Of a stretch of DNA of 64,000 nucleotides, positions 1 to 64,000 are shown one piece after another. The stretch comes from an uncultured Flavobacteriaceae bacterium (lineage in GTDB: Bacteria > Bacteroidota > Bacteroidia > Flavobacteriales > Flavobacteriaceae), in contig CAJIYJ010000004.1 of assembly GCA_905181625.1 (NCBI GenBank), positions 1-64,000 on the forward strand, read 5' to 3'. The notes under the pieces were generated by a model. The model made no database searches, had not been told where the DNA came from, and worked only from the letters and a program-made list of their open reading frames with translations. A program made the position numbers and the translations under genes. The first letter of the stretch is position 1, and every line of letters starts with the position of its first letter.

Positions 1-1
1 C

Positions 2-727
2 TCATTACCTGAAAATGGATTTTTATCTGAAAATGGTACTATAGTTACAGCAGATCAGTTACCTAAAGATTTAGGAGAAACAAATAAAATTATTTATAAA
101 AGTAATTCGGACTATCTAACTTCAGATAGCTTTAATTTTAATGTAAATGATGTAAAATCTGATGGTGATATTCCAGCAAAAGTATCAATAACTATAACAG
201 GAGTGAATGATGCGCCACTTTCATTAAATATATCTGCCGCTACAATTACAAACACCAACACGATCATTCCTTTAATTGGAAAAGATGTTGATTTTGATAA
301 GTTAACCTACATTGTTATAGCCTTGCCAGAAAACGGACAATTAAAAGTTGGTGAGACTGTTATAGAAGAAGCTGATTTGCCAAAAACTTTAACTCAGAAT
401 GAACTTACATACGTTCCAAACTCTGATTATAAAGGATCGGATACATTCCCTTATAAAGTGAATGATAGTATTCTTGACTCTGAGGATTCTAAAGTGACTA
501 TTACAATTTCTGAAGGATACTTAGATACTCAAACTAAACTAGGATTAGATTTAGATGGTCAGGCTAATGATTACCAAGGTCAGAGTATTGCCTTTAATGA
601 AGATGCTACTATTATGGCTGTAGGTGCGCTAGTGAGCACGACAACAAGAAAGGAACCGTTAGGGTTTATGAGATGGATTTACGTGCTCAATGAATGGACT
701 CAATTAGGTAGTAGATGTGGATGGTAA
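2..727 (+). CDS. Adhesin fragment 1: cadherin-like repeats, 5' partial
   Basis: The frame is open from base 2, so the gene begins before the window. Residues read SLPENGFLSENG, then TSDSFNFNVND and ITGVNDAP, the beta-sandwich rhythm of cadherin-like/VCBS tandem domains found in secreted adhesins. A second domain ends with GSDTFPYKVND. After about base 630 the frame no longer matches the family: the expected GHDNNKGTVRVYE-type propeller motif is readable in another frame, so the last 30 or so residues and the stop at 725-727 are probably a frameshift product. An internal ATG at 203 is not the real start. Confidence 0.6.
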   Translation, partial: SLPENGFLSENGTIVTADQLPKDLGETNKIIYKSNSDYLTSDSFNFNVNDVKSDGDIPAKVSITITGVNDAPLSLNISAATITNTNTIIPLIGKDVDFDKLTYIVIALPENGQLKVGETVIEEADLPKTLTQNELTYVPNSDYKGSDTFPYKVNDSILDSEDSKVTITISEGYLDTQTKLGLDLDGQANDYQGQSIAFNEDATIMAVGALVSTTTRKEPLGFMRWIYVLNEWTQLGSRCGW

Positions 728-905
728 AGAGGTTAATGACAGCCAAGGCTTCTCTGTCTCTCTGTCTGCTGATGGGCTATACTTTAGCAGTAGGAGCAAC
801 GGGTCACGACAGTTTTAATACAGGTGCGGTTCGTAGCTTATAACTACTCTGGTACTTCTTCATGGTCTCAAATAGGGTCCGACCTAGAGGGTACGGATAG
901 TTTAG

Positions 906-2189
906 ATGATTCTCAAGGAAGTTCTGTGTCCTTGTCTAAGGACGGGGACCACTCTTGCTGTTGGAGCCTATGGTCACAACAACAACAAAGGAAAGGTAAG
1001 AATTTATAATATAGAGGCTGAAAAATCAGGATCAGCCAATAGAGGAACTGTTACTTTAAACAGTCAAAGTAGTAATTGGACTCAGATAGGAAATGATATT
1101 GATGGTTCTGGCAGCAGTTCTGATTCTTCTGGCGAGAGGTGGTCTTCCACTTTAGATGGAGAAGCTGGTGATAAACAAGGCTACTCTGTATCGATATCTA
1201 GTGATGGAATTACCTTAGCGGTTGGTGCTTTAGGACATGATAATAATAAAGGGACTATTAGAGCTTATAGTCTGGTTAATGATGCGCCAGAAGCTATAGC
1301 CCAATCTGTGACTGTTGATGAACAAACTGCTATAGATGTCACTTTATCTGCTACCGATTCTGATCCAAACACTAGTTTTGTATATAAAATAATTACTTTA
1401 CCTATTGATGGTGAATTAAGTGAAAATGGTATAATAATTAATAGTGAAAACCTTCCAAAAACAACAACAAGTGCTGATGTTGTTTATGTCAGTACATCGG
1501 ATATAGCGACAAGTGACAGCTTTACTTTTAAAGTGAATGATGGAACAGATGATAGTACGGCTGCTACAGTAAGTCTTGCTATTACTGGGGTGAATGACGT
1601 GCCAGTTGCTACGGCTCAGACAGATGTAGCGGCTACAGAACAAACTGCGGTTACAATCACATTAGCTGGGACAGACGCAGATGGTACTGCCCCATCAGTT
1701 TATAAAATAATAAGTCTTCCTACTAGTGGAATACTTAGTGACAACGGAACAGTAATTGCCTCTGGAGACCTGCCTAAAACTACTACCGCAGCCAATGTGG
1801 TCTACACTAGTAATTCGGATACTGCAACTAGTGACAGCTTTACTTTTAAAGTGAATGATGGAACAGATGATAGTACGGCTGCTACAGTAAGTCTTGCTAT
1901 TACTGGGGTGAATGACGTGCCAGTTGCTACGGCTCAGACAGATGTGGCGGCTACAGAACAAACTGCGGTTACAATCACATTAGCTGGGACAGACGCAGAT
2001 GGTACTGCCCCATCAGTTTATAAAATAATAAGTCTTCCTACTAGTGGAATACTTAGTGACAACGGAACAGTAATTGCCTCTGGAGACCTGCCTAAAACTA
2101 CTACCGCAGCCAATGTGGTCTACACTAGTAATTCGGATACTGCAACTAGTGACAGCTTTACTTTTAAAGTGAATGATGGAACTAGTTGA
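906..2189 (+). CDS. Adhesin fragment 2: propeller-like and cadherin-like tandem repeats
   Basis: The family-like reading in this frame begins around base 950 (TLAVGAYGHNNNKGKVRIYN); the ATG at 906 is out of frame with the preceding repeat, whose correct reading (SWSQIGSDLEGTDSLDDSQGSS) lies in the 824-950 frame. The fragment has two propeller-like repeats to about 1260, then three cadherin-like repeats starting at VNDAP/VNDVPVATAQ. The last two are almost identical at DNA level. It stops at 2187-2189 (TGA followed by TAG), where the sister repeat reads GTDDST; one extra A explains the break. No signal peptide and no sorting signal are present in the piece, consistent with a middle segment of one larger protein. 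Confidence 0.6.
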   Translation: MILKEVLCPCLRTGTTLAVGAYGHNNNKGKVRIYNIEAEKSGSANRGTVTLNSQSSNWTQIGNDIDGSGSSSDSSGERWSSTLDGEAGDKQGYSVSISSDGITLAVGALGHDNNKGTIRAYSLVNDAPEAIAQSVTVDEQTAIDVTLSATDSDPNTSFVYKIITLPIDGELSENGIIINSENLPKTTTSADVVYVSTSDIATSDSFTFKVNDGTDDSTAATVSLAITGVNDVPVATAQTDVAATEQTAVTITLAGTDADGTAPSVYKIISLPTSGILSDNGTVIASGDLPKTTTAANVVYTSNSDTATSDSFTFKVNDGTDDSTAATVSLAITGVNDVPVATAQTDVAATEQTAVTITLAGTDADGTAPSVYKIISLPTSGILSDNGTVIASGDLPKTTTAANVVYTSNSDTATSDSFTFKVNDGTS

Positions 2190-2345
2190 TAGTACGGCTG
2201 CTACAGTAAGTCATTGCTATTACTGGGGTGAATGACGTGCCAGTTGCTACGGCTCAGACAGATGTGGCGGCTACAGAACAAACTGCGGTTACAATCACAT
2301 TAGCTGGGACAGACGCAGATGGTACTGCCCCATCAGTTTATAAAA
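1591..2345 (+). repeat. 318-bp tandem repeat of cadherin-like domain
   Basis: Unit A is 1591-1908, unit B 1909-2228 and a partial unit C runs 2229-2345. A and B are nearly identical at DNA level (one visible substitution near 1627/1945) apart from two extra A bases in B around 2185 and 2213, which make B 320 bp instead of 318. Unit C matches A up to base 2345, then jumps to sequence resembling the older repeat at about 1457, losing 63 bp (21 codons). The period of 106 residues fits one cadherin-like domain. Confidence 0.85.
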
Positions 2346-2551
2346 TAATAAAAACAACAACAAGTGCTGATGTTGTTTATGTCAGTACATCGGATACTGC
2401 GACAAGTGATAGTTTTACATTTAAAGTCAATGATGGCACTGTTGATTCTGAAGCGTCCACAATCAGTATTGCCATTACAGCAGTGAACGATATTCCAGTT
2501 GCTACAGCTCAGACAGATGTACACTATCAGAACAATAGCTGTTATACTTAG
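2228..2551 (+). CDS. Adhesin fragment 3: chimeric cadherin-like repeats
   Basis: This fragment starts in unit C of the tandem repeat (VNDVPVATAQTDVAATEQ) and continues into a sister domain (TSDSFTFKVNDGTVDSEAS). Between the two the segment equivalent to SLPTSGILSDNGTVIASGDLP is missing, so the domain is short by about 21 residues but stays in frame. After NDIPVATAQTDV the frame is lost (HYQNNSCYT and stop); the expected continuation resumes one frame away as LAGTDVDAD. There is no real start codon context: the ATG is at the same internal position as in the other repeats. Confidence 0.5.
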   Translation: MNDVPVATAQTDVAATEQTAVTITLAGTDADGTAPSVYKIIKTTTSADVVYVSTSDTATSDSFTFKVNDGTVDSEASTISIAITAVNDIPVATAQTDVHYQNNSCYT

Positions 2552-3085
2552 CTGGAACTGATGTTGATGCAGACTGCTTTAACTTTTGCTATTGTCACTT
2601 CTCCAACTAATGGAACAATTACTTTAGACAGTGATAAAGTAACTTATATCCAACTACTGGTTATTTTGGATCGGATAGTTTTACTTTTAAAGCTAATGAT
2701 GGGAATTTAGACAGTGAAAATGGAACCATCTCTATTGCTGTAACAAGCAATGATTTTGATGAGGATGGTATTTTAAATGATGATGATAAATGTCCAGATA
2801 CTCCGCCTGATTCGAAAGTTAATAAAGGTTGTGGTTTTAATTTACCATTAACAACAACAAAGTTTCAGTTACTAGTGCGAGTTGTATTGGCACTACTGAT
2901 GGTTCTATAGGACTTAGTATAGAGGATGCTTCTTTTGATTACAGTATTACTGTTACTGGCAAAGATCGATCCTATTAGTTATAACAGGGGAGAACAAGAC
3001 TGCTTCAGTTTCGGGTCTTGCTAAAGGCACTTATAGTGTTTGCTTTAAGGTAACTGGTCAAGACGCTTACGAGCAATGTTTTGAA

Positions 3086-3565
3086 GTGGTTATAGGAGAA
3101 CCTAAAGCCTTATCTGCCTTTATAGATGTAGATAATGATAACAGAACCACCAGTATTCAACTAGCAGGCTCTAGTACTTATAATGTAGAAATTAATGGAG
3201 AGAGATTTGAGGTGAAGGGTGATAACTTCTCGGCTAATCTTTCAACAGGACTTAATATTATTAAAGTCTCAACGAATCTAGACTGTCAAGGTGTGATAGA
3301 GAAAGAAGTGTTTATCTCGGAAGACATTATGTATTACCCTAACCCAACCCAAAAGGATGTAAACGTTCATGTCTCGGGTGAGGATACTAGAGTAATGGTT
3401 AGCGTGTTTAGTGAGAAGGGTGACCTTATCTATTCAAAAGAACAGCAAATACAGGACTTCTCTAGAAAAACACACATTGATCTTTCACTGCAGATTACAG
3501 GAACTTACATTGTAGTTATGGAAGGAAAGACTGTTAGAAAAACCTTTAAAATCGTAAAAAGATGA
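3086..3565 (+). CDS. Adhesin fragment 4: C-terminal segment with T9SS type A sorting domain
   Basis: The frame is open from about 2972 (ITGENKTASVSGLAKGTYSVC) although the first listed start is a GTG at 3086. The segment contains the SprB/hyalin-like motif YEQCFEVVIGEPKAL, a second short repeat (STYNVEINGERFEV), and from about 3330 a typical type IX sorting domain: YYPNPTQKDVNVHV, then VSVFSEKGDLIYS, and the terminal TGTYIVVMEGKTVRKTFKIVKR-like strand. Known function of this domain: recognition by the Por/Spr secretion apparatus and cleavage at the outer membrane. Its stop overlaps the start of the next gene as ATGA. Confidence 0.75.
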   Translation: MVIGEPKALSAFIDVDNDNRTTSIQLAGSSTYNVEINGERFEVKGDNFSANLSTGLNIIKVSTNLDCQGVIEKEVFISEDIMYYPNPTQKDVNVHVSGEDTRVMVSVFSEKGDLIYSKEQQIQDFSRKTHIDLSLQITGTYIVVMEGKTVRKTFKIVKR

Positions 3566-4305
3566 GATACCCTATATTAAAATACTTTAGTTTTCTTTTT
3601 ACTTTGACTCTTATAAGCTGCGGTGGTGGCGGAGGAGATGATGGCGGCGGCTCTGGCGGCGGAGGCGGTGGTAATGTAATCAACCCACCAGGAAAATCAA
3701 CACTAACAGCACCTGCTAACAACAAGACTTGTGAGACTGGAACCAGTGTTTCTGACACTCAGAGTGAAGTCACTTTTACTTGGGGAGCTTCAGCAGATAC
3801 TAACACTTATGACCTTAGAATAACTAATCTAAACACTAGTGTAGCTATAAATAAAACAGGGGTCTCAACAACCACCACTAAATCAACTTTAGATAAAGGC
3901 GTTCCATACTCATGGTACATTACTTCAAAAAGCACAGCTAGCACAACAACCACTAAAAGTGATACGTGGAAGTTTTATTTAGCAGGCACAGGGGTTGTTA
4001 ATTACGCTCCTTTCCCTGCAGATCTTAAAACACCAGCTTCGGGATCCACAGTCACTAGAGATGGTGATGGTAAGGTAGCCTTCACTTGGGATGGTAGTGA
4101 TCCAGATACAGGTGATACTCTTAAGTACACACTTTATGTAGACACTACAGATGGGAAACAAACACCACCTGCAGCACAGACAGACTTAACAGAAAAGACG
4201 GCTAGTGTCGCTTTAGAAGCAGCCACCACCTATTACTGGAGAGTGAAGACATCTGATGGAATAAACTCGAGTTATTCTATTGTTTATTCTTTTAAGACAC
4301 AGTAA
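3562..4305 (+). CDS. Gly-rich surface lipoprotein with two fibronectin III-like domains
   Basis: This 247-residue protein has an N-terminal hydrophobic signal ending in a lipobox (LISC, Cys at about residue 20), followed directly by an extreme glycine/aspartate linker (GGGGGDDGGGSGGGG). Two fibronectin III-like beta-sandwich domains follow, about residues 45-140 (LTAPANNKTCETG, FTWGASADTNTYDLRI) and 150-247 (LKTPASGSTV, FTWDGSDPDTGDTLKYTLYV, TTYYWRVKTSDG). The acidic Gly linker after the lipid-anchored Cys resembles lipoprotein export signals that place Bacteroidota lipoproteins on the cell surface; that is inference. The start ATG overlaps the stop of the T9SS adhesin by four bases, so the two are probably cotranslated and may act together. 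Exact ligand unknown. Confidence 0.7.
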   Translation: MRYPILKYFSFLFTLTLISCGGGGGDDGGGSGGGGGGNVINPPGKSTLTAPANNKTCETGTSVSDTQSEVTFTWGASADTNTYDLRITNLNTSVAINKTGVSTTTTKSTLDKGVPYSWYITSKSTASTTTTKSDTWKFYLAGTGVVNYAPFPADLKTPASGSTVTRDGDGKVAFTWDGSDPDTGDTLKYTLYVDTTDGKQTPPAAQTDLTEKTASVALEAATTYYWRVKTSDGINSSYSIVYSFKTQ

Positions 4306-4458
4306 GGTTTAGTATTATACATACTTATACAAACACCTCCCGTCAAAAGAAAACCGATATTATTTGAGTAGGGTAGTACCAATTAAAAATTACTATTGAG
4401 ATTTTTTGGGTTTTTAGTAGTAGCTGGCCGTACAATAATCGTACAAGTTTTAAAAAGA

Positions 4459-4497
4459 AAAACCCTAATCACTTGTTTATAAAGTAGTTAGGGTTTT
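4459..4497. terminator. Bidirectional intrinsic terminator-like hairpin
   Basis: Arms 4459-4468 (AAAACCCTAA) and 4488-4497 (TTAGGGTTTT) are perfect inverted repeats, with an inner ACTT/AAGT pair at 4471-4474 and 4482-4485. The A and T flanks give a U-tract on either strand. It lies between the lipoprotein (plus) and tRNA-Ser (minus), so it may end both. Just upstream (about 4429-4449) the heptamer CGTACAA occurs twice with a 12-base period; nothing else is recognisable in 4306-4458. Confidence 0.6.
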
Positions 4498-4503
4498 ACT
4501 AAG

Positions 4504-4588
4504 CGGAGAAGAAGGGATTCGAACCCCTGGTACCTTGCAGTACGCTAGTTTTCAAGACTAGTGCATTCGACCACTCTGCCACTTCTCC
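4504..4588 (-). tRNA. tRNA-Ser (anticodon UGA)
   Basis: The minus strand folds as a class II (long variable arm) tRNA: acceptor GGAGAAG (4582-4588) pairs with CTTCTCC (complement of 4505-4511), discriminator G at 4504, T arm GGTTCGAATCC, anticodon arm CTAGT-CTTGAAA-ACTAG with UGA anticodon. The long variable arm and G73 discriminator are tRNA-Ser identity features. The CCA end is not encoded. It reads UCN serine codons. Confidence 0.95.
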
Positions 4589-4597
4589 AATCGGCTG

Positions 4598-4628
4598 CAA
4601 ATATAACTTCCTTTTTATTTTGTACCAA
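4598..4628 (-). promoter_or_regulatory. Promoter of tRNA-Ser (Bacteroidota -33/-7 type)
   Basis: On the minus strand a TTG (complement of 4626-4628) is followed after 20 bases by TATATTTG (complement of 4598-4605), matching the Bacteroidota consensus TTG-N19-21-TAnnTTTG. The -7 box ends nine bases before the tRNA 5' end, so transcription would start almost at the mature end. Confidence 0.7.
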
Positions 4629-4674
4629 TTTTATTTAACAAATTATATAAATACATTTTTACTACATTTGAAAT

Positions 4675-5490
4675 ATGTTTGATTTTGACCTGTCATCACT
4701 GACTTATCCACTACTTATTTTTGTTGGTTTTATCGCAGGTTTTATGAATACTATGGCTGGTGGCGGTTCCTTATTAACACTTCCATTACTTATTTTTATG
4801 GGATTACCTGCAGCGGTTGCTAATGGAACCAATAGAGTAGCAATTTTAATGTCTACATCTTCTGCAACTCTAGGGTTTAAGAGTAAAAATGTATCCACCT
4901 TTCCTTTTAATATTTATTTAGGTATCTCAGGTTTATTAGGAGCTTTTATTGGAGCTAAAATTGCTATAGAGATTGATGGAGGTTTGTTTAATAAGATATT
5001 AGCAGTTATAATGATTGTAGTAGTTGGCTTAATAGTTCTTAAGCCTAACATCAAACAAAACGACCTTATTGAACGACTTACTGGAAAACACCTTATAATT
5101 TCTATTATTGCATTTTTTTTTATTGGTATTTATGGTGGGTTTATAAATGCTGGTATTGGTTTTGTTATTATGTTATTCCTTCACTACTACAATAGATTGA
5201 ATTTAGTGAAAGTTAATTCAGCTAAAGTCGTTATAGTGATGATATATACATCAGCTGCTTTGCTTACTTTTGCATTAGCGGGAAAAGTTAATTGGACCTA
5301 TGGTTTATTTTTAGCTTTAGGGAACATTTTAGGAGGATGGACATCAAGTAGATGGTCCGTTAAAAAGGGAGAGAGTTCAATTAAGTTTTTTTTAATTGTG
5401 ATGGTTATATTAATGTCAATTAAACTTTTATTTCCCGAATCAATAAATGAAATTTATGAATTTATAATTCGTAAGTTTTTTAGTAATTAA
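4675..5490 (+). CDS. TauE/SafE family sulfite/organosulfonate exporter-like membrane protein
   Basis: This 271-residue inner-membrane protein consists almost entirely of hydrophobic segments, about seven to eight helices. It contains the family's two related halves, each with a glycine-rich loop: [15 protein letters not shown] (about 26-40) followed by [12 protein letters not shown], and [13 protein letters not shown] (about 152-164) followed by VNSAKVV. Family members export sulfite, sulfoacetate or related anions, but the substrate varies and cannot be assigned here. A TACATTTG box at 4663-4670 lies only four bases before the ATG, so the mRNA could be nearly leaderless. The 3' end overlaps ribBA (opposite strand) by 11 bases. 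Confidence 0.85.
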
Positions 5491-6613
5491 TATATTCTAC
5501 TATTTCTAAGCCATAACCAATCATTCCAACTCTTTTTATTTGATTACTATTTGTAATAAGTTGAATTTTACTGATTTTTAAATCATGTAATATTTGAGCA
5601 CCTATTCCAAAATCTTTTTCATCCATCTGTAGGGGAGGTGATTTTATTTTATTTTTAGACTGCATTGACTTTAACTTTTTTAATCTGAATAAAATATTTT
5701 CAGGGTTAGGTGTCTGATTTATAAAAACAATCACTCCATTTTTATTTGAATTAATTTTTTTGAAAATATTTTCAAGTGTTTTGTCTGAATCTGAAGTTAA
5801 TGAAGTTAATAAGTCATTATTTGTTATCGATGAGTTTATTCTTACATGAACAGGTTCGTCTTCCTCCCAATCTCCTTTAATCAATGCTAAATGAACTTGG
5901 TTGTTATTTGTTTGTTGAAAAGCATGCAACCTAAACTCTCCAAATCTAGTATTAAAATCAAAACACTCTTTTTTAGAAATTAAACTGTCATGTTTCATCC
6001 TAAATGCAACTAAATCTTCTATAGAAACAACTTTTAAATCAAGTTTTTCAGCAACTATTATAAGATCTGGTAATCTAGCCATAGAGCCATCTTCGGTCAT
6101 GATTTCACATATTACTCCAGCAGGCGAATAACCGGCTAATCTTGCAAAATCAATAGCAGCTTCTGTATGACCTGTTCTTCTAAGTACTCCTCCATCTTTA
6201 GCAATTAACGGAAATATATGACCTGGCCTTGCTAAATCATCTCCTTTTGTATTATTATCTACTATAGCTTTAATCGTTTTTGATCTATCCAAAGCGGATA
6301 TTCCAGATGTTACTCCATTCCCTTTTAGATCAACAGAAACAGTAAATGCAGTGTCCATTGGATCAGTGTTGTTTGAGACCATAGGGCTCAAATTAAGTAT
6401 CTTAGACCTACTTTCCGTCAGGGGAACACATATCAACCCTCTTCCATGTTTGGCCATGAAATTTATTATTTCTGGAGTAACTAAATCTGCAGCACAAATA
6501 AAGTCCCCTTCATTTTCTCTATTTTCATCATCAACTACTATAATTACTTTTCCAGCTTTTATATCATCAATTGCTTCTTGAATAGTGTTTAGTTTTATTA
6601 TACTTTTTTTCAT
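5480..6613 (-). CDS. ribBA: 3,4-dihydroxy-2-butanone-4-phosphate synthase fused to degenerate GTP cyclohydrolase II-like domain
   Basis: Residues about 9-205 are a full RibB domain, which makes L-3,4-dihydroxy-2-butanone 4-phosphate from ribulose 5-phosphate for riboflavin synthesis. Its signature residues are present: DDENRENEGDF (28-38), ARPGHIFPL, RTGHTEAAIDFARLAG and the C-terminal CEIM. The remaining 170 residues align to GTP cyclohydrolase II (ends KDFGIGAQILHDL...GLEIVEYI) but lack the three zinc-binding cysteines and the CLTGD...RCDCG motif, so the GTP cyclohydrolase activity should be absent and must come from another gene. It is the last gene of the ftsK-lolA-lptG-ribBA run, 25 bases after lptG. 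Assignment of the RibB activity is firm. Confidence 0.92.
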   Translation of the reverse strand: MKKSIIKLNTIQEAIDDIKAGKVIIVVDDENRENEGDFICAADLVTPEIINFMAKHGRGLICVPLTESRSKILNLSPMVSNNTDPMDTAFTVSVDLKGNGVTSGISALDRSKTIKAIVDNNTKGDDLARPGHIFPLIAKDGGVLRRTGHTEAAIDFARLAGYSPAGVICEIMTEDGSMARLPDLIIVAEKLDLKVVSIEDLVAFRMKHDSLISKKECFDFNTRFGEFRLHAFQQTNNNQVHLALIKGDWEEDEPVHVRINSSITNNDLLTSLTSDSDKTLENIFKKINSNKNGVIVFINQTPNPENILFRLKKLKSMQSKNKIKSPPLQMDEKDFGIGAQILHDLKISKIQLITNSNQIKRVGMIGYGLEIVEYINY

Positions 6614-6638
6614 TGATTTTTTTTAAATATAAGATGTT

Positions 6639-8090
6639 TTAAGCTTTTCTAAAAGATAAAATTTTGTTTATAAAAACATTAATTGGATAAGTTATTTTAT
6701 CAAAATTAAATATTGATTTATCTAAAGATGCTCTCCAAATCAAATACAATCCTAATGGTAACATTATTAAATTTGGAAGCCAGCTAGCAATTAATGGGTC
6801 TAAGCTTCCATCTTCAGCTGAATTTCTACTAAAAGTACCTATAAAATGATAACTTAAAAAAAGTATTAGGGATACAACCATAGGAAGACCGAAACCACCT
6901 TTTCTTATTATTGCACCAATCGGTGCACCTACAAAAAAAAGTATAATTGAAGTTAATGCTAACGCATATTTATCAAATAGGTTTGATTTGTGTAGGTTAA
7001 TTATTTTTTCTTTAATAAAAAAAGTATTTTTCTGGTTAATTAGAACTTGTTTTTGACCTTTTATAACATTTAAAGCCGCATTTATAATTGAAACCTGTAT
7101 GTCTTTAGGATAATCATTTAAATGATTTCTGTAGCTTGTAAACAGAACCTTTCCTTTGTTTTTATTATCCATTCTAATATTGTTTTGAAAATTAGAAATT
7201 CCTGTACGCGTATAGAAGTTTTTCCCAAAATTCTCATATCTAAAATCTAATTTGTTAGACAAAGAGTCTATGCTAAATTTTAGCTGAGAAACACTTTGCA
7301 TCCTATAAGTATTACTATATTTTTCTTCGTCAAAATCAACATTATTAAAATCTCTCAAATCAATATTCATTATATATTTTTCAAAAGAAACATAAGTATG
7401 AGGAACGAATTGCTTGCTGTTTGGCTTTGTACTTTCAATTTCTTGATATCTTTTTCCGTTTTTTAATATTAACTGTAATATTTCATCAGTTTCTCTACTA
7501 ATTAGCTCACCGCTTTCTGCCTTAATAACTAAAGTGTTTTTTGAATTAAAATTATTTTTATGAATTATCACATCTTCTAAAAGTGTATTGTTTGGGCCGT
7601 ACTTTCTGCCTACTTTAATATTCATTAGGTTTATATCATTAAAAACACCTTCAGTAATTGCGAGTGCCGGCTTTAGCTTAGCTAAGTTCTTTCTTAAATT
7701 ATAGGATTTAAATTCAGCAAATGGTATTAAAGTATTTGCTATAAAAAACATTCCAACAGAAAGTATTAAGTTAAATACTACAATACCTCTCATAGAACGA
7801 AAGAGTGACATTCCAGATGATTTAATTGCCGCTAACTCATATTGTTCTGAGAGATTTCCAAAAGTCATTATAGAGGCTAAAAGAACGGTTAAAGGGATTA
7901 CTAATGGAAGTAATTTAGGTGAATAGAATAATAGAAATTTAAATATAATTTCAAAATCAATTTCTTTTCCTGCTAAATCATCAATAAAAACCCAAATAAT
8001 TTGAATTAGAAAAATAAACATCAATATAAAAAAGAAACTAAAAAATATTTTTAAATAAGATGTAAGTATATACTTGTCAAGAATCTTCAT
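6639..8090 (-). CDS. lptG: LptF/LptG family permease (LPS transport)
   Basis: This 483-residue protein has the YjgP/YjgQ architecture: three N-terminal membrane helices (about 11-35, 55-80, 100-125), a long periplasmic domain, and three C-terminal helices (from about 370). The N-terminus MKILDKYILTSYLKIF is typical of the family (IL.RYILR.F). Family members form the inner-membrane LptFG pair that, with the LptB ATPase, extracts LPS and feeds the periplasmic bridge. Bacteroidota often carry more than one paralog, so calling it LptG rather than LptF is a guess. It starts three bases after the lolA stop and lies in an operon with lolA, another envelope transport gene. Confidence 0.88.
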   Translation of the reverse strand: MKILDKYILTSYLKIFFSFFFILMFIFLIQIIWVFIDDLAGKEIDFEIIFKFLLFYSPKLLPLVIPLTVLLASIMTFGNLSEQYELAAIKSSGMSLFRSMRGIVVFNLILSVGMFFIANTLIPFAEFKSYNLRKNLAKLKPALAITEGVFNDINLMNIKVGRKYGPNNTLLEDVIIHKNNFNSKNTLVIKAESGELISRETDEILQLILKNGKRYQEIESTKPNSKQFVPHTYVSFEKYIMNIDLRDFNNVDFDEEKYSNTYRMQSVSQLKFSIDSLSNKLDFRYENFGKNFYTRTGISNFQNNIRMDNKNKGKVLFTSYRNHLNDYPKDIQVSIINAALNVIKGQKQVLINQKNTFFIKEKIINLHKSNLFDKYALALTSIILFFVGAPIGAIIRKGGFGLPMVVSLILFLSYHFIGTFSRNSAEDGSLDPLIASWLPNLIMLPLGLYLIWRASLDKSIFNFDKITYPINVFINKILSFRKA

Positions 8091-8093
8091 TTA

Positions 8094-8732
8094 TTAAAGA
8101 TTTTCAATGTAATAATTTTTATAATCATCTTTTTCAAAGACAAAGGAGTTGCTGTTTAGTTCTGGGTTGTAAATTATTTTCTTGACATTTAATATTGTTT
8201 TTGTTTTGTTTTTTCCAATTTCAATTAGTTTTGAAATATTATTTTCATCAATATCAACACCTAATAAAAGATGACTTATTTCAGAATTTAAATCAATTGG
8301 GATAAGTTTGATAAATTGAATTCTATCGTTATAATTAATTTCTAGCTTATCCCATATTAATAAATAACCTTTTCTATAAAACTTAAGTAATTGTGAAGGT
8401 TTAATTGTTTGTCCCCCTTCGTCTTCTACACTTGAAATTATTATTTCTTCATTTTCATCAATAATTGTATATATGTTTTTTGAATCACAAATTTGTTTAA
8501 TACCCATGAAATTTAACAGATAATTATCTTCATTTATGATTACGGATCCTTCTGAATCTTGATTTATTCCTTCTAACTTGTTTTCTAAAGTGTAGGTGAA
8601 TTCAATTTGATAACTTTTTGCATTATCAATTTTTTCTGAAATTTTATTTAATAATTTCTCAGCCTTAATATCATTCTGTCCTCTTATTGTTAAAAACATA
8701 AATAACGATATAATAAATAAAATTTTTTTCAT
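8094..8732 (-). CDS. lolA: Outer membrane lipoprotein carrier protein LolA family
   Basis: A 212-residue protein with an N-terminal signal peptide (KKILFIISLFMFLTIRG) and a LolA-like half-barrel: AEKLLNKISEKIDNAKSYQIEF near 25-46, GSVIINEDNYLLNF, and KLIEIGKNKTKTIL. LolA carries outer-membrane lipoproteins across the periplasm; Bacteroidota versions are divergent but widely annotated this way. The start ATG overlaps the ftsK stop as TAATG (one base shared), so translation is probably coupled. The position between ftsK and an LptFG permease is a common arrangement in flavobacteria. Confidence 0.82.
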   Translation of the reverse strand: MKKILFIISLFMFLTIRGQNDIKAEKLLNKISEKIDNAKSYQIEFTYTLENKLEGINQDSEGSVIINEDNYLLNFMGIKQICDSKNIYTIIDENEEIIISSVEDEGGQTIKPSQLLKFYRKGYLLIWDKLEINYNDRIQFIKLIPIDLNSEISHLLLGVDIDENNISKLIEIGKNKTKTILNVKKIIYNPELNSNSFVFEKDDYKNYYIENL

Positions 8733-11092
8733 TAATTATTTGTTTCGTTTTCTAAAAAGGTGTTTAAAGAGGCTAAATCAGGAATTATTACTAATCTAGG
8801 TTTGCTTCCTTCAAATCCACCAACTATGCCAGCAGCTTCTAATTGATCTATTATTCTTCCTGCTCTATTGTATCCTAACTTCATTTTTCTTTGAAGAAGT
8901 GAGGCTGATCCCTGTTGTGCGATTACTATTACTTCCGCGGCTTCTTTGAACAATGCATCTCTATCATCAATATTATTATCCATTGAGTTAGAACTTTCTT
9001 CTCCTATATATTCTGGTAACTCATAAGCTGTTGCATAAGCTTTTTGTGAACCAATAAAATCAGTTATTTTTTGAATTTCAGGTGTGTCTACAAAAGCACA
9101 TTGAATTCTTATTAGTTCATTACCTTGTGTATATAACATATCTCCACGACCAATTAATTGATCTGCTCCGCCACTATCTAAAATTGTTCTTGAGTCGATT
9201 TTTGAAGTTACTCTAAAAGCTATTCTAGCAGGAAAATTAGCTTTAATAATTCCAGTTATAACATTTACAGAAGGTCTTTGAGTAGCTATAATTAAATGTA
9301 TTCCAACAGCACGAGCTAATTGAGCTAATCTAGCTATTGGTGTTTCGACCTCTTTTCCAGCAGTCATTATTAGGTCTGCAAACTCATCTATAATTAAGAC
9401 TATATAAGGTAAAAAGACATTTCCAGAATCTGGGTTTAATTTTCTTTGTTTAAATTTAGTATTGTATTCTTTTATGTTTCTACACAATGCATTTTTAAGC
9501 ATTTCGTAACGATTATCCATTTCTATACAAAGTGAATTCAAAGTATTTATTACAGCTTTGTTATCAGTTATAATAGCTTCTTCAGTATCTGGTAATTTAG
9601 CTAGATAATGTCTTTCTATTTTATTAAAAAGTGTCAATTCGACTTTCTTTGGATCTACTAAAACAAATTTAACTTCAGATGGGTGCTTCTTATATAATAA
9701 AGAGGTTAACACTGCATTTAAACCTACAGATTTTCCTTGACCAGTCGCGCCAGCCATTAATAAATGAGGCATTTTTGCCAAATCAACCACATATGATTCA
9801 TTACTAATTGTTTTCCCTAACACTAAGGGAAGTTCCATTTCAGATTCTTGAAAGTTTTTCGAAGAAACTACCGAACGCATTGAAACAATTGTAGAATTTT
9901 TATTAGGAACTTCTATTCCAATAGTTCCTTTTCCCGGAATAGGGGCTATGATTCTAATTCCTAATGCAGATAAGGACAAAGCTATATCATCTTCTAAGTT
10001 TTTTATTTTTGAAATTCTAACTCCAGCTTCTGGGACTATTTCATATAGTGTAACTGTAGGACCTATTGTGGCTTTTATTTGATCTATTTCTATTTTGTAA
10101 TTTTTTAAAGTTTCAATTATCTTTTCTTTATTTTCTTCTAATTCCTCTTCGTTTATTGTTATTACTCCTCCGTTGTCGTAATCTTTTAGCAGCTCAATGG
10201 ATGGTGATTGAAAGTTTTTAAGTTCTAGTGTATGATCATATTCACCGAATTTTTTCACTAAATTCTTTGCAATAGAATCTTCATCTAAAGTTTCTTCTGT
10301 TTCATTAGTCTCAATTTCGATTTCAATTTTATCATCACTTTTTGATTCTACTTTTGATTTAGTTTTATTAATTGAGGAAAAGTTTTCTATTGTTGGTTTT
10401 AATTCTTCTTTTTTAATTTCAAATTTTGATTTAGATTCTGAATCTAGAGTTGTTTCATTCTTAACAATTTCTTTTTCAAATTGGTTATTATCATCATTAA
10501 TATCAAATGATATTTTGTTTTTTAACCAAAGTTTTTTAAGCCAATTATAAGTTTTTTCAGGTGTCAACTTAATTCTAACTACTAAGTATGTAAACAGACC
10601 AAATACTAATATTGAAATGATGCCAATTTCACCAATGTATATAGAAATGAATTCAGTCATTTCATATCCAATTGACCCAGCTAGAAGTTTGTTTTCAAAA
10701 AAGTGTCCAAAGAAAAATGAAAACCAAATTATCATTAAAACTCCCCAGATCCATTTATTAATAAGTTTTTTAGAATTTGCTCCAACAAAATATGAAAGTC
10801 CAGTAATTAATAATAATATTGAAAATATAAAAGAAGCTATTCCAAACATTCTATATATTAAAAAGTGGCTTAGTATGGCTCCAAATTTTTTTGCAATATT
10901 TACAGAATCAATATCTTTATCAAAGAAATTTTCAAGATCAGATTGGTCAATCCTCCAAGTATTAAAATAAGACAATAAAGAAGCGAAAGTTAGTATTGAA
11001 AACAAAATCAAAAAAACACCTAACATTATCTGTTGACTACGACTCAATATGAGTGATTCTTTAAGTTTCAATTTGTTACTGTTTTTAGTCAT
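8732..11092 (-). CDS. ftsK: DNA translocase FtsK/SpoIIIE
   Basis: This 786-residue protein has four to five N-terminal membrane helices (about 20-175), an acidic, low-complexity linker (about 200-300), the alpha/beta DNA motor and a C-terminal gamma winged helix. Walker A is GATGQGKS at 448-455; Walker B is IVLIIDEFADL; the ARAVGIHLIIATQRPSV motif is characteristic. The gamma domain (GSASLLQRKMKLGYNRAGRIIDQL) is the part that reads KOPS-type polar DNA signals. It pumps chromosomal DNA through the division septum and activates XerCD dimer resolution. It is first in its operon; a TACTTTTG box lies 13 bases upstream of the ATG. Confidence 0.95.
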   Translation of the reverse strand: MTKNSNKLKLKESLILSRSQQIMLGVFLILFSILTFASLLSYFNTWRIDQSDLENFFDKDIDSVNIAKKFGAILSHFLIYRMFGIASFIFSILLLITGLSYFVGANSKKLINKWIWGVLMIIWFSFFFGHFFENKLLAGSIGYEMTEFISIYIGEIGIISILVFGLFTYLVVRIKLTPEKTYNWLKKLWLKNKISFDINDDNNQFEKEIVKNETTLDSESKSKFEIKKEELKPTIENFSSINKTKSKVESKSDDKIEIEIETNETEETLDEDSIAKNLVKKFGEYDHTLELKNFQSPSIELLKDYDNGGVITINEEELEENKEKIIETLKNYKIEIDQIKATIGPTVTLYEIVPEAGVRISKIKNLEDDIALSLSALGIRIIAPIPGKGTIGIEVPNKNSTIVSMRSVVSSKNFQESEMELPLVLGKTISNESYVVDLAKMPHLLMAGATGQGKSVGLNAVLTSLLYKKHPSEVKFVLVDPKKVELTLFNKIERHYLAKLPDTEEAIITDNKAVINTLNSLCIEMDNRYEMLKNALCRNIKEYNTKFKQRKLNPDSGNVFLPYIVLIIDEFADLIMTAGKEVETPIARLAQLARAVGIHLIIATQRPSVNVITGIIKANFPARIAFRVTSKIDSRTILDSGGADQLIGRGDMLYTQGNELIRIQCAFVDTPEIQKITDFIGSQKAYATAYELPEYIGEESSNSMDNNIDDRDALFKEAAEVIVIAQQGSASLLQRKMKLGYNRAGRIIDQLEAAGIVGGFEGSKPRLVIIPDLASLNTFLENETNN

Positions 11093-11105
11093 AAGTAGAG
11101 TATAA

Positions 11106-11113
11106 CAAAAGTA
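11106..11113 (-). promoter_or_regulatory. Candidate -7 box for ftsK operon
   Basis: The minus strand reads TACTTTTG (complement of 11106-11113), matching TAnnTTTG, 13 bases upstream of the ftsK ATG. No clear TTG lies about 20 bases further upstream, so only the -7 half is supported. Confidence 0.4.
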
Positions 11114-11133
11114 AAGATTTATATTTAAAGATA

Positions 11134-12600
11134 TTACGCTATTTTACTATCTAGTTTTTTTATTTTAATATTTAAAGCAGCAAAAAATAGAGTCATAAAA
11201 AAACTAAGCCAGTTAAAAATAGCATAAATAAAATAATCAAACACACTTACTCCTAACACACTTGATTGATAAGCCCCACAAGTATTCCAGGGAATTAATA
11301 CAGATGTGACTGTTCCAGTATCTTCAAGTGTTCTACTCAAATTTTCTGGAGCTAGATTTTTATCCCTATAGGCTTTTGAAAACATTTTACCAGGTATTAC
11401 TATTGACAAATATTGATCAGATGCAGTTAGGTTAAGCACTAAACAACTTCCTGCTGTGCTAGCGAACAATGAAAACGTAGACTTACCTAACTCCAAAAGA
11501 GAGTTGCTTATTTTGTTTAAAGATCCAATTGCTTCCATAATACCTCCAAATACCATTGCACAAATTACAAGCCATATTGTATTAAGCATGCCTTTCATTC
11601 CCCCGCTAGTAAATAAATCATTTAAATCAGGATTCCCAGATTCTATAGATGTATCAACTGTGATAGCATTCAAAATTGAAACATATGCACCTTTTATTGT
11701 TAATGTACTAGATCCAGAAATTTGCTTTAGAATTTCAGGTTGAAAAATCACAGCAAATACTGCTCCTAATATTGTACCGATAAATAGAGCTATTAAAGGA
11801 GGAGTTTTTTTAAATATCATAAAAATCACAATAATTGGTACAATAAAAACTAAAGGATTTATATTAAAGGTATTACTGATGGTATTAATTAAAACTTCAT
11901 TATTTGTAGGTCCTGTTGATACAACAAAGAAGTTTATTATTATAAACACAACTAAGGTTATAATAATTGTTGGAACCGTTGTAAGAGTTAAGTATTTAAT
12001 GTGAGTAAACAGATCAGATCCTGAAATTGCAGGAGCTAGATTTGTCGTATCACTTAAAGGAGATAGCTTATCTCCAAAATATGCTCCTGAAATAATCGCT
12101 CCTGCTGCCATTCCTGTAGGTATGCCAATAGCTTTAGATATACCAATTAGTGCTATTCCAACAGTTGCAGATGTAGTCCAACTACTCCCTGTGGCCAGAG
12201 AAATTATTGCACATATAACTAAGCAAGATGGTAAAAAAATTGAGGGGTGAAGAATTTTTAAACCATAGTATATCATTGATGGTATAATTCCACTAATTAA
12301 CCATGTTCCTGAAAGTGCTCCAACAAATAACAATATCAATATAGCTCCTGTTATTGACTTTAAATTCAAAGACACAACATTAATCATAGATTTAAACTCA
12401 ATACCTTTCTTAAGGCCTATAACTGTGGCTATAGCTGCTCCAATTAATAAAGTAAATTGATTTGATCCGCTCATAGCTTCATCACCATAAACGTTAACAT
12501 TATATGCTAATAAAATAACTAAAAGAATTACCGGAGTAAGTGCTTCAAATAAAGTAATATTATAATTTATATCACTTGTATTACTGGGTTTTTTCATCAT
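11134..12600 (-). CDS. nhaC: Na+/H+ antiporter NhaC family protein
   Basis: The protein is about 488 residues from the ATG at 12600 (a second Met directly follows at 12597), with roughly 11-12 membrane helices. Family hallmarks are the glycine-rich GSSWTTSATVGIALIGI segment, the GAYFGDKLSPLSDTTNLAP motif (antiporter signature, about residues 190-208) and the late TASDQYLSIVIPGKMF and LEDTGTVTSVLIPWNTCGAYQ motifs. NhaC-type carriers exchange Na+ for H+ and support Na+/pH homeostasis in marine bacteria. The open frame extends to a Met at 12699, but that would add an Ile/Phe-rich stretch overlapping the lpd start, so 12600 is preferred. Exact substrate (Na+, or organic ion exchange as in MleN) is not certain. 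Confidence 0.88.
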   Translation of the reverse strand: MMKKPSNTSDINYNITLFEALTPVILLVILLAYNVNVYGDEAMSGSNQFTLLIGAAIATVIGLKKGIEFKSMINVVSLNLKSITGAILILLFVGALSGTWLISGIIPSMIYYGLKILHPSIFLPSCLVICAIISLATGSSWTTSATVGIALIGISKAIGIPTGMAAGAIISGAYFGDKLSPLSDTTNLAPAISGSDLFTHIKYLTLTTVPTIIITLVVFIIINFFVVSTGPTNNEVLINTISNTFNINPLVFIVPIIVIFMIFKKTPPLIALFIGTILGAVFAVIFQPEILKQISGSSTLTIKGAYVSILNAITVDTSIESGNPDLNDLFTSGGMKGMLNTIWLVICAMVFGGIMEAIGSLNKISNSLLELGKSTFSLFASTAGSCLVLNLTASDQYLSIVIPGKMFSKAYRDKNLAPENLSRTLEDTGTVTSVLIPWNTCGAYQSSVLGVSVFDYFIYAIFNWLSFFMTLFFAALNIKIKKLDSKIA

Positions 12601-12680
12601 AATGCTAATATATGATTTACTTATAAAAAATAATTCAATTTTTAATCTAATGATTATAATAAAAAAAATAAAAACATTTG

Positions 12681-12688
12681 TACTTTTG
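12681..12688 (+). promoter_or_regulatory. Candidate -7 box of lpd
   Basis: TACTTTTG matches TAnnTTTG and ends ten bases before the lpd ATG at 12699. The upstream -33 TTG is not obvious in the AT-only stretch before it. Confidence 0.45.
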
Positions 12689-12698
12689 AAAAAAAACA

Positions 12699-14102
12699 AT
12701 GGGTCAATTTGATGTTGTAATTATAGGATCTGGACCAGGTGGCTACGTGTGCGCCATTAGATGTGCTCAGTTAGGTATGAAAACTGCTTTGATTGAAAAG
12801 TACAATACTTTAGGAGGAACTTGTTTAAATGTAGGTTGTATTCCCTCAAAATCTCTTTTAGATTCATCTCATCACTATTATGATGCATTAAAACACTTTG
12901 ATTCTCATGGAATAACTATTGACGGTGAATTAAAAGTTGATCTAAAAAAAATGATTTCAAGAAAAGATTCTGTAGTGGATCAAACTACAAAGGGAATAGA
13001 CTTTTTGATGTCTAAAAACAACATAACTGTTTACAAAGGATTAGGGTCATTTGTTGATTCTAAAAAAATAAATATTTGTAATGATGGAAATAATTTACAA
13101 ATATCTTATAAATCTGCAGTAATTGCTACTGGCTCTAAGCCATCTTCCCTGCCTTTTGCTAAAATTGATAAAGATAGAGTTATCACTTCTACTGAAGCTT
13201 TAAAACTTAAAGAGATTCCAAAAAAGCTTATCGTAATTGGAGGAGGAGTAATAGGGCTAGAGTTAGGTCAGGTTTACAATAGGTTAGGTTCTGAAGTTTC
13301 AGTAATTGAATATTCAGATACTATAACTCCTTTTATGGATTCTTCAGTATCGAAAGAATTAATAAGAATTTTCAAGAAACAAAAAATAAAATTTTATTTA
13401 TCTCACAAGGTATTTGATGTTAGTTCTTCTGGAGATTCTGTAACTGTTCAAGCTAAAGATAGTGACGGAAATGAATTAAATTTTAATGGTGATTATTGTT
13501 TAGTTTCAGTTGGAAGAAAACCTTATACTGATGGATTAAACCTTGATTCTATAGGAGTAAATATAAACAACAAGGGACAGATAGAAGTAAATGACAAACT
13601 ACAAACTAGTCAAAATAATATTTATGCAATAGGTGATGTAATTAAAGGTCCAATGCTTGCTCATAAAGCTGAAGAAGAAGGAGTCCTAGTTGCAGAAATA
13701 CTTGCAAATCAAAAACCTCATATAAACTATAATTTAATCCCTAATGTTATTTATACTTGGCCTGAAGTTGCTTCTGTTGGAAAGACTGAAGAACAGTTGA
13801 CTCAAATGGGTGTTTCTTTTAAAAAAGGTCAATTTCCTATGCGAGCTCTAGGTCGAGCAAGAGCTAGTATGGATTTGGATGGTTTTGTAAAAATTTTAGC
13901 AGATAGTAAAACAGATGAAGTCTTAGGTGTTCATATAATAGGAGCTAGAGCAGCAGATTTAATTGCTGAAGCAGTTACGGCTATGGAATTTAGAGCCTCA
14001 GCCGAAGATATAGCTAGAATGAGCCATTCTCACCCTACTTATGCAGAAGCTATAAAAGAGGCAGCTTTAGCTGCTACTGAAAACAGAGCAATTCATATGT
14101 AA
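12699..14102 (+). CDS. lpd: Dihydrolipoyl dehydrogenase (E3)
   Basis: A 467-residue flavoprotein of normal length that reoxidises dihydrolipoamide with NAD+ for the pyruvate, 2-oxoglutarate and branched-chain dehydrogenase complexes. FAD-binding IGSGPGGY is at 9-16; the redox disulfide is in GGTCLNVGC (Cys42 and Cys47); the NAD site IVIGGGVIGLELG is near 178-190; the C-terminal active-site His/Glu pair is in HSHPTYAEAIKEAA. It is a partner for the E1 fusion encoded at 57343-59748, though the E2 is not in the window. Divergent from nhaC with about 100 bases between. Confidence 0.96.
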   Translation: MGQFDVVIIGSGPGGYVCAIRCAQLGMKTALIEKYNTLGGTCLNVGCIPSKSLLDSSHHYYDALKHFDSHGITIDGELKVDLKKMISRKDSVVDQTTKGIDFLMSKNNITVYKGLGSFVDSKKINICNDGNNLQISYKSAVIATGSKPSSLPFAKIDKDRVITSTEALKLKEIPKKLIVIGGGVIGLELGQVYNRLGSEVSVIEYSDTITPFMDSSVSKELIRIFKKQKIKFYLSHKVFDVSSSGDSVTVQAKDSDGNELNFNGDYCLVSVGRKPYTDGLNLDSIGVNINNKGQIEVNDKLQTSQNNIYAIGDVIKGPMLAHKAEEEGVLVAEILANQKPHINYNLIPNVIYTWPEVASVGKTEEQLTQMGVSFKKGQFPMRALGRARASMDLDGFVKILADSKTDEVLGVHIIGARAADLIAEAVTAMEFRASAEDIARMSHSHPTYAEAIKEAALAATENRAIHM

Positions 14103-14143
14103 TTGACAAGAATAGTATTAATGAGCTTTTAAATAACCCTTAA

Positions 14144-15430
14144 TTGACTAGAGTATCAAAATCCTTTAATTTAGAAGATCCTAACTCTTTTAAAAGAAAA
14201 CTATTTAAATGGTCAGGCAATTCAGAAATTTCAGTTTTTTTAAACTCAAATAATTATGAATCTGAGATGAATGAATACGAAGTAATATTAGCTGTAGACC
14301 TTCACTCAGAAACTCCATATACTAAACAAAATTCATTGACCAAATTAGATGATTACATCAATAGAACTAAAGATTGGATTTTTGGATATTTGTCTTACGA
14401 CTTAAAGAATGAATTAGAAAAACTTGAAAGTAAAAATATTGATAGTTTTGTTTTACCAAATTTATTTTTTTTTCAACCAAAAAAAATCTGGCTAGTTTCT
14501 AAGAATTCTGTTGAAGCACTTTATTTGGATGGATCTCAAATTCAGGAAGATTGGATTCAAATTAATAAAATCGTTCCCTTAAATGAATTTTCAAATTCAA
14601 AAAAAATAAAATTAACAAAAAGGTTAAGTGAAAATCAATACCAAAATAAAATTCAACGACTATTAGATCATATTAATAAAGGAGATGTTTATGAAGCTAA
14701 TTATTGTATGGAATGGTTTTCTGAAAATTCTGAAATCATTCCTGCTGAAGTTTATCTTAAATTAAATGAAATTTCTACAACTCCTATGAGTGCTTATTTC
14801 AAAAATAAAAATCTACACCTATTGTCTTCTTCTCCAGAAAGATATATTAAAAGAATCAATGACAGGATTATAAGTCAACCTATAAAAGGTACTTCTAGAA
14901 GAGATGAAAACGACTTGATTGATTCAAAGCTAATGGCAGAATTAAGACTTAATGTTAAAGAAAGGTCAGAAAACATAATGATTGTTGATTTAATACGTAA
15001 TGACCTATCAAGGTTTTCTGTTCCTGGAACAGTTAAAGTTAAAGAGTTGTGTAAAGTATACCCTTTTAAACAAGTTCATCAAATGATATCAACTGTAGAA
15101 TCTGTTGTCGAAACAGACTTAAGTTGTACGGAAATCATAAAGGCTACTTTTCCTATGGGAAGTATGACAGGAGCGCCTAAAGTTAAAGCAATGACTATTA
15201 TCGAAGATTTAGAAGTCTCTACTCGAGGTTTATATAGTGGAGCTTTAGGTTATATAAAACCTTCAGGAAATTTTGATTTTAATGTAGTTATTAGGTCTTT
15301 GATTTACGATACTAACTCAAAATATCTTTCTTTTCATGTTGGAAGCGCTATCACTTCTAAATCAAAAATTTCATGCGAGTATGATGAATGTCTGCTAAAA
15401 GCAGAAGCAATGATTTCAGTATTACAATAG
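14144..15430 (+). CDS. pabB: Aminodeoxychorismate synthase component I
   Basis: This 428-residue chorismate-utilising enzyme makes 4-amino-4-deoxychorismate for folate synthesis, with a PabA amidotransferase partner not seen here. The conserved PIKGT motif at 246-250 has the Lys that distinguishes PabB from anthranilate synthase TrpE (PIAGT). Other family motifs are present: ENIMIVDLIRNDL, FPMGSMTGAPKVKAM, and the terminal DECLLKAEAM. The start is TTG at 14144, directly after an in-frame TAA; the next ATG is 41 codons in and would cut the N-terminal lobe. tilS follows 37 bases downstream. Confidence 0.9.
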   Translation: MTRVSKSFNLEDPNSFKRKLFKWSGNSEISVFLNSNNYESEMNEYEVILAVDLHSETPYTKQNSLTKLDDYINRTKDWIFGYLSYDLKNELEKLESKNIDSFVLPNLFFFQPKKIWLVSKNSVEALYLDGSQIQEDWIQINKIVPLNEFSNSKKIKLTKRLSENQYQNKIQRLLDHINKGDVYEANYCMEWFSENSEIIPAEVYLKLNEISTTPMSAYFKNKNLHLLSSSPERYIKRINDRIISQPIKGTSRRDENDLIDSKLMAELRLNVKERSENIMIVDLIRNDLSRFSVPGTVKVKELCKVYPFKQVHQMISTVESVVETDLSCTEIIKATFPMGSMTGAPKVKAMTIIEDLEVSTRGLYSGALGYIKPSGNFDFNVVIRSLIYDTNSKYLSFHVGSAITSKSKISCEYDECLLKAEAMISVLQ

Positions 15431-15467
15431 TTTTTTTAAATATATTAAAAGCGTAATATTGCTTTAA

Positions 15468-16751
15468 ATGATAGACCATTTTAAAAAACATATTGATAAG
15501 GAATTTCCTTTTTTAAAAAATTCAAAACTACTTGTTTGTGTTAGTGGTGGAGTTGACAGCATGGTTCTCTCAAATCTATTATTACAATTAAATTATAAAA
15601 TTGGAATTGCTCATTGTAATTTTAATTTACGTGGAAATGAAAGTGATTTAGATGAAAAATTCGTTAGAGAATATTCTAAAAAAAATTCTACAGTCTTTCA
15701 TTTTAAATCTTTTACAACTAAATTACCTAAGCATTCTACACAAATGGCTGCTAGAACTTTAAGATATGAGTGGTTTAATGAACTATTAAATTCAGAAAAA
15801 TATGATTTTATTTTAACGGCCCATCATTTAGACGATTCTCTAGAGACATTTATTTTAAATTTAAGTAGAGCATCCGGAATCGAGGGTTTGTTAGGGATTA
15901 AGGCTAATGACAATAATTTAATCCGTCCGCTATTAATTTTTTCAAAAGAACAATTATTAAGTTTTGCATTAAAAAATGATTTAAAATGGAGAGAGGATTC
16001 TTCAAATGTTAAAGACGACTATTTAAGAAATAAAATTAGAAACAATATAATTCCTCAATTGAAAGAATTACATCCAAGTTTTTTATTTCAATCTAAAAAA
16101 TCAATGGATTTTCTAAGAGCTACCAATCAAATTTTAAAAAAATATACGAAAGAATTTAAAAAGAAATATTTTTTAAATATTAATAATGAATTACTGATTT
16201 CTAAAGCTTCACTTGTCAAAACAGCGTCAGATAATTTAATTTTTGAATTATTTAAAGATTACGGTTTTAAAACGCCAAAAGAAATTTTGAGTTTATGTAA
16301 CTCAATTTCAGGAAAAATGATTAATTCAAATTCTCATACTTTATTGAGCAACAGAAACATGTTAATACTTAAGCCAAATAGTCCAGTTGATAATGATATT
16401 TATAATATAGGGCTTGATGGTCTCAAAAACCCTATTGAATTAACTATTTCAAAAGGAGTTTTTAATGAAGATTATAATTCCAAAAAATTATTAATGGACA
16501 TTGATGAAATTGAACTTCCTTTGACTTTGAGAAAATGGAAAAAAGGAGACTTTTTTTACCCTTACGGAATGAATGGAAAAAAAATGATTTCTAAGTATTT
16601 TAAAGACCAAAAAATGTCTTACTTTGAAAAACAAAATCAATGGTTGTTGTGTAGTGGTTCAGATATTCTTTGGATTATTGGCATGAGATTTGATAAAAGA
16701 AGATACAAGACTAAAGATGCTAATATTAAAATTGAATTAAATGAAGTTTAG
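15468..16751 (+). CDS. tilS: tRNA(Ile)-lysidine synthetase
   Basis: A 427-residue enzyme that attaches lysine to C34 of tRNA-Ile(CAU), changing its decoding from AUG to AUA. The PP-loop CVSGGVDSM is at 24-32, followed by HCNFNLRGNESDLDE and AARTLRYEWF, and LTAHHLDDSLETFILNLSRASG. The N-terminal catalytic domain covers about 1-220; the C-terminal third has the TilS_C-like LRKWKKGDFFYPYGMNGKKMISKYFKDQK. Essential in most bacteria. Its 3' end overlaps the DsbD-like gene by 11 bases. Confidence 0.95.
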   Translation: MIDHFKKHIDKEFPFLKNSKLLVCVSGGVDSMVLSNLLLQLNYKIGIAHCNFNLRGNESDLDEKFVREYSKKNSTVFHFKSFTTKLPKHSTQMAARTLRYEWFNELLNSEKYDFILTAHHLDDSLETFILNLSRASGIEGLLGIKANDNNLIRPLLIFSKEQLLSFALKNDLKWREDSSNVKDDYLRNKIRNNIIPQLKELHPSFLFQSKKSMDFLRATNQILKKYTKEFKKKYFLNINNELLISKASLVKTASDNLIFELFKDYGFKTPKEILSLCNSISGKMINSNSHTLLSNRNMLILKPNSPVDNDIYNIGLDGLKNPIELTISKGVFNEDYNSKKLLMDIDEIELPLTLRKWKKGDFFYPYGMNGKKMISKYFKDQKMSYFEKQNQWLLCSGSDILWIIGMRFDKRRYKTKDANIKIELNEV

Positions 16752-18690
16752 ATTTTTATTTTTTATTGTTTTTATTTTTTCACAATATAATTTAGCCCAG
16801 GAACCAGTAACTTTCACTACATCAGTAAAAAAAATATCTTCTGATACATATGAACTAATTACTAATTCTAAAATTGAATATAACTGGCGTTTATATTCTC
16901 AAAACTTAATTGATGGTGGTGCAATTCCAACTGAATTCATTTTTAGTGATTCTAACAGTTATGATTTAATAGGTATTGTTAAAGAATCTGAATCAGTCAC
17001 CAAGTTTGATCCTATATTTGGAATTGATCAATCTTATTTTATTGATCAATCTTTTTTTACCCAAACAATTAAAATTAATGATATATCAATTAACGCAGTT
17101 AAAGCAATTATTGCATATCAAGCATGTGATGATATGGTTTGCATTTTTAGAGAATCTGAGTTAGTTTTTAATTTAGATGGTTCTGTTAATACGATAGTTA
17201 ATGAAGATTTATCTACTCTTGTTATTGATGAATCTAACCCATTAGTTTTAGATTTAAAAAACACAGAGCTTTTAGAAACTTATTCTTCTTCAGAAGGTAT
17301 TTCTTCAAACCTCTATTTAAACTTACTCATTTTAGGATTTTTAGGAGGTTTATTAGCCTTACTAACGCCTTGTGTTTTTCCAATGATCCCACTAACTGTT
17401 TCTTTTTTTACTAATAAAGGTTCAAATTCTTCTTTAAATGCATTCATTTATGGAAGTTTTATAATCTTAATTTATATTTCTCTAAGTATTCCATTTCATT
17501 TTATCGATTCATTAGATCCAGAAATATTAAACAGTATATCTACCAATGCAGTACTTAATGTCCTGTTTTTTGTAGTGTTTGTTATTTTTGCTTTTTCTTT
17601 TTTTGGTTTTTATGAAATTACAATTCCTTCAAGCTGGATAAATTCAATTGATTCTAAATCTAACAGTATTGGAGGTTTTATAGGTATATTTTTTATGGCC
17701 TTGACATTAGTTCTGGTTTCTTTTTCATGTACTGGTCCAATACTAGGCTCATTACTAGTTGGTTCTATTTCTTCTCAAGGAGGTGCAATGCAATTAACAG
17801 TTGGAATGCTTGGATTTGGAATTGCTTTAGCTCTTCCATTTACTCTTTTCGCTTTATTTCCAAACTTATTAAATTCCCTACCTAAATCAGGAAGATGGAT
17901 GAATACTTTTAAAGTTATTTTAGGTTTCCTTGAGTTAGGGTTTGCATTTAAATTCTTATCCAATGCTGATTTAGTAGAACATTGGGGACTTATTAAAAGA
18001 GAGGTCTTTATTGGTATTTGGGTTGTAATTTCATTATTACTATTCCTTTATTTAATAGGAATGTTTAAATTTCCTCATGAAAGTCAATCTGTAAAAAGAT
18101 CTAAATTTAATGTGATATTAAGCTTATTCTTCTTGTCATTTGCTATTTATCTTTCTCCGGCATTATTGCCTGACGGATCTAGCAAAGCAAGACTTTTAAG
18201 TGGATTTACACCACCTTCATTTTATAGTGTGTATACAAAGGCTTCTGATTGTCCCTTAGGTTTTCAATGTTTTAAAGATTTTGAATCTGGATTAGAGTTT
18301 GCTAAAGCTAATAATAAGCCAATTTTATTAGACTTCACAGGTTGGGCTTGTGTAAACTGTAGAAGAATCGAAGAAAATGTATGGACTGACCCTGCAATAT
18401 TCAATTTAATTAATGATAATTTTGTTTTAATTTCTTTATATGTTGATGACAGAAAAGAATTAGATGAAAAAGATAAAATTTCTTTGAAATATAAATCTGG
18501 AAAAATTAAAGAAATAAACACAATAGGAGAAAAGTCCGCTACGTTTCAAGCATTGAATTTTAAAAGTGCATCACAGCCTTTTTATGTTCTATTAGATACT
18601 GAACTAAAAATACTAAATAGTCCAATTCAATACACTTCAAAGGATGTATATAAAGCTTGGCTTGAAGAAGGGTTGGGAAATTTAAAGTAA
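16741..18690 (+). CDS. dsbD: Cytochrome c biogenesis/DsbD-like thiol:disulfide interchange protein
   Basis: This 649-residue protein has three DsbD modules: a signal peptide and N-terminal periplasmic domain with the redox pair ACDDMVC (Cys129, Cys134); a membrane domain of about eight helices with the paired cysteines in LTPCVFPMIPLT (about 211) and SFSCTGPILGS (about 331); and a C-terminal thioredoxin domain with GWACVNCRR (about 535-541). DsbD passes electrons from cytoplasmic thioredoxin to the periplasm for disulfide isomerisation or cytochrome c maturation. All cysteine pairs are present, so it is predicted active. It is last in lpd-pabB-tilS-dsbD and overlaps the convergent flavin reductase gene by nine bases. 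Confidence 0.92.
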   Translation: MKFRFLFFIVFIFSQYNLAQEPVTFTTSVKKISSDTYELITNSKIEYNWRLYSQNLIDGGAIPTEFIFSDSNSYDLIGIVKESESVTKFDPIFGIDQSYFIDQSFFTQTIKINDISINAVKAIIAYQACDDMVCIFRESELVFNLDGSVNTIVNEDLSTLVIDESNPLVLDLKNTELLETYSSSEGISSNLYLNLLILGFLGGLLALLTPCVFPMIPLTVSFFTNKGSNSSLNAFIYGSFIILIYISLSIPFHFIDSLDPEILNSISTNAVLNVLFFVVFVIFAFSFFGFYEITIPSSWINSIDSKSNSIGGFIGIFFMALTLVLVSFSCTGPILGSLLVGSISSQGGAMQLTVGMLGFGIALALPFTLFALFPNLLNSLPKSGRWMNTFKVILGFLELGFAFKFLSNADLVEHWGLIKREVFIGIWVVISLLLFLYLIGMFKFPHESQSVKRSKFNVILSLFFLSFAIYLSPALLPDGSSKARLLSGFTPPSFYSVYTKASDCPLGFQCFKDFESGLEFAKANNKPILLDFTGWACVNCRRIEENVWTDPAIFNLINDNFVLISLYVDDRKELDEKDKISLKYKSGKIKEINTIGEKSATFQALNFKSASQPFYVLLDTELKILNSPIQYTSKDVYKAWLEEGLGNLK

Positions 18691-19161
18691 ATTTTTAATT
18701 AATCCATTTTGATAAATTAAAGGTTTTAATAAGTTTTTATTTACTTCACCTTCAATTACCTTCCCAATATATATGTAATGATCACCTGCTTCTATTTTTT
18801 CAGTCACTTGACATTCTAAAAATGCAATTGAATCTGATATTTTTTTTATTTGATTATTAGAGTTTTTTGTTTCAACACCCCTAAATCTTTCTTCAGGTTT
18901 AAGCTTGTTGTCAGCAAATTGATTACAAATATTTATTTGTTTTTCATTAAGAATATTAACTATAAAAAAACTTTTATTTTTTAAAGCAATATTAGATTTT
19001 GCTTCTTTATTTAAGCAAAATAAAATTAACAAAGGATCAATTGAAACTGAAGTGAATGAACTGGCAGTAAACCCATAGTCTATCATTTTATCATTTGATG
19101 TAATCACTGTAACACCTGTTGTGAAACTTCCACAAATTTTTTTAAAGAGGTCCTTTTCCAT
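18682..19161 (-). CDS. Flavin reductase family protein (FMN-binding split barrel)
   Basis: About 159 residues from the ATG at 19161. The N-terminus EKDLFKKICGSFTTGVTVITSNDK and GFTASSFTSVSIDPLLILFCLN are the standard HpaC-type flavin reductase motifs; NICNQFAD and a late DHYIYIGKVIEGE are also present. Such proteins use NAD(P)H to reduce free FMN/FAD for partner monooxygenases or other acceptors. The open frame reaches a TTG at 19182 overlapping the neighbouring stop, but family proteins start a few residues before the GSFTTGVTV motif, so the ATG is chosen. It follows a nitroreductase-family gene, another flavoenzyme; the partner is unknown. Confidence 0.85.
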   Translation of the reverse strand: MEKDLFKKICGSFTTGVTVITSNDKMIDYGFTASSFTSVSIDPLLILFCLNKEAKSNIALKNKSFFIVNILNEKQINICNQFADNKLKPEERFRGVETKNSNNQIKKISDSIAFLECQVTEKIEAGDHYIYIGKVIEGEVNKNLLKPLIYQNGLIKNLL

Positions 19162-19178
19162 GTATATACTTTTTTTTA

Positions 19179-19898
19179 TCAAATATACTTATAAACCATT
19201 TCAAAAGGAACTCTAAATTGAGGTCCGTAAACACCTTTTTCTTCTCTTTCTCCACAACCGATAACCATGTTAATTTCAGACCCTCTAGGTAGTTTTAATG
19301 TTTTTTTAACAATTAAACTATCAAAACCTTCCATTGGACAAGTATCATATCCAATCTCTGACATACTGATCATAAAATTTTGTGCAGCTAAACCAGCACT
19401 TTTATGTGCTACAATTCTCAAATCGCTATTTAAGGTTTGTCTAACAACTGGCATGAACAGTCCTATAATTTGAAACATTAAATATTTAAAAACACCTAGA
19501 ATTCCTAAAAAATCAAAATAAAGAATAGGTATAAGTTTTGAATAGTATTTTAAAGCAAGTTTATACCTTTTTGTTGTTATTGAGTTTTCTTTATACTGTT
19601 TAGTTAGAAATTCTATATTCTTTTTCGCTCTCTTTCGCCAGAGGTTTTTCCTTGTTACTACAACTACAATTTGAGAAGCTGTTTTTGCTGCACTTTGGTT
19701 CATGCAGGCTTTAGAGAGTTTATTTAAGTATACAGGATCATTTACATGAATAAACTCCCATAATTGAAGGTTACTACTGTTAGGTGCTAAAGTTGCGTTG
19801 TGTATACATTCTTTAACTTTATTACTTTTAATTTTACTGTCTTTAAAAACTCTTACTGATCTTCTATCTTTAATTGCCTGAGATACTGTTTTTTTCAT
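19179..19898 (-). CDS. Nitroreductase family protein
   Basis: A 239-residue FMN-dependent oxidoreductase-like protein. The N-terminal QAIKDRRSVRVFKDSKI with the RRSVR FMN-phosphate contact, APNSSNLQLWEF, and the later GLAAQNFMISMSEIGYDTCPMEGFD are family hallmarks. A central insert (about 85-150) is hydrophobic (YFDFLGILGVFKYLMFQIIGLFM) and longer than in the compact family members, perhaps a membrane-associating or quinone-facing segment. The substrate cannot be given. It lies upstream of and close to the flavin reductase gene and is likely cotranscribed. Confidence 0.85.
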   Translation of the reverse strand: MKKTVSQAIKDRRSVRVFKDSKIKSNKVKECIHNATLAPNSSNLQLWEFIHVNDPVYLNKLSKACMNQSAAKTASQIVVVVTRKNLWRKRAKKNIEFLTKQYKENSITTKRYKLALKYYSKLIPILYFDFLGILGVFKYLMFQIIGLFMPVVRQTLNSDLRIVAHKSAGLAAQNFMISMSEIGYDTCPMEGFDSLIVKKTLKLPRGSEINMVIGCGEREEKGVYGPQFRVPFEMVYKYI

Positions 19899-19933
19899 TT
19901 ATTTTTGAAATTAAGTTTCAAAAATACCATTAA

Positions 19934-21316
19934 TCACTGAATTAGCTTAAGTAGTTTTTTTAAAAAATTAATTTTGTTTTTAAAGGGGGGGTATCTTAAT
20001 GGTGGGTCTATCCACAAGGGTTTTGATAAATATGGTTTAAAATGTGAAAATGTTTTGAATGTTGATTCTCCATGATACTTTCCCATTCCACTTTGTCCGA
20101 TTCCTCCAAAAGGCAATCTGTCATTAGCTATATGAATAACCGTGTCATTAATAGCTCCACCTCCAAATGGATAAGATTCTAAAAATTTTCTACCAAAGGC
20201 GATGTTTTTAGTAAATATATAGAGAGCTAATGGATGAGAATATTTTTTTATGAATTCATCAACTTCATTAAAATCATCATATCCTATAATTGGAAGTATA
20301 GGACCAAATATTTCGTTCTGCATTAGTTTAGAATCTAGATTATCTAATTCAACAAGTGTGGGTTGAAAATATTTTTTATCGATATCAATATTGCCACCAT
20401 AAAGTATTTTTTGATTTTCAATTAATGATGATAAATACTTTATATGCTTTTCACTTATTATTCTTCCGTATTCAACTGATTCAATAGGTTTCTCTCCATA
20501 AGTTTTAATTATCTGGTTTTTTAACTCTATAATTAACTTAGATTTAATCTTATTGTCAACTATTAAAAAATCTGGAGCAATACATGTTTGACCACAATTA
20601 GTGAATTTCCCCCAAACAATTCTTTTTGCAGTAACCTTTAATGAAGCTGTTTTGTCAATTACACAAGGGTTTTTACCTCCTAATTCAAGTGTGACTGGAG
20701 TTAAATTTTTTGCTGCTTCTTTTGCTACTATTTTACCAACGTTAACACTTCCAGTAAAGAAAATATAATCCCATTTAAACTTTAATATTTCAGATGCAAT
20801 TTCTGGACCTCCTTGAACAACCTTAACAAAACCATCATCAAAAACCTTGGATAGAATTTTATTTAAAATTGCAGATGTGTTTACAGAATATTCAGATGGT
20901 TTTAATAATACTGTATTTCCAGCTGCAACTGCGCCAATTAATGGAGCAATTGCTAATTGAAATGGATAGTTCCATGGAGATATGTGTAATGTATTTCCAT
21001 AAGGCTCGGCTATAATATAATCTGATGAAGGGAAATTAAGTAATGATGATCTGACCGGTTTTCTTTTAACCCATTTTTTAATGTTTTTTAAAGCTATTTT
21101 AATTTCAAAATAAACAAATGCAATTTCAGTCAAGTAGCTTTCTCCACTAGATTTTCCTAAATCAACATTTAAAGCATTTTCAATATCTTTTTCATTGAGT
21201 TCTATCTCTTTTTTTAAATTCTTTAATAATGCTATTCTAAAATTTATATCAATAGTTTTTTTTGAATTAAAATAATCTTTTTGATTATCAATTATTGATT
21301 TCAATGTGTTATCCAT
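19934..21316 (-). CDS. Aldehyde dehydrogenase family protein
   Basis: This 460-residue protein belongs to the shorter, ALDH3/YwdH-like branch that oxidises fatty or aromatic aldehydes with NAD(P)+. The catalytic elements are intact: HISPWNYPFQ (111-120), KPSE (139-142), FTGS (187-190), the general base Glu211 in LELGGKNP, and nucleophile Cys245 in NCGQTCIAP. The C-terminus LPFGGIGQSGMGKYHGESTFKTFSH is typical. It runs opposite to the ilv operon, with 182 bases between the two start codons. The in vivo aldehyde is unknown. Confidence 0.92.
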   Translation of the reverse strand: MDNTLKSIIDNQKDYFNSKKTIDINFRIALLKNLKKEIELNEKDIENALNVDLGKSSGESYLTEIAFVYFEIKIALKNIKKWVKRKPVRSSLLNFPSSDYIIAEPYGNTLHISPWNYPFQLAIAPLIGAVAAGNTVLLKPSEYSVNTSAILNKILSKVFDDGFVKVVQGGPEIASEILKFKWDYIFFTGSVNVGKIVAKEAAKNLTPVTLELGGKNPCVIDKTASLKVTAKRIVWGKFTNCGQTCIAPDFLIVDNKIKSKLIIELKNQIIKTYGEKPIESVEYGRIISEKHIKYLSSLIENQKILYGGNIDIDKKYFQPTLVELDNLDSKLMQNEIFGPILPIIGYDDFNEVDEFIKKYSHPLALYIFTKNIAFGRKFLESYPFGGGAINDTVIHIANDRLPFGGIGQSGMGKYHGESTFKTFSHFKPYLSKPLWIDPPLRYPPFKNKINFLKKLLKLIQ

Positions 21317-21376
21317 AATAAAGGGTAAAATAATTATGTCATTATTGACGATTTAATAAAAATATACATTATAAAC

Positions 21377-21405
21377 TTGTTAAGAGTAAAAAACAAATAC
21401 TTTTG
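21377..21405 (+). promoter_or_regulatory. Promoter of ilvDBNC-gapN operon
   Basis: TTG at 21377-21379, then 18 bases, then TACTTTTG at 21398-21405, which fits the Bacteroidota -33 TTG / -7 TAnnTTTG pattern. Transcription would start near 21411, giving a leader of about 88 bases before the ilvD ATG. Confidence 0.6.
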
Positions 21406-21452
21406 ATTAATTTTATATAAATATATAGAATACAAATATTTTACAAATATAT

Positions 21453-21484
21453 CCTTCTCCTAGATTATGAGAAGGTTTTTTTTT
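21453..21484 (+). terminator. Leader terminator upstream of ilvD (candidate attenuator)
   Basis: CCTTCTC (21453-21459) and GAGAAGG (21469-21475) form a perfect 7-bp stem with a nine-base loop, followed immediately by nine T (21476-21484). It sits between the promoter and the ilvD ATG and has no plus-strand gene upstream to terminate, so it most likely reduces or regulates transcription into the operon. No competing antiterminator helix is obvious. Confidence 0.65.
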
Positions 21485-21502
21485 AAATGTTTTTATAAAT
21501 GA
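21467..21502 (+). CDS. Possible 11-codon upstream ORF overlapping ilvD start
   Basis: An ATG at 21467 inside the loop/3' arm of the leader terminator opens a frame [11 protein letters not shown] and stops at TGA 21500-21502, which overlaps the ilvD ATG (21499-21501) as ATGA. It has no Ile, Leu or Val codons, so it is not a classical branched-chain leader peptide; the Phe codons come simply from the terminator T-run. A ribosome starting here would unfold the hairpin. Purely a candidate. Confidence 0.25.
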
Positions 21503-23169
21503 AATTAAATAAATATAGTCATGTTGTAACTCAGGATTCAACCCAACCGGCTGCTAAAGCTATGTTGCATGCCATTGGTTTGTCTGAAGATGATTTAAAC
21601 AAGCCTTTTGTTGGCATTGCTAGTACTGGTTATGAAGGCAATCCTTGCAATATGCATTTGAACGATTTGTCGAAATCAATAAAGGATGGAGTAAATAATT
21701 CTGAAATTAATGGTTTAATTTTTAATACCATTGGAGTTAGTGATGGTATTTCAATGGGAACACAGGGGATGCGTTACTCTTTACCTTCAAGAGATATTAT
21801 AGCCGACTCCATAGAAACAGTTGTTCAAGCTATGGCTTACGATGGGTTAATTACAGTAGTTGGTTGTGATAAAAATATGCCAGGCGCGTTAATAGCTATG
21901 CTAAGGCTTAATAGGCCCTCTATTTTAGTTTATGGTGGGACAATTGCTCCAGGTTGTCATAATGACAAGAAACTTGATGTTGTATCTGCTTTTGAAGCAT
22001 GGGGTGAGAACGTAGCTGGAAAAATTGATGAAACTGAATTTAAAGCAATTATAAAAAATGCATGTCCTGGAGCTGGAGCATGTGGAGGAATGTATACTGC
22101 AAATACAATGTCTTCAGCTATTGAAGCTATGGGTATGTCTCTTCCTTACAGTTCATCTAACCCAGCGATCAGTTCTGAAAAAAGTAATGAATGTAATGAG
22201 TTGGGTAAAGCGGTAAAGAATCTTTTAATTAAAGATTTAAAACCTTTGGATATAGTTACTAAAAAATCTTTAGAAAACGCTGTAAGATTAATAACTGTTT
22301 TAGGTGGATCAACAAATGCTGTATTGCATTTGTTAGCAATTGCTAAAGCCGCAAAAATTAAATTTTCAATTGATGATTTTCAAACTATTTCCGAAACAAC
22401 ACCTTTTTTAGCAGATCTAAAACCTAGCGGAAAATTTTTAATGGAAGACCTTCACAATGTAGGTGGAATTCCTGCTGTAATGAAATATATGTTAGATAAC
22501 AATTATCTTAATGGAGATTGTATGACTGTTACTGGGAAAACTATTTCAGAAAATTTATCTTCAATAAAGTCACTTTCTTCAAATCAAAAAATAATTAAAC
22601 CTATTAATGAACCAATAAAAGAAACAGGTCATATTAGAATATTATATGGAAATTTAGCAACAAATGGTTCTGTAGCTAAAATAACTGGAAAAGAAGGATT
22701 AAATTTTACTGGTTTAGCAAAAGTTTTTGATAGCGAAAATGAAGCAAATGATGGAATTAAAAAAGGTCTAGTTAATAAAGGAGATGTTGTTGTAATTAGA
22801 TATGTTGGTCCTAAAGGAGGCCCTGGAATGCCAGAAATGCTAAAACCAACTTCAGCTATAATGGGATGTGGTTTAGGTAAAGATGTTGCCTTAATTACTG
22901 ATGGAAGATTTTCAGGAGGAACACATGGTTTTGTAGTAGGTCATATTACACCAGAGGCTCAAGATGGCGGAAATATTGCTTTCATTAAAAATGGAGATAA
23001 AATAGTTATTGATGCCATAAGTAATACCATAAATGTTGATGTTTCTGAAAAAGAATTATTAAAAAGAAAATCCAAATGGCTAAAGCCTAAGTTTAAATTT
23101 GATAGTGGAGTATTGTATAATTATATTAGAAATGTTTCTGATGCCTCTAGTGGGTGTGTAACTGATTAG
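21499..23169 (+). CDS. ilvD: Dihydroxy-acid dehydratase
   Basis: A 556-residue iron-sulfur enzyme of usual length, third step of valine/isoleucine synthesis (dihydroxy acid to 2-oxo acid). Cluster-binding and active-site motifs are [13 protein letters not shown] (about 122-134) and [18 protein letters not shown] (about 189-206); the C-terminal domain has [34 protein letters not shown]. Start ATG at 21499 gives the family N-terminus ([25 protein letters not shown]). First gene of ilvD-B-N-C-gapN; three bases separate it from ilvB. Upstream lies a terminator hairpin that may control the operon. Confidence 0.97.
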
Positions 23170-23172
23170 AAT

Positions 23173-24870
23173 ATGAGTGAAATAACTAAAATATCTGGTG
23201 CGGAAGCCGTTATTAAGTCTCTTTTAAAAGAAGGAGTTGATTTGATTTATGGTTATCCCGGCGGAGCTATTATGCCTATTTATGATGAGCTTCATAAGTA
23301 TGAAGATAAATTAAATCATGTTTTAACAAGGCACGAGCAAGGAGCCACTCATGCTGCTCAAGGATTTGCTAGAGTCACCGGAAAAGTAGGAGTGGTGATG
23401 GCAACTTCTGGACCTGGTGCTACAAATTTAGTTACAGGAATTGCAGATGCTCAAATAGATTCAACTCCAATGGTTTGTATAACTGGACAAGTCGCATCAC
23501 ACTTATTAGGCTCCGATGCATTTCAAGAAACAGATATAATTGGTATTTCCTCTCCAGTAACTAAATGGAACTGTCAGGTAACTAAAGCTTCTGAAATCCC
23601 TGAAGTTTTAGCAAAAGCTTTTTACATTGCTAAATCTGGTAGGCCGGGTCCAGTTTTGATAGATATCACTAAAGATGCACAATTTGAATTAATGGAGTTT
23701 TCTTATTCAAAATGTAAAACAATAAGAAGCTACACTCCTGTTCCTAATTATTCAATTAAACAATTGAAAAAAGCTGCTGAATTAATTAACAATGCCAAAA
23801 AACCTTTAATTGTTTTTGGTCAGGGAGTTATTTTAGGAAATGCAGAAACTGAATTTAAAAATTTTATAGAAAAAACTGGAATTCCTTCAGCATGGACTAT
23901 ACTTGGTTTATCTGCTCTTCCTTCTGACCATCCATTAAATGTTGGAATGGTTGGAATGCACGGAAACTATGGCCCAAATGTTTTAACTAACCAATGTGAT
24001 TTACTAATTGCTGTTGGAATGCGATTTGATGATAGAGTAACGGGGAATTTAGATACTTATGCTAAACAGGCAAAAATAATACATTTTGATATTGATCCTG
24101 CTGAAATAAACAAAACAGTTGAAGTTGATGTTCCAGTACTAGGAACTGTAAAAGAAACTCTTCCAGAGATATTGAAATTGGTAAATAAAAATAATCATCA
24201 AAATTGGTTGGGGAAATTTCATTCTTTATATGAAAAAGAATATAGTAAAGTCATAAAAGAAGAACTGCATCCAACTAAAGAAGGTTTAAGTATGGCTGAA
24301 GTAGTGAAAGAAATAAATATAGCATCAAAAGGAAATGCTATAATAATAACAGATGTAGGTCAACATCAAATGGTTGCTTGTAGGTATGCTAAGTTTAACG
24401 AATCTAAATCTAACGTAACGTCAGGTGGATTAGGAACTATGGGCTTTGCCCTCCCTGCTGCTTTAGGAGCAAAGATGGGTGCTCCAGAAAGGGAAGTTGT
24501 AGCTATAATTGGTGATGGCGGATTTCAAATGACTATTCAAGAATTAGGTACAATTTTTCAAACTGGTAGTGCAGTAAAAATTGTTGTTCTTAATAATAAT
24601 TACTTAGGAATGGTTAGACAATGGCAGGAAATGTTTTTTGAAAAAAGATATGCTTCTACCGAGCTCGTTAACCCCGATTTTGTAACTATCGCTAAGGGTT
24701 ATTATATTGAGGCAAAAAAAGTGAGTAAAAGAGAAGAATTAAAGTCTTCTATAGAGTTGATGATGAACTCTAAGAAACCATTTTTTCTTGAAGTTTCAGT
24801 TGAAAAAGAACATAATGTTTTTCCAATGATTCCAACAGGAGCTTCAGTGTCTGATATTAGACTAGATTAA
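23173..24870 (+). CDS. ilvB: Acetolactate synthase large (catalytic) subunit
   Basis: This 565-residue thiamine-diphosphate enzyme condenses pyruvate with pyruvate or 2-oxobutyrate, the first committed step of valine/leucine/isoleucine synthesis. It has the YGYPGGAIMPIYDEL and HEQGATHAAQGFARVTGKVGV N-terminal motifs (TPP-activating Glu in RHEQGA), SGPGATNLVTGIADA, the FAD-region MVGMHGNYGPN, and the C-terminal TPP/Mg motif IGDGGFQMTIQEL...NNNYLGMVRQWQ. Five bases after its stop the regulatory subunit ilvN begins, so the holoenzyme is encoded together. Confidence 0.97.
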   Translation: MSEITKISGAEAVIKSLLKEGVDLIYGYPGGAIMPIYDELHKYEDKLNHVLTRHEQGATHAAQGFARVTGKVGVVMATSGPGATNLVTGIADAQIDSTPMVCITGQVASHLLGSDAFQETDIIGISSPVTKWNCQVTKASEIPEVLAKAFYIAKSGRPGPVLIDITKDAQFELMEFSYSKCKTIRSYTPVPNYSIKQLKKAAELINNAKKPLIVFGQGVILGNAETEFKNFIEKTGIPSAWTILGLSALPSDHPLNVGMVGMHGNYGPNVLTNQCDLLIAVGMRFDDRVTGNLDTYAKQAKIIHFDIDPAEINKTVEVDVPVLGTVKETLPEILKLVNKNNHQNWLGKFHSLYEKEYSKVIKEELHPTKEGLSMAEVVKEINIASKGNAIIITDVGQHQMVACRYAKFNESKSNVTSGGLGTMGFALPAALGAKMGAPEREVVAIIGDGGFQMTIQELGTIFQTGSAVKIVVLNNNYLGMVRQWQEMFFEKRYASTELVNPDFVTIAKGYYIEAKKVSKREELKSSIELMMNSKKPFFLEVSVEKEHNVFPMIPTGASVSDIRLD

Positions 24871-24875
24871 TAATT

Positions 24876-25409
24876 ATGAGTGAATTAAATAATACATATA
24901 CAATTTCAGTTTATACAGAAAACAATCTTGGTTTGTTAAATAGAATTTCTGCAATATTTCTAAAACGACATATTAGCATAGAAAGCTTAACAACTTCTCA
25001 ATCTGAGATTGAAAATATTTTTAGATTTATTATAGTAGTTAGTATTACTAAATCTAGAGTAGAAAGAGTCATTAAACAAATAGAAAAGCAAATTGAAGTT
25101 ATAGCTGCTTTTTATCATTCAAATGAAGAAACTATTTTTTTAGAGACAGCATTGTATAAGGTTAAATCAAAATCCTTATTTAATGAAAAAACTATACAAA
25201 AAATAATCAAAAATAGTCAAGCGAATATCGTTACAGTTTCTCCAGAGTATTTTGTAATTGAAAAAACTGGCTGGAGAAAGGATACAGAGAAGTTATATGA
25301 TGAGTTGGAACCATATGGGTTATTACAATTTGTTAGATCAGGTAGAATCTCTGTTTCAAAAGAACCAATGAATATTTCAAATATTTTAGGATTAAATACA
25401 GATAAATAA
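24876..25409 (+). CDS. ilvN: Acetolactate synthase small (regulatory) subunit
   Basis: A 177-residue subunit that activates IlvB and confers feedback inhibition by branched-chain amino acids. Residues about 7-85 form an ACT domain (TISVYTENNLGLLNRISAIFLKRHISIESLTTSQSE is its start), and about 95-170 the ACT-like C-terminal domain with EKTGWRKDTEKLYDELEPYGLLQFVRSGRISV. The length matches long IlvH-type small subunits. It is positioned between ilvB and ilvC with 5- and 3-base gaps, suggesting tight cotranslation. Confidence 0.93.
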   Translation: MSELNNTYTISVYTENNLGLLNRISAIFLKRHISIESLTTSQSEIENIFRFIIVVSITKSRVERVIKQIEKQIEVIAAFYHSNEETIFLETALYKVKSKSLFNEKTIQKIIKNSQANIVTVSPEYFVIEKTGWRKDTEKLYDELEPYGLLQFVRSGRISVSKEPMNISNILGLNTDK

Positions 25410-25412
25410 ATT

Positions 25413-26882
25413 ATGAAAAATTATTTTAATCAATTACCATTAAGTCAAAAAATAGAGCAATTAGCAAAATGCAGACTTATGGACACTTCTGAATTTGAAG
25501 ATGGAGTATCTATATTAAAAGGGAAAAACATTGTAATTATAGGATGTGGAGCCCAAGGATTGAATCAAGGTTTAAATATGAGAGATTCAGGTTTGAATAT
25601 ATCATATGCATTAAGGCAAGCAGCAATTGATCAAAAAAGAGATTCTTACAATAATGCGATGTTAAATGAATTTAAAGTTGGTACGTTTGAAGCAATGATT
25701 CCTGAAGCTGATATGGTTTTAAATTTAACACCTGATAAAAATCATACTGATGTTGTTAATAAGCTAATGCCGTTAATGAAAAAAGATTCGATACTCTCAT
25801 ATTCTCATGGCTTTAACATAGTAGAAGAAGGACTAGCTGTGAGAAATGATATTACCGTAATAATGGTTGCACCTAAGTCTCCTGGAAGCGAAGTAAGAGA
25901 AGAATATAAAAGAGGTTTTGGAGTTCCAACGCTTATAGCAGTTCATCCAGCTAATAATCCGTATAATAATGGATTAGATCTTGCAAAAGCTTACGCAGTT
26001 GCTACAGGTGGACATAAAGCAGGTGTGTTAGAGTCCTCATTTGTAGCTGAGGTTAAGTCAGACTTAATGGGAGAACAGACAATATTGTGTGGTGTATTGC
26101 AAACTGGATCTATATTATCATTTAATAAAATGATTGAAAATGGCATTGATCCTAGTTATGCCTCTAAATTAATCCAATTTGGATGGGAAACAATTACTGA
26201 AGCCTTAAAACATGGTGGAATCACTAATATGATGGACAGGTTAAATAATACAGCTAAAATTGAAGCTTTTAAAATATCAGAGGAGTTAAAAGTTATTATG
26301 AGACCATTATTTCAAAAACATATGGATGATATAATGTCTGGTCATTTTTCATCAACAATGATGGAAGATTGGTCTAATAATGATGTGAATTTATTAAAAT
26401 GGAGAGCTCAAACTGGAGAAACAATATTTGAAAAAACTCCAATAACAACTGATGAAATTTCAGAACAGGAATTTTTTGACAATGGATTGCTTATGGTCTC
26501 ATTTATTCGCTCAGGTGTTGAATTAGCATTTGAAACAATGACTAGTTCAGGAATAATAGCTGAATCAGCGTATTACGAATCATTACATGAAACTCCTTTA
26601 ATTGCTAACCTTATAGCGAAAAATAAGTTGTTTGAAATGAATAGAATAATTTCTGATACAGCTGAATACGGTTGTTATTTATTTGATCATGCGTGTAAAC
26701 CTTTGCTAAATGAATTCTTTAAGACTATTTCAAACAATCATATTGGAGAGAAGTTCTTAAATAAAGATAAAATTGACAATTCAGATTTAATTACAATCAA
26801 TGAAATAATTAGAAATCACCCAGTTGAAATTATTGGAAAAAAGCTAAGAAATTCAATGAAATCAATGAAATCAATAAATTAA
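25413..26882 (+). CDS. ilvC: Ketol-acid reductoisomerase (class II)
   Basis: This 489-residue enzyme converts acetolactate/acetohydroxybutyrate to the dihydroxy acids using Mg2+ and NAD(P)H. The length and duplicated C-terminal knotted domain place it in class II (E. coli-like), not the 330-residue class I. The Rossmann motif [21 protein letters not shown] (about 35-55) is followed by [15 protein letters not shown], where the Arg/Gln and Lys-Arg-Asp-Ser residues correspond to the NADPH-phosphate binding loop of class II enzymes. [21 protein letters not shown] and [16 protein letters not shown] are catalytic/metal regions. gapN follows 12 bases downstream. Confidence 0.96.
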
Positions 26883-26894
26883 TAAATTAAAAAT

Positions 26895-28475
26895 ATGAAT
26901 TCTGTTCCTAAAAAATTTCAACTAAATAGTATCATTCATCACAATGAATACTTAATTAATGGAAAAATTTCTAAATGGTCGGGAAATAAAGCAAACATTT
27001 ACTCTACACTTCTTTGTGATTCTGATGAAAAGGACCCGCTTTTAATTGGAACATCTCCTGAAATGTCATCTGAATTGGCAATGGAAGCTTTAAATGCTGC
27101 TTCTAAAGCTTATGATTCAGGAAAGGGAAATTGGCCTAGAATGAAAGTTTATGAAAGAATCCATTGTATGTCTACGTTTGTTCAAAAAATGATACTTAAA
27201 AGAGATGAGATAGTTAAATTGTTAATGTGGGAAATTGGAAAGAACTTAAACGATTCTGAAAAAGAATTTGATAGAACGATTGATTACATTAATGATACTA
27301 TTGAAGAATATAAAAGGATAGATAGAAAAGGAGCAACTTTTCAAAATAAGTCAGGTGTTAGAGCTTTAATAAGAAGAGGACCATTAGGGGTTGTTCTATG
27401 CTTGGGACCGTATAATTATCCATTAAATGAAACTTTTGCATTACTTATTCCAGCAATTATATTGGGTAATACAACTATTTTTAAACCAGCAAAACACGGG
27501 GTTTTACTTATAGCTCCCCTTTTAAACGCTTTTAAAGAATCATTCCCTGCAGGTGTAGTAAATATAATTTTTGGAAGAGGAAGAGTATTAGCTACTCCTA
27601 TTATGGAAAGTGGAAAAATAGATGTTTTATCGTTAATTGGACATAGTTCATCAGCAATTGTTCTACAGGATTTACATCCTCAAAAAAATAGATTACGTTT
27701 AGTATTAGGTCTAGAGGCTAAGAATCCAGCAATTATTTTAAAAGATGCTGATTTAGACTTGACTGTTAAAGAATGTCTTTCTGGTTCATTATCATTTAAT
27801 GGTCAAAGATGTACTGCTTTAAAAATAATTTACGTTCATGAAGAAGTTAAAGATGAGTTTTTAACAAAATTTTCAAAAAAGGTTGACGAATTAGAACTTG
27901 GTATGCCATGGGAAAACACCTTGTTAACACCTCTTCCAGAGCCATCAAAACCTCAATATATTTCGGATTTAATTGATGACGCTACTTCATTAGGTGCAAA
28001 AATTATAAATAAAAAAGGAGGGCAGAGATCTAAAAATTTTACTTTTCCTGCAGTTTTATATCCAGTCTCTAAAAAAATGAGGGTATTTGAAGAAGAACAG
28101 TTCGGTCCAGTTGTTCCAGTTGTTTCCTTTAGTGATGTTTCTGATCCTTTGAACGATATGGCTGATTCAAATTATGGACAACAAGCCAGTATATTTGGAA
28201 AAGATGTAGATGCTTTGGGGCCAGTAATTGATTCTTTAGTGAACTTAGTGTGTAGAGTTAATTTAAACAGTGCTTGTCAAAGAGGTCCTGATATATTCCC
28301 ATTTACTGGAAGAAAAGACTCTGCAGTAGCAACTCTAAGTGTACATGATGCTTTAAGGTCATTTTCAATTAGAACATTTGTTGCCTCAAAAGACAATGAA
28401 TTAAATAAAAATATTTTGAGAGAAATGATAGATTCTAAAAAGTCAAATTTTATTAGAACTGATTATTATCTTTAG
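26895..28475 (+). CDS. gapN: NADP-dependent glyceraldehyde-3-phosphate dehydrogenase-like aldehyde dehydrogenase
   Basis: A 526-residue aldehyde dehydrogenase resembling the non-phosphorylating GAPDH (GapN/ALDH11) branch, which oxidises glyceraldehyde 3-phosphate directly to 3-phosphoglycerate and yields NADPH. Catalytic residues are intact: Asn174 in GPYNYPLNE, Glu274 in LGLEAKNPA and Cys306 in [40 protein letters not shown] near the C-terminus is a characteristic GapN segment. It starts 12 bases after ilvC and reads in the same direction, so it is probably the last gene of the ilv operon; its NADPH could feed IlvC. Substrate assignment is by family only. Confidence 0.85.
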
Positions 28476-29590
28476 GAATTTAGCATTACTGGCATAACTA
28501 GCATTGTAATTTGTTCAGAATCAGAACCTAGCTTTGTTGGGGTTAAAATACCAGCTCTATTAGGAAGAGATAATTCAAGTTTAACTTCATCTGAACTTAA
28601 ATTGGAAAGCATTTCAACTAAAAACCTAGAATTAAAACCTATTTGAATATCATCTCCATTATAATTACAGCTTAGTCTTTCTTCGGCTTTATTACTATAA
28701 TCTAGATCTTCGGCTGAAATAATTAATTCATTTCCAGTAATCTTCAATCTTATTTGATGAGTAGTTTTATTTGAAAATATGCTAACTCGTTTAGCTGAGT
28801 TTAAAAACAACCCTCTGTCAATTGTTAATACATTAGGATTTTCTTTAGGAATTACAGCTTCATAGTTCGGGTATTTCCCGTCAATAAGTCTACATGTTAA
28901 TGAAAGATTAGAAAAAGTGAACTTCGCATTACTTTCATTATACTCAATATCAACATCAATATCTTCACTCATTAATATGCCTTTTAAAACAGTAAGAGGT
29001 TTTTTAGGCATTATAAATTCGACTAATTTTTCAGAAGTATAATCTGTTCTAACATATCTAACTAATTTGTGTGCATCTGTTGCGACAAAGGTTGAATTTT
29101 CGTTAGAAAACTGAAAAAATACCCCGCTCATTACAGGTCTTAAATCATCATTTCCAGACGCAAAAATTGTTGTATTGATTGCTTGGTATAGAACCTGAGA
29201 TGAAATAGTAGAGTTAGAAGCGTCCGAAATAGCTAATGTTTTAGGGAATTCATCTCCTTTAGCGTAAGCTAGAGAATACTTTCCATGGTTTGAGCTAATC
29301 TCGATTGTATTGTTTTCTGAAATATTAAAAGTTAAAGGCTGTTCAGGAAATGTTTTTAATGTATCAATAAGTAGTTTTGCGGGAACTGCCAAAGAACCTG
29401 TATCAGATGAATCAATTTTAATGTTAGCACTTAGAGTAGTTTCTAAATCTGACGCAGTTATATTTAAAAGATTTTCAGACACTTCAAATAAAAAGTAATC
29501 TAATATTGGTAGAGTATTATTAGTATTTAAAATACCTCCTAAAACCTGAATATTTTTAAGCAATAAAGAACTTGAAACTATAAACTTCAT
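28472..29590 (-). CDS. dnaN: DNA polymerase III beta subunit (sliding clamp)
   Basis: A 372-residue protein with the three repeated clamp domains: start [33 protein letters not shown], central [15 protein letters not shown]...[10 protein letters not shown] (about 138-165), and the C-terminal end with MLVMPVML just before the stop, where clamp-binding peptides dock in the family. It encircles DNA and tethers replicative and repair polymerases. It is not next to dnaA here. Its stop shares four bases (TTAG) with the stop of the convergent gapN gene. Confidence 0.97.
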
Positions 29591-29668
29591 AATTTAATTT
29601 TATTAAAGTAAATATATTAGAAAGTATCGTCAAAATAAAACTAATTTATTAACACTTTTTACAAGTTT

Positions 29669-30499
29669 TTATTCGAATTTAATAGTTACTAAATCTCTGT
29701 AATTTAAACCAAACAAACTACTTGCTCCACCTGTATTGCCTGGATTGCTTTTATATATAGCTAATTCAAGAAAATTAGATTTATTAAAAAGAGCTAACTT
29801 CTTGCCTTCTTCTTTTCTAATTTCTTTTTTAATATCAAATTTAATCGCCTCACTATAAGAATTCACTATAGATTCAAATTTATAATTTCTTGCATTAATA
29901 ACATAAGGCCTAGACTTGCCAAATTCGTCAAATAGAGTTTTAGAGATATTAGTTATAACATTCTCATAATTATCTATGTATATAACATTACCTGTGATTT
30001 CTTTATTTTTCTCATTAACAATAGGGTTTATGTCATAAAGCTCTTTTAATTCCTGAATTCTTTTACCAACTAGATCTATAGAACCTCCTCTATATATGTG
30101 AGCTGCAACTTTAACGAACACATCTAAGACTGTAAAACTGGTTGATTTATGATTGTGAATATTGATTTCAATAATTTTTTCTGGATTAATTTTTGAAGAA
30201 ATCAAAGACATTATTCCATTATTAGCACATATAAAGTAATGACCATCTAATATCATTGCTATATGATTTTGGTCTGGTGTTTTTTCTGAATCAACTCCAA
30301 TAATATGAATTGAACCTTCAGGGAAATTCTTATAGGAGTTTTGTATTATGTAAGCACCTTCAATTATATTAAATGGAGATATATTATGAGAAATATCAAC
30401 AATATTTACATTTTCAATCTCACTGTATAGAGCACCTTTAACCGAACCAACAAAGTGATCTTTATTACCAAAATCAGTTGTTAATGTAATTAGACTCAT
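29669..30499 (-). CDS. SAM hydroxide adenosyltransferase (DUF62/SAM hydrolase family)
   Basis: This 276-residue protein matches the S-adenosyl-L-methionine hydroxide adenosyltransferase family, related to fluorinase/chlorinase, which splits SAM to adenosine and methionine. Motifs: LTTDFGNKDHFVGSVKGAL (about 5-23) with the catalytic-region Asp, VDISHNISPFNIIEGAYI, IHIIGVDSE, ICANNGIMSLI, and IYIDNYENVITNI with a late conserved segment before FEFxxN-like ALFNKSNFLELAI. There is no 21-residue insertion loop distinguishing fluorinases, as far as can be seen. Physiological role in flavobacteria is uncertain. Divergent to phoH, with 79 bases between. Confidence 0.88.
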   Translation of the reverse strand: MSLITLTTDFGNKDHFVGSVKGALYSEIENVNIVDISHNISPFNIIEGAYIIQNSYKNFPEGSIHIIGVDSEKTPDQNHIAMILDGHYFICANNGIMSLISSKINPEKIIEINIHNHKSTSFTVLDVFVKVAAHIYRGGSIDLVGKRIQELKELYDINPIVNEKNKEITGNVIYIDNYENVITNISKTLFDEFGKSRPYVINARNYKFESIVNSYSEAIKFDIKKEIRKEEGKKLALFNKSNFLELAIYKSNPGNTGGASSLFGLNYRDLVTIKFE

Positions 30500-30578
30500 T
30501 TGTTAAAAAAAATTTAATGTATAAGATTAAAAATTACATAAATTTACAACTTGCCAATTAATAACAAGCATAGCTTAA

Positions 30579-31532
30579 GTGAAAAAAATAGAATATTTTA
30601 TAAATCAGATACACCCTTCAGATTTTTTTGATAAAAAAGACTATGACCTAGTTTCATTAATCAAGAAACAATTCATAAAAATCAAAATAATTTCTAAAGG
30701 AGATAGACTCATATTGGAAGGAGATGAATCATTAACGACTCAATTGATTATTAGGCTTGACACTTTAATGTTGTTTATGAAAAATTCAAACAATATTATT
30801 AATAAAACACTGATAAACTCTATGCTAAGTGGTAACGGAAAAGATTTAATTAAATCCAGTCAAAGTAGACTCATTCTACATGGAGTTGGAAAGAAGCCAA
30901 TAAAGGCACATACTATTAATCAAATTAAAATTGTAGAAGCTTTTGAAAACAATGACATGGTTTTTGCTATTGGCCCAGCAGGAACCGGTAAAACGTATAC
31001 CGGAATTGCTGTTGCGGTTAAAGCTTTAAAAGACAAGGCTGTTAAAAAAATAATTTTAACAAGACCAGCCGTTGAAGCAGGTGAGAGCTTAGGTTTTTTA
31101 CCTGGGGACTTAAAAGATAAATTAGACCCGTATATGCAACCTTTATACGATTCTTTGAAAGAAATGATTGCTATTGAAAAACTAGAAGATCATATTAAAA
31201 GAGGAGTAATTGAAATTGCACCATTGGCATATATGAGGGGAAGAACTTTAGATAATGCTTTTGTTATTTTAGATGAAGGACAAAATGCTACTCATAATCA
31301 AATGAAAATGTTTTTAACTAGAATGGGTAATAATGCTAAATTCATGATTACAGGGGATCCAGGCCAAATTGATTTAGCTAAAAAAACAATATCTGGATTA
31401 AAAGAAGCAGGTATTATGCTTGAAAATATTAAAGGAATTAAAATAGTTCATTTAGATGATAGTGATGTATTAAGACATGAAGTAGTTAAAAGAATAATAG
31501 ACGCATATAAGAAAATAGAAAAGGAAAATTAA
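30579..31532 (+). CDS. phoH: PhoH-like ATPase
   Basis: A 317-residue P-loop protein of the PhoH/YbeZ family. Walker A is GPAGTGKT at 132-139; Walker B and flanks are [23 protein letters not shown], followed by [12 protein letters not shown]. An N-terminal domain of about 110 residues precedes the ATPase, as in YbeZ. Family members are linked to RNA metabolism and rRNA maturation with YbeY (not in this window). The start is GTG at 30579. purC begins two bases after its stop, suggesting a shared transcript. Confidence 0.93.
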
Positions 31533-31534
31533 TT

Positions 31535-32485
31535 ATGAGAGCAATTACAAAAACTGACTTTAAATTTAAAAATCAACTTTCTAAATATTCAGGAAAAGTA
31601 AGAGATGTATACAATGTTAATAATGAATTTTTAGTAATGGTAGCATCTGATAGATTATCTGCCTTTGATGTAGTTTTACCAAAAGGAATTCCTTATAAAG
31701 GACAGATTTTGAATCAAATTGCATGCAAAATGTTAAAAGAAACATCTCATATAGTTCAAAACTGGTTTATAGACTCTCCAGATCCTAATGTTTCAATTGG
31801 TCAAATTTGCGAACCTTTCAAGATTGAAATGGTTATCAGAGGATATTTATCTGGTCACGCAGCAAGATTATACAAATCTGGAATTAGAAAAATTTGTGGA
31901 ATCAAAATGCCTGAAGGCATGATAGAAAATGATCAATTTAATTTTCCAATTATAACTCCAACAACTAAAGCGATAGATGGCCAACACGATGAGGATATTT
32001 CTAAAGAAGATCTATTAAGTCAAGAAATTGTTTCAAAAGAAGATTATAAAATTTTAGAAGATTATACTTATAAACTTTTTGAAGAAGGTTCAAAAATTGC
32101 TAATAAACAAGGTTTGATTTTGGTTGATACCAAATACGAATTTGGTAAGAATTCCAAAGGTGAGATTATTTTGATTGATGAAATTCATACTCCTGATTCA
32201 TCGAGATATTTTTATTTAAACTCATACAAAAAATTACAAAATTCAAAATCTCCTCAAAAGCAATTATCTAAAGAATTTGTAAGACAATGGCTTATAGACA
32301 ATGGTTTTCAAGGAAAACAAGATCAAATTATTCCTCAAATGAGTTCAGATTATATAGAAATAGTTTCAGAACGTTATATAGAACTATATGAAAAGATTAC
32401 TGGATCTAAATTTGTCAAATCTGATACTAGTGACATCCAACTTAGAATTAAATCCAATATTGACAATTATTTTGAATCCAAATGA
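31535..32485 (+). CDS. purC: Phosphoribosylaminoimidazole-succinocarboxamide synthase
   Basis: This 316-residue enzyme joins aspartate to CAIR with ATP, step seven/eight of purine synthesis. The N-terminal motif [32 protein letters not shown] is the family signature; also [26 protein letters not shown] and [11 protein letters not shown], typical of the longer (about 300 residue) PurC seen in yeast and many Bacteroidota rather than the 240-residue E. coli form. It is alone from the pur pathway here, paired with phoH. Its last 19 bases overlap the 3' end of miaA on the other strand. Confidence 0.96.
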
Positions 32486-33369
32486 GTAGAAATTATATCA
32501 TCAATTTCATGATTTCGATCTAACCAGACAAGATTCTTTTTTTTGTTTAACCAAGTAAGCTGTCTTTTAGCATACCTTCTTGTATTTTTTTTAATCTCTT
32601 CAATGTAGTGTTCTATCGGTTTTTCACTATTTAAATATTCAAATAACTCTTTATATCCAACTGTCTGAAGTGCAGTTAAATCTTTATGGTTTTTAAGAGT
32701 TTTTACTTCATTTAATAAACCATTATCAATCATTTCATCTACTCTTTCATTAATTAACTTATATAATTTTTTTCTTTCTATATTAATTGCTATTGGAAAC
32801 ACAGAGTAGGGACGTTTCACATTTTTTTTATTTAAAAAACTAGAAAAAGGTGTACTTGAAGATATGCAAACTTCTAAAGCTCTGACAATTCTTCTATAGT
32901 TATTAAGATCTATTGTTTTATAGTATGCAGGATCAAGTTTTTTTAATTTATTTTGAAGAAATTCTATTCCTTTGTTAATATATTGATCATTTAAATCTTT
33001 TCTTACATTTAAATCTATTTCAGGAAAAACATCTAGACCATTTATAGAAGCATCCATATATAAACCAGATCCTCCAACCATTATCACAAAATTATTTTTT
33101 TTAAATGTATCACTTAAGATCTTATTTGATTCTATTTCAAAATCATTAATAGTATAACGATCTAAAATCGATATATGCTGAATACAATGATGTTTAACGC
33201 TTGAAAGATCTTTTTTGGAAGGAACACCAGTCCCAATATTCATCTCTCTATAAAATTGTCTTGAATCACAGGAAATAATTTCACAATTTAATGATTTTGC
33301 TAGCTCTATACTAAACTTTGTTTTACCAACTGCTGTAGGACCAGAAATGGTTATTAAAGTTTTTTTCAT
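32467..33369 (-). CDS. miaA: tRNA dimethylallyltransferase
   Basis: A 300-residue enzyme adding a dimethylallyl group to A37 of UNN-reading tRNAs. The P-loop is in [13 protein letters not shown] (8-20), followed by the substrate-binding [19 protein letters not shown]; later [14 protein letters not shown] and [25 protein letters not shown] complete the family pattern. Its start codon overlaps the stop of the upstream exonuclease/GIY-YIG gene as ATGA. The length is standard. Confidence 0.96.
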
Positions 33370-34655
33370 ACTAATTTATCAATATTAATTGTTTTTTCGA
33401 TTTTATGTTTTTTCAAGAAATTGATAATCAAAAATTCAGGTTCTTCAATTTTTTCTGATTTTGTAATTAAAGATTCTAAAATTTCTATATTATTAATTTG
33501 ATAATTTAATGTAAAATAGCCATAACCAACATATTTATTCTTTTTAATTAGTATAACACTTTTCTCATCAATACTTCTTCCTTTGTCAATTATAAGCATA
33601 TTAGGATACTCAAAGCTATGATCTTTTAGTAGATCATTTATTTTACAATTACTTTCTTCGGATTTGTTGTTTTCCAGATTATACTTATTGTTTAAAATTG
33701 ATAATTTTTTATTCGCATTTTTTAAATAGGAATAAGTTTCAATAAAATCTTTAGAGTCTTGATAATGAGAAATTCTTAAAAATTTAAAATTATCAATATC
33801 AATGCAAATTTCTAAACCAAATTTCTTTATTGTCCTTTTTAATAAAATGTTGAACTTAGGTTGATGGATTTTAATTTCTTTATTTTCTTTAAGTAAAGCT
33901 ACCAGTTCACTTCCAGTATATTCATAACTTATGTCTGATAATTCTAATCTGATTTTTAATGATTTATTACTATTTCCAGTTAAATGTTGATTAACTCTAT
34001 TTTTTATTGATTTACTTTTCCCTATGTATATTATTTGATCTTTAGAATTATGGAAATAGTAAATTCCTGTTTCATTTTTTAAGTTTTTAAGCAGGTTAAC
34101 CCATTTATTTTCTTTTTTAACACTTTCATTAATAATTAATTTATTAAAAATTTCTTTTTCAATATCTTTTACTAATAGTATTTTAAATAACTCTACGGTA
34201 GCTAGAGCATCTCCAGAGGCTCTGTGTCTGTTACTCATTGGAATCCCAAGAGACTTAACTAAGTTTCCTAATTTGTAGGACTCCATGTTTGGAATAAGTT
34301 TTTTTGATAATTTAACGGTACACAACTGAGAAATTATAAAATCAAATCCTAACCTGTCAAACTCAATTTTTAACATTCTATGGTCAAATGACGAGTTATG
34401 TGCTACCAGAACAGTTTTATCAGTAATCTCTAATATTCTTTTTGCAATCTGATAAAATTTAGGTGCATTTATCAACATCTTATCTGTTATTCCAGTTAAT
34501 TGTTGTACGAATGGTTGGATTGGTATTTCCGGATTAACTAGACTTATAAACTGATCAATAACATTTATTCCATCGAATTTATAGACGGCAATTTCAGTAA
34601 TGCCCTCTTCATTGAATTTTCCCCCAGTTGTTTCTACATCAATAATTGAATACAA
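33366..34655 (-). CDS. DEDDh 3'-5' exonuclease fused to GIY-YIG (UvrC-like) nuclease domain
   Basis: This 429-residue protein joins two nuclease modules. Residues 1-165 are a DnaQ-like exonuclease: IIDVETTGG (Asp5, Glu7), AHNSSFDHRML (second Asp) and HRASGDALATVELF (final His/Asp), so all DEDDh residues are visible. Residues about 190-275 form a GIY-YIG domain: GIYYFHN...IIYIGKSKSIKNRVNQHL and the catalytic Glu region GSELVALLKENKEIK. The remaining C-terminal part is unassigned. Similar fusions are annotated in Bacteroidota as DNA polymerase III epsilon-like or Cho-like proteins; a repair role is inferred. The start is TTG at 34655; the next Met is about 50 codons in. Upstream yggS is seven bases away. 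Confidence 0.85.
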   Translation of the reverse strand: MYSIIDVETTGGKFNEEGITEIAVYKFDGINVIDQFISLVNPEIPIQPFVQQLTGITDKMLINAPKFYQIAKRILEITDKTVLVAHNSSFDHRMLKIEFDRLGFDFIISQLCTVKLSKKLIPNMESYKLGNLVKSLGIPMSNRHRASGDALATVELFKILLVKDIEKEIFNKLIINESVKKENKWVNLLKNLKNETGIYYFHNSKDQIIYIGKSKSIKNRVNQHLTGNSNKSLKIRLELSDISYEYTGSELVALLKENKEIKIHQPKFNILLKRTIKKFGLEICIDIDNFKFLRISHYQDSKDFIETYSYLKNANKKLSILNNKYNLENNKSEESNCKINDLLKDHSFEYPNMLIIDKGRSIDEKSVILIKKNKYVGYGYFTLNYQINNIEILESLITKSEKIEEPEFLIINFLKKHKIEKTINIDKLV

Positions 34656-34661
34656 TATTTT

Positions 34662-35312
34662 TTATTTACGTTTTCCAAAAATAGTACTGCCAAGTCTTAT
34701 TAAATTACTCTGACATTCTATAGCTATATTATAATCTCCACTCATTCCCATTGATAAAAATTCCATAGATAAAGATTCTTTATACTTTACATATAACTCT
34801 TTTAAAGAGTTAAATTGACCTCTTACAAGATTTTTATCATTGGTGAAGCTGGCCATTCCCATTAATCCAATGACTTTAATGTTACTAAATGTAGATAAAA
34901 GGTTGTCATTTAAAATCAATTCAAAGTCCTTAATTGAAAATCCAAATTTTGTTTCATCTTTAGAAATATCAATCTGAATTAAAACATTAATAATCCTATT
35001 GTTTTTGATTGCTTGCTTATTGACTTCTTTAATAAGCTTGACACTGTCTATACTATGTATTAGGTGTACAAAAGGAGCTATGTATTTTACTTTATTTGTT
35101 TGAAGATGTCCAATCATGTGCCATTTAATATTTTTTGGTAGATAATCATGTTTTGAAACAAGTTCTTTAATTTTATTTTCACCAAAGTGTAATTGACCAG
35201 CTTTATAAGCTATTTCTACATCTTCAACTGGTTTAGTTTTTGAAACGGCAACCAATGTAACGTAACTAGGGATTTTTGATTTAATTTCTGATAAACTATT
35301 AGCTATATTCAT
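34662..35312 (-). CDS. yggS: YggS family pyridoxal phosphate homeostasis protein
   Basis: A 216-residue PLP-binding TIM-barrel protein (PROSC/YggS/YBL036c family). The PLP lysine is in TLVAVSKTKPVEDV (about 20-33), followed by HFGENKIKELVSKH, WHMIGHLQTNKVKYI and LSMGMSGDYNIAIECQSNLIRLGSTIFGKR, which are the canonical motifs. It buffers free PLP and influences amino-acid pools; no catalytic activity is established. The start codon shares one base with the upstream oxidoreductase stop (TAATG). Confidence 0.95.
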   Translation of the reverse strand: MNIANSLSEIKSKIPSYVTLVAVSKTKPVEDVEIAYKAGQLHFGENKIKELVSKHDYLPKNIKWHMIGHLQTNKVKYIAPFVHLIHSIDSVKLIKEVNKQAIKNNRIINVLIQIDISKDETKFGFSIKDFELILNDNLLSTFSNIKVIGLMGMASFTNDKNLVRGQFNSLKELYVKYKESLSMEFLSMGMSGDYNIAIECQSNLIRLGSTIFGKRK

Positions 35313-36265
35313 TAAATATTTTTAATAATTTGACTGGCCAAACTCAGTGCTAAATAACCATCTTCTAAACTGATTATTGGCGTTGAATTGTTTGATATTG
35401 AATTAGCAAACGATTCATGTTCTTTAACAATAGAATTTGCTGGATTTATTACTGGATTCTTGTAATATATTTGCTTTTTTTTTCCACTATTATTTTTAAT
35501 AATCATTGCATATTTATCTAAACTATTAATAGCTTCAGATATTTTAACGACTTCACTTTTCTTTTCTAGAAAATCGACAGAAATGTACGCGTCATTTTGA
35601 AAAAAACGAGTTTTTCTCATATTTTTTAATGAAATTCTACTTGCAGTAAAGTTTGCAACACAACCATTTTCAAATTCTACTCTTGCATTAGTGATATCAG
35701 GTGTTTCACTAATTACACAGACTCCATTTGCATTTACAGATTTAATTTTAGATTTGACTATACTAAGAACAATATCTATATCATGAATCATAAGATCTAA
35801 TACCACTGAGACATCATTTCCCCTTGGATTAAATTCAGCAAGCCTATGACATTCTATAAATTTAGGATTCTTTATGGTTTCTTTTACGCTTACATAAGCT
35901 GGGTTAAAGCGTTCAACATGTCCAACTTGACCCATTAGGTTATTCTCTTTTGCTAAGTCAACCAACTCTTTCGCTTGTTCAATTGTTGAGGTAATGGGTT
36001 TTTCAATAAAAATATGTTTATTATTTTTTAAACATTTTTTCGCTATAAAGTGATGAGAAGGAGTATTTGAACAAATAAAAACAACGTCAACTGAATTTAT
36101 TAACTCATTAGAATCTTTAAAATAAACAAAATCATTGCCTAGTTCTTTAGACCTTTTTAAATCACTATCATGAAACCCAATAACTTTATATAAATTTGAT
36201 TTCTTAAGAAGTTTAAGATGAATAGAGCCTAAATGACCTGTTCCAATAACACCAACTTTTAACAT
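35312..36265 (-). CDS. Gfo/Idh/MocA family oxidoreductase
   Basis: About 317 residues from the ATG at 36265. The N-terminal Rossmann motif is VGVIGTGHLGSIHLKLLKKS; EKPITSTIEQAKELVDLAKENN (the EKP motif, with catalytic-region Lys) and GHVERFNPAYVSV follow, with VVLDLMIHDIDIVLSIV in the C-terminal domain. Members oxidise or reduce sugars and related compounds with NAD(P); the MIHDID helix resembles UDP-sugar or inositol dehydrogenase relatives, but no substrate is assignable. The open frame extends to a TTG at 36280, but that TTG is part of a TATTTTTG promoter box, so the ATG is preferred. Confidence 0.88.
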   Translation of the reverse strand: MLKVGVIGTGHLGSIHLKLLKKSNLYKVIGFHDSDLKRSKELGNDFVYFKDSNELINSVDVVFICSNTPSHHFIAKKCLKNNKHIFIEKPITSTIEQAKELVDLAKENNLMGQVGHVERFNPAYVSVKETIKNPKFIECHRLAEFNPRGNDVSVVLDLMIHDIDIVLSIVKSKIKSVNANGVCVISETPDITNARVEFENGCVANFTASRISLKNMRKTRFFQNDAYISVDFLEKKSEVVKISEAINSLDKYAMIIKNNSGKKKQIYYKNPVINPANSIVKEHESFANSISNNSTPIISLEDGYLALSLASQIIKNI

Positions 36266-36277
36266 ATAATTTTTTTT

Positions 36278-36285
36278 CAAAAATA
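36278..36285 (-). promoter_or_regulatory. Candidate -7 box of Gfo/Idh/MocA-yggS operon
   Basis: The minus strand reads TATTTTTG (complement of 36278-36285), matching TAnnTTTG, 12 bases before the ATG at 36265. It decides between the two possible starts of the gene. No clear -33 TTG. Confidence 0.4.
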
Positions 36286-36323
36286 CAATTCTTATTTATT
36301 AATTTTACGATAATTTAAAGCTA

Positions 36324-36965
36324 TTGTTAGACACTTCAAAACATAAAGGATTAAGGAAAAGATTAGTTGATCAGCTAATAAGTAAAGGAATTAGTTCTAA
36401 ACCGGTAATAAACGCAATTTTACATATTCCAAGACATTTATTTATTGAAAAGGATTTTGAGTCATATGCTTATTTAGACAAAGCTTTTCCTATTGATTCT
36501 AATCAAACTATATCTCAACCCTATACAGTTGCTTTTCAAACATCTATTCTAGAAATTGAAAATAACGATAAAGTACTTGAAGTAGGCACAGGTTCTGGTT
36601 ACCAGACAGCTGTATTAGTTAAGTTAAAAGCTGAAGTTTACACAATAGAAAGGCAACATGTTTTATATAGAAAATCCATGAAGAGATTAAATGAGTTGGG
36701 TTATAACCCTAAATCTATTAAATATGGAGATGGCTATTTAGGTATGCCAGAACAAGCACCATTTGATAAGATATTGGTTACCGCAGGAGCTTCAGAAGTT
36801 CCTAAAAAACTACTTCTTCAATTAAAAGTTGGTGGAAAAATTGTTATACCTATTGGAAATATTGATCAAGAAATGACTTTGATAGTTAGAAAAAGTAAAA
36901 CTAAATTTGAGAAAATTAAATTAGGAAAATTTAATTTTGTTCCGATGCTTAAAAACACAAATTAA
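36324..36965 (+). CDS. pcm: Protein-L-isoaspartate O-methyltransferase
   Basis: A 213-residue SAM-dependent methyltransferase repairing isoaspartyl residues in aged proteins. Family motifs: HIPRHLFI (about 33-40), AYLDKAFPIDSNQTISQPYTVAFQT, and motif I VLEVGTGSGYQTAVLVKL, then PFDKILVTAGASEVPKKLL and GGKIVIPIG. The start is TTG at 36324, since the next ATG lies well inside the protein (after SIKYGDGYLG). Divergent to the oxidoreductase and convergent with smpB, with only two bases between the stops. Confidence 0.94.
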   Translation: MLDTSKHKGLRKRLVDQLISKGISSKPVINAILHIPRHLFIEKDFESYAYLDKAFPIDSNQTISQPYTVAFQTSILEIENNDKVLEVGTGSGYQTAVLVKLKAEVYTIERQHVLYRKSMKRLNELGYNPKSIKYGDGYLGMPEQAPFDKILVTAGASEVPKKLLLQLKVGGKIVIPIGNIDQEMTLIVRKSKTKFEKIKLGKFNFVPMLKNTN

Positions 36966-36967
36966 AT

Positions 36968-37420
36968 TCATTTCTTCTTCAACCTATCTAATTGAATTTT
37001 ATTCTCTCTGTTTTTAATAACTTGTCTTTTATCATAAGTCTTTTTTCCCTTAGCTAGAGAAATTAAGATTTTTGCAAATCCATTATCATTAATATAAACT
37101 TTAAGAGGAATTATAGTTAAACCGGTATTACGAACTTCTTTAAATAATTTTTTTAATTCTTTTTTATTTAAAAGTAACTTCCTTTGACTTCTTGTTTGAT
37201 GATTATAATGGTTTCCAAAAGTGTATTCATCTATAAACATGTTAATAATAAATAATTCACCTGAGTCACTAAACTCACAAAAACTTTCAGAAATAGAGGC
37301 TTTACCATCTCTAATAGATTTAATCTCAGTACCTGTCAATACAATTCCTGCCGAATATTCATCCAATAATTCATATTCGAATTTAGCTTTCTTATTTAGT
37401 ATATTTACTTTTTTAATCAC
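36968..37420 (-). CDS. smpB: SsrA-binding protein SmpB
   Basis: A 150-residue RNA-binding protein that, with tmRNA, rescues stalled ribosomes. Motifs: NKKAKFEYELLDEYSAGIVLTGTEIKSIRDGKASI near the N-terminus, FGNHYNHQTRSQRKLLLNKKEL, and the basic C-terminal tail LAKGKKTYDKRQ...RLKKK. The start is GTG at 37420. The ssrA (tmRNA) gene is not in the window. It is divergent from ytxJ, 31 bases apart. Confidence 0.96.
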   Translation of the reverse strand: MIKKVNILNKKAKFEYELLDEYSAGIVLTGTEIKSIRDGKASISESFCEFSDSGELFIINMFIDEYTFGNHYNHQTRSQRKLLLNKKELKKLFKEVRNTGLTIIPLKVYINDNGFAKILISLAKGKKTYDKRQVIKNRENKIQLDRLKKK

Positions 37421-37451
37421 AGGGTAAAGTTAACAAGTATATTTCACTTTT

Positions 37452-37784
37452 ATGTCGAAAATAAATTGGATTGAAATTAATTCTATAAATGAAGTTCCTA
37501 AATCAAAAGACATTAACGTTGTTATTTTTAAACATTCTCCTAGATGTATTATTAGTAAAATTGTTTATAAAAGGTTTGAGTTAGCTTTTAACAAAAAGTT
37601 GAATATTCATAATTATATTTACATAGATGTAGTTAAAATGAAAGGATTATCAAATGTTATTGCTAATAAATACAATGTTTTTCACGAGTCTCCGCAGTTA
37701 ATATTATTAAATAATGATAAGGTTTTATACCACACCTCTCATTCTGATATTAATTTTTCTAGTTTGAATGATCATATAATTTAA
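37452..37784 (+). CDS. ytxJ: Bacillithiol system redox-active protein YtxJ
   Basis: A 110-residue thioredoxin-fold protein (DUF2847). The characteristic motif VIFKHSPRCIISKIVYKRFE (about 24-43) contains a single Cys32 in a monothiol glutaredoxin-like position; YIDVVKMKGLSNVIANKYNVFHESPQLILLNNDKVLYHTSHSDI has the cis-Pro region and ends the fold. YtxJ is proposed to act as a bacilliredoxin-like protein in bacteria that make bacillithiol, which is known in many Flavobacteriia. No bacillithiol synthesis gene is in the window. Likely its own small transcript. Confidence 0.85.
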   Translation: MSKINWIEINSINEVPKSKDINVVIFKHSPRCIISKIVYKRFELAFNKKLNIHNYIYIDVVKMKGLSNVIANKYNVFHESPQLILLNNDKVLYHTSHSDINFSSLNDHII

Positions 37785-37832
37785 ATTGTTAATTGTTTTT
37801 TGATAATTTATCGTTTTAATCTAATTTATTTA

Positions 37833-37863
37833 TTGGTTTGATCTTTTTTCATGTTTAAGTTTG
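37833..37863 (+). promoter_or_regulatory. Promoter of glyA
   Basis: TTG at 37833-37835 and TAAGTTTG at 37856-37863, separated by 20 bases, match the Bacteroidota consensus. Transcription would start near 37870, which places an upstream TTG start at 37861 inside the promoter and supports the ATG at 37879. Confidence 0.65.
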
Positions 37864-37878
37864 TTTAAAATTTATAAA

Positions 37879-39153
37879 ATGAGAGTTGACAAGGAAATTA
37901 GTGATTTAATTAACAAAGAAGAAATTAGACAATTAAATGGAGTTGAGTTAATTGCATCTGAAAACTTTACTAGTCCTGCAGTTATGGCTGCCACTGGCTC
38001 AGTTTTAACAAATAAATATGCAGAAGGATACCCTGGTAAAAGATATTATGGAGGATGTGAAGTTGTAGACCAAATAGAAACCTTAGCCATAAATAGAGCC
38101 AAAGAACTTTTTGGGGCTTCTTATGCTAACGTTCAACCTCATTCTGGGTCACAAGCTAACACAGCTGTATATCATGCTTTTTTAGACCCTGGTGACAAAA
38201 TTCTGGGATTCGATTTATCTCATGGCGGACACTTAACACACGGTTCCCCTGTCAATTTTAGCGGAAGGTTATATGATCCTGTTTTTTATGGAGTTGAAAA
38301 AGAAACTGGAATATTAAATTATGATAAAATTTTAGAAATTGCTAAAAGAGAAAAACCAAAACTAATTATTGCAGGTGCTTCTGCTTATTCAAGAGATATT
38401 GATTTTGAAAAGTTTAGAGATATTGCTGATCAAGTAGATGCTTTTCTATTGGCAGATATTTCTCACCCTTCAGGTTTAATCGCTAAGGGTATTTTAAACG
38501 ATCCTATTCCTTATTGTCATGTTGTTACAACTACAACTCATAAAACTCTAAGAGGTCCAAGAGGAGGGTTAATATTAATGGGAGAAGATTTTGACAATCC
38601 ATTTGGATTAAAATTAAAAAATGGTTCATTAAAAAAAATGTCTTCATTAGTAGATTTAGCAGTATTTCCAGGAAATCAAGGTGGACCGTTAGAACATGTC
38701 ATTGCTGGGAAAGCGATAGCGTTTGGAGAAGCATTAAAAGATGACTTTATGGATTATATGATACAAGTTAGACAAAATGCAAAAGCAATGGCTGAAGAAT
38801 TTGTTAAAAGAGATTATAATATAATTTCTGGAGGAACAGATAATCACATGATGTTAATTGATTTAAGAAATAAAAATATTTCGGGGAAAGATGCTGAATT
38901 AGCACTAGTTAAAGCTGATATTACGGCAAATAAAAACATGGTGCCATTTGACGATAAATCTCCATTTGTTACATCGGGAATTAGGTTTGGAACTCCAGCA
39001 ATAACGACTAGAGGTCTCAAAGAATTAGATATGGTTAAAATAGTAGAATTAATAGATAGAGTTATAAAACAACCTGACAATTTTTTAGAAGTTAATAGTG
39101 TTAAAAAAGAGGTTAATCTTTTAATGAAAGGAAGGGCATTATTTAATTATTGA
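37879..39153 (+). CDS. glyA: Serine hydroxymethyltransferase
   Basis: A PLP enzyme of about 424 residues interconverting serine and glycine and charging tetrahydrofolate with one-carbon units. Motifs: [68 protein letters not shown], and the PLP lysine in [33 protein letters not shown] follows. The ATG at 37879 (MRVDKEI) is chosen because a TTG six codons upstream lies in the -7 promoter box. The family-typical length supports this. Its 3' end overlaps the convergent cyclotransferase gene by seven bases. Confidence 0.97.
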
Positions 39154-40178
39154 TTTTCTAATATTTTAATTTCAAATAATTTATTCCAATTTTTTCCTGT
39201 AACAAAAAAGGTTTCTCTTTTTTTATTATAAGCGATACCGTTTAACACATCAAGTTTGGAATGTTGTTTTACTCTGGCTTTCAACCCATTAAAATCAATA
39301 ACTCCCTCAACTTTACCGCTTTTCGGATCAATAATTAAACCTACCTCTTTATTAAATTGGTAAGTATTAGCATATATCTTTCCATTGTGCCATTCTAATT
39401 CATTTATTTTTTTAATTATTTTATTATTTGTTACAACACTAAAACTATAAAGTTCCTTTAAGTTTATTGGGTCAAGGACCCATATTTTTTCTGTACCATC
39501 TGATTTATATAGTTTTTCACCATCATTACACAATCCCCATCCTTCTAAACTATTTTTGTAATTAAATGATTGAATCAATTTGAAATCATTTTTATTATAT
39601 ACAAAACCAATATTTTCCTTCCATGTTAACTGAAATATTTTATCATCTAGAATCGTTATTCCTTCTCCAAAATATGATTTATCTAGAAATATTTTATTTA
39701 AAATTTCTCCTGTTTTAAAGTCTATTTTTTTTAATGTTGAATATCCATACTTTCCTGTTCCTTCATATAAATTATAATCATTATCAAACTCAAGTCCTTG
39801 AGTATATGAATTCATGTCGTGATCAAATTCATTTATAATTTTATAAGTATAAAGCTTAGGTTTAGTATTTGAGTATATGATTATATCTTTCTGAACAATA
39901 AAATTTTCATTATTCACCTTAAAGGAAGCTCGCAATGTGTTTACTCCCAATTTATTATTTAAAACATGTTTTGTTTCAATTTTAATGTCATCTATAGAAA
40001 AAATTAAATCTGTTAAAAGATTGTTAGAGGGATTGTTTATTGCCAAATTTATAATGTTACCATTATTTAAATACTCATTTGATTTAGAAATGTCTAAAGA
40101 ATAGTTGTGATTTACTTTAACTCCACAAGAGAAAAGTATAAATGAAATTAATAATATAAATAATTTAATGATTCTCAT
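39147..40178 (-). CDS. Glutaminyl-peptide cyclotransferase family lipoprotein
   Basis: This 343-residue protein has a lipoprotein signal with lipobox FSC (Cys19) and a C-terminal beta-propeller domain of the plant-type glutamine cyclotransferase family: [97 protein letters not shown] and [26 protein letters not shown]. An N-terminal Ig-like piece of about 80 residues precedes the propeller. Members form N-terminal pyroglutamate on secreted proteins; T9SS substrates often begin with Gln after maturation, which could be its targets (inference). A TAAATTTG box lies 17 bases upstream. Confidence 0.88.
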
Positions 40179-40195
40179 GGATGAAATTTATTAGT

Positions 40196-40203
40196 CAAAT
40201 TTA
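40196..40203 (-). promoter_or_regulatory. Candidate -7 box of glutaminyl cyclase gene
   Basis: The minus strand reads TAAATTTG (complement of 40196-40203), 17 bases upstream of the ATG. It is back to back with the SRP RNA promoter 50 bases away. No -33 TTG is obvious. Confidence 0.4.
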
Positions 40204-40253
40204 AATATTAATAATTAACCCTTAACATATTTAATTATAAAAACTTATATCTA

Positions 40254-40261
40254 TATATTTG
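40254..40261 (+). promoter_or_regulatory. Candidate -7 box of SRP RNA gene
   Basis: TATATTTG matches TAnnTTTG and ends a few bases before the predicted RNA 5' end (about 40264), the spacing expected for a stable RNA transcribed from its mature end. A -33 TTG is not visible. Confidence 0.5.
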
Positions 40262-40263
40262 CA

Positions 40264-40361
40264 GTGGGCAAGTCTTACACAACCAGCTCCTATTTAATCC
40301 CCCAGGGTGGGAACACAGCAAGGGTCGATGGTTGTAGCGGTGTGATGTAAGTAGCTTGCCC
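40264..40361 (+). ncRNA. ffs: Signal recognition particle RNA (4.5S type)
   Basis: A roughly 98-nt RNA with the closing helix GGGCAAG (40266-40272) to CTTGCCC (40355-40361), extended by CTTACAC against GTGT/GTAAG. The conserved SRP domain IV lies in CCCCCAGGGTGGGAACACAGCAAGGGT (written here in part: GGGAACACAGCAAGGG), where the internal loops bind the Ffh M domain. The form is the short bacterial 4.5S type without an Alu domain. It partners with Ffh and FtsY (not in the window) for membrane protein targeting. Identification rests on motif recognition and the helix. Confidence 0.92.
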
Positions 40362-40368
40362 TTTTTTT
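40355..40368 (+). terminator. SRP RNA 3' terminator (closing helix plus T-run)
   Basis: The closing stem of the SRP RNA is followed directly by seven T (40362-40368), acting as an intrinsic terminator. The ATG of the next gene begins at 40369, with no spacer at all. Confidence 0.6.
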
Positions 40369-41172
40369 ATGTCTAAAACAGTTCTAGTTACTGGTGCTTC
40401 ATCTGGAATAGGTAAATCTATTGCACTCTTTCTATCTTCTAAAGGTTTTAATGTTTACGGTACATGTAGAAATCCCAAAAAGTATGATATCATTAAATTC
40501 AAGCTACTAAAATGTGATATTACTAATATAGAACAGATTAAGAGCGCCGTTAGTCATATTGTAAAAAAAGAGGGTAGGTTAGATGTATTAATTAACAATG
40601 CTGGGATAGGTATTACTGGCCCTATGGAAGAAACTTCAGAATCAGATATAAAATCAGCCTTTGAAACGAATTTTTTTGGACCTATAAATATTATCAAGGA
40701 ATGTATTCCTTCAATGAGAAAACATAAAACTGGATTGATTATTAATATTACGTCAATTATGGGATATTTTGCTCTACCATATAGAGGTGTTTATAGCGCT
40801 ACTAAAAGTTCAATGGAAATAATTGGAGAAGCATTTAGTATGGAATTAAATAAGTTTAATATTAAAGTTGTTAATATTGCTCCTGGTGATTTTAAGACTG
40901 ATATAATTTCTAGAAGGATAAATAGTCCAAGTTTTCCAGAATCTTTATATAAAAAAGATTATAAAAAAAGCATCAATTCTGCTAACAATCACGTAAAGAA
41001 TGCTCTTTCTCCTGAAATTATTTCAAAATTAGTTTTCAAAATAATTAAATCTGAAAACCCTAAAATTCACTATAAAGTAGGTACGTTTATTCAAAAATTT
41101 TCAATAGTTTTAAAAAACATTTTACCAGATAGACTGTTTGAAAAAATATTACTTTATTATAATAAAAATTAA
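40369..41172 (+). CDS. Short-chain dehydrogenase/reductase
   Basis: A 267-residue classical SDR: cofactor motif [10 protein letters not shown] (7-16), NNAG (about 76-79), catalytic Ser in NITSIMG and YSATK (Tyr/Lys, about 145-149), then PGDFKTDI. An Arg in the [10 protein letters not shown] region suggests NADP preference. The C-terminus has a hydrophobic/basic tail ([28 protein letters not shown]) as in lipid- or retinol-dehydrogenase-like SDRs. The substrate is unknown. The ATG follows the SRP RNA terminator T-run without a gap, so this gene is either expressed by read-through from the SRP promoter or from a promoter inside the RNA gene. Confidence 0.88.
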
Positions 41173-41183
41173 AAACATTATTT

Positions 41184-41837
41184 ATGAAATTCTTTATTGA
41201 TACTGCAAATCTAGAACAAATTAAAGAGGCACAAGATTTAGGTGTACTTGATGGTGTGACTACAAATCCATCTCTAATGGCTAAAGAGGGTGTCACAGGT
41301 CACCAAAATATTTTAGATCACTATGTGAAAATTTGTAATATAGTTGATGGAGATGTTTCTGCTGAAGTAATTTCTACTGATTTTAAAGGAATGGTTAAAG
41401 AAGGAGAAGCTCTAGCTAAATTACACTCTCAAATTGTAGTAAAAATTCCAATGATTTTAGAAGGCATAAAAGCGATTAAGCATTTTTCAAATAAAGGAAT
41501 TAGGACTAATTGTACTCTAATTTTTTCTGTTGGTCAAGCTCTTATTGCTGCTAAAGCTGGAGCAACCTATGTTTCACCCTTTATTGGAAGGTTAGACGAT
41601 ATTTCAACAGATGGTTTAAATTTGATTTCTGAAATTGCAAATGTTTATGACAATTACGCTTTTAATACGCAAATACTTGCTGCTTCAATACGTCACACTA
41701 TGCATGTTATAGATTGTGCTAAGATAGGTGCTGATGTAATGACAGGACCTCTTTCTTCAATTAAAGGTCTTATTAAGCATCCTTTAACAGACATTGGTTT
41801 AGAAAAATTCCTTACAGATTTCAGAAAAGGTAATTAA
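41184..41837 (+). CDS. fsa: Transaldolase / fructose-6-phosphate aldolase family
   Basis: A 217-residue TIM-barrel class I aldolase of the short (MipB/TalC) transaldolase subfamily: [36 protein letters not shown] at the N-terminus, Schiff-base lysine in [11 protein letters not shown] (about 85), [32 protein letters not shown] and [26 protein letters not shown]. In many Bacteroidota this short form is the functional transaldolase of the pentose phosphate pathway; some relatives are F6P aldolases, and sequence reading alone cannot separate the two. Eleven bases separate it from the SDR. Its stop shares four bases with the convergent gene. Confidence 0.9.
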
Positions 41838-43177
41838 TTTGTATTAAAAAGTTTCTCAAGTTCAGTAACGTTTAAAATTTTTTTTATTTTACCATTTTTA
41901 TTAGTTATTATAACTTTATTTAAATTGTTGAGTATCATTTTTTTGCTCATATCATCAAAATCAACTGATCTAAAATGATGTAAGTTTTTTCTTTTTTTAA
42001 GTAAGTTGATTATTTTTTTCCATTTAAAATTATCATCATTTATATTAATTGTATGAATATTATAATTTGAGTTTGAATTTAATATTTTGTTTATTCTATT
42101 AAAAAGAGTAATTTGATGTGAGTTTTGATCGTAAGACCAAAAAACATAAACAATAGGTTTATCATTATAGAAATCAGCTATATCTTTTACTACACTTTTT
42201 TCGTTAACTAAATTTACTTGAGGAATATTGTTATTAACTTGAAGTGAAAAAATATTATTGTATAACTCATTAATTTCTTTGTTAGTAGATGTATTATTAG
42301 AATATTCTAAGAATTTATTTAGAAATGTGTTAATATTCATCAGTTCTGATTCTTTTAACAAATATTCAAATCCTATATATCTATAGATTTTTGTTTTAAT
42401 TATTGGATGAGTTATATTTCTATTAACAAACTCTAATCTTTTTAAATTATAATTTAATGAATTATGAGAATCAGTATTAACATTTTGATTAGAATGATTG
42501 ATTGTTCTTGAAATTATGTAATCTAAGTAGGGTTTAAAGTGAGAAAAAGTTTCAAGATTTAAATCAACATCTTCTCTATACTTATAAATATCGCTAGATT
42601 TTATAGAAGAACTAAAATTTGAAATAAAATACTCAACATTTGAATAAATCGGTAATTTTATTGCATATTCTAAAATTAGTTCAGTTGATTGATTGGTTTT
42701 ATTAAATTTTTTAAATTTAGAAAATTCAATAATTTTTATATTAATTAAGGAGTCAATTGTTTTAATAAAATTCATATCGTTTGACTTAAATTTTGATTTT
42801 ATAAAATCATTTTCCTCTTCGTGTTTAAGGAAAACATCTATTAAGTAGTTGTTCTTAGAAGATCCTTTTCCCGTAAAGACTAAAGATTCGTCAAAATCTA
42901 AAACATCTAGCCTTAGAACTATACTATCTCCCTTTTCAAATATTAAATATTGAAACTCTGGAGGGTGAATAAAATTATATAAACCATCATTTATACTATC
43001 TAATTTTGAAAAAAACTCTCCATTTTCATTAATCGCTATTTTTTTTATTAGTTTTTCATCTTTTAAAATAGAAATTTCATCGCTAGTTTTTTTTAAAATC
43101 TTCCCACCTATATATGTTATCTCTTTATCGGAACATGAGATAGTTAGTAGTAATATTATTAATAGTATTTTTTTCAA
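41834..43177 (-). CDS. TlpA-like lipoprotein with DUF4369-type N-terminus and degenerate thioredoxin domain
   Basis: This 447-residue protein has a lipoprotein signal (LLLTISC, Cys15). The N-terminal region (about 20-110: [59 protein letters not shown]) looks like the DUF4369 beta-domain common before TlpA/thioredoxin domains in Bacteroidota. The C-terminal 120 residues have thioredoxin spacing ([16 protein letters not shown]...[13 protein letters not shown]), but the CxxC is replaced by SYDQNS, so no disulfide chemistry is expected. The middle is helical. Likely periplasmic and envelope-bound; function unknown. Confidence 0.7.
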
Positions 43178-43271
43178 AACTTTTTGTTAAAATGAATGTA
43201 TTAAAATTATTCTAAATATAGAATAATCATAACCTTGATTTTGTTAAATTTACCACCTTAATTAAAAAAAT

Positions 43272-44894
43272 ATGTTAAGTGTTTCAAATCTTTCAGTTCA
43301 ATTTGGTAAAAGAGTTTTGTTTGACGATGTTAATACAGCTTTTTTAAAAGGTAATTGTTATGGAATAATAGGTGCTAATGGAGCAGGGAAATCTACTTTT
43401 TTGAAAATTTTATCTAAATTAATTGAACCAAATTCTGGAAATATTCATTTAGAGCCTGGAAAAAGATTGTCGGTTTTAGAACAAGATCATTTTGCTTTTG
43501 ATTCCAAACAAGTTTTAGAAACCGTTATTATGGGTAATAAAAGTCTTTTCAATCTTAAAAAAGAAATGGATGAAATTTATTCAAAACCAGATTTTTCAGA
43601 TAAGGATAGTGATAGGGTAGGAGTTTTACAGTTAAAATATGAGGAAATGGATGGATGGAATGCTGAAAGTTCAGCTGCAGCATTATTATCAAATTTAGAC
43701 ATAAAGGAAGAATTACATTATAAGACCATGGCAGAACTTGATGGTATTCAAAAAGTTAAGGTTTTACTTGCCCAAGCTTTATTTGGAAGTCCAGATGTAC
43801 TTATTATGGATGAGCCTACAAATGATTTAGATTTCGATACAATTACATGGTTAGAAAACTTTATTGCTAATTATGATAATACAGTAATTATAGTTTCTCA
43901 CGATCGACATTTTTTAGATTCAGTATGCACACATATTTCTGATATAGACTTTGGAAAAATAAATCATTTTTCTGGAAATTATACTTTTTGGTATGAATCC
44001 AGCCAGTTAGCATTAAGACAAAAAACACAACAAAATAGAAAAGCTGAAGAAAAAAAGAAAGAATTAGAAGATTTTATCTCTCGTTTTAGTGCTAATGCTT
44101 CAAAGTCTAAACAAGCTACTTCCAGAAAGAAAATGCTAGATAATTTAAACATAGAGGATATTAAGCCTTCATCTAGGAGGTATCCTGCAATTATATATAA
44201 TTCTGAGCGAGAAGCTGGTGATCAGATATTAAGTCTTGAAAATTTAAGTTTTTCAGACTCATCTAGCGTACTTTTTAAAAACATAAGTTTTAATTTAAAC
44301 AAAGGGGATAAAGTTGTTCTTTATTCGAAAGATACTAGAGCTACAACTGCACTTTACGAGATTTTAAATAATAATTTAAAACCAAGTAGCGGAAGATTTG
44401 ATTGGGGAATTACAACATCTCAATCTTATTTACCACTAGATAATAGCTCATTTTTTAAAGAAAAAACTTCATTAGTTGATTGGTTAAGACAATGGGCCAA
44501 AAATGATGAGGAAAGAGAAGAAGTTTTCATTAGAGGATTTTTAGGTAAAATGATTTTTAGTGGAGAAGAAGCTTTAAAAACTTGTGATGTCTTATCTGGT
44601 GGTGAAAAAGTAAGGTGTATGCTATCTAGAATGATGATGCTTAGATCAAATGTATTGATGTTTGATGAGCCGACAAGTCATTTGGATTTAGAATCAATTA
44701 CAGCTTTAAACAATTCAATTAAGAAATTCAAAGGGAATGTAATAATTACAACCCATGATTATGAATTTGCGCAATCTGTAGGCAATAGGGTTATTGAAAT
44801 CACTCCTAATGGTATAATTGATAGGTTAGCATCCTTTGATTCTTATGTTAAAGATTCTAAAATTCAAGAATTAAGAAATAAGTTGTATTCGTAA
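43272..44894 (+). CDS. ABC-F family ATP-binding protein (YbiT-like)
   Basis: A 540-residue soluble protein with two ABC ATPase domains and an ABC-F linker (about 240-300, FSANASKSKQATSRKKMLD). The first domain has Walker A GANGAGKS (34-41) and Walker B VLIMDEPTNDLD, but its signature is LDGIQKV rather than LSGGQ. The second has signature LSGGEKVR and Walker B VLMFDEPTSHLD, but its Walker A position reads YSKDTRATT. So only one composite ATP site has all parts. ABC-F proteins act on the ribosome (translation factors or antibiotic protection). There are no membrane segments. Length and linker fit the YbiT-type group; specific role unknown. Confidence 0.88.
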   Translation: MLSVSNLSVQFGKRVLFDDVNTAFLKGNCYGIIGANGAGKSTFLKILSKLIEPNSGNIHLEPGKRLSVLEQDHFAFDSKQVLETVIMGNKSLFNLKKEMDEIYSKPDFSDKDSDRVGVLQLKYEEMDGWNAESSAAALLSNLDIKEELHYKTMAELDGIQKVKVLLAQALFGSPDVLIMDEPTNDLDFDTITWLENFIANYDNTVIIVSHDRHFLDSVCTHISDIDFGKINHFSGNYTFWYESSQLALRQKTQQNRKAEEKKKELEDFISRFSANASKSKQATSRKKMLDNLNIEDIKPSSRRYPAIIYNSEREAGDQILSLENLSFSDSSSVLFKNISFNLNKGDKVVLYSKDTRATTALYEILNNNLKPSSGRFDWGITTSQSYLPLDNSSFFKEKTSLVDWLRQWAKNDEEREEVFIRGFLGKMIFSGEEALKTCDVLSGGEKVRCMLSRMMMLRSNVLMFDEPTSHLDLESITALNNSIKKFKGNVIITTHDYEFAQSVGNRVIEITPNGIIDRLASFDSYVKDSKIQELRNKLYS

Positions 44895-45107
44895 TTTAAT
44901 TAGTAAGTCATTAGTTTTTCTTACTTCATCTTTAAATACATAAAGACATATTGAATTTAGGTTAGCTGAACCAAATCCTGCTAGTCTTGCTGATTCCATT
45001 TCATTCTTAATAATAGGGGATATATTGATATTTTTAAGTTCAACAACCAACCTATTAGATTCAATAAAAGAACCTTGAAAAATTTTTATATAATTATCAC
45101 TAGCCAT
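44871..45107 (-). CDS. DUF2007 domain putative signal-transducing protein
   Basis: A 78-residue protein: NYIKIFQGSFIESNRLVVELKNINISPIIKNEMESARLAGFGSANLNSICLYVFKDEVRKTNDLLI in reduced form is the DUF2007 pattern (short ferredoxin-like fold, GII-like domain found in PII-related small proteins). No catalytic residues. It precedes nothing obvious functionally; pheT lies 14 bases upstream in the same direction, so they may be cotranscribed. Its 3' end overlaps the ABC-F gene by 24 bases, the longest convergent overlap in the window. Confidence 0.75.
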   Translation of the reverse strand: MASDNYIKIFQGSFIESNRLVVELKNINISPIIKNEMESARLAGFGSANLNSICLYVFKDEVRKTNDLLIKLRIQLIS

Positions 45108-45121
45108 TTTCTCTAGATTTC

Positions 45122-47536
45122 CTAAGATCGAAGTGTCGCAATAAATTTATTTTCAATTATGTTTTGAATTTTATTCATTGTAGATTGAATTTCTTTTTCA
45201 GTTAGTGTTTTTTCATTGTCCATTAAACGAAAACTTAAAGTATATGATTTTTTTCCTTCAGGAAGTTTTTTATCAATGTAAACGTCAGACAAACTCATGC
45301 TTATAAGTTTTTTGATTTTAGAGTTTTGAAATAATAAGATTTCAATCTCGCTATACTGTATGTCGTTATTAAATAAAAAATTCAACTCCCTATTAACCGA
45401 CGGAAATTTTGAAATATTTATGTATTTATGTAATTCACTTGTTAGATTGTTGAGTAATAAATCTATATCAATTGAAGCATAATATACATCTTGATTAATT
45501 CCTATTATTGACTTATACTCTTTCGTAATCTCTCCTAAAATAGCTATTCTTTTATCATTTTTAAACATTCCTAATACATTTTCAAGACCTTCAAAATTCA
45601 TTGTTTTTTCACTAACATTAATCGAAAGTCTTTTGAATATATTTAAAACAATATTTTTTAAAGTGTAAAACTCAGCTTTTACAACATCACTATTCCAGGT
45701 TTTTTCGATAATATTTCCTGAAAATAAAATTCCTAATCTTCTTGATTCTTTGTTGTTTTCTAAAGTATTTTCGTAAATTTTACCAAATTCATAAAAATTT
45801 GTATTACTGTTTTTTCTATTTAAATTATATTTTAATGTTTTTAAAGAAGATTCTAATAAAGAAGTTCTTAATTGTGAAACATCTGAGCTAATAGAGTTTA
45901 TTATTTTGACGCTTTTTCTTTTTTCAATATCTAATTCATTATTAGTTAAAGAATTATTCATTATTTCATTGAAGCCTAATGAGTTCAAATAGCTTGAGAT
46001 TATACTTTCTGTTTTAAAATGTTTGTTTTGATCTATTGTATTTAAAGAAATAGATAATTTATTTGATAAATTAATTTCATTGAATCCATAAATTCTTAAA
46101 ATTTCTTCTACAACATCACATTCCCTAGTTACATCATATCTATAAGATGGTACAGTAATTCCTACGCCAGTTTCAGTTATATTATTAATTTTAAAATCTA
46201 AAGATGTTAGAATAGACTTAATTTCTTCTGTAGGTATTTCTTGACCAATTAGCTTATTAGTTTTTTCAAAATTAAGTAGTATTGATTTACTTTCAGTTTT
46301 TTTAGGATATTCATCAATTAAATCACTACAAATTTTTCCGCCACAAAACTCACATATTAATATTGCTGCCCGTTTTAAAGCATACTCGACTAATTCGATA
46401 TTTACTCCCCTCTCAAACCTAAAAGAAGCATCACTGTTTATTGAGTGAGCTTTTGCAGTTTTTCTAATACTTACCGGGTTAAAGTATGCACTTTCTAAAA
46501 ATATAGATTTTGTTTCGTTAGAAACACCATGATAATCCCCCCCGTAAACTCCTGCGATGCACATTGGTTTGTTTTTATCGCAAACCATTAAATCTGTTTC
46601 GTTTAATTTTCTTTCTAATCCATCTAATGTTGTAAAAACCGTATCTTCTTTTAAGGTTTTAACTTCAATAGTATTAGATTTTATTTTTTCAAGATCATAT
46701 GCATGTAATGGTTGACCTACTTCATGTAAAATATAATTTGTAATGTCTACCACATTATTAACAGGGGATAGGCCAATAGATTTTAATTTATTTTGCAGCC
46801 ATTTTGGAGAACTTTCGACTTTAATATTTTCTATGCATACTCCTGAAAACCTTTGACATAAACTCTGATTTGAAATTTTAATGTTTATTTTTTTTGTTCT
46901 GGAATTGATATGAAAATTTGAAACTGATGGTGTTAGTAATTCAGTTTTTAGTCCTTTATGCATTAAAGCAGCTCTTAAATCTCTAGCTACACCATGATGA
47001 CTCATTGCATCTGATCTGTTTGGAGTCAAACCAATATTAAAAATTGAATCTGAATAATTATCAAATATTTCAAAAACTTTGGTACCTGGTTTATGTTTCT
47101 TATCTAAAACTATAATTCCATCGTGCGCTTTTCCAATACCTATTTCATCTTCAGCGCAAATCATACCTTGACTTAACTCTCCTCTAATTTTACTCTTATT
47201 AATTTTAAACTCATTTCCCTTAAGTGGATATAAAGTTGTCCCTACAGTAGCTATTACAACAATTAAACCCTCTTTTACATTGGGGGCTCCACATACAATT
47301 TGAAGTAAAGATTCTTCACCAATATTTACAGTAGTTAGCTTTAATCTATCAGCGTTTGGATGTTTAATGCACGAAACTACTTCTCCTACTAACAAACCTT
47401 TAAATCCACCTTTAATCTCTTGAAAATCATCAATCCCTTCAACCTCTAAACCTATATCAGTTAATATATTAGAAACTTCTTCAATATCAATATCAATATT
47501 TAAAAACTCTTTGAGCCAATTAAAGGATATGTTCAT
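45122..47536 (-). CDS. pheT: Phenylalanyl-tRNA synthetase beta subunit
   Basis: An 804-residue subunit of normal length: N-terminal MNISFNWLKEFLNIDIDIEEVSNILTDIGLEVEG, the OB-fold tRNA-binding EMAP-like domain (about 40-150, NADRLKLTTVNIG, IVCGAPNV), B3/4 editing domain (VDITNYILHEVGQPLHAYDLEKI), B5 domain (about 400-475), the core and a C-terminal FDX-ACB anticodon-binding domain (ISKFPSVNRELNFLF). It charges tRNA-Phe together with PheS, whose gene is not in the window, so pheS and pheT are separated here. Upstream recG ends before a short spacer of about 63 bases. Confidence 0.97.
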   Translation of the reverse strand: MNISFNWLKEFLNIDIDIEEVSNILTDIGLEVEGIDDFQEIKGGFKGLLVGEVVSCIKHPNADRLKLTTVNIGEESLLQIVCGAPNVKEGLIVVIATVGTTLYPLKGNEFKINKSKIRGELSQGMICAEDEIGIGKAHDGIIVLDKKHKPGTKVFEIFDNYSDSIFNIGLTPNRSDAMSHHGVARDLRAALMHKGLKTELLTPSVSNFHINSRTKKINIKISNQSLCQRFSGVCIENIKVESSPKWLQNKLKSIGLSPVNNVVDITNYILHEVGQPLHAYDLEKIKSNTIEVKTLKEDTVFTTLDGLERKLNETDLMVCDKNKPMCIAGVYGGDYHGVSNETKSIFLESAYFNPVSIRKTAKAHSINSDASFRFERGVNIELVEYALKRAAILICEFCGGKICSDLIDEYPKKTESKSILLNFEKTNKLIGQEIPTEEIKSILTSLDFKINNITETGVGITVPSYRYDVTRECDVVEEILRIYGFNEINLSNKLSISLNTIDQNKHFKTESIISSYLNSLGFNEIMNNSLTNNELDIEKRKSVKIINSISSDVSQLRTSLLESSLKTLKYNLNRKNSNTNFYEFGKIYENTLENNKESRRLGILFSGNIIEKTWNSDVVKAEFYTLKNIVLNIFKRLSINVSEKTMNFEGLENVLGMFKNDKRIAILGEITKEYKSIIGINQDVYYASIDIDLLLNNLTSELHKYINISKFPSVNRELNFLFNNDIQYSEIEILLFQNSKIKKLISMSLSDVYIDKKLPEGKKSYTLSFRLMDNEKTLTEKEIQSTMNKIQNIIENKFIATLRS

Positions 47537-47599
47537 TGTTATTATAATTTATGGTAAAGATACAATTAAGAAGTTTTATTTTAAATTTTTATTAAACAA

Positions 47600-49699
47600 T
47601 TAGCTTATGTGTTTCCAAAAATCACTATTCTTATTTAAAAGGTTGTATTCGCACTTAATTTCTTTATTATTTTTCAACTCAGGATCTGAACTTAAAAGCT
47701 CTTTAGCATCTGCTCTAGAGAACTCTAATATATCTTTATCCTTAATAATGTCTGCGATTTTAAAGTTTAACAATCCACTTTGTTGAGTACCTAATAAATT
47801 TCCAGGACCTCTTAATTTCATGTCAACTTCAGATATTTTAAAACCATCATTAGTACTGGTCATTGTTTTAATTCTTGTTCTAGCCTCGTTGCTAAGTTTA
47901 TTTTTACTCATTAAAATGCAAAAGCTACTTTCAGATCCTCTACCAACACGTCCTCTTAACTGGTGTAATTGAGATAAGCCAAAACGTTCTGAACTCTCAA
48001 TTATCATCACTGATGCATTAGGAATATTTACTCCAACTTCAATTACTGTTGTTGATACCATAATTTGAGTTTCACCATTTTTAAAACGTTCCATTTCAGT
48101 TGCTTTATCATTTGGCTTCATTCTCCCATGTAAAATACTTATTTGATAATTTTCAATCGGAAAATCCCTAACTATACTTTCATAACCATCCATTAAATCT
48201 TTGTAATCCATTGTTTTAGATTCTTCAATTAATGGATAAACAATATAAACTTGCCTACCTTTTGATATTTCATTGCGAATAAATTTAAACACTTCCAACC
48301 TGTTTCTATCTGTTCGGTGAACAGTTTTAACAAGTTTTCTACCTGGTGGAAGTTCATCAATAATTGAAATATCTAAATCTCCATATACACTCATTGCTAA
48401 GGTTCTAGGAATAGGAGTAGCTGTCATTACCAATATATGAGGAGGAGTTAAGTTTTTTTTCCACAATTTAGATCTTTGTGCAACTCCAAACCTATGCTGT
48501 TCATCTATAATAGCGAATCCTAAATTTTTAAAAATCACATTATTTTCTAGTACCGCATGAGTTCCTATTAATATATCTACAACACCATTTTTTAATTCTT
48601 CAAATAGAATGACTCTTTCTTTTTTGGAAGTTGAACCTGTTAAAATCCTAACATTTAAATCTATTTTAGATAAAGACTCGTTAATGCTAATAAAATGCTG
48701 TTGGGCTAAAATTTCAGTAGGTGCAATCAAACATGTTTGAAAATCATTATCAATAGCTATTAATGATGATAATATGGCAACGATAGTTTTTCCTGACCCT
48801 ACATCTCCTTGAAGAAGTCTATTCATCTGAGCATTTGATGAAAAATCTTTTCTAATATCTTTAATCACTCTCTTTTGAGCACTTGTAAGTTTAAATTCTA
48901 AATGATCATTATAAAATGAATTAAAATTATTCCCAACTTTTGAAAAATTAAAACCTTTGAATCTACTTTTATTATAAATATTTTTAAATAAAAACTGTAA
49001 TTGGATATAAAAAAATTCTTCATATTTGAGTCTAAAAAGCGCTTTACTTAAAAGCGCTTGACTAATTGGGAAATGCACATTGTAAAGAGCTTCATACTTA
49101 GTTATCATTCCATACTTTTCATTTATATTTTGATTTAAACTTTCCTTAAATTTTTTTGAAGATTTTTCAAAAATATTTGAAATAAATTCTCTAATTAATT
49201 TGTTTGTAACTCCTCTAGTTGATAATGTTTCAGTTGAACTATATATTGGTAATAAACTACTTTTAATAGATTTCTTATGTTTCTCTAAAAGTTCAGTTTC
49301 AGGGTGAACTAATGAAGGCTTGTTATTAAACCAATTTACTTTTCCATAAAGAACATAATCATTATTGAGTTTAATTGATTTTTCAATCCATTTTACAGCT
49401 CTAAACCAAACTACTTCTATTTCATGATTTCCATCACTAAAAACCCCAATTAATCTTTTGGCTTTAAAATTATTAGAAAATTTTAAATTAATAAATTTCC
49501 CAATAATTTGAACTTCAGAATTATTGTTTTCAAGTTCATTTATCTTATGGTATTTACTTTTATCGATATATCTAAATGGGAAAAAATTTAATAAATCATT
49601 ATATGTGAAAATTTTTAATTCAGATTTAATTAAATCTGCTCTATTTGGACCAACTCCTTTTAAATAATCAATAGGTGTAATTAAATAGTTTTCTTTCAC
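47600..49699 (-). CDS. recG: ATP-dependent DNA helicase RecG
   Basis: This 699-residue protein has the wedge/OB domain (about 1-250) and SF2 helicase core: RLLQGDVGSGKTIVA (Walker A), AIIDEQHRFGVAQR (DExH), MTATPIPRTLAMS (motif III), VIEVGVNIPNASVMIIESSERFGLSQLHQLRGRVGRGSESSFC (motifs V/VI), and the RecG-type C-terminus DGFKISEVDMKLRGPGNLLGTQQSG (TRG motif region). It remodels stalled replication forks and branched recombination intermediates. Divergent from pcrA with 78 bases between, a pairing of two repair helicases. Confidence 0.97.
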   Translation of the reverse strand: MKENYLITPIDYLKGVGPNRADLIKSELKIFTYNDLLNFFPFRYIDKSKYHKINELENNNSEVQIIGKFINLKFSNNFKAKRLIGVFSDGNHEIEVVWFRAVKWIEKSIKLNNDYVLYGKVNWFNNKPSLVHPETELLEKHKKSIKSSLLPIYSSTETLSTRGVTNKLIREFISNIFEKSSKKFKESLNQNINEKYGMITKYEALYNVHFPISQALLSKALFRLKYEEFFYIQLQFLFKNIYNKSRFKGFNFSKVGNNFNSFYNDHLEFKLTSAQKRVIKDIRKDFSSNAQMNRLLQGDVGSGKTIVAILSSLIAIDNDFQTCLIAPTEILAQQHFISINESLSKIDLNVRILTGSTSKKERVILFEELKNGVVDILIGTHAVLENNVIFKNLGFAIIDEQHRFGVAQRSKLWKKNLTPPHILVMTATPIPRTLAMSVYGDLDISIIDELPPGRKLVKTVHRTDRNRLEVFKFIRNEISKGRQVYIVYPLIEESKTMDYKDLMDGYESIVRDFPIENYQISILHGRMKPNDKATEMERFKNGETQIMVSTTVIEVGVNIPNASVMIIESSERFGLSQLHQLRGRVGRGSESSFCILMSKNKLSNEARTRIKTMTSTNDGFKISEVDMKLRGPGNLLGTQQSGLLNFKIADIIKDKDILEFSRADAKELLSSDPELKNNKEIKCEYNLLNKNSDFWKHIS

Positions 49700-49777
49700 A
49701 ACACTAATATAATTTATTAACTTTATAAGGTAAAAAAAACTAGAAAAATTCTCTAGATAAACTTAATTTAAATAGAA

Positions 49778-52051
49778 TTGAAAGACTACCTAAGTCAATT
49801 AAACGAATCTCAAAAACTCCCTACTGTTCATAAGAATGGGCCAATAATGGTAATTGCAGGTGCTGGTTCAGGAAAGACCAGAGTTTTAACTTATAGAATA
49901 GCATATTTGATGGAGATGGGCGTAGATCCTTTTTCTATTCTTGCATTAACTTTTACTAATAAGGCAGCCAGGGAAATGAAATCTAGAATTTCATTAATTG
50001 TTGGTGAAGAAAAATCAAAAAATTTATGGATGGGTACTTTTCATTCAATTTTTGCAAGAATACTAAGGTCAGAAGCTGAACTATTGGGATATTCATCAAA
50101 TTTTACCATTTACGATACTCAAGATTCAGAAAGGTTGATAGCTACAATTATCAAGGAATTGAAATTAGATAAAGACCTCTATAAGTATAGAAATATTAGA
50201 AATAGAATTTCTTCTTTGAAAAATAATTTAGTTACGATTAAAGCGTATTTAAATAATCAAGAGTTAATACAGCAAGATAATGAGTCTAGAAGACCTATGT
50301 TTGGAAAAGTCTACCAAACTTATGTTAATAGATGTTTTAAGGCTTCTGCTATGGATTTTGATGATCTAATGTTAAAAACCAACGAATTGCTAAATAGGTT
50401 TCCAGAAGTATTAGCTAAATATCAAGAAAGATTTAAATATATTCATGTAGATGAATATCAAGATACTAATCACTCTCAATATTTAATAATAAAGGCTTTA
50501 GCTGATCGATATGAAAATTTATGCGTAGTAGGAGATGATGCTCAAAGCATCTATGGTTTTAGAGGAGCTAATATTGAGAATATTCTAAGTTTTCAAAAGG
50601 ATTATTTAAACTCAGCCGTTTACCGTTTAGAACAAAATTATCGTTCAACACAAAATATTGTTAATGCAGCAAATTCAGTTATAAAAAACAATATCAATAA
50701 ATTAGATAAGAATGTATGGACAGATAACGAACATGGAGATAAAATAGAAATCAATCAATCAATCACTGATGCTGAAGAAGGAAGGTATGTTGCTTCTTCA
50801 ATATTTGAAAATAAAAATAATTTAAGATTAGACAACGATTCATTTGCTGTATTGTATAGAACAAATGCTCAATCTAGATCTATTGAAGATGCCTTAAGAA
50901 GAAAGAATATTTCATATCAAATTTATGGTGGACTCTCGTTTTATCAAAGAAAAGAAATTAAAGATATTCTTGCATACTTAAGAGTTATTATTAATTCTAA
51001 CGATGAAGAGAGTTTTAAAAGAATTCTTAATTATCCAGCAAGAGGAATAGGTCAGACAACTATAGATAAACTTCTTATCTATTCAAATGAAAAAAACATT
51101 AGCCTATTTAAAACTCTTGAGTTAATAGAAACTATCGATATAAATATCAATAACGGAACAAAGACTAAGCTAATTGATTTTTTGAACCTAATAAAAACCT
51201 TACAACTTAGAAACAATAGTTTAAATGCTTTAGAAATTATTGACGAAGTTTTGAAAAGAATTGGTGTAATTAATCTTTTAAAAGCTGAAGGAACACCAGA
51301 GTCTGTAAGTAGAATAGAAAACATAGAAGAGTTATTAAATGCGGTTAAAGATTTTATTGAAGGCCAAGAGGATGTTATAAATTCAGAGGGTTCTTTAAGT
51401 GAGTTTTTAGAAGATGTTGCATTAATTTCTGAATTAGACAAAGATAAAAATGAAACACAAAAAAAAGTTTCATTAATGACCATTCACCTTGCTAAAGGAT
51501 TAGAGTTTTCTCATGTTTATATAGTAGGGTTGGAAGAAGATCTTTTTCCATCAGCTTTAAGTTCGACTACAAGGTCTGATTTAGAAGAAGAAAGAAGATT
51601 ATTTTATGTCGCTTTAACTAGAGCTGAAAAAAAAATAACTCTTACATACGCAAAAACTAGATATAGGTGGGGTAAATTAAATGACTGTGAACCTAGTAGA
51701 TTTATTAATGAAATAGATAGTAATTATATTAATCATAATTTTTCAAAATCTAAATCATTGTTTCAATCTAGCAGTTCTTCAAATTCATTAAGGTTTAAAA
51801 AACCAGAGAAAAAAAGCAATCTTAAAGCTTTAGGTAAAAAGAAGCATGTTACAGATAATATTTCAGGAAGTATAGAAGGTTTTAAAGATTTAAAAATAGG
51901 TGACTATATTATTCATAATAGATTTGGTAAAGGTAAAGTAATTGAAACTGAAGGCGTGAAATTTGATAAAAAAGCAGAAGTTGAATTTGATACTAGTGGA
52001 GTAAAAAAAATATTATTAAAATTTGCTAAATACGAAATAATATCAAATTAG
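49778..52051 (+). CDS. pcrA: UvrD/PcrA-type ATP-dependent DNA helicase
   Basis: A 757-residue SF1A helicase: LNESQKLPTVHKNGPIMVIAGAGSGKTRVLTYRIAYL (Q-motif and Walker A), ILALTFTNKAAREMKSRI, YIHVDEYQDTNHSQY (Walker B), VVGDDAQSIYGFRGA, LEQNYRST, and MTIHLAKGLEFSHVYIVGLEEDLFPS, VALTRAEKKITLTYA. The C-terminal 45 residues (LKIGDYIIHNRFGKGKVIETEG) are the Tudor-like module that contacts RNA polymerase in PcrA/UvrD. It acts in excision repair and removal of RNA polymerase or recombinase. The start is TTG at 49778. Its stop shares TTAG with the convergent DEAD-box gene. Confidence 0.96.
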   Translation: MKDYLSQLNESQKLPTVHKNGPIMVIAGAGSGKTRVLTYRIAYLMEMGVDPFSILALTFTNKAAREMKSRISLIVGEEKSKNLWMGTFHSIFARILRSEAELLGYSSNFTIYDTQDSERLIATIIKELKLDKDLYKYRNIRNRISSLKNNLVTIKAYLNNQELIQQDNESRRPMFGKVYQTYVNRCFKASAMDFDDLMLKTNELLNRFPEVLAKYQERFKYIHVDEYQDTNHSQYLIIKALADRYENLCVVGDDAQSIYGFRGANIENILSFQKDYLNSAVYRLEQNYRSTQNIVNAANSVIKNNINKLDKNVWTDNEHGDKIEINQSITDAEEGRYVASSIFENKNNLRLDNDSFAVLYRTNAQSRSIEDALRRKNISYQIYGGLSFYQRKEIKDILAYLRVIINSNDEESFKRILNYPARGIGQTTIDKLLIYSNEKNISLFKTLELIETIDININNGTKTKLIDFLNLIKTLQLRNNSLNALEIIDEVLKRIGVINLLKAEGTPESVSRIENIEELLNAVKDFIEGQEDVINSEGSLSEFLEDVALISELDKDKNETQKKVSLMTIHLAKGLEFSHVYIVGLEEDLFPSALSSTTRSDLEEERRLFYVALTRAEKKITLTYAKTRYRWGKLNDCEPSRFINEIDSNYINHNFSKSKSLFQSSSSSNSLRFKKPEKKSNLKALGKKKHVTDNISGSIEGFKDLKIGDYIIHNRFGKGKVIETEGVKFDKKAEVEFDTSGVKKILLKFAKYEIISN

Positions 52052-53808
52052 TTATTGTATCTACCTTTACTTTTACTTCTTCTATCTGATCTACCTTTAA
52101 AATCTCTTTGTGATCCACCATAGCTTCTTTTACTTTTAAAGTTAGATTTATTCTTTTTATCCCTTTGAAATTTTCTTTCAATTTTTTCTTTAGATTTTTT
52201 TATATCTAAACTTACACCGTTAAAATCTATTTTTGGTCCCTTTTTTATAAGGTCATTTTCAGCTTTAACATCAATTTCAAAAACACTATAAGACTCTCTA
52301 ATGTCGATAGCTCCAATTTCAATTTCATTAGATTTTATTATTCTATTTATTAATGAAATTAATTCAATAGGCGTAACTCCATTAGTTCTTCCAATATTAA
52401 TTGATAAATTAGATAAGTCGTTATTGCTTTTAGATCTCTCTCTAAAAGGTTTCCTGTCATCACTTCTTCTATCACTCTTGCTTTCACTTTTTACATCTTT
52501 AGATTTATTATAATAATCTAAAAATTTATTAAATTCTGCTGAAACGAAGTGTTTTATTAAATCTTCCCTAGATAATAATTCTAGTTTTGAATAGATATCT
52601 GGTAAAAAAGGCTCAATTTGCTTTTCATCCACTTTTACTTTTTGAATTTTTTCAATTAATTTAAGAAGTTGCTTTGAACATATTTCTTTACCTGAGGGAA
52701 CCTCTTGTCTAATAAAGTTAATTTGAGATTTATTTTCAATTGATTTTAATTTTCTTCCTTCTCTAGAATTTGAAATAGCTATTGAAATACCATTTTTACC
52801 TGCTCTTCCTGTACGACCACTTCTATGAGTATAAACTTCAGGATCATCAGGAAGAGAGTAGTTGATTACATGTGTCAAACTATCAACATCAAGTCCTCTT
52901 GCTGCTACATCAGTCGCTATTAAAATTTGTAAAGACTTATCTCTAAACTTGGACATTACTTCATCTCTTTGACCTTGAGATAACTCTCCATGAATAGCAT
53001 CAGCATTATAACCGTCATTCATGAACTTATTTGCGATGTCTTGAGTTTCCCTTCTAGTTCTACAAAAAACAATTCCATAGATATCTGGATTAAAATCAGC
53101 AATCCTTTTTAATGTATCATATTTATCTCTAGAGTTTACATTATAAACATGATGTTCAACATTTTTAGCTCCAGAGTTTAATTTTTCTACGGTAATTTCT
53201 TCCGCATCTTTCATGAATTTTTTAGAAATAGATCTAACTTCTCTAGACATTGTTGCTGAAAATAACATGGTTTGTCTATTTTTAGACGTAGTGTCCAGTA
53301 TATAACTTAGATCTTCTTTGAAGCCCATACTTAGCATTTCATCAGCTTCATCCAAGACAACTTTATTAACTATATCTAGTTTTAAAACTCTTCTTTTGAT
53401 TAAATCTTTAGTTCTTCCTGGTGTTCCTACTACGATTTGAACACCTCTTTTTATAGATTTTATTTGATTATCAATACTTGTCCCTCCATACACAGCTACA
53501 ATCTTAACGTAATCTAAATGTTTTGCAAATTTCAATAAATCTTTAGATATCTGAATACATAATTCACGAGTAGGGCAGAGTATAATAGTTTGAACATCTT
53601 TTATTTTTGGGTCTACCTGTTGTATACATGGAAGTCCAAAGGCAGCAGTTTTTCCTGTTCCAGTTTGTGCTAATGCTATTAAATCTTTTTTTCCTTTTAG
53701 TAAATATGGAATTGTTTGCTCTTGAACTGCCGTTGGTTCAGTAAATCCTATTTCTTCAATGGCCATTAATAGCCCTTTATTTACTCCTAAATCTTTGAAA
53801 TTACCCAT
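52048..53808 (-). CDS. deaD: DEAD-box RNA helicase (DeaD/CsdA-like)
   Basis: A 586-residue helicase. Core motifs: GFTEPTAVQEQTIPYLL (Q motif), ALAQTGTGKTAAF (Walker A), PTRELCIQI, VVLDEADEMLSMGF, LFSATM, VFCRTRRETQDIANKF, ATDVAARGLDVDSLTHVINYSLPDDPEVYTHRSGRTGRAG. After the core come a basic linker (KSESKSDRRSDDRKPFRERSKS), a DbpA-type RNA-binding fold (about 460-540, NIGRTNGVTPIELISLINRI...SYSVFEIDVKAENDLI) and an Arg/Lys/Gly-rich tail. Such proteins assist ribosome assembly, mRNA turnover and cold growth. Position next to pcrA is not functional evidence. Confidence 0.95.
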   Translation of the reverse strand: MGNFKDLGVNKGLLMAIEEIGFTEPTAVQEQTIPYLLKGKKDLIALAQTGTGKTAAFGLPCIQQVDPKIKDVQTIILCPTRELCIQISKDLLKFAKHLDYVKIVAVYGGTSIDNQIKSIKRGVQIVVGTPGRTKDLIKRRVLKLDIVNKVVLDEADEMLSMGFKEDLSYILDTTSKNRQTMLFSATMSREVRSISKKFMKDAEEITVEKLNSGAKNVEHHVYNVNSRDKYDTLKRIADFNPDIYGIVFCRTRRETQDIANKFMNDGYNADAIHGELSQGQRDEVMSKFRDKSLQILIATDVAARGLDVDSLTHVINYSLPDDPEVYTHRSGRTGRAGKNGISIAISNSREGRKLKSIENKSQINFIRQEVPSGKEICSKQLLKLIEKIQKVKVDEKQIEPFLPDIYSKLELLSREDLIKHFVSAEFNKFLDYYNKSKDVKSESKSDRRSDDRKPFRERSKSNNDLSNLSINIGRTNGVTPIELISLINRIIKSNEIEIGAIDIRESYSVFEIDVKAENDLIKKGPKIDFNGVSLDIKKSKEKIERKFQRDKKNKSNFKSKRSYGGSQRDFKGRSDRRSKSKGRYNN

Positions 53809-53881
53809 TTTTTTAATTAAGTGTGCAAATATGGTCTATTTAATAGCTTAAAAGAAATATTTAGACTTAAAAGATTTATAC

Positions 53882-53916
53882 AAAAAAGACACACCTTAAT
53901 AAAGTGTATCTTTTTT
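53882..53916 (-). terminator. Intrinsic terminator downstream of OmpA-like gene
   Basis: On the minus strand, arms complementary to 53904-53916 and 53882-53894 pair over 13 bp (AAAAAAGATACAC with GTGTGTCTTTTTT, one G-U pair) around a nine-base loop, and the 3' arm itself ends in a T-run. It lies 20 bases after the stop of the OmpA-family gene and before the deaD start. Confidence 0.75.
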
Positions 53917-53936
53917 AATATACTAAATTTTTTATT

Positions 53937-54794
53937 TTAATTAGATCCGCCCTTCATCCCTTGTTCTATCAATTCATAGAATTGGTCAAGCTTAGGAAGA
54001 ACTACAATTCTTGTTCTTCTATTTTTAGATCTATTTTCAGCAGTATCATTATCAGCAATAGGAACGTAAAAACTTCTACCTGCAGCTGTCATTCTTTCTG
54101 GCTGAACTCCAAAATCATTTTGTAAAACTCTTACTACTGATGTAGCACGTTTAACACTTAAATCCCAATTATCGATCAATGCTTCATTTTGAATTGATTG
54201 ATTATCAGTATGACCTTCAACAAGAAATTCAATTTCTGGTTTATCTAAAACTACTTTAGCAACTTTTCCAAGAACTTCTTTAGCTCGTTCAGAAACAACA
54301 TAACTTCCGCTATTAAATAATAATTTATCAGAAATAGATATAAATACTACTCCTTTTTCAACATTTACCTCAATGTCCTTATCATTAAAATCTATGAAAT
54401 TTCCTTTTAAACTAGTAACTAAAGCTAAAGTTACAGAATCTCTTCTTGTAACAGCATCTCGCATAACTGTTATTTTTAAATCTTTCTCCTTCATACTCTC
54501 TAAAGATTTTTCTAAATTTTCAGCACCTTTTTGAGATAAAGTAGTAAGGTTACCCATGTTATTTATCAGATCTTCATTATTATTTTTTAAAAAAGTAACC
54601 TGTTCTTTAAGAGACTTAAGATCCGCTTCAGCAGTAACTTTGTCATCAATACAAGTGTTAAGCTTTAAAGTAGCAGAATTTAGCAAATCTTTACTTTGCT
54701 GATTAACAGCTTCCAAGGCGGCGTATTTCTTTTGAGAAATACAAGATGGTAGCATAAAAGATACTGTAAGTATCAATAAAAAGATTTTTTTCAT
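53937..54794 (-). CDS. OmpA family outer-membrane lipoprotein
   Basis: A 285-residue protein with a lipobox (LPSC, Cys18), a central coiled-coil (about 25-120, heptad-like LKSLKEQVTFLKNNNEDLINN) and a C-terminal OmpA-like peptidoglycan-binding domain (about 150-275): VFISISDKLLFNSGS, FLVEGHTDNQSI (with the conserved Asp), NWDLSVKRATSVVRVL and NRRTRIVVLPK (conserved Arg). It probably anchors the outer membrane to peptidoglycan, Pal-like, with the coiled coil as a spacer. It has its own terminator and a TAAATTTG box 25 bases upstream, so it is likely monocistronic. Confidence 0.92.
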   Translation of the reverse strand: MKKIFLLILTVSFMLPSCISQKKYAALEAVNQQSKDLLNSATLKLNTCIDDKVTAEADLKSLKEQVTFLKNNNEDLINNMGNLTTLSQKGAENLEKSLESMKEKDLKITVMRDAVTRRDSVTLALVTSLKGNFIDFNDKDIEVNVEKGVVFISISDKLLFNSGSYVVSERAKEVLGKVAKVVLDKPEIEFLVEGHTDNQSIQNEALIDNWDLSVKRATSVVRVLQNDFGVQPERMTAAGRSFYVPIADNDTAENRSKNRRTRIVVLPKLDQFYELIEQGMKGGSN

Positions 54795-54819
54795 GTTTAG
54801 GGTTTAAATAATTAAAATT

Positions 54820-54827
54820 CAAATTTA
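54820..54827 (-). promoter_or_regulatory. Candidate -7 box of OmpA-like gene
   Basis: The minus strand reads TAAATTTG (complement of 54820-54827), matching TAnnTTTG, 25 bases upstream of the ATG at 54794. The -33 TTG is not clear. Confidence 0.4.
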
Positions 54828-54854
54828 GTAAAATTTTTATATTCTTTAGTTAAT

Positions 54855-55883
54855 TTAACTCTTATTTAACTCTGAATATTTTCTTTTTTTAAGAATCAAA
54901 TAGTTGTATATAATTGACTTAATAACGTAATGTTTAGTTGTATTATTGTTTTTTTGTAATAAAAAATATTCCTGTTTTGATTTAGCGAAATCTAAAGATC
55001 TCCATAATTTTAAAAATATTGGTATAAATTTAAATCTAAAATTGATGAAATAATATAATAATAACAATAAATTAAACCGTCTTATTACATCCAATTTTGA
55101 TGAACCAAAGAAATAAGATGATTTAGATGTATTAGTGTTTTTAATTATCATATAATTATGATTCCTAATATTATAATAAAGTTTATTAGGATCTTTATAA
55201 CTTAGTGATCCTCCTCCTAAATGATAAACAACACTTTTATAAATAAATCTTTTCTTTAAATTTGGATTAAAATTTGTTATTCTCCAACAAAGATCTATTT
55301 CTTCCATGTGACTATAAAAATTTTCATCAAATCCTTTTAATTCCTCAAAAACTTCTCTTTTAATAAAAAAACATGCTCCTGAAGCCCAAAAAACATCAAT
55401 ATCTTGATCGTATTGTCCATAGTCCTCTTCAATTGTATCAAAAATTCTTCCTCTACAATAGGGGTAACCATAAAAGTCTATAAATCCACCTGCAGCTCCA
55501 GCATATTCAAATTTTTCTTTATTCTTATAATCTAAGATCTTAGGTTGAACAACAACTAAATGTTTATCATATTTGAATTCTCTTTCAATTGGATTTAGCC
55601 ATCCTGAAGAAACCTCAACATCATTGTTTAACAAACAATAAACTTTCTCTTTAACTTGCTTTAAACCCTTATTATACCCTTTAGCATAACCGTAATTTTC
55701 AGTATTTATAATAATATTTATATTCGGATAGGTTCTTTTGATAAAATCAACAGAACTGTCATCAGAATTATTATCAATTATATATATTGGGTTATCACCA
55801 GAATGATTCACAACACTTGGTAAAAACTCTTTTAAAAGTTTAAATCCATTCCAGTTTAGTATTACTACAGCTATCTTCATCAA
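54855..55883 (-). CDS. Glycosyltransferase family 2 protein
   Basis: This 342-residue GT-A fold enzyme resembles rhamnosyl/galactofuranosyl-type GT2 proteins: VVILNWNGFKLLKEFLPSV at the N-terminus, IIDNNSDDSSVDFI, ENYGYAKGYNKGLK, YCLLNNDVEVSSGWL (the DxD-equivalent NNDVEV), ASGACFFIKREVFEELKGFDENFYSHMEEIDLCWRI and YHLGGGS. The C-terminus is hydrophobic and basic, suggesting membrane association. Members add sugars to cell-surface polysaccharides or LPS; donor and acceptor unknown. Its start overlaps the stop of the upstream HsdR_N-like gene as ATGA. Confidence 0.92.
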   Translation of the reverse strand: MMKIAVVILNWNGFKLLKEFLPSVVNHSGDNPIYIIDNNSDDSSVDFIKRTYPNINIIINTENYGYAKGYNKGLKQVKEKVYCLLNNDVEVSSGWLNPIEREFKYDKHLVVVQPKILDYKNKEKFEYAGAAGGFIDFYGYPYCRGRIFDTIEEDYGQYDQDIDVFWASGACFFIKREVFEELKGFDENFYSHMEEIDLCWRITNFNPNLKKRFIYKSVVYHLGGGSLSYKDPNKLYYNIRNHNYMIIKNTNTSKSSYFFGSSKLDVIRRFNLLLLLYYFINFRFKFIPIFLKLWRSLDFAKSKQEYFLLQKNNNTTKHYVIKSIIYNYLILKKRKYSELNKS

Positions 55884-56317
55884 AGTGGAAAATCTTTTAT
55901 AAAAGTATAGCTTTTAGAATTATTATTACATTTAAAGTAAAGATGTGATAAACCATTTGTAATCATAAGGAATTCTGAATTTAATTGTTTGTTATAAATA
56001 GCTGTTTGATCAAAAACTTTTTTATCAACTTTAATAGATGGTGCTTTACATTCAATAAGTAATATTGGATTTCCTTTATTATTAAAAACAACTAAATCAA
56101 ATCTTTTAGTCATTTTATTGATCATAATTTTTTTTTCAATTCCAATAAGGTTTGCAGAAACATCTTGTGTTGAAACTAAAAAATGAATAACATGTTGTCT
56201 GACCCATTCTTCTGGCGTCAATAAAAAAAAATTTTTTCTTAAAATGTCAAAGATAAAAGTTTTATTATCTCTCATTTTTAGCTTAAATTCAAAGACTGGA
56301 AAATTTAGTTTTAACAT
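55880..56317 (-). CDS. Stand-alone HsdR_N (type I restriction enzyme R N-terminal) domain protein
   Basis: A 145-residue protein with only the PD-(D/E)xK-like nuclease fold of type I restriction HsdR N-termini: PEEWVRQHVIHFLVS (about 35-49), RFDLVVFNNKGNPILLIECKAP with Asp74, Glu89 and Lys91 forming an intact D...ExK set, and FDQTAIYNKQLNSEFLMITNGLSHLYFK. There is no helicase/translocase part, and no HsdM or HsdS gene nearby, so it is not a restriction system. It lies 15 bases from the divergent holA start and overlaps the downstream glycosyltransferase. The same family is commonly annotated next to holA in Bacteroidota. Function unknown; a nuclease role in replication or repair is inference. 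Confidence 0.85.
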   Translation of the reverse strand: MLKLNFPVFEFKLKMRDNKTFIFDILRKNFFLLTPEEWVRQHVIHFLVSTQDVSANLIGIEKKIMINKMTKRFDLVVFNNKGNPILLIECKAPSIKVDKKVFDQTAIYNKQLNSEFLMITNGLSHLYFKCNNNSKSYTFIKDFPL

Positions 56318-56332
56318 ACTTATTTACTATTA

Positions 56333-57346
56333 ATGAATTTACAAGAAATTAATAGCACAATATCTAAAATAAAGAATAAAAATTACTCTCCTATATATTT
56401 TTTAATGGGAGAAGAAACCTATTATATAGATTTAATTTCGGATTTACTTGAAAACAGCATATTAAAAGAAGAGGAAAAAAGTTTTAATCAAACAGTTCTA
56501 TATGGAAAAGAAACATCTATAGATGAAATTATCTCATGTTGTAAGAGATATCCAATGATGAGTAAATACCAAGTAATAATAGTTAAAGAAGGTCAAGATT
56601 TATCAAGAAAAATCGAACAACTTTCTAACTACATGTTAAACCCTATGTTGAGTACAGTTTTGATATTTAATTTTAGAAATAAAACTCTAGATAGAAGAAA
56701 AAAATTATTTAAAAGTGTACAAAAATTTGGTGTTATTTTAGATTGCAAGAAGCTTTATGAGAATAAAGTTGCTGAATGGATTAGTAATTATTTAAAATTT
56801 GACAATTATTCAATCAGTCTAAAAGCTTGCCACATGTTAGTTGATTATTTAGGAAATGATTTAAATAAAATCACTAATCAGTTAAAAAAGCTTAAAATAA
56901 TTTGTTCTAATAAAGATGTAGAGATTTCTCCTCTGCACATCCAAGACAATATTGGAATAAGTAAAGATTATAATATTTTTGAACTAAGAAATGCTATTGG
57001 TTCAGGGAACTTAACAAAAGCTTTAGTAATTAGTTCTTATTTTTCATCTAATTCTAAGCAATATCCTATACAGTTAACTTTATCGTCGTTATTCAACTAT
57101 TTTATTCAAATTTTCCAACTTCATAGCTTGAGCAATAAGTCCGAAAATAATGTTTCATCTATTCTGGGAATTAATAAATTTTTCGTGAAAGACTATTTTG
57201 CTGCATCTAAAGTATATTCAATGAAAAAAATAAGTACAATAATTAGTTTGATCAAAGATTGTGATTTAAAAAGTAAAGGAGCGGGGAGGAGTAATTCTTC
57301 TGAAAAAGATATTTTGAGGCAACTTTTAATTCAAATAATGAATTAG
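56333..57346 (+). CDS. holA: DNA polymerase III delta subunit
   Basis: A 337-residue clamp-loader subunit that opens the beta clamp (dnaN is encoded at 28472-29590). Motifs: YSPIYFLMGEETYYIDLISDLL (about 19-40), CCKRYPMMSKYQVIIVKEGQDL, STVLIFNFRNKTLDRRKKLFK, NDLNKITNQLKKLKI and KDYNIFELRNAIGSGNLTKAL (AAA+ lid region). As usual for delta, no functional Walker A is present. The stop shares TTAG with the convergent E1 gene. Start ATG at 56333. Confidence 0.92.
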   Translation: MNLQEINSTISKIKNKNYSPIYFLMGEETYYIDLISDLLENSILKEEEKSFNQTVLYGKETSIDEIISCCKRYPMMSKYQVIIVKEGQDLSRKIEQLSNYMLNPMLSTVLIFNFRNKTLDRRKKLFKSVQKFGVILDCKKLYENKVAEWISNYLKFDNYSISLKACHMLVDYLGNDLNKITNQLKKLKIICSNKDVEISPLHIQDNIGISKDYNIFELRNAIGSGNLTKALVISSYFSSNSKQYPIQLTLSSLFNYFIQIFQLHSLSNKSENNVSSILGINKFFVKDYFAASKVYSMKKISTIISLIKDCDLKSKGAGRSNSSEKDILRQLLIQIMN

Positions 57347-59748
57347 TTTATTTTAGGATATTTATTAGGATTGTACTCATTCATTATTTCATAAGTAGTT
57401 TCAATTATATCATCAACTGATGGTTTTGAAAAATAATCTCCATCTGTTCCATATGCTGGCCTATGTGACTTTGATGTCAAAGTTATAGGTTTACTGTCAA
57501 GGTATTTAAAAGCATCTTGTTCTTGCAATACTTTTTGTAGTATGTATGAAGAAGCTCCACCAGGAACATCTTCATCAACAATTAACAACTTGTTTGTTTT
57601 TTTTACACTCTCTAAAATGTCTTTGTTCTTATCAAATGGTATTAAAGTTTGCACATCTATAACTTCACAACTAATTTCTAAAGATTCTAATTCTATAGTA
57701 GCTCTTTCTACTAACCTTAAAGTTGAACCATAAGAAACAATTGTTATATCAGTTCCCGTATTAAGCTTTTCAATAACTCCAAGAGGAATTGTAAATTCTG
57801 AAAGATTTAATGGCTCTGTTTCTTTTAATCTATATCCGTTAAGAGATTCAATTATTACAGCAGGATCTTGACATTTAAGAAGTGTGTTGTACATTCCGCT
57901 TGCTTGTACCATATTCCTTGGCACTAAAATCAATATTCCTCTTAGGGAAGACAATAAGGAACCCATTGGAGATCCTGAGTGCCATATTCCTTCAAGACGA
58001 TGCCCTCTAGTCCTAATTATTAGTGGGGCTATTTGCCTTCCAAATGTTCTATAATGTAGAGTCGCTAAATCATCACTTAGAATCTGAAGACCGTATAACA
58101 AGTAATCTAAGTATTGAATTTCAGCAATTGGACGAAATCCTCTCAAAGCTAAACCGATTCCTTCACCTATAATTGAGGCTTCTCTAATTCCTCTGTCTGA
58201 AACTCTATCAACTCCATGAATATCTTGCAACCCTTCAAGACCTTGATTTACATCTCCTATCTTACCACTATCTTCCCCAAAAATCAAAAGGTTATCATAT
58301 TTTTTTAATAACTTATCAAAATTATTTCTAATTATCAAACGTCCATCAATCTTTTTAGATTCATTATACAATGGTTTTACTTCCTTAACATTACTATAAT
58401 TTGAAGAATATTCGTTATATAGTTTTGAATTGTATTTTTCTTTTTGTTGTTGAGAGAATTCTTTAACCCATATCTTTAATACCTCAATATTATTATTATT
58501 TGATCTTCTTAATAATCTCAGGAACTTTCTAGCTATAGATAATAAATCTTTGTTATTTGGTTCCTTTACGTTATCTAATTCTAAAATTGAATTTTGAAGA
58601 TCTGAATTTGGAAAATCAAAGCATATTTTGTTCAAATAACCTATTAGTTTTATTCTATCATTAATGATAGGATCTAAATAAATTTTCCATGCTTCAGATT
58701 TTGCAATTTTCACATCTTGTTTGCATGATTTTTCAATTTCTAAAAGTGATAATTCATTAGAAATACCATTGTCAAGAATCCATTTTCTCATTTTTAAATT
58801 ACAATCATTTTCTTTTTCCCATGCAAGTCGACCTTTAGATTTATACCTTTCATGTGAACCTGAAGTTGAATGACCTAATGGTTGTGTAAGCTCTTTAACA
58901 TGTATTATGACCGGAACATGGTGATCTCTTGCAATATCATTAGCCTTTTGGTAAGTATTGATTAATGCTGGATAATCCCAGCCATTAACAACAAGGATTT
59001 CAAAACCTGTTTCTTTATCAGTTCTTTTAAAACCTAATAAAGCTTCAGAAATACTTTGTTTTATGGTTTGATCTTTGTTCTCTACGGAAATACCATAATC
59101 ATCATCCCATATACTTATTACCATTGGAACTTGATGAACACCAGCTGCATTTAAAACTTCAAAAAACACACCTTCGCTTGTACTAGCATTGCCTATAGTT
59201 CCCCAAGCAATTTCATTTCCATTTTTAGAAAATTTATTAGAATTTTTAAAATTTAATTTTCTATATAATTTAGATGCCTGAGCTAAACCTAATAATCTTG
59301 GCATTTGAGCTCCAGTGCAAGACACATCAGAGCTTGAATTTTTTTGATTAACAAGATCTTTCCATGTTCCATCTTCATTTAAACTTACTGTGTTAAAATG
59401 AGCCCCCATTTGTCTTCCAGCTGACATAGGCTCTTCATTTATATCAGTATTAGCGTATAAACCTGCGAAAAGTTGTTTTGGTGTTAATTCGTTGATTGAC
59501 ATCATAAAGGTCTGATCTCTATAATATCCAGATCTAAAATCACCATTTTGAAAAACTTTAGCCATAGCAATTTGAGGCAATTCTTTTCCGTCACCAAATA
59601 TTCCGAATTTTGCTTTCCCACTTAAAACCTCTCTTCTTCCTAATAGACTAGCTTCACGACTTAAAACAATCGTTTTATAATCTTCTAAAATCTGTTTTTG
59701 GAAAGATTCAAAAGATATCTCTTTTTTAAGATCTAAGTTGTCTTGCAT
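57343..59748 (-). CDS. 2-oxoisovalerate dehydrogenase E1 component, alpha-beta fusion
   Basis: An 801-residue thiamine-diphosphate E1 with alpha and beta subunits in one chain. The alpha half (about 1-400) has MGAHFNTVSLNEDG, WGTIGNASTSEGVFFEVLNAAG (TPP motif GNASTSE, altered from GDG), and HSTSGSHERYK. The beta half (from about 470) has LLIFGEDSGKIGDVNQGLEGL, DRVSDRGIREASIIGEGIGLALRG, and GGASSYILQKV, typical of E1 beta. It decarboxylates branched-chain 2-oxo acids and, with E2 and the Lpd encoded at 12699, yields acyl-CoA; branched-chain acyl-CoAs feed the iso-fatty acids common in Flavobacteria (inference). Fusion is common in Bacteroidota. The E2 is not in the window. Confidence 0.88.
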   Translation of the reverse strand: MQDNLDLKKEISFESFQKQILEDYKTIVLSREASLLGRREVLSGKAKFGIFGDGKELPQIAMAKVFQNGDFRSGYYRDQTFMMSINELTPKQLFAGLYANTDINEEPMSAGRQMGAHFNTVSLNEDGTWKDLVNQKNSSSDVSCTGAQMPRLLGLAQASKLYRKLNFKNSNKFSKNGNEIAWGTIGNASTSEGVFFEVLNAAGVHQVPMVISIWDDDYGISVENKDQTIKQSISEALLGFKRTDKETGFEILVVNGWDYPALINTYQKANDIARDHHVPVIIHVKELTQPLGHSTSGSHERYKSKGRLAWEKENDCNLKMRKWILDNGISNELSLLEIEKSCKQDVKIAKSEAWKIYLDPIINDRIKLIGYLNKICFDFPNSDLQNSILELDNVKEPNNKDLLSIARKFLRLLRRSNNNNIEVLKIWVKEFSQQQKEKYNSKLYNEYSSNYSNVKEVKPLYNESKKIDGRLIIRNNFDKLLKKYDNLLIFGEDSGKIGDVNQGLEGLQDIHGVDRVSDRGIREASIIGEGIGLALRGFRPIAEIQYLDYLLYGLQILSDDLATLHYRTFGRQIAPLIIRTRGHRLEGIWHSGSPMGSLLSSLRGILILVPRNMVQASGMYNTLLKCQDPAVIIESLNGYRLKETEPLNLSEFTIPLGVIEKLNTGTDITIVSYGSTLRLVERATIELESLEISCEVIDVQTLIPFDKNKDILESVKKTNKLLIVDEDVPGGASSYILQKVLQEQDAFKYLDSKPITLTSKSHRPAYGTDGDYFSKPSVDDIIETTYEIMNEYNPNKYPKIN

Positions 59749-59804
59749 ATTTTTAAAAAGATACGCGAATTTACAAAAAACAGAAGATTTTTCCTATTAA
59801 GACA

Positions 59805-62693
59805 TTAAAACCACCTTCTTGAAATCAAACCTGAAATTGTGCTTGGATTTAAAGATATTTTAAATCTAATTTTTTCCAAATAGTTTGGTTGACTTAATTC
59901 ATTCCCTAAGCTAGAGTAAAAGGGAAAATATAATTCAAAATAATCAGTTAATAAATTTAATCTAATTCCAGAATCATATACAAATTTAGTTTTAATATTT
60001 TTGTTTTTTACTATCGCATAATCATAATAAGCTTCAACCCATTGCCACAATGTAACTCCAGTATTTATAGAAAGTAACATATCATTCGAATAATCTGGAT
60101 TAACTTTAGATTTTAAAGCACCTTCGGAGCCAATATATTGCTGACTAAAAAACCCTGTTGATTCTGACCTTCCAAGTAAATTATAATTATACATATAATC
60201 TCTAGATCTGTATGTTGAAAAGCTATAATAGTCATCAACTGTTGAATTATATAAAAATTTACCTAAAAACAAGCGTATATTGTATTGTCGATTATTTTTA
60301 TAGTATTTTCTGAATTTTAAAGTAAAAGTGTTTTTTAAAAAATCTTTACTGTACTGAAGGTTTGTATTAAATGTTAATCCTTTTTCTCCTGTATTATTTG
60401 TAAAAATATATCTAGCGTTAAGTATATTGTAATTTGGATTTTCTTTTTGATTATCATTTTCTTCTCTATAAACACTTACATACCTTATATCAATAAATTG
60501 TCTGCGATTTGACCTTAAATCGTTTTCTCTAAAAGTTAATGTTAAAGAAGGAAAGAAAGTAGTATATGACAAATCATCTTTGTAATGAAAATTAGAAGCA
60601 CCAAGAAAATACTGACTACTAAAAAGTTTTTTGTTAGTATGGTATTTAACGAATTTAAAATTTAATTTACCTAAAACCTTATTTTGTTTTGAAGAAAAGT
60701 ATGGTGAAACCCTATAAGTAAAGGGTTTAAATATTGGTGTGGCATTTGACAAACGAAGTCCAGGCATTAATCCATCATATAGATTATAGTTTACCAATGG
60801 CATATAATATATTTGATTTTTTTTAGGATTATCAAAATCATTAAATAAAACAAATTTTATTGGTTTTTTAAATTTATCAAAAGATGTAATATTATTTTTA
60901 TAACTTTTTTCAGAAACAAATTTGTTTTTATTTATTTCTATAAAAGTATTAGGAATGTATTTAAATGAAACAATCGTATCATTATTTTTAAACATTAACC
61001 ATTTTTCATCAATTATTTTATTGTTTTCTGTAAAAGATAATTTTGTAGGAAAGTTTATGATTTCATTAGATTTTGAAATTCTGTAAGTGCTTAATGATTT
61101 ATTTGAACTAATTTTTTTAATTGAATAATCTCCTTTTGATTTACTTTTCAAATAATCATTGAAAAACCACTTTGAACTATTATTTTTTAGTTTAAATAAC
61201 TGTTGAAAACTCACATAATTTATGTTATTAAGACTGTTTAACCTAACATATTCTTTAATAGACAAATCAACAGATTCATTTCCTAAATATTGGCTTAACA
61301 TCTGGAATCCTAAGCCAGTTTTGTAAGGATTAATTATTTTTTGATTAACTCTTGTTAAAGAATCCAAAGATGTTAATACTGGTTGATTGATGTTCCTACT
61401 TGAAATAATGTTCTCAAACAATCGATATTGCTCATTAAAACTGTATTTAGAAAAAATTCTATTTTTTATAATTGACAACTCTGAGTATTTTCCAATTAAT
61501 TTTAAATTTGGATAATAATTCTCTATATAATCTATCATTAAATAGGTTACAACCCCTTCATTCTCCCAATAATTTTTTCTATTATGAATTGATAAAGTTT
61601 CACTTAAGTAAGATGTTAAAATAAGCTTTAAGAAATTAAATTCAAACAAAAAGGACTCGTCAAAAGGGTTGATTATATTAGGAATATTATTAAGTCCATA
61701 AATAGGTTTTCTAGATTGATTATGTTTTGATAAAATAATTTTTTTAAATGGATAATCACCTAATTTACTTTCAACATAACTAAATGTTTTGTTTATAATT
61801 GAATCTAAATTAATGTTGGTTCCTTTTAATTTATTTAACATTAATTTATCTCCTAGCTTTAGATCCACGTAACCAATAACATTATTAATAAGAGAGTCTT
61901 GTTTAATGATATAATTATCTAAATCTGTAATTACTATATTATCTCCAATTTTATATTCTTTAAACAATGAGTTTTTCTGCATTAGAATGCTTGTGTTCAT
62001 TCTGACTTCTTTTTTAGATTCAAAAATGTTACTAATATTAGTTTTGTATTTACTTAAAACGGGTAAATTAGAAACCAACACATAGTCTAAAGGATATGAT
62101 ATTATAAATTTAAATTCACTTGGATCTATACTTAAATCATTTAAATCTAAATTGCTTTCGGTTAACCATGTTCCATTTACAAATTTTGATACTGTTAAAA
62201 ACCAGTCTCGAATATTAACATCATTTTCTTTACTTATACCATATTTAGTAAAATCACTTTCTGGAATAATTGTTTGATAATTAAAGTATAAATAAATTGA
62301 TTCGCCAGGTTTTAATGTTTTATCTAAATTTATTTTTATTATATCAATATTTAATGGCAATCTTTGATAGCTTAATACTTTGTTTTCATCATTATAAATC
62401 TCATTGATAATAGTTCTTCCTCTTTGATTTTTTGTTGATCTTTGAAAGCTCAACGAATATTCTTCAGAAAGTCGTTTTCCTAATGGAGTATTTGCGTTTG
62501 AATAAGAATTCGCCCAATCGTTTATAAAAATCTCATTCAGGTTTATTCCAGTATTGTTATTAAACTTTAATGATTGCTGTATATTGATCGATTTTTCTAG
62601 AACATTAAACTCAGCATTTATTAGATATTCGTTTTTTTGAGAATATAAAATACTTGTAAATAATAAGAGAATTATAAAACTATACCTTGTCAT
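59805..62693 (-). CDS. M1 aminopeptidase-like protein lacking the zinc motif, with barrel-like C-terminus
   Basis: A 962-residue secreted protein: signal peptide (1-18), M1-type N-terminal beta domain (about 20-250, LNEIFINDWANSYSN, RLSEEYS, IYLYFNYQTIIPESDFTKYG), then a gluzincin-like domain with FKKIILSKHNQSRKPIYGLNNIPNI and WENEGVVTYLMIDYIE. Glu379 of WENEG sits where the third zinc ligand of M1 enzymes would be, but the expected HExxH (about 356-360) reads KLILT, so no zinc peptidase activity is expected. From about residue 620 the sequence alternates polar/aromatic beta strands (RRQFIDIRYVSVY, YSNDMLLSINTGVTLW, YFELYFPFYSS), ending in Trp-Phe, which suggests an outer-membrane beta-barrel. 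Similar proteins exist in Flavobacteriia with unknown role. Confidence 0.75.
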   Translation of the reverse strand: MTRYSFIILLLFTSILYSQKNEYLINAEFNVLEKSINIQQSLKFNNNTGINLNEIFINDWANSYSNANTPLGKRLSEEYSLSFQRSTKNQRGRTIINEIYNDENKVLSYQRLPLNIDIIKINLDKTLKPGESIYLYFNYQTIIPESDFTKYGISKENDVNIRDWFLTVSKFVNGTWLTESNLDLNDLSIDPSEFKFIISYPLDYVLVSNLPVLSKYKTNISNIFESKKEVRMNTSILMQKNSLFKEYKIGDNIVITDLDNYIIKQDSLINNVIGYVDLKLGDKLMLNKLKGTNINLDSIINKTFSYVESKLGDYPFKKIILSKHNQSRKPIYGLNNIPNIINPFDESFLFEFNFLKLILTSYLSETLSIHNRKNYWENEGVVTYLMIDYIENYYPNLKLIGKYSELSIIKNRIFSKYSFNEQYRLFENIISSRNINQPVLTSLDSLTRVNQKIINPYKTGLGFQMLSQYLGNESVDLSIKEYVRLNSLNNINYVSFQQLFKLKNNSSKWFFNDYLKSKSKGDYSIKKISSNKSLSTYRISKSNEIINFPTKLSFTENNKIIDEKWLMFKNNDTIVSFKYIPNTFIEINKNKFVSEKSYKNNITSFDKFKKPIKFVLFNDFDNPKKNQIYYMPLVNYNLYDGLMPGLRLSNATPIFKPFTYRVSPYFSSKQNKVLGKLNFKFVKYHTNKKLFSSQYFLGASNFHYKDDLSYTTFFPSLTLTFRENDLRSNRRQFIDIRYVSVYREENDNQKENPNYNILNARYIFTNNTGEKGLTFNTNLQYSKDFLKNTFTLKFRKYYKNNRQYNIRLFLGKFLYNSTVDDYYSFSTYRSRDYMYNYNLLGRSESTGFFSQQYIGSEGALKSKVNPDYSNDMLLSINTGVTLWQWVEAYYDYAIVKNKNIKTKFVYDSGIRLNLLTDYFELYFPFYSSLGNELSQPNYLEKIRFKISLNPSTISGLISRRWF

Positions 62694-62717
62694 AAAACAA
62701 TCAATTTAATAAGAAAA

Positions 62718-63404
62718 TTAAAAATTTGGTTTTATTCTTTTTTTAAGATAAAATTTGGAGAGAATTTTTATAACATCATCTGCTTCATCGACAACAGATA
62801 TTAGTTCTAACTCTTTTTCTGAAATGTATTTATGATTTACAGACAGTTCTTTTTTGATCCATTTCAAACATCCATCCCAAAATGATTTTCCTACAAGAAT
62901 AATAGGGAATTTTTCGGCTTTTTTAGTCTGAATTAATGTAATTGCTTCAAAAAGTTCATCTAAAGTCCCAAAACCACCTGGCATCACTACAAATGCTTGC
63001 GCATATTTCATAAACATTACTTTTCTAACAAAAAAATAATCAAAGTCTAAAGATTTATCATCGTCTATGTATGGATTCTCAGACTGTTCAAAAGGGAGGT
63101 CTATATTTAGACCAACTGATGAGCCTAATGCTAATTTCGCTCCTTTATTAGCTGCTTCCATAATTCCAGGTCCTCCACCAGTAATAACACCAAAGCCTAT
63201 TTCAACTATTTTCTCTGCTATTTCAGTCGCTAATTTATAATACTTATCATCCTTTTGGGTTCTAGCAGATCCAAATATAGAGACACAAGGCCCTATTTTA
63301 CTAAGTTTCTCAAAACCATCAACAAATTCACCCATGATCTTAAAAACCGACCAAGAATCGTTTGTTTTTATTTCATTCCAACCTTTTAAATTTTTTCTAT
63401 GCAT
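62718..63404 (-). CDS. LOG family protein (TIGR00730)
   Basis: A 228-residue Rossmann-fold protein with both LOG signatures: GGGPGIMEAANKGA (about 77-90) and PGGFGTLDELFEAITLIQTKK (about 142-162), the PGGxGTxxE motif. VSIFGSARTQKDDKYYKLATEIAEKI precedes the first. LOG enzymes act as nucleotide 5'-monophosphate N-glycosidases (cytokinin-activating in plants); bacterial substrates are often unclear. Four bases separate it from uvrA upstream, so it is probably in the uvrA transcript. The M1-like gene follows after 24 bases. Confidence 0.9.
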   Translation of the reverse strand: MHRKNLKGWNEIKTNDSWSVFKIMGEFVDGFEKLSKIGPCVSIFGSARTQKDDKYYKLATEIAEKIVEIGFGVITGGGPGIMEAANKGAKLALGSSVGLNIDLPFEQSENPYIDDDKSLDFDYFFVRKVMFMKYAQAFVVMPGGFGTLDELFEAITLIQTKKAEKFPIILVGKSFWDGCLKWIKKELSVNHKYISEKELELISVVDEADDVIKILSKFYLKKRIKPNF

Positions 63405-63408
63405 TTAA

Positions 63409-64000
63409 CTAAGTTAATTCTTTTTTCAAATACATTGCAGTGGGACTCTTTGTGTTTTTTATTAAATCTTCTGGTTTTCCTTTAAAAATAATTTCTCCAC
63501 CATATTTCCCGCCATTTGGTCCAATTTCTATAACATGATCTACAGTCTTAATTACATCCATATTATGTTCTATAATAATAACTGTATTTCCTTTATCTAC
63601 AAGCTTATTAATCATTTCTAATAAAACTTTTATGTCCTCAAAATGTAAACCTGTAGTTGGCTCATCTAGGATATATAAAGTGTTTCCTGTATCTTTTTTA
63701 GAAAGCTCACTAGCCAATTTAATTCTTTGAGCTTCACCTCCAGATAAAGTTGTGGATTGTTGCCCTAATGTCACATAACCTAAACCTACATCTTTTAGAG
63801 TTTGTAGTTTTCTTAAAATTTTAGGAAAATTTTCAAAAAAATCACAACCTTCATTTATTGTCATATTTAAAATATCAGAAATTGATTTCCCTTTGTATCT
63901 AATTTCAAGCGTTTCTCTATTAAACCTTTTACCTTGACAAACGTCACAATTTATATAAACATCAGGAAGGAAATTCATTTCTATTTTTCTTAAACCTGCA
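63409..64000 (-). CDS. uvrA: Excinuclease ABC subunit A, C-terminal part (5' end outside window)
   Basis: The minus-strand frame is open to the window edge; the internal Met at 63978 is part of [25 protein letters not shown], so the gene continues beyond 64000. The visible 197 residues are the last part of UvrA: zinc-finger [23 protein letters not shown], then [24 protein letters not shown] (ABC signature), [26 protein letters not shown] (Walker B) and [35 protein letters not shown]. UvrA recognises bulky DNA damage with UvrB for nucleotide excision repair. Only the second ATPase domain is seen. Confidence 0.97.

Follow-up and report, generated by a model that had tools for sequence, protein, structure and literature searches.

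A YkpA-type ABC-F protein from an uncultured Flavobacteriaceae bacterium, with one consensus and one degenerate composite ATP site

What each of the two ATP sites of an ABC-F protein does is, to our knowledge, an open question. These sites have usually been probed by mutating both glutamates together (EQ2; PMC6723617); this and the other papers given here by PMC number are represented by excerpts, and the statements taken from them have that scope. EttA, of E. coli and M. tuberculosis, shares the ABC-F architecture of the protein described below and is likewise an E-site factor, but both of its sites are intact: in MtbEttA both bind nucleotide and alternate, and Gln391 of the NBD2 Q-loop engages at site II (PMC8782954). 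ABCE1, a soluble ribosome ABC ATPase, resembles our protein in having functionally unequal sites; both bind ATP, and site II is the control site (PMC6124641). The degenerate-site exporters (CFTR, TAP, TM287/288, ABCG5/G8) also pair one consensus with one degenerate composite site, but they are membrane transporters whose degenerate site is reported as conserved and ATP-loaded, the degeneracy arising mostly through signature, Glu and His changes and, in ABCG5/G8, through a Walker A Lys to Arg change (PMC7756269). YbiT itself has been listed in 15 phyla and 1874 species by Murina and co-workers (PMC6723617). B. subtilis lacking ykpA shows mild stalling on reporters with polylysine or polyglutamate (PMC11381351), which argues for a ribosomal role of the YkpA branch.

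The window analysed here is a stretch of 64,000 nucleotides (contig CAJIYJ010000004.1), and the ABC-F gene within it has the following features.

43272..44894, plus strand: open frame of a YbiT/YkpA-type ABC-F protein of 540 residues (NCBIfam NF011646, 593.7 bits; best solved relative 9njf)
43371..43394, plus strand: Walker A of NBD1, GANGAGKS (34-41), site I, intact (sequence and alignment)
43482..43484, plus strand: Q-loop Gln71 of NBD1, site I, intact (alignment)
43737..43751, plus strand: signature position of NBD1, LDGIQ (156-160), site II, degenerate (alignment)
43800..43814, plus strand: Walker B of NBD1 with Asp180 and catalytic Glu181, site I, intact (alignment)
43899..43901, plus strand: H-loop His210 of NBD1, site I, intact (alignment)
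43980..44186, plus strand: inter-domain linker (about 237-305), well conserved with E. coli YbiT (Pfam ABC_tran_Xtn, alignment)
44256..44258, plus strand: A-loop position of NBD2, Asp329 (aromatic in intact relatives), site II, probably lost (gappy alignment)
44325..44348, plus strand: P-loop position of NBD2, SKDTRATT (352-359), site II, lost; lysine-equivalent Thr358 (MAFFT alignment)
44436..44438, plus strand: Q-loop position of NBD2, Leu389, site II, lost (alignment)
44592..44606, plus strand: signature of NBD2, LSGGE (441-445), site I, intact (alignment, pattern search)
44664..44669, plus strand: Walker B Asp465 and Glu466 of NBD2, site II, retained (alignment)
44679..44687, plus strand: D-loop HLD (470-472) of NBD2 (invariant in 216/216 YkpA-type rows)
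44754..44756, plus strand: H-loop His495 of NBD2, site II, retained (alignment)

The protein has the architecture of an ABC-F protein, with two NBDs on one chain, an ABC_tran_Xtn/PtIM linker and no membrane domain, as judged by Pfam, the AlphaFold model and its structural matches. Pfam finds two ABC_tran stretches and ABC_tran_Xtn (71.6 bits, residues 224-303), and none of the ten Pfam families listed is a membrane family, so that the transmembrane domains of a degenerate-site ABC exporter are lacking. The linker at about 237-305 is a probable P-site tRNA interaction motif (PtIM), an element whose role is established for ABC-F proteins and which would act similarly here. By far the best NCBIfam model is NF011646 (‘ABC-F family ATPase’, PRK15064), although the 593.7 bits lie below its curated cut-off of 762; that cut-off was reached in one of 14 control genomes, probably that of E. 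coli, and may therefore mark the E. coli-like form only. The AlphaFold model (mean pLDDT 85.9) matches ribosome-bound E. coli YbiT (VIA Z 31.5 to 9nlf and 30.8 to 9njf), with human ABCF1 close to these (VIA Z 31.9). By its likeness to ribosome-bound E. coli YbiT, which is also the closest solved relative by sequence (9njf), the window protein would bind the ribosomal E site.

Placement within the YbiT/YkpA subfamily follows from a branch with support of 100 that sets 91 YbiT/YkpA rows against 14 other ABC-F rows. The protein is of YkpA type in that the glycine before the NBD2 lysine, the NBD2 Q-loop Gln and the A-loop aromatic are gone, and it groups with Bacillota YkpA in our trees. A relative from Flavobacterium beibuense is 72% identical to it, and named relatives of this sort are the basis on which rows are labelled Bacteroidota or Flavobacteriaceae here. 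The same genome encodes at least two more ABC-F-like proteins, of which one (L002) has both P-loops in strict consensus and another (L003) has AKNGSGKT in NBD1 and GKNGTGKS in NBD2.

The gene lies between a divergent upstream gene and convergent downstream genes, a neighbourhood that gives no clue to function. A 78-residue ORF on the opposite strand (44871-45107, minus) overlaps its 3′ end by 24 bases and has no Pfam match; the next gene, at 45122-47536, is one that we take to be pheT-like. The sole RNA family matched between 38000 and 50000 is the Bacteroidales small SRP RNA (RF04183; 40259-40365, plus strand; 104.1 bits against a gathering score of 55.2), which stands directly before a short-chain dehydrogenase gene at 40369.

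A sequence-only reading of this DNA had proposed that the first domain keeps its Walker A but has lost its signature, that the second keeps its signature but has lost its Walker A, and that both losses fall on one composite site. The alignment agrees on each count: GANGAGKS and LSGGE are intact, LDGIQ is degenerate, and MAFFT lines up residues S352-K-D-T-R-A-T-T359 with G352-x-x-G-x-G-K-[ST]359 of intact relatives. That reading's placement of the loop is corrected in one detail, the lysine-equivalent being Thr358 and the preceding glycine Ala357, and two further losses are added to it, Q-loop Gln to Leu389 and, less surely since the alignment is gappy there, the adenine-stacking A-loop aromatic to Asp329. 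Since each composite site combines one domain's Walker A, Q-loop, Walker B and H-loop with the other domain's signature, all of these losses fall on site II. When the residues are scored, site I has 12/12 canonical and site II 5/12 (Thr359, Asp465, Glu466, His495 and the middle signature glycine, Gly158), so that the usual, though not strictly defining, ABC-F pair of consensus sites is lacking. A pattern search of the whole protein, made as a check on a misplaced canonical motif, found one P-loop and one SGG signature, and thus no canonical copy was overlooked. In the AlphaFold model the helix after the NBD2 P-loop position starts at 355, against 357 in an intact Shewanella YbiT; this fits the loss of the loop, but a shift of two residues is too small to carry weight. 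Sixteen more genomes of the genus carry an identical NBD2 loop, or one with one or two residue differences, which excludes an assembly error.

We then compared site I and site II residues in an alignment of 266 rows: 183 Bacteroidota YkpA-type, 33 YkpA-type from other phyla, 12 Proteobacterial YbiT, 8 deep YbiT and 30 other ABC-F. The genus, family, order and phylum searches behind it used the window protein as query with an E-value limit of 1e-90, so that the matches favour its own clade, and the rows (returned loci and 100 fetched regions) are part of all matches. The 30 other ABC-F rows comprise E. coli Uup, YheS and EttA, L002 and 26 loci found with patterns in which H-loop and Walker B are intact, a choice that favours intact proteins. 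L294, which is among these 30 rows, departs from consensus at the NBD2 Q-loop and at one signature glycine. Class labels were set from titles and motifs before the trees were made, and both trees keep the YkpA rows together. Some phyla are thinly represented (Fusobacteriota by two rows, Spirochaetota by three, Mycoplasmatota by one). We dropped L001 (the window's copy), L003 and L004 (another ABC-F of the same genome), L005-L008 (no matching ORF), L180 (broken frame), L182 (replaced by an annotated ybiT) and L240, L265, L269 and L292 (short or broken frames); two rows that were kept, L159 (N-terminus missing) and L126 (ambiguous residues), are the source of the few unreadable site I cells.

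In every class of this alignment the site I residues are canonical in all readable cells. Site II of the YkpA-type rows is another matter. The glycine before the lysine is lost in 215/216 (kept in 1/183 Bacteroidota and 0/33 others) and the lysine itself in 195/216 (kept in 4/183 and 17/33); the second P-loop glycine is kept in 5/183 and 1/33, and in no YkpA-type row do the second glycine, the third glycine and the lysine occur together. The NBD2 Q-loop Gln remains in three rows of 216 (2/183 and 1/33) and the A-loop aromatic in four of 212 readable (4/181 and 0/31), the latter being present in 49 of the 50 remaining rows (12/12 Proteobacterial YbiT, 8/8 deep YbiT, 29/30 other ABC-F). Bacillota YkpA belongs to the same clade as the window protein, with lysine and Q-loop lost in B. 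velezensis (NBD2 P-loop GRNELAVT), but is less eroded, the first P-loop glycine being kept in 25/33 non-Bacteroidota rows against 9/183 Bacteroidota. Of the remaining NBD2 residues, Walker B Asp is kept in 171/183 Bacteroidota and 33/33 others (lost in 12/216), catalytic Glu in 160/183 and 17/33 (lost in 39/216), and H-loop His in 160/182 and 26/33. Exactly one P-loop pattern occurs in 213/216 YkpA-type rows; in L247 and L249 a second match lies at residue 370, outside the P-loop, and the third exception is the N-terminally truncated L159. L247 and L249, both Clostridia MAGs, and five more also have Asn for Asp after the NBD1 H-loop His (SHNRHF/SHNRYF), the His being kept.

The asymmetry had been expected in other Bacteroidota YbiT-like proteins; it is common among the 183 aligned rows and reaches four more phyla besides. 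Both P-loops are kept in 20/20 Proteobacterial and deep YbiT and in 30/30 other ABC-F rows, in keeping with the earlier statement that most ABC-F proteins have two intact sites. The D-loop of an ABC dimer works across the interface, on the opposite site, and the SGG signature and HLD D-loop of NBD2 are invariant in 216/216 YkpA-type rows; this invariance of what NBD2 contributes to site I suggests that NBD2 is maintained as the partner of that site. In eight Clostridia rows (L221, L223, L224, L232, L235, L255, L211 and L216) the NBD2 catalytic Glu is naturally Gln, in the degenerate site only, which is the same change as that of the laboratory EQ trap.

E. coli YbiT is of the same subfamily and fold as the window protein, has the same conserved linker and is 41.5% identical to it, and its NBD1 signature is altered too (APG for SGG). 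Among Proteobacterial YbiT rows that signature is APG (SPG in one row) in 12/12, but every scored NBD2 residue, those of P-loop, Q-loop and A-loop and the catalytic Glu and His among them, is canonical in all twelve. A second, deep YbiT-like group from other families of the phylum (L160-L164) has an intact NBD2 P-loop and LPTDL or similar as its NBD1 signature. Living sequences can be ranked in a series of NBD2 P-loop erosion, which is not an ancestral order: GTNGVGKS in E. coli, GPNGLAKT in Paenibacillus, GVNEIAKT in Cytobacillus, GRNELAVT in B. velezensis and SKDTRATT in the window protein.

How the erosion came about was followed in two trees, both of them quick searches with SH-aLRT support only: one of 105 rows with the scored columns removed, and one built solely from NBD1 and linker, minus the signature region as well. 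In the first, 73 YkpA-type rows stand on one branch (SH-aLRT 99), and the second recovers the clade (SH-aLRT 99); the deep YbiT rows do not form one group in either. Counted as minimum changes, the glycine before the lysine needs a single loss, the lysine changed 10 times, the catalytic Glu 12 and the His 11, and seven site I elements not at all; under irreversible loss, the glycine before the lysine was lost once, the lysine and the catalytic Glu 12 times each and the H-loop His 11 times, with no loss at six site I elements. Forty Bacteroidota rows form a clade that shares the loss of the lysine, and of three Bacteroidota rows outside it L150 and L157 have the lysine and L159 does not. Read most simply, these sequences suggest one founding loss at the base of the YkpA-type clade, with site II then eroding independently in many lineages. 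A deep YbiT row on a long branch (L270) still has SGG in NBD1, which suggests that the signature started to be lost early in the YbiT line; we infer an order of loss from the signature, through the nucleotide-holding loops, to the catalytic residues.

Matches at 1e-90 were found in 17/22 genus, 114/120 family, 102/196 order and 86/296 phylum genomes, which makes the gene near-universal in the family and patchy in the phylum; among family genomes with a completeness of 90% or more and a contamination of 5% or less it is present in 99/100. The genomes listed for four families of the order (f8, f11, f14 and f16, the last including genomes of 0.3-0.6 Mb) have no match at that limit, besides 74 more genomes of the order that likewise lack one and, judging by these families, cells may be able to do without the gene.

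Across 17 sequences of the genus, pN/pS comes to 0.119 for the whole gene, which is thus under purifying selection and maintained. The linker (231-318) has the lowest value of the three large regions, 0.054 against 0.115 for NBD1 and 0.151 for NBD2; by loop, the NBD1 P-loop region (30-47) has 0.034 and that of NBD2 (348-365) has 0.110. The sequence-only reading regarded the asymmetry as the pattern that selection would give for a switch on the ribosome, a role that relatives make conceivable for this protein. Selection, so worded, is the part of that reading that finds no support: outside the window's family, site II holds some of the most variable positions of the Bacteroidota proteins (entropy quantiles of 0.89 for the lysine position and 0.92 for the Q-loop), and most of its elements have been lost repeatedly. 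High entropy and repeated loss point to a constraint that is relaxed on site II and strict on site I, and such relaxation would be a better account of the erosion than selection favouring any one dead loop. Within the window's family, too, selection for a given dead P-loop finds no support: mean entropy is 0.74 over the loop at 352-359 against 0.63 over the gene, so that the loop is not conserved above the average, and 0.66 of eight-residue stretches are conserved at least as well. The loop is not completely free there, however, since its pN/pS is close to that of the gene in the genus and its conservation in the family is average. Also in the family, and without clear reason, Glu466 is kept in 40/40 rows and His495 in 38/40, while the Lys and Gln positions vary.

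We consider it fairly probable, going by these sequences, that the window protein serves the cell as a YkpA-type ABC-F translation factor of the housekeeping kind and uses one ATP, and this widespread bacterial protein type probably helps stalled ribosomes. In such a cycle the protein would sit in the ribosomal E site, with its linker directed toward the P-site tRNA and the peptidyl-transferase centre; ATP would be bound and hydrolysed in site I only, the two NBDs closing on this single ATP, and one hydrolysis event would free the protein from the E site. Site II would probably be empty and serve as a permanent hinge or contact face. An entirely idle site II is counted against by the retention of Asp465, Glu466 and His495, with the family frequencies given above; the average conservation of 352-359 in the family, and a pN/pS at 348-365 (0.110) near that of the gene (0.119), suggest that something still constrains the loop; and the 21/216 rows that keep the lysine, 17 of them non-Bacteroidota, suggest that some members of the clade may have a less dead site II.

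Alternatively, site II could bind ATP without hydrolysing it, as a permanent glue of the kind proposed for degenerate exporter sites, so that two ATP would be bound and one hydrolysed. Some ABC proteins do bind ATP at a degenerate site despite a damaged Walker A. Exporters hold a non-hydrolysed ATP in theirs (PMC7756269), and Asp465, Glu466 and His495 are kept in our protein, with the site II Glu and His largely conserved across its family. However, the P-loop, A-loop and Q-loop, whose residues hold the nucleotide, are gone in nearly all YkpA-type rows, and site II varies widely between families whereas degenerate exporter sites are described as undeviating among orthologues (PMC7756269). The human degenerate sites, moreover, differ mainly in signature, Walker B Glu and H-loop, a Walker A change being named for ABCG5/G8 (PMC7756269). 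We therefore regard a glued ATP as unlikely, while giving it some weight.

The uneven decay of the site, with Glu466 and His495 nearly fixed in the family beside variable Lys and Gln positions, could also mean that the pocket has been reused for a partner other than ATP (another ligand, or an rRNA or protein contact), for which Glu and His would be kept. This is improbable: no conserved replacement motif was seen across phyla, and the Glu and His have themselves been lost about 12 and 11 times. That the whole ATPase is dispensable and the gene decaying, as the degenerate site II and the many order and phylum genomes with no match at the strict threshold might suggest, is rejected with little doubt by its pN/pS of 0.119, by a site I that is invariant in 216 rows and by its presence in nearly all good-quality family genomes (99/100). 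A motif misplaced by the alignment, or an assembly error, has a negligible chance: nothing was found in its favour, and it is refuted by the single P-loop pattern that the window protein and 213/216 rows each have and by the same loop in other genus genomes.

The protein family is already known; its degenerate-site form is new as far as the literature covered shows. In the full-text literature, a coverage that leaves most subscription journals and bioRxiv preprints outside, we found no description of a degenerate site in YbiT/YkpA, nor is one described in the excerpts of PMC6723617, PMC11381351, PMC12096078, PMC7756269, PMC8782954 and PMC6124641. That literature yielded no publication on the YbiT ribosome entries of 2025 (9njf and others); such a publication may treat the E. 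coli signature.

Whether the one-ATP reading extends from the window protein to the whole YkpA-type clade, which spans at least five phyla, is in our judgement evenly balanced. If it does, these proteins would be single-ATP machines with a nucleotide-free site II, two ATP per cycle would not be required of an ABC-F protein, and the EQ2 trap would act in them via one residue only. They would then do without both the alternation of EttA, whose Gln391 has no equivalent in the window protein, and the arrangement of ABCE1, the equivalent of whose control site is lost in YkpA-type proteins. Where the degenerate site of exporters is reported as conserved (PMC7756269, in excerpt) and the equivalent site of ABCE1 as a control site (PMC6124641, likewise), site II of the YkpA-type proteins is eroded. 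A clade in which one site is preserved and the other eroded separates the roles of the two sites naturally, and is a natural experiment on the need of such machines for two ATP sites.
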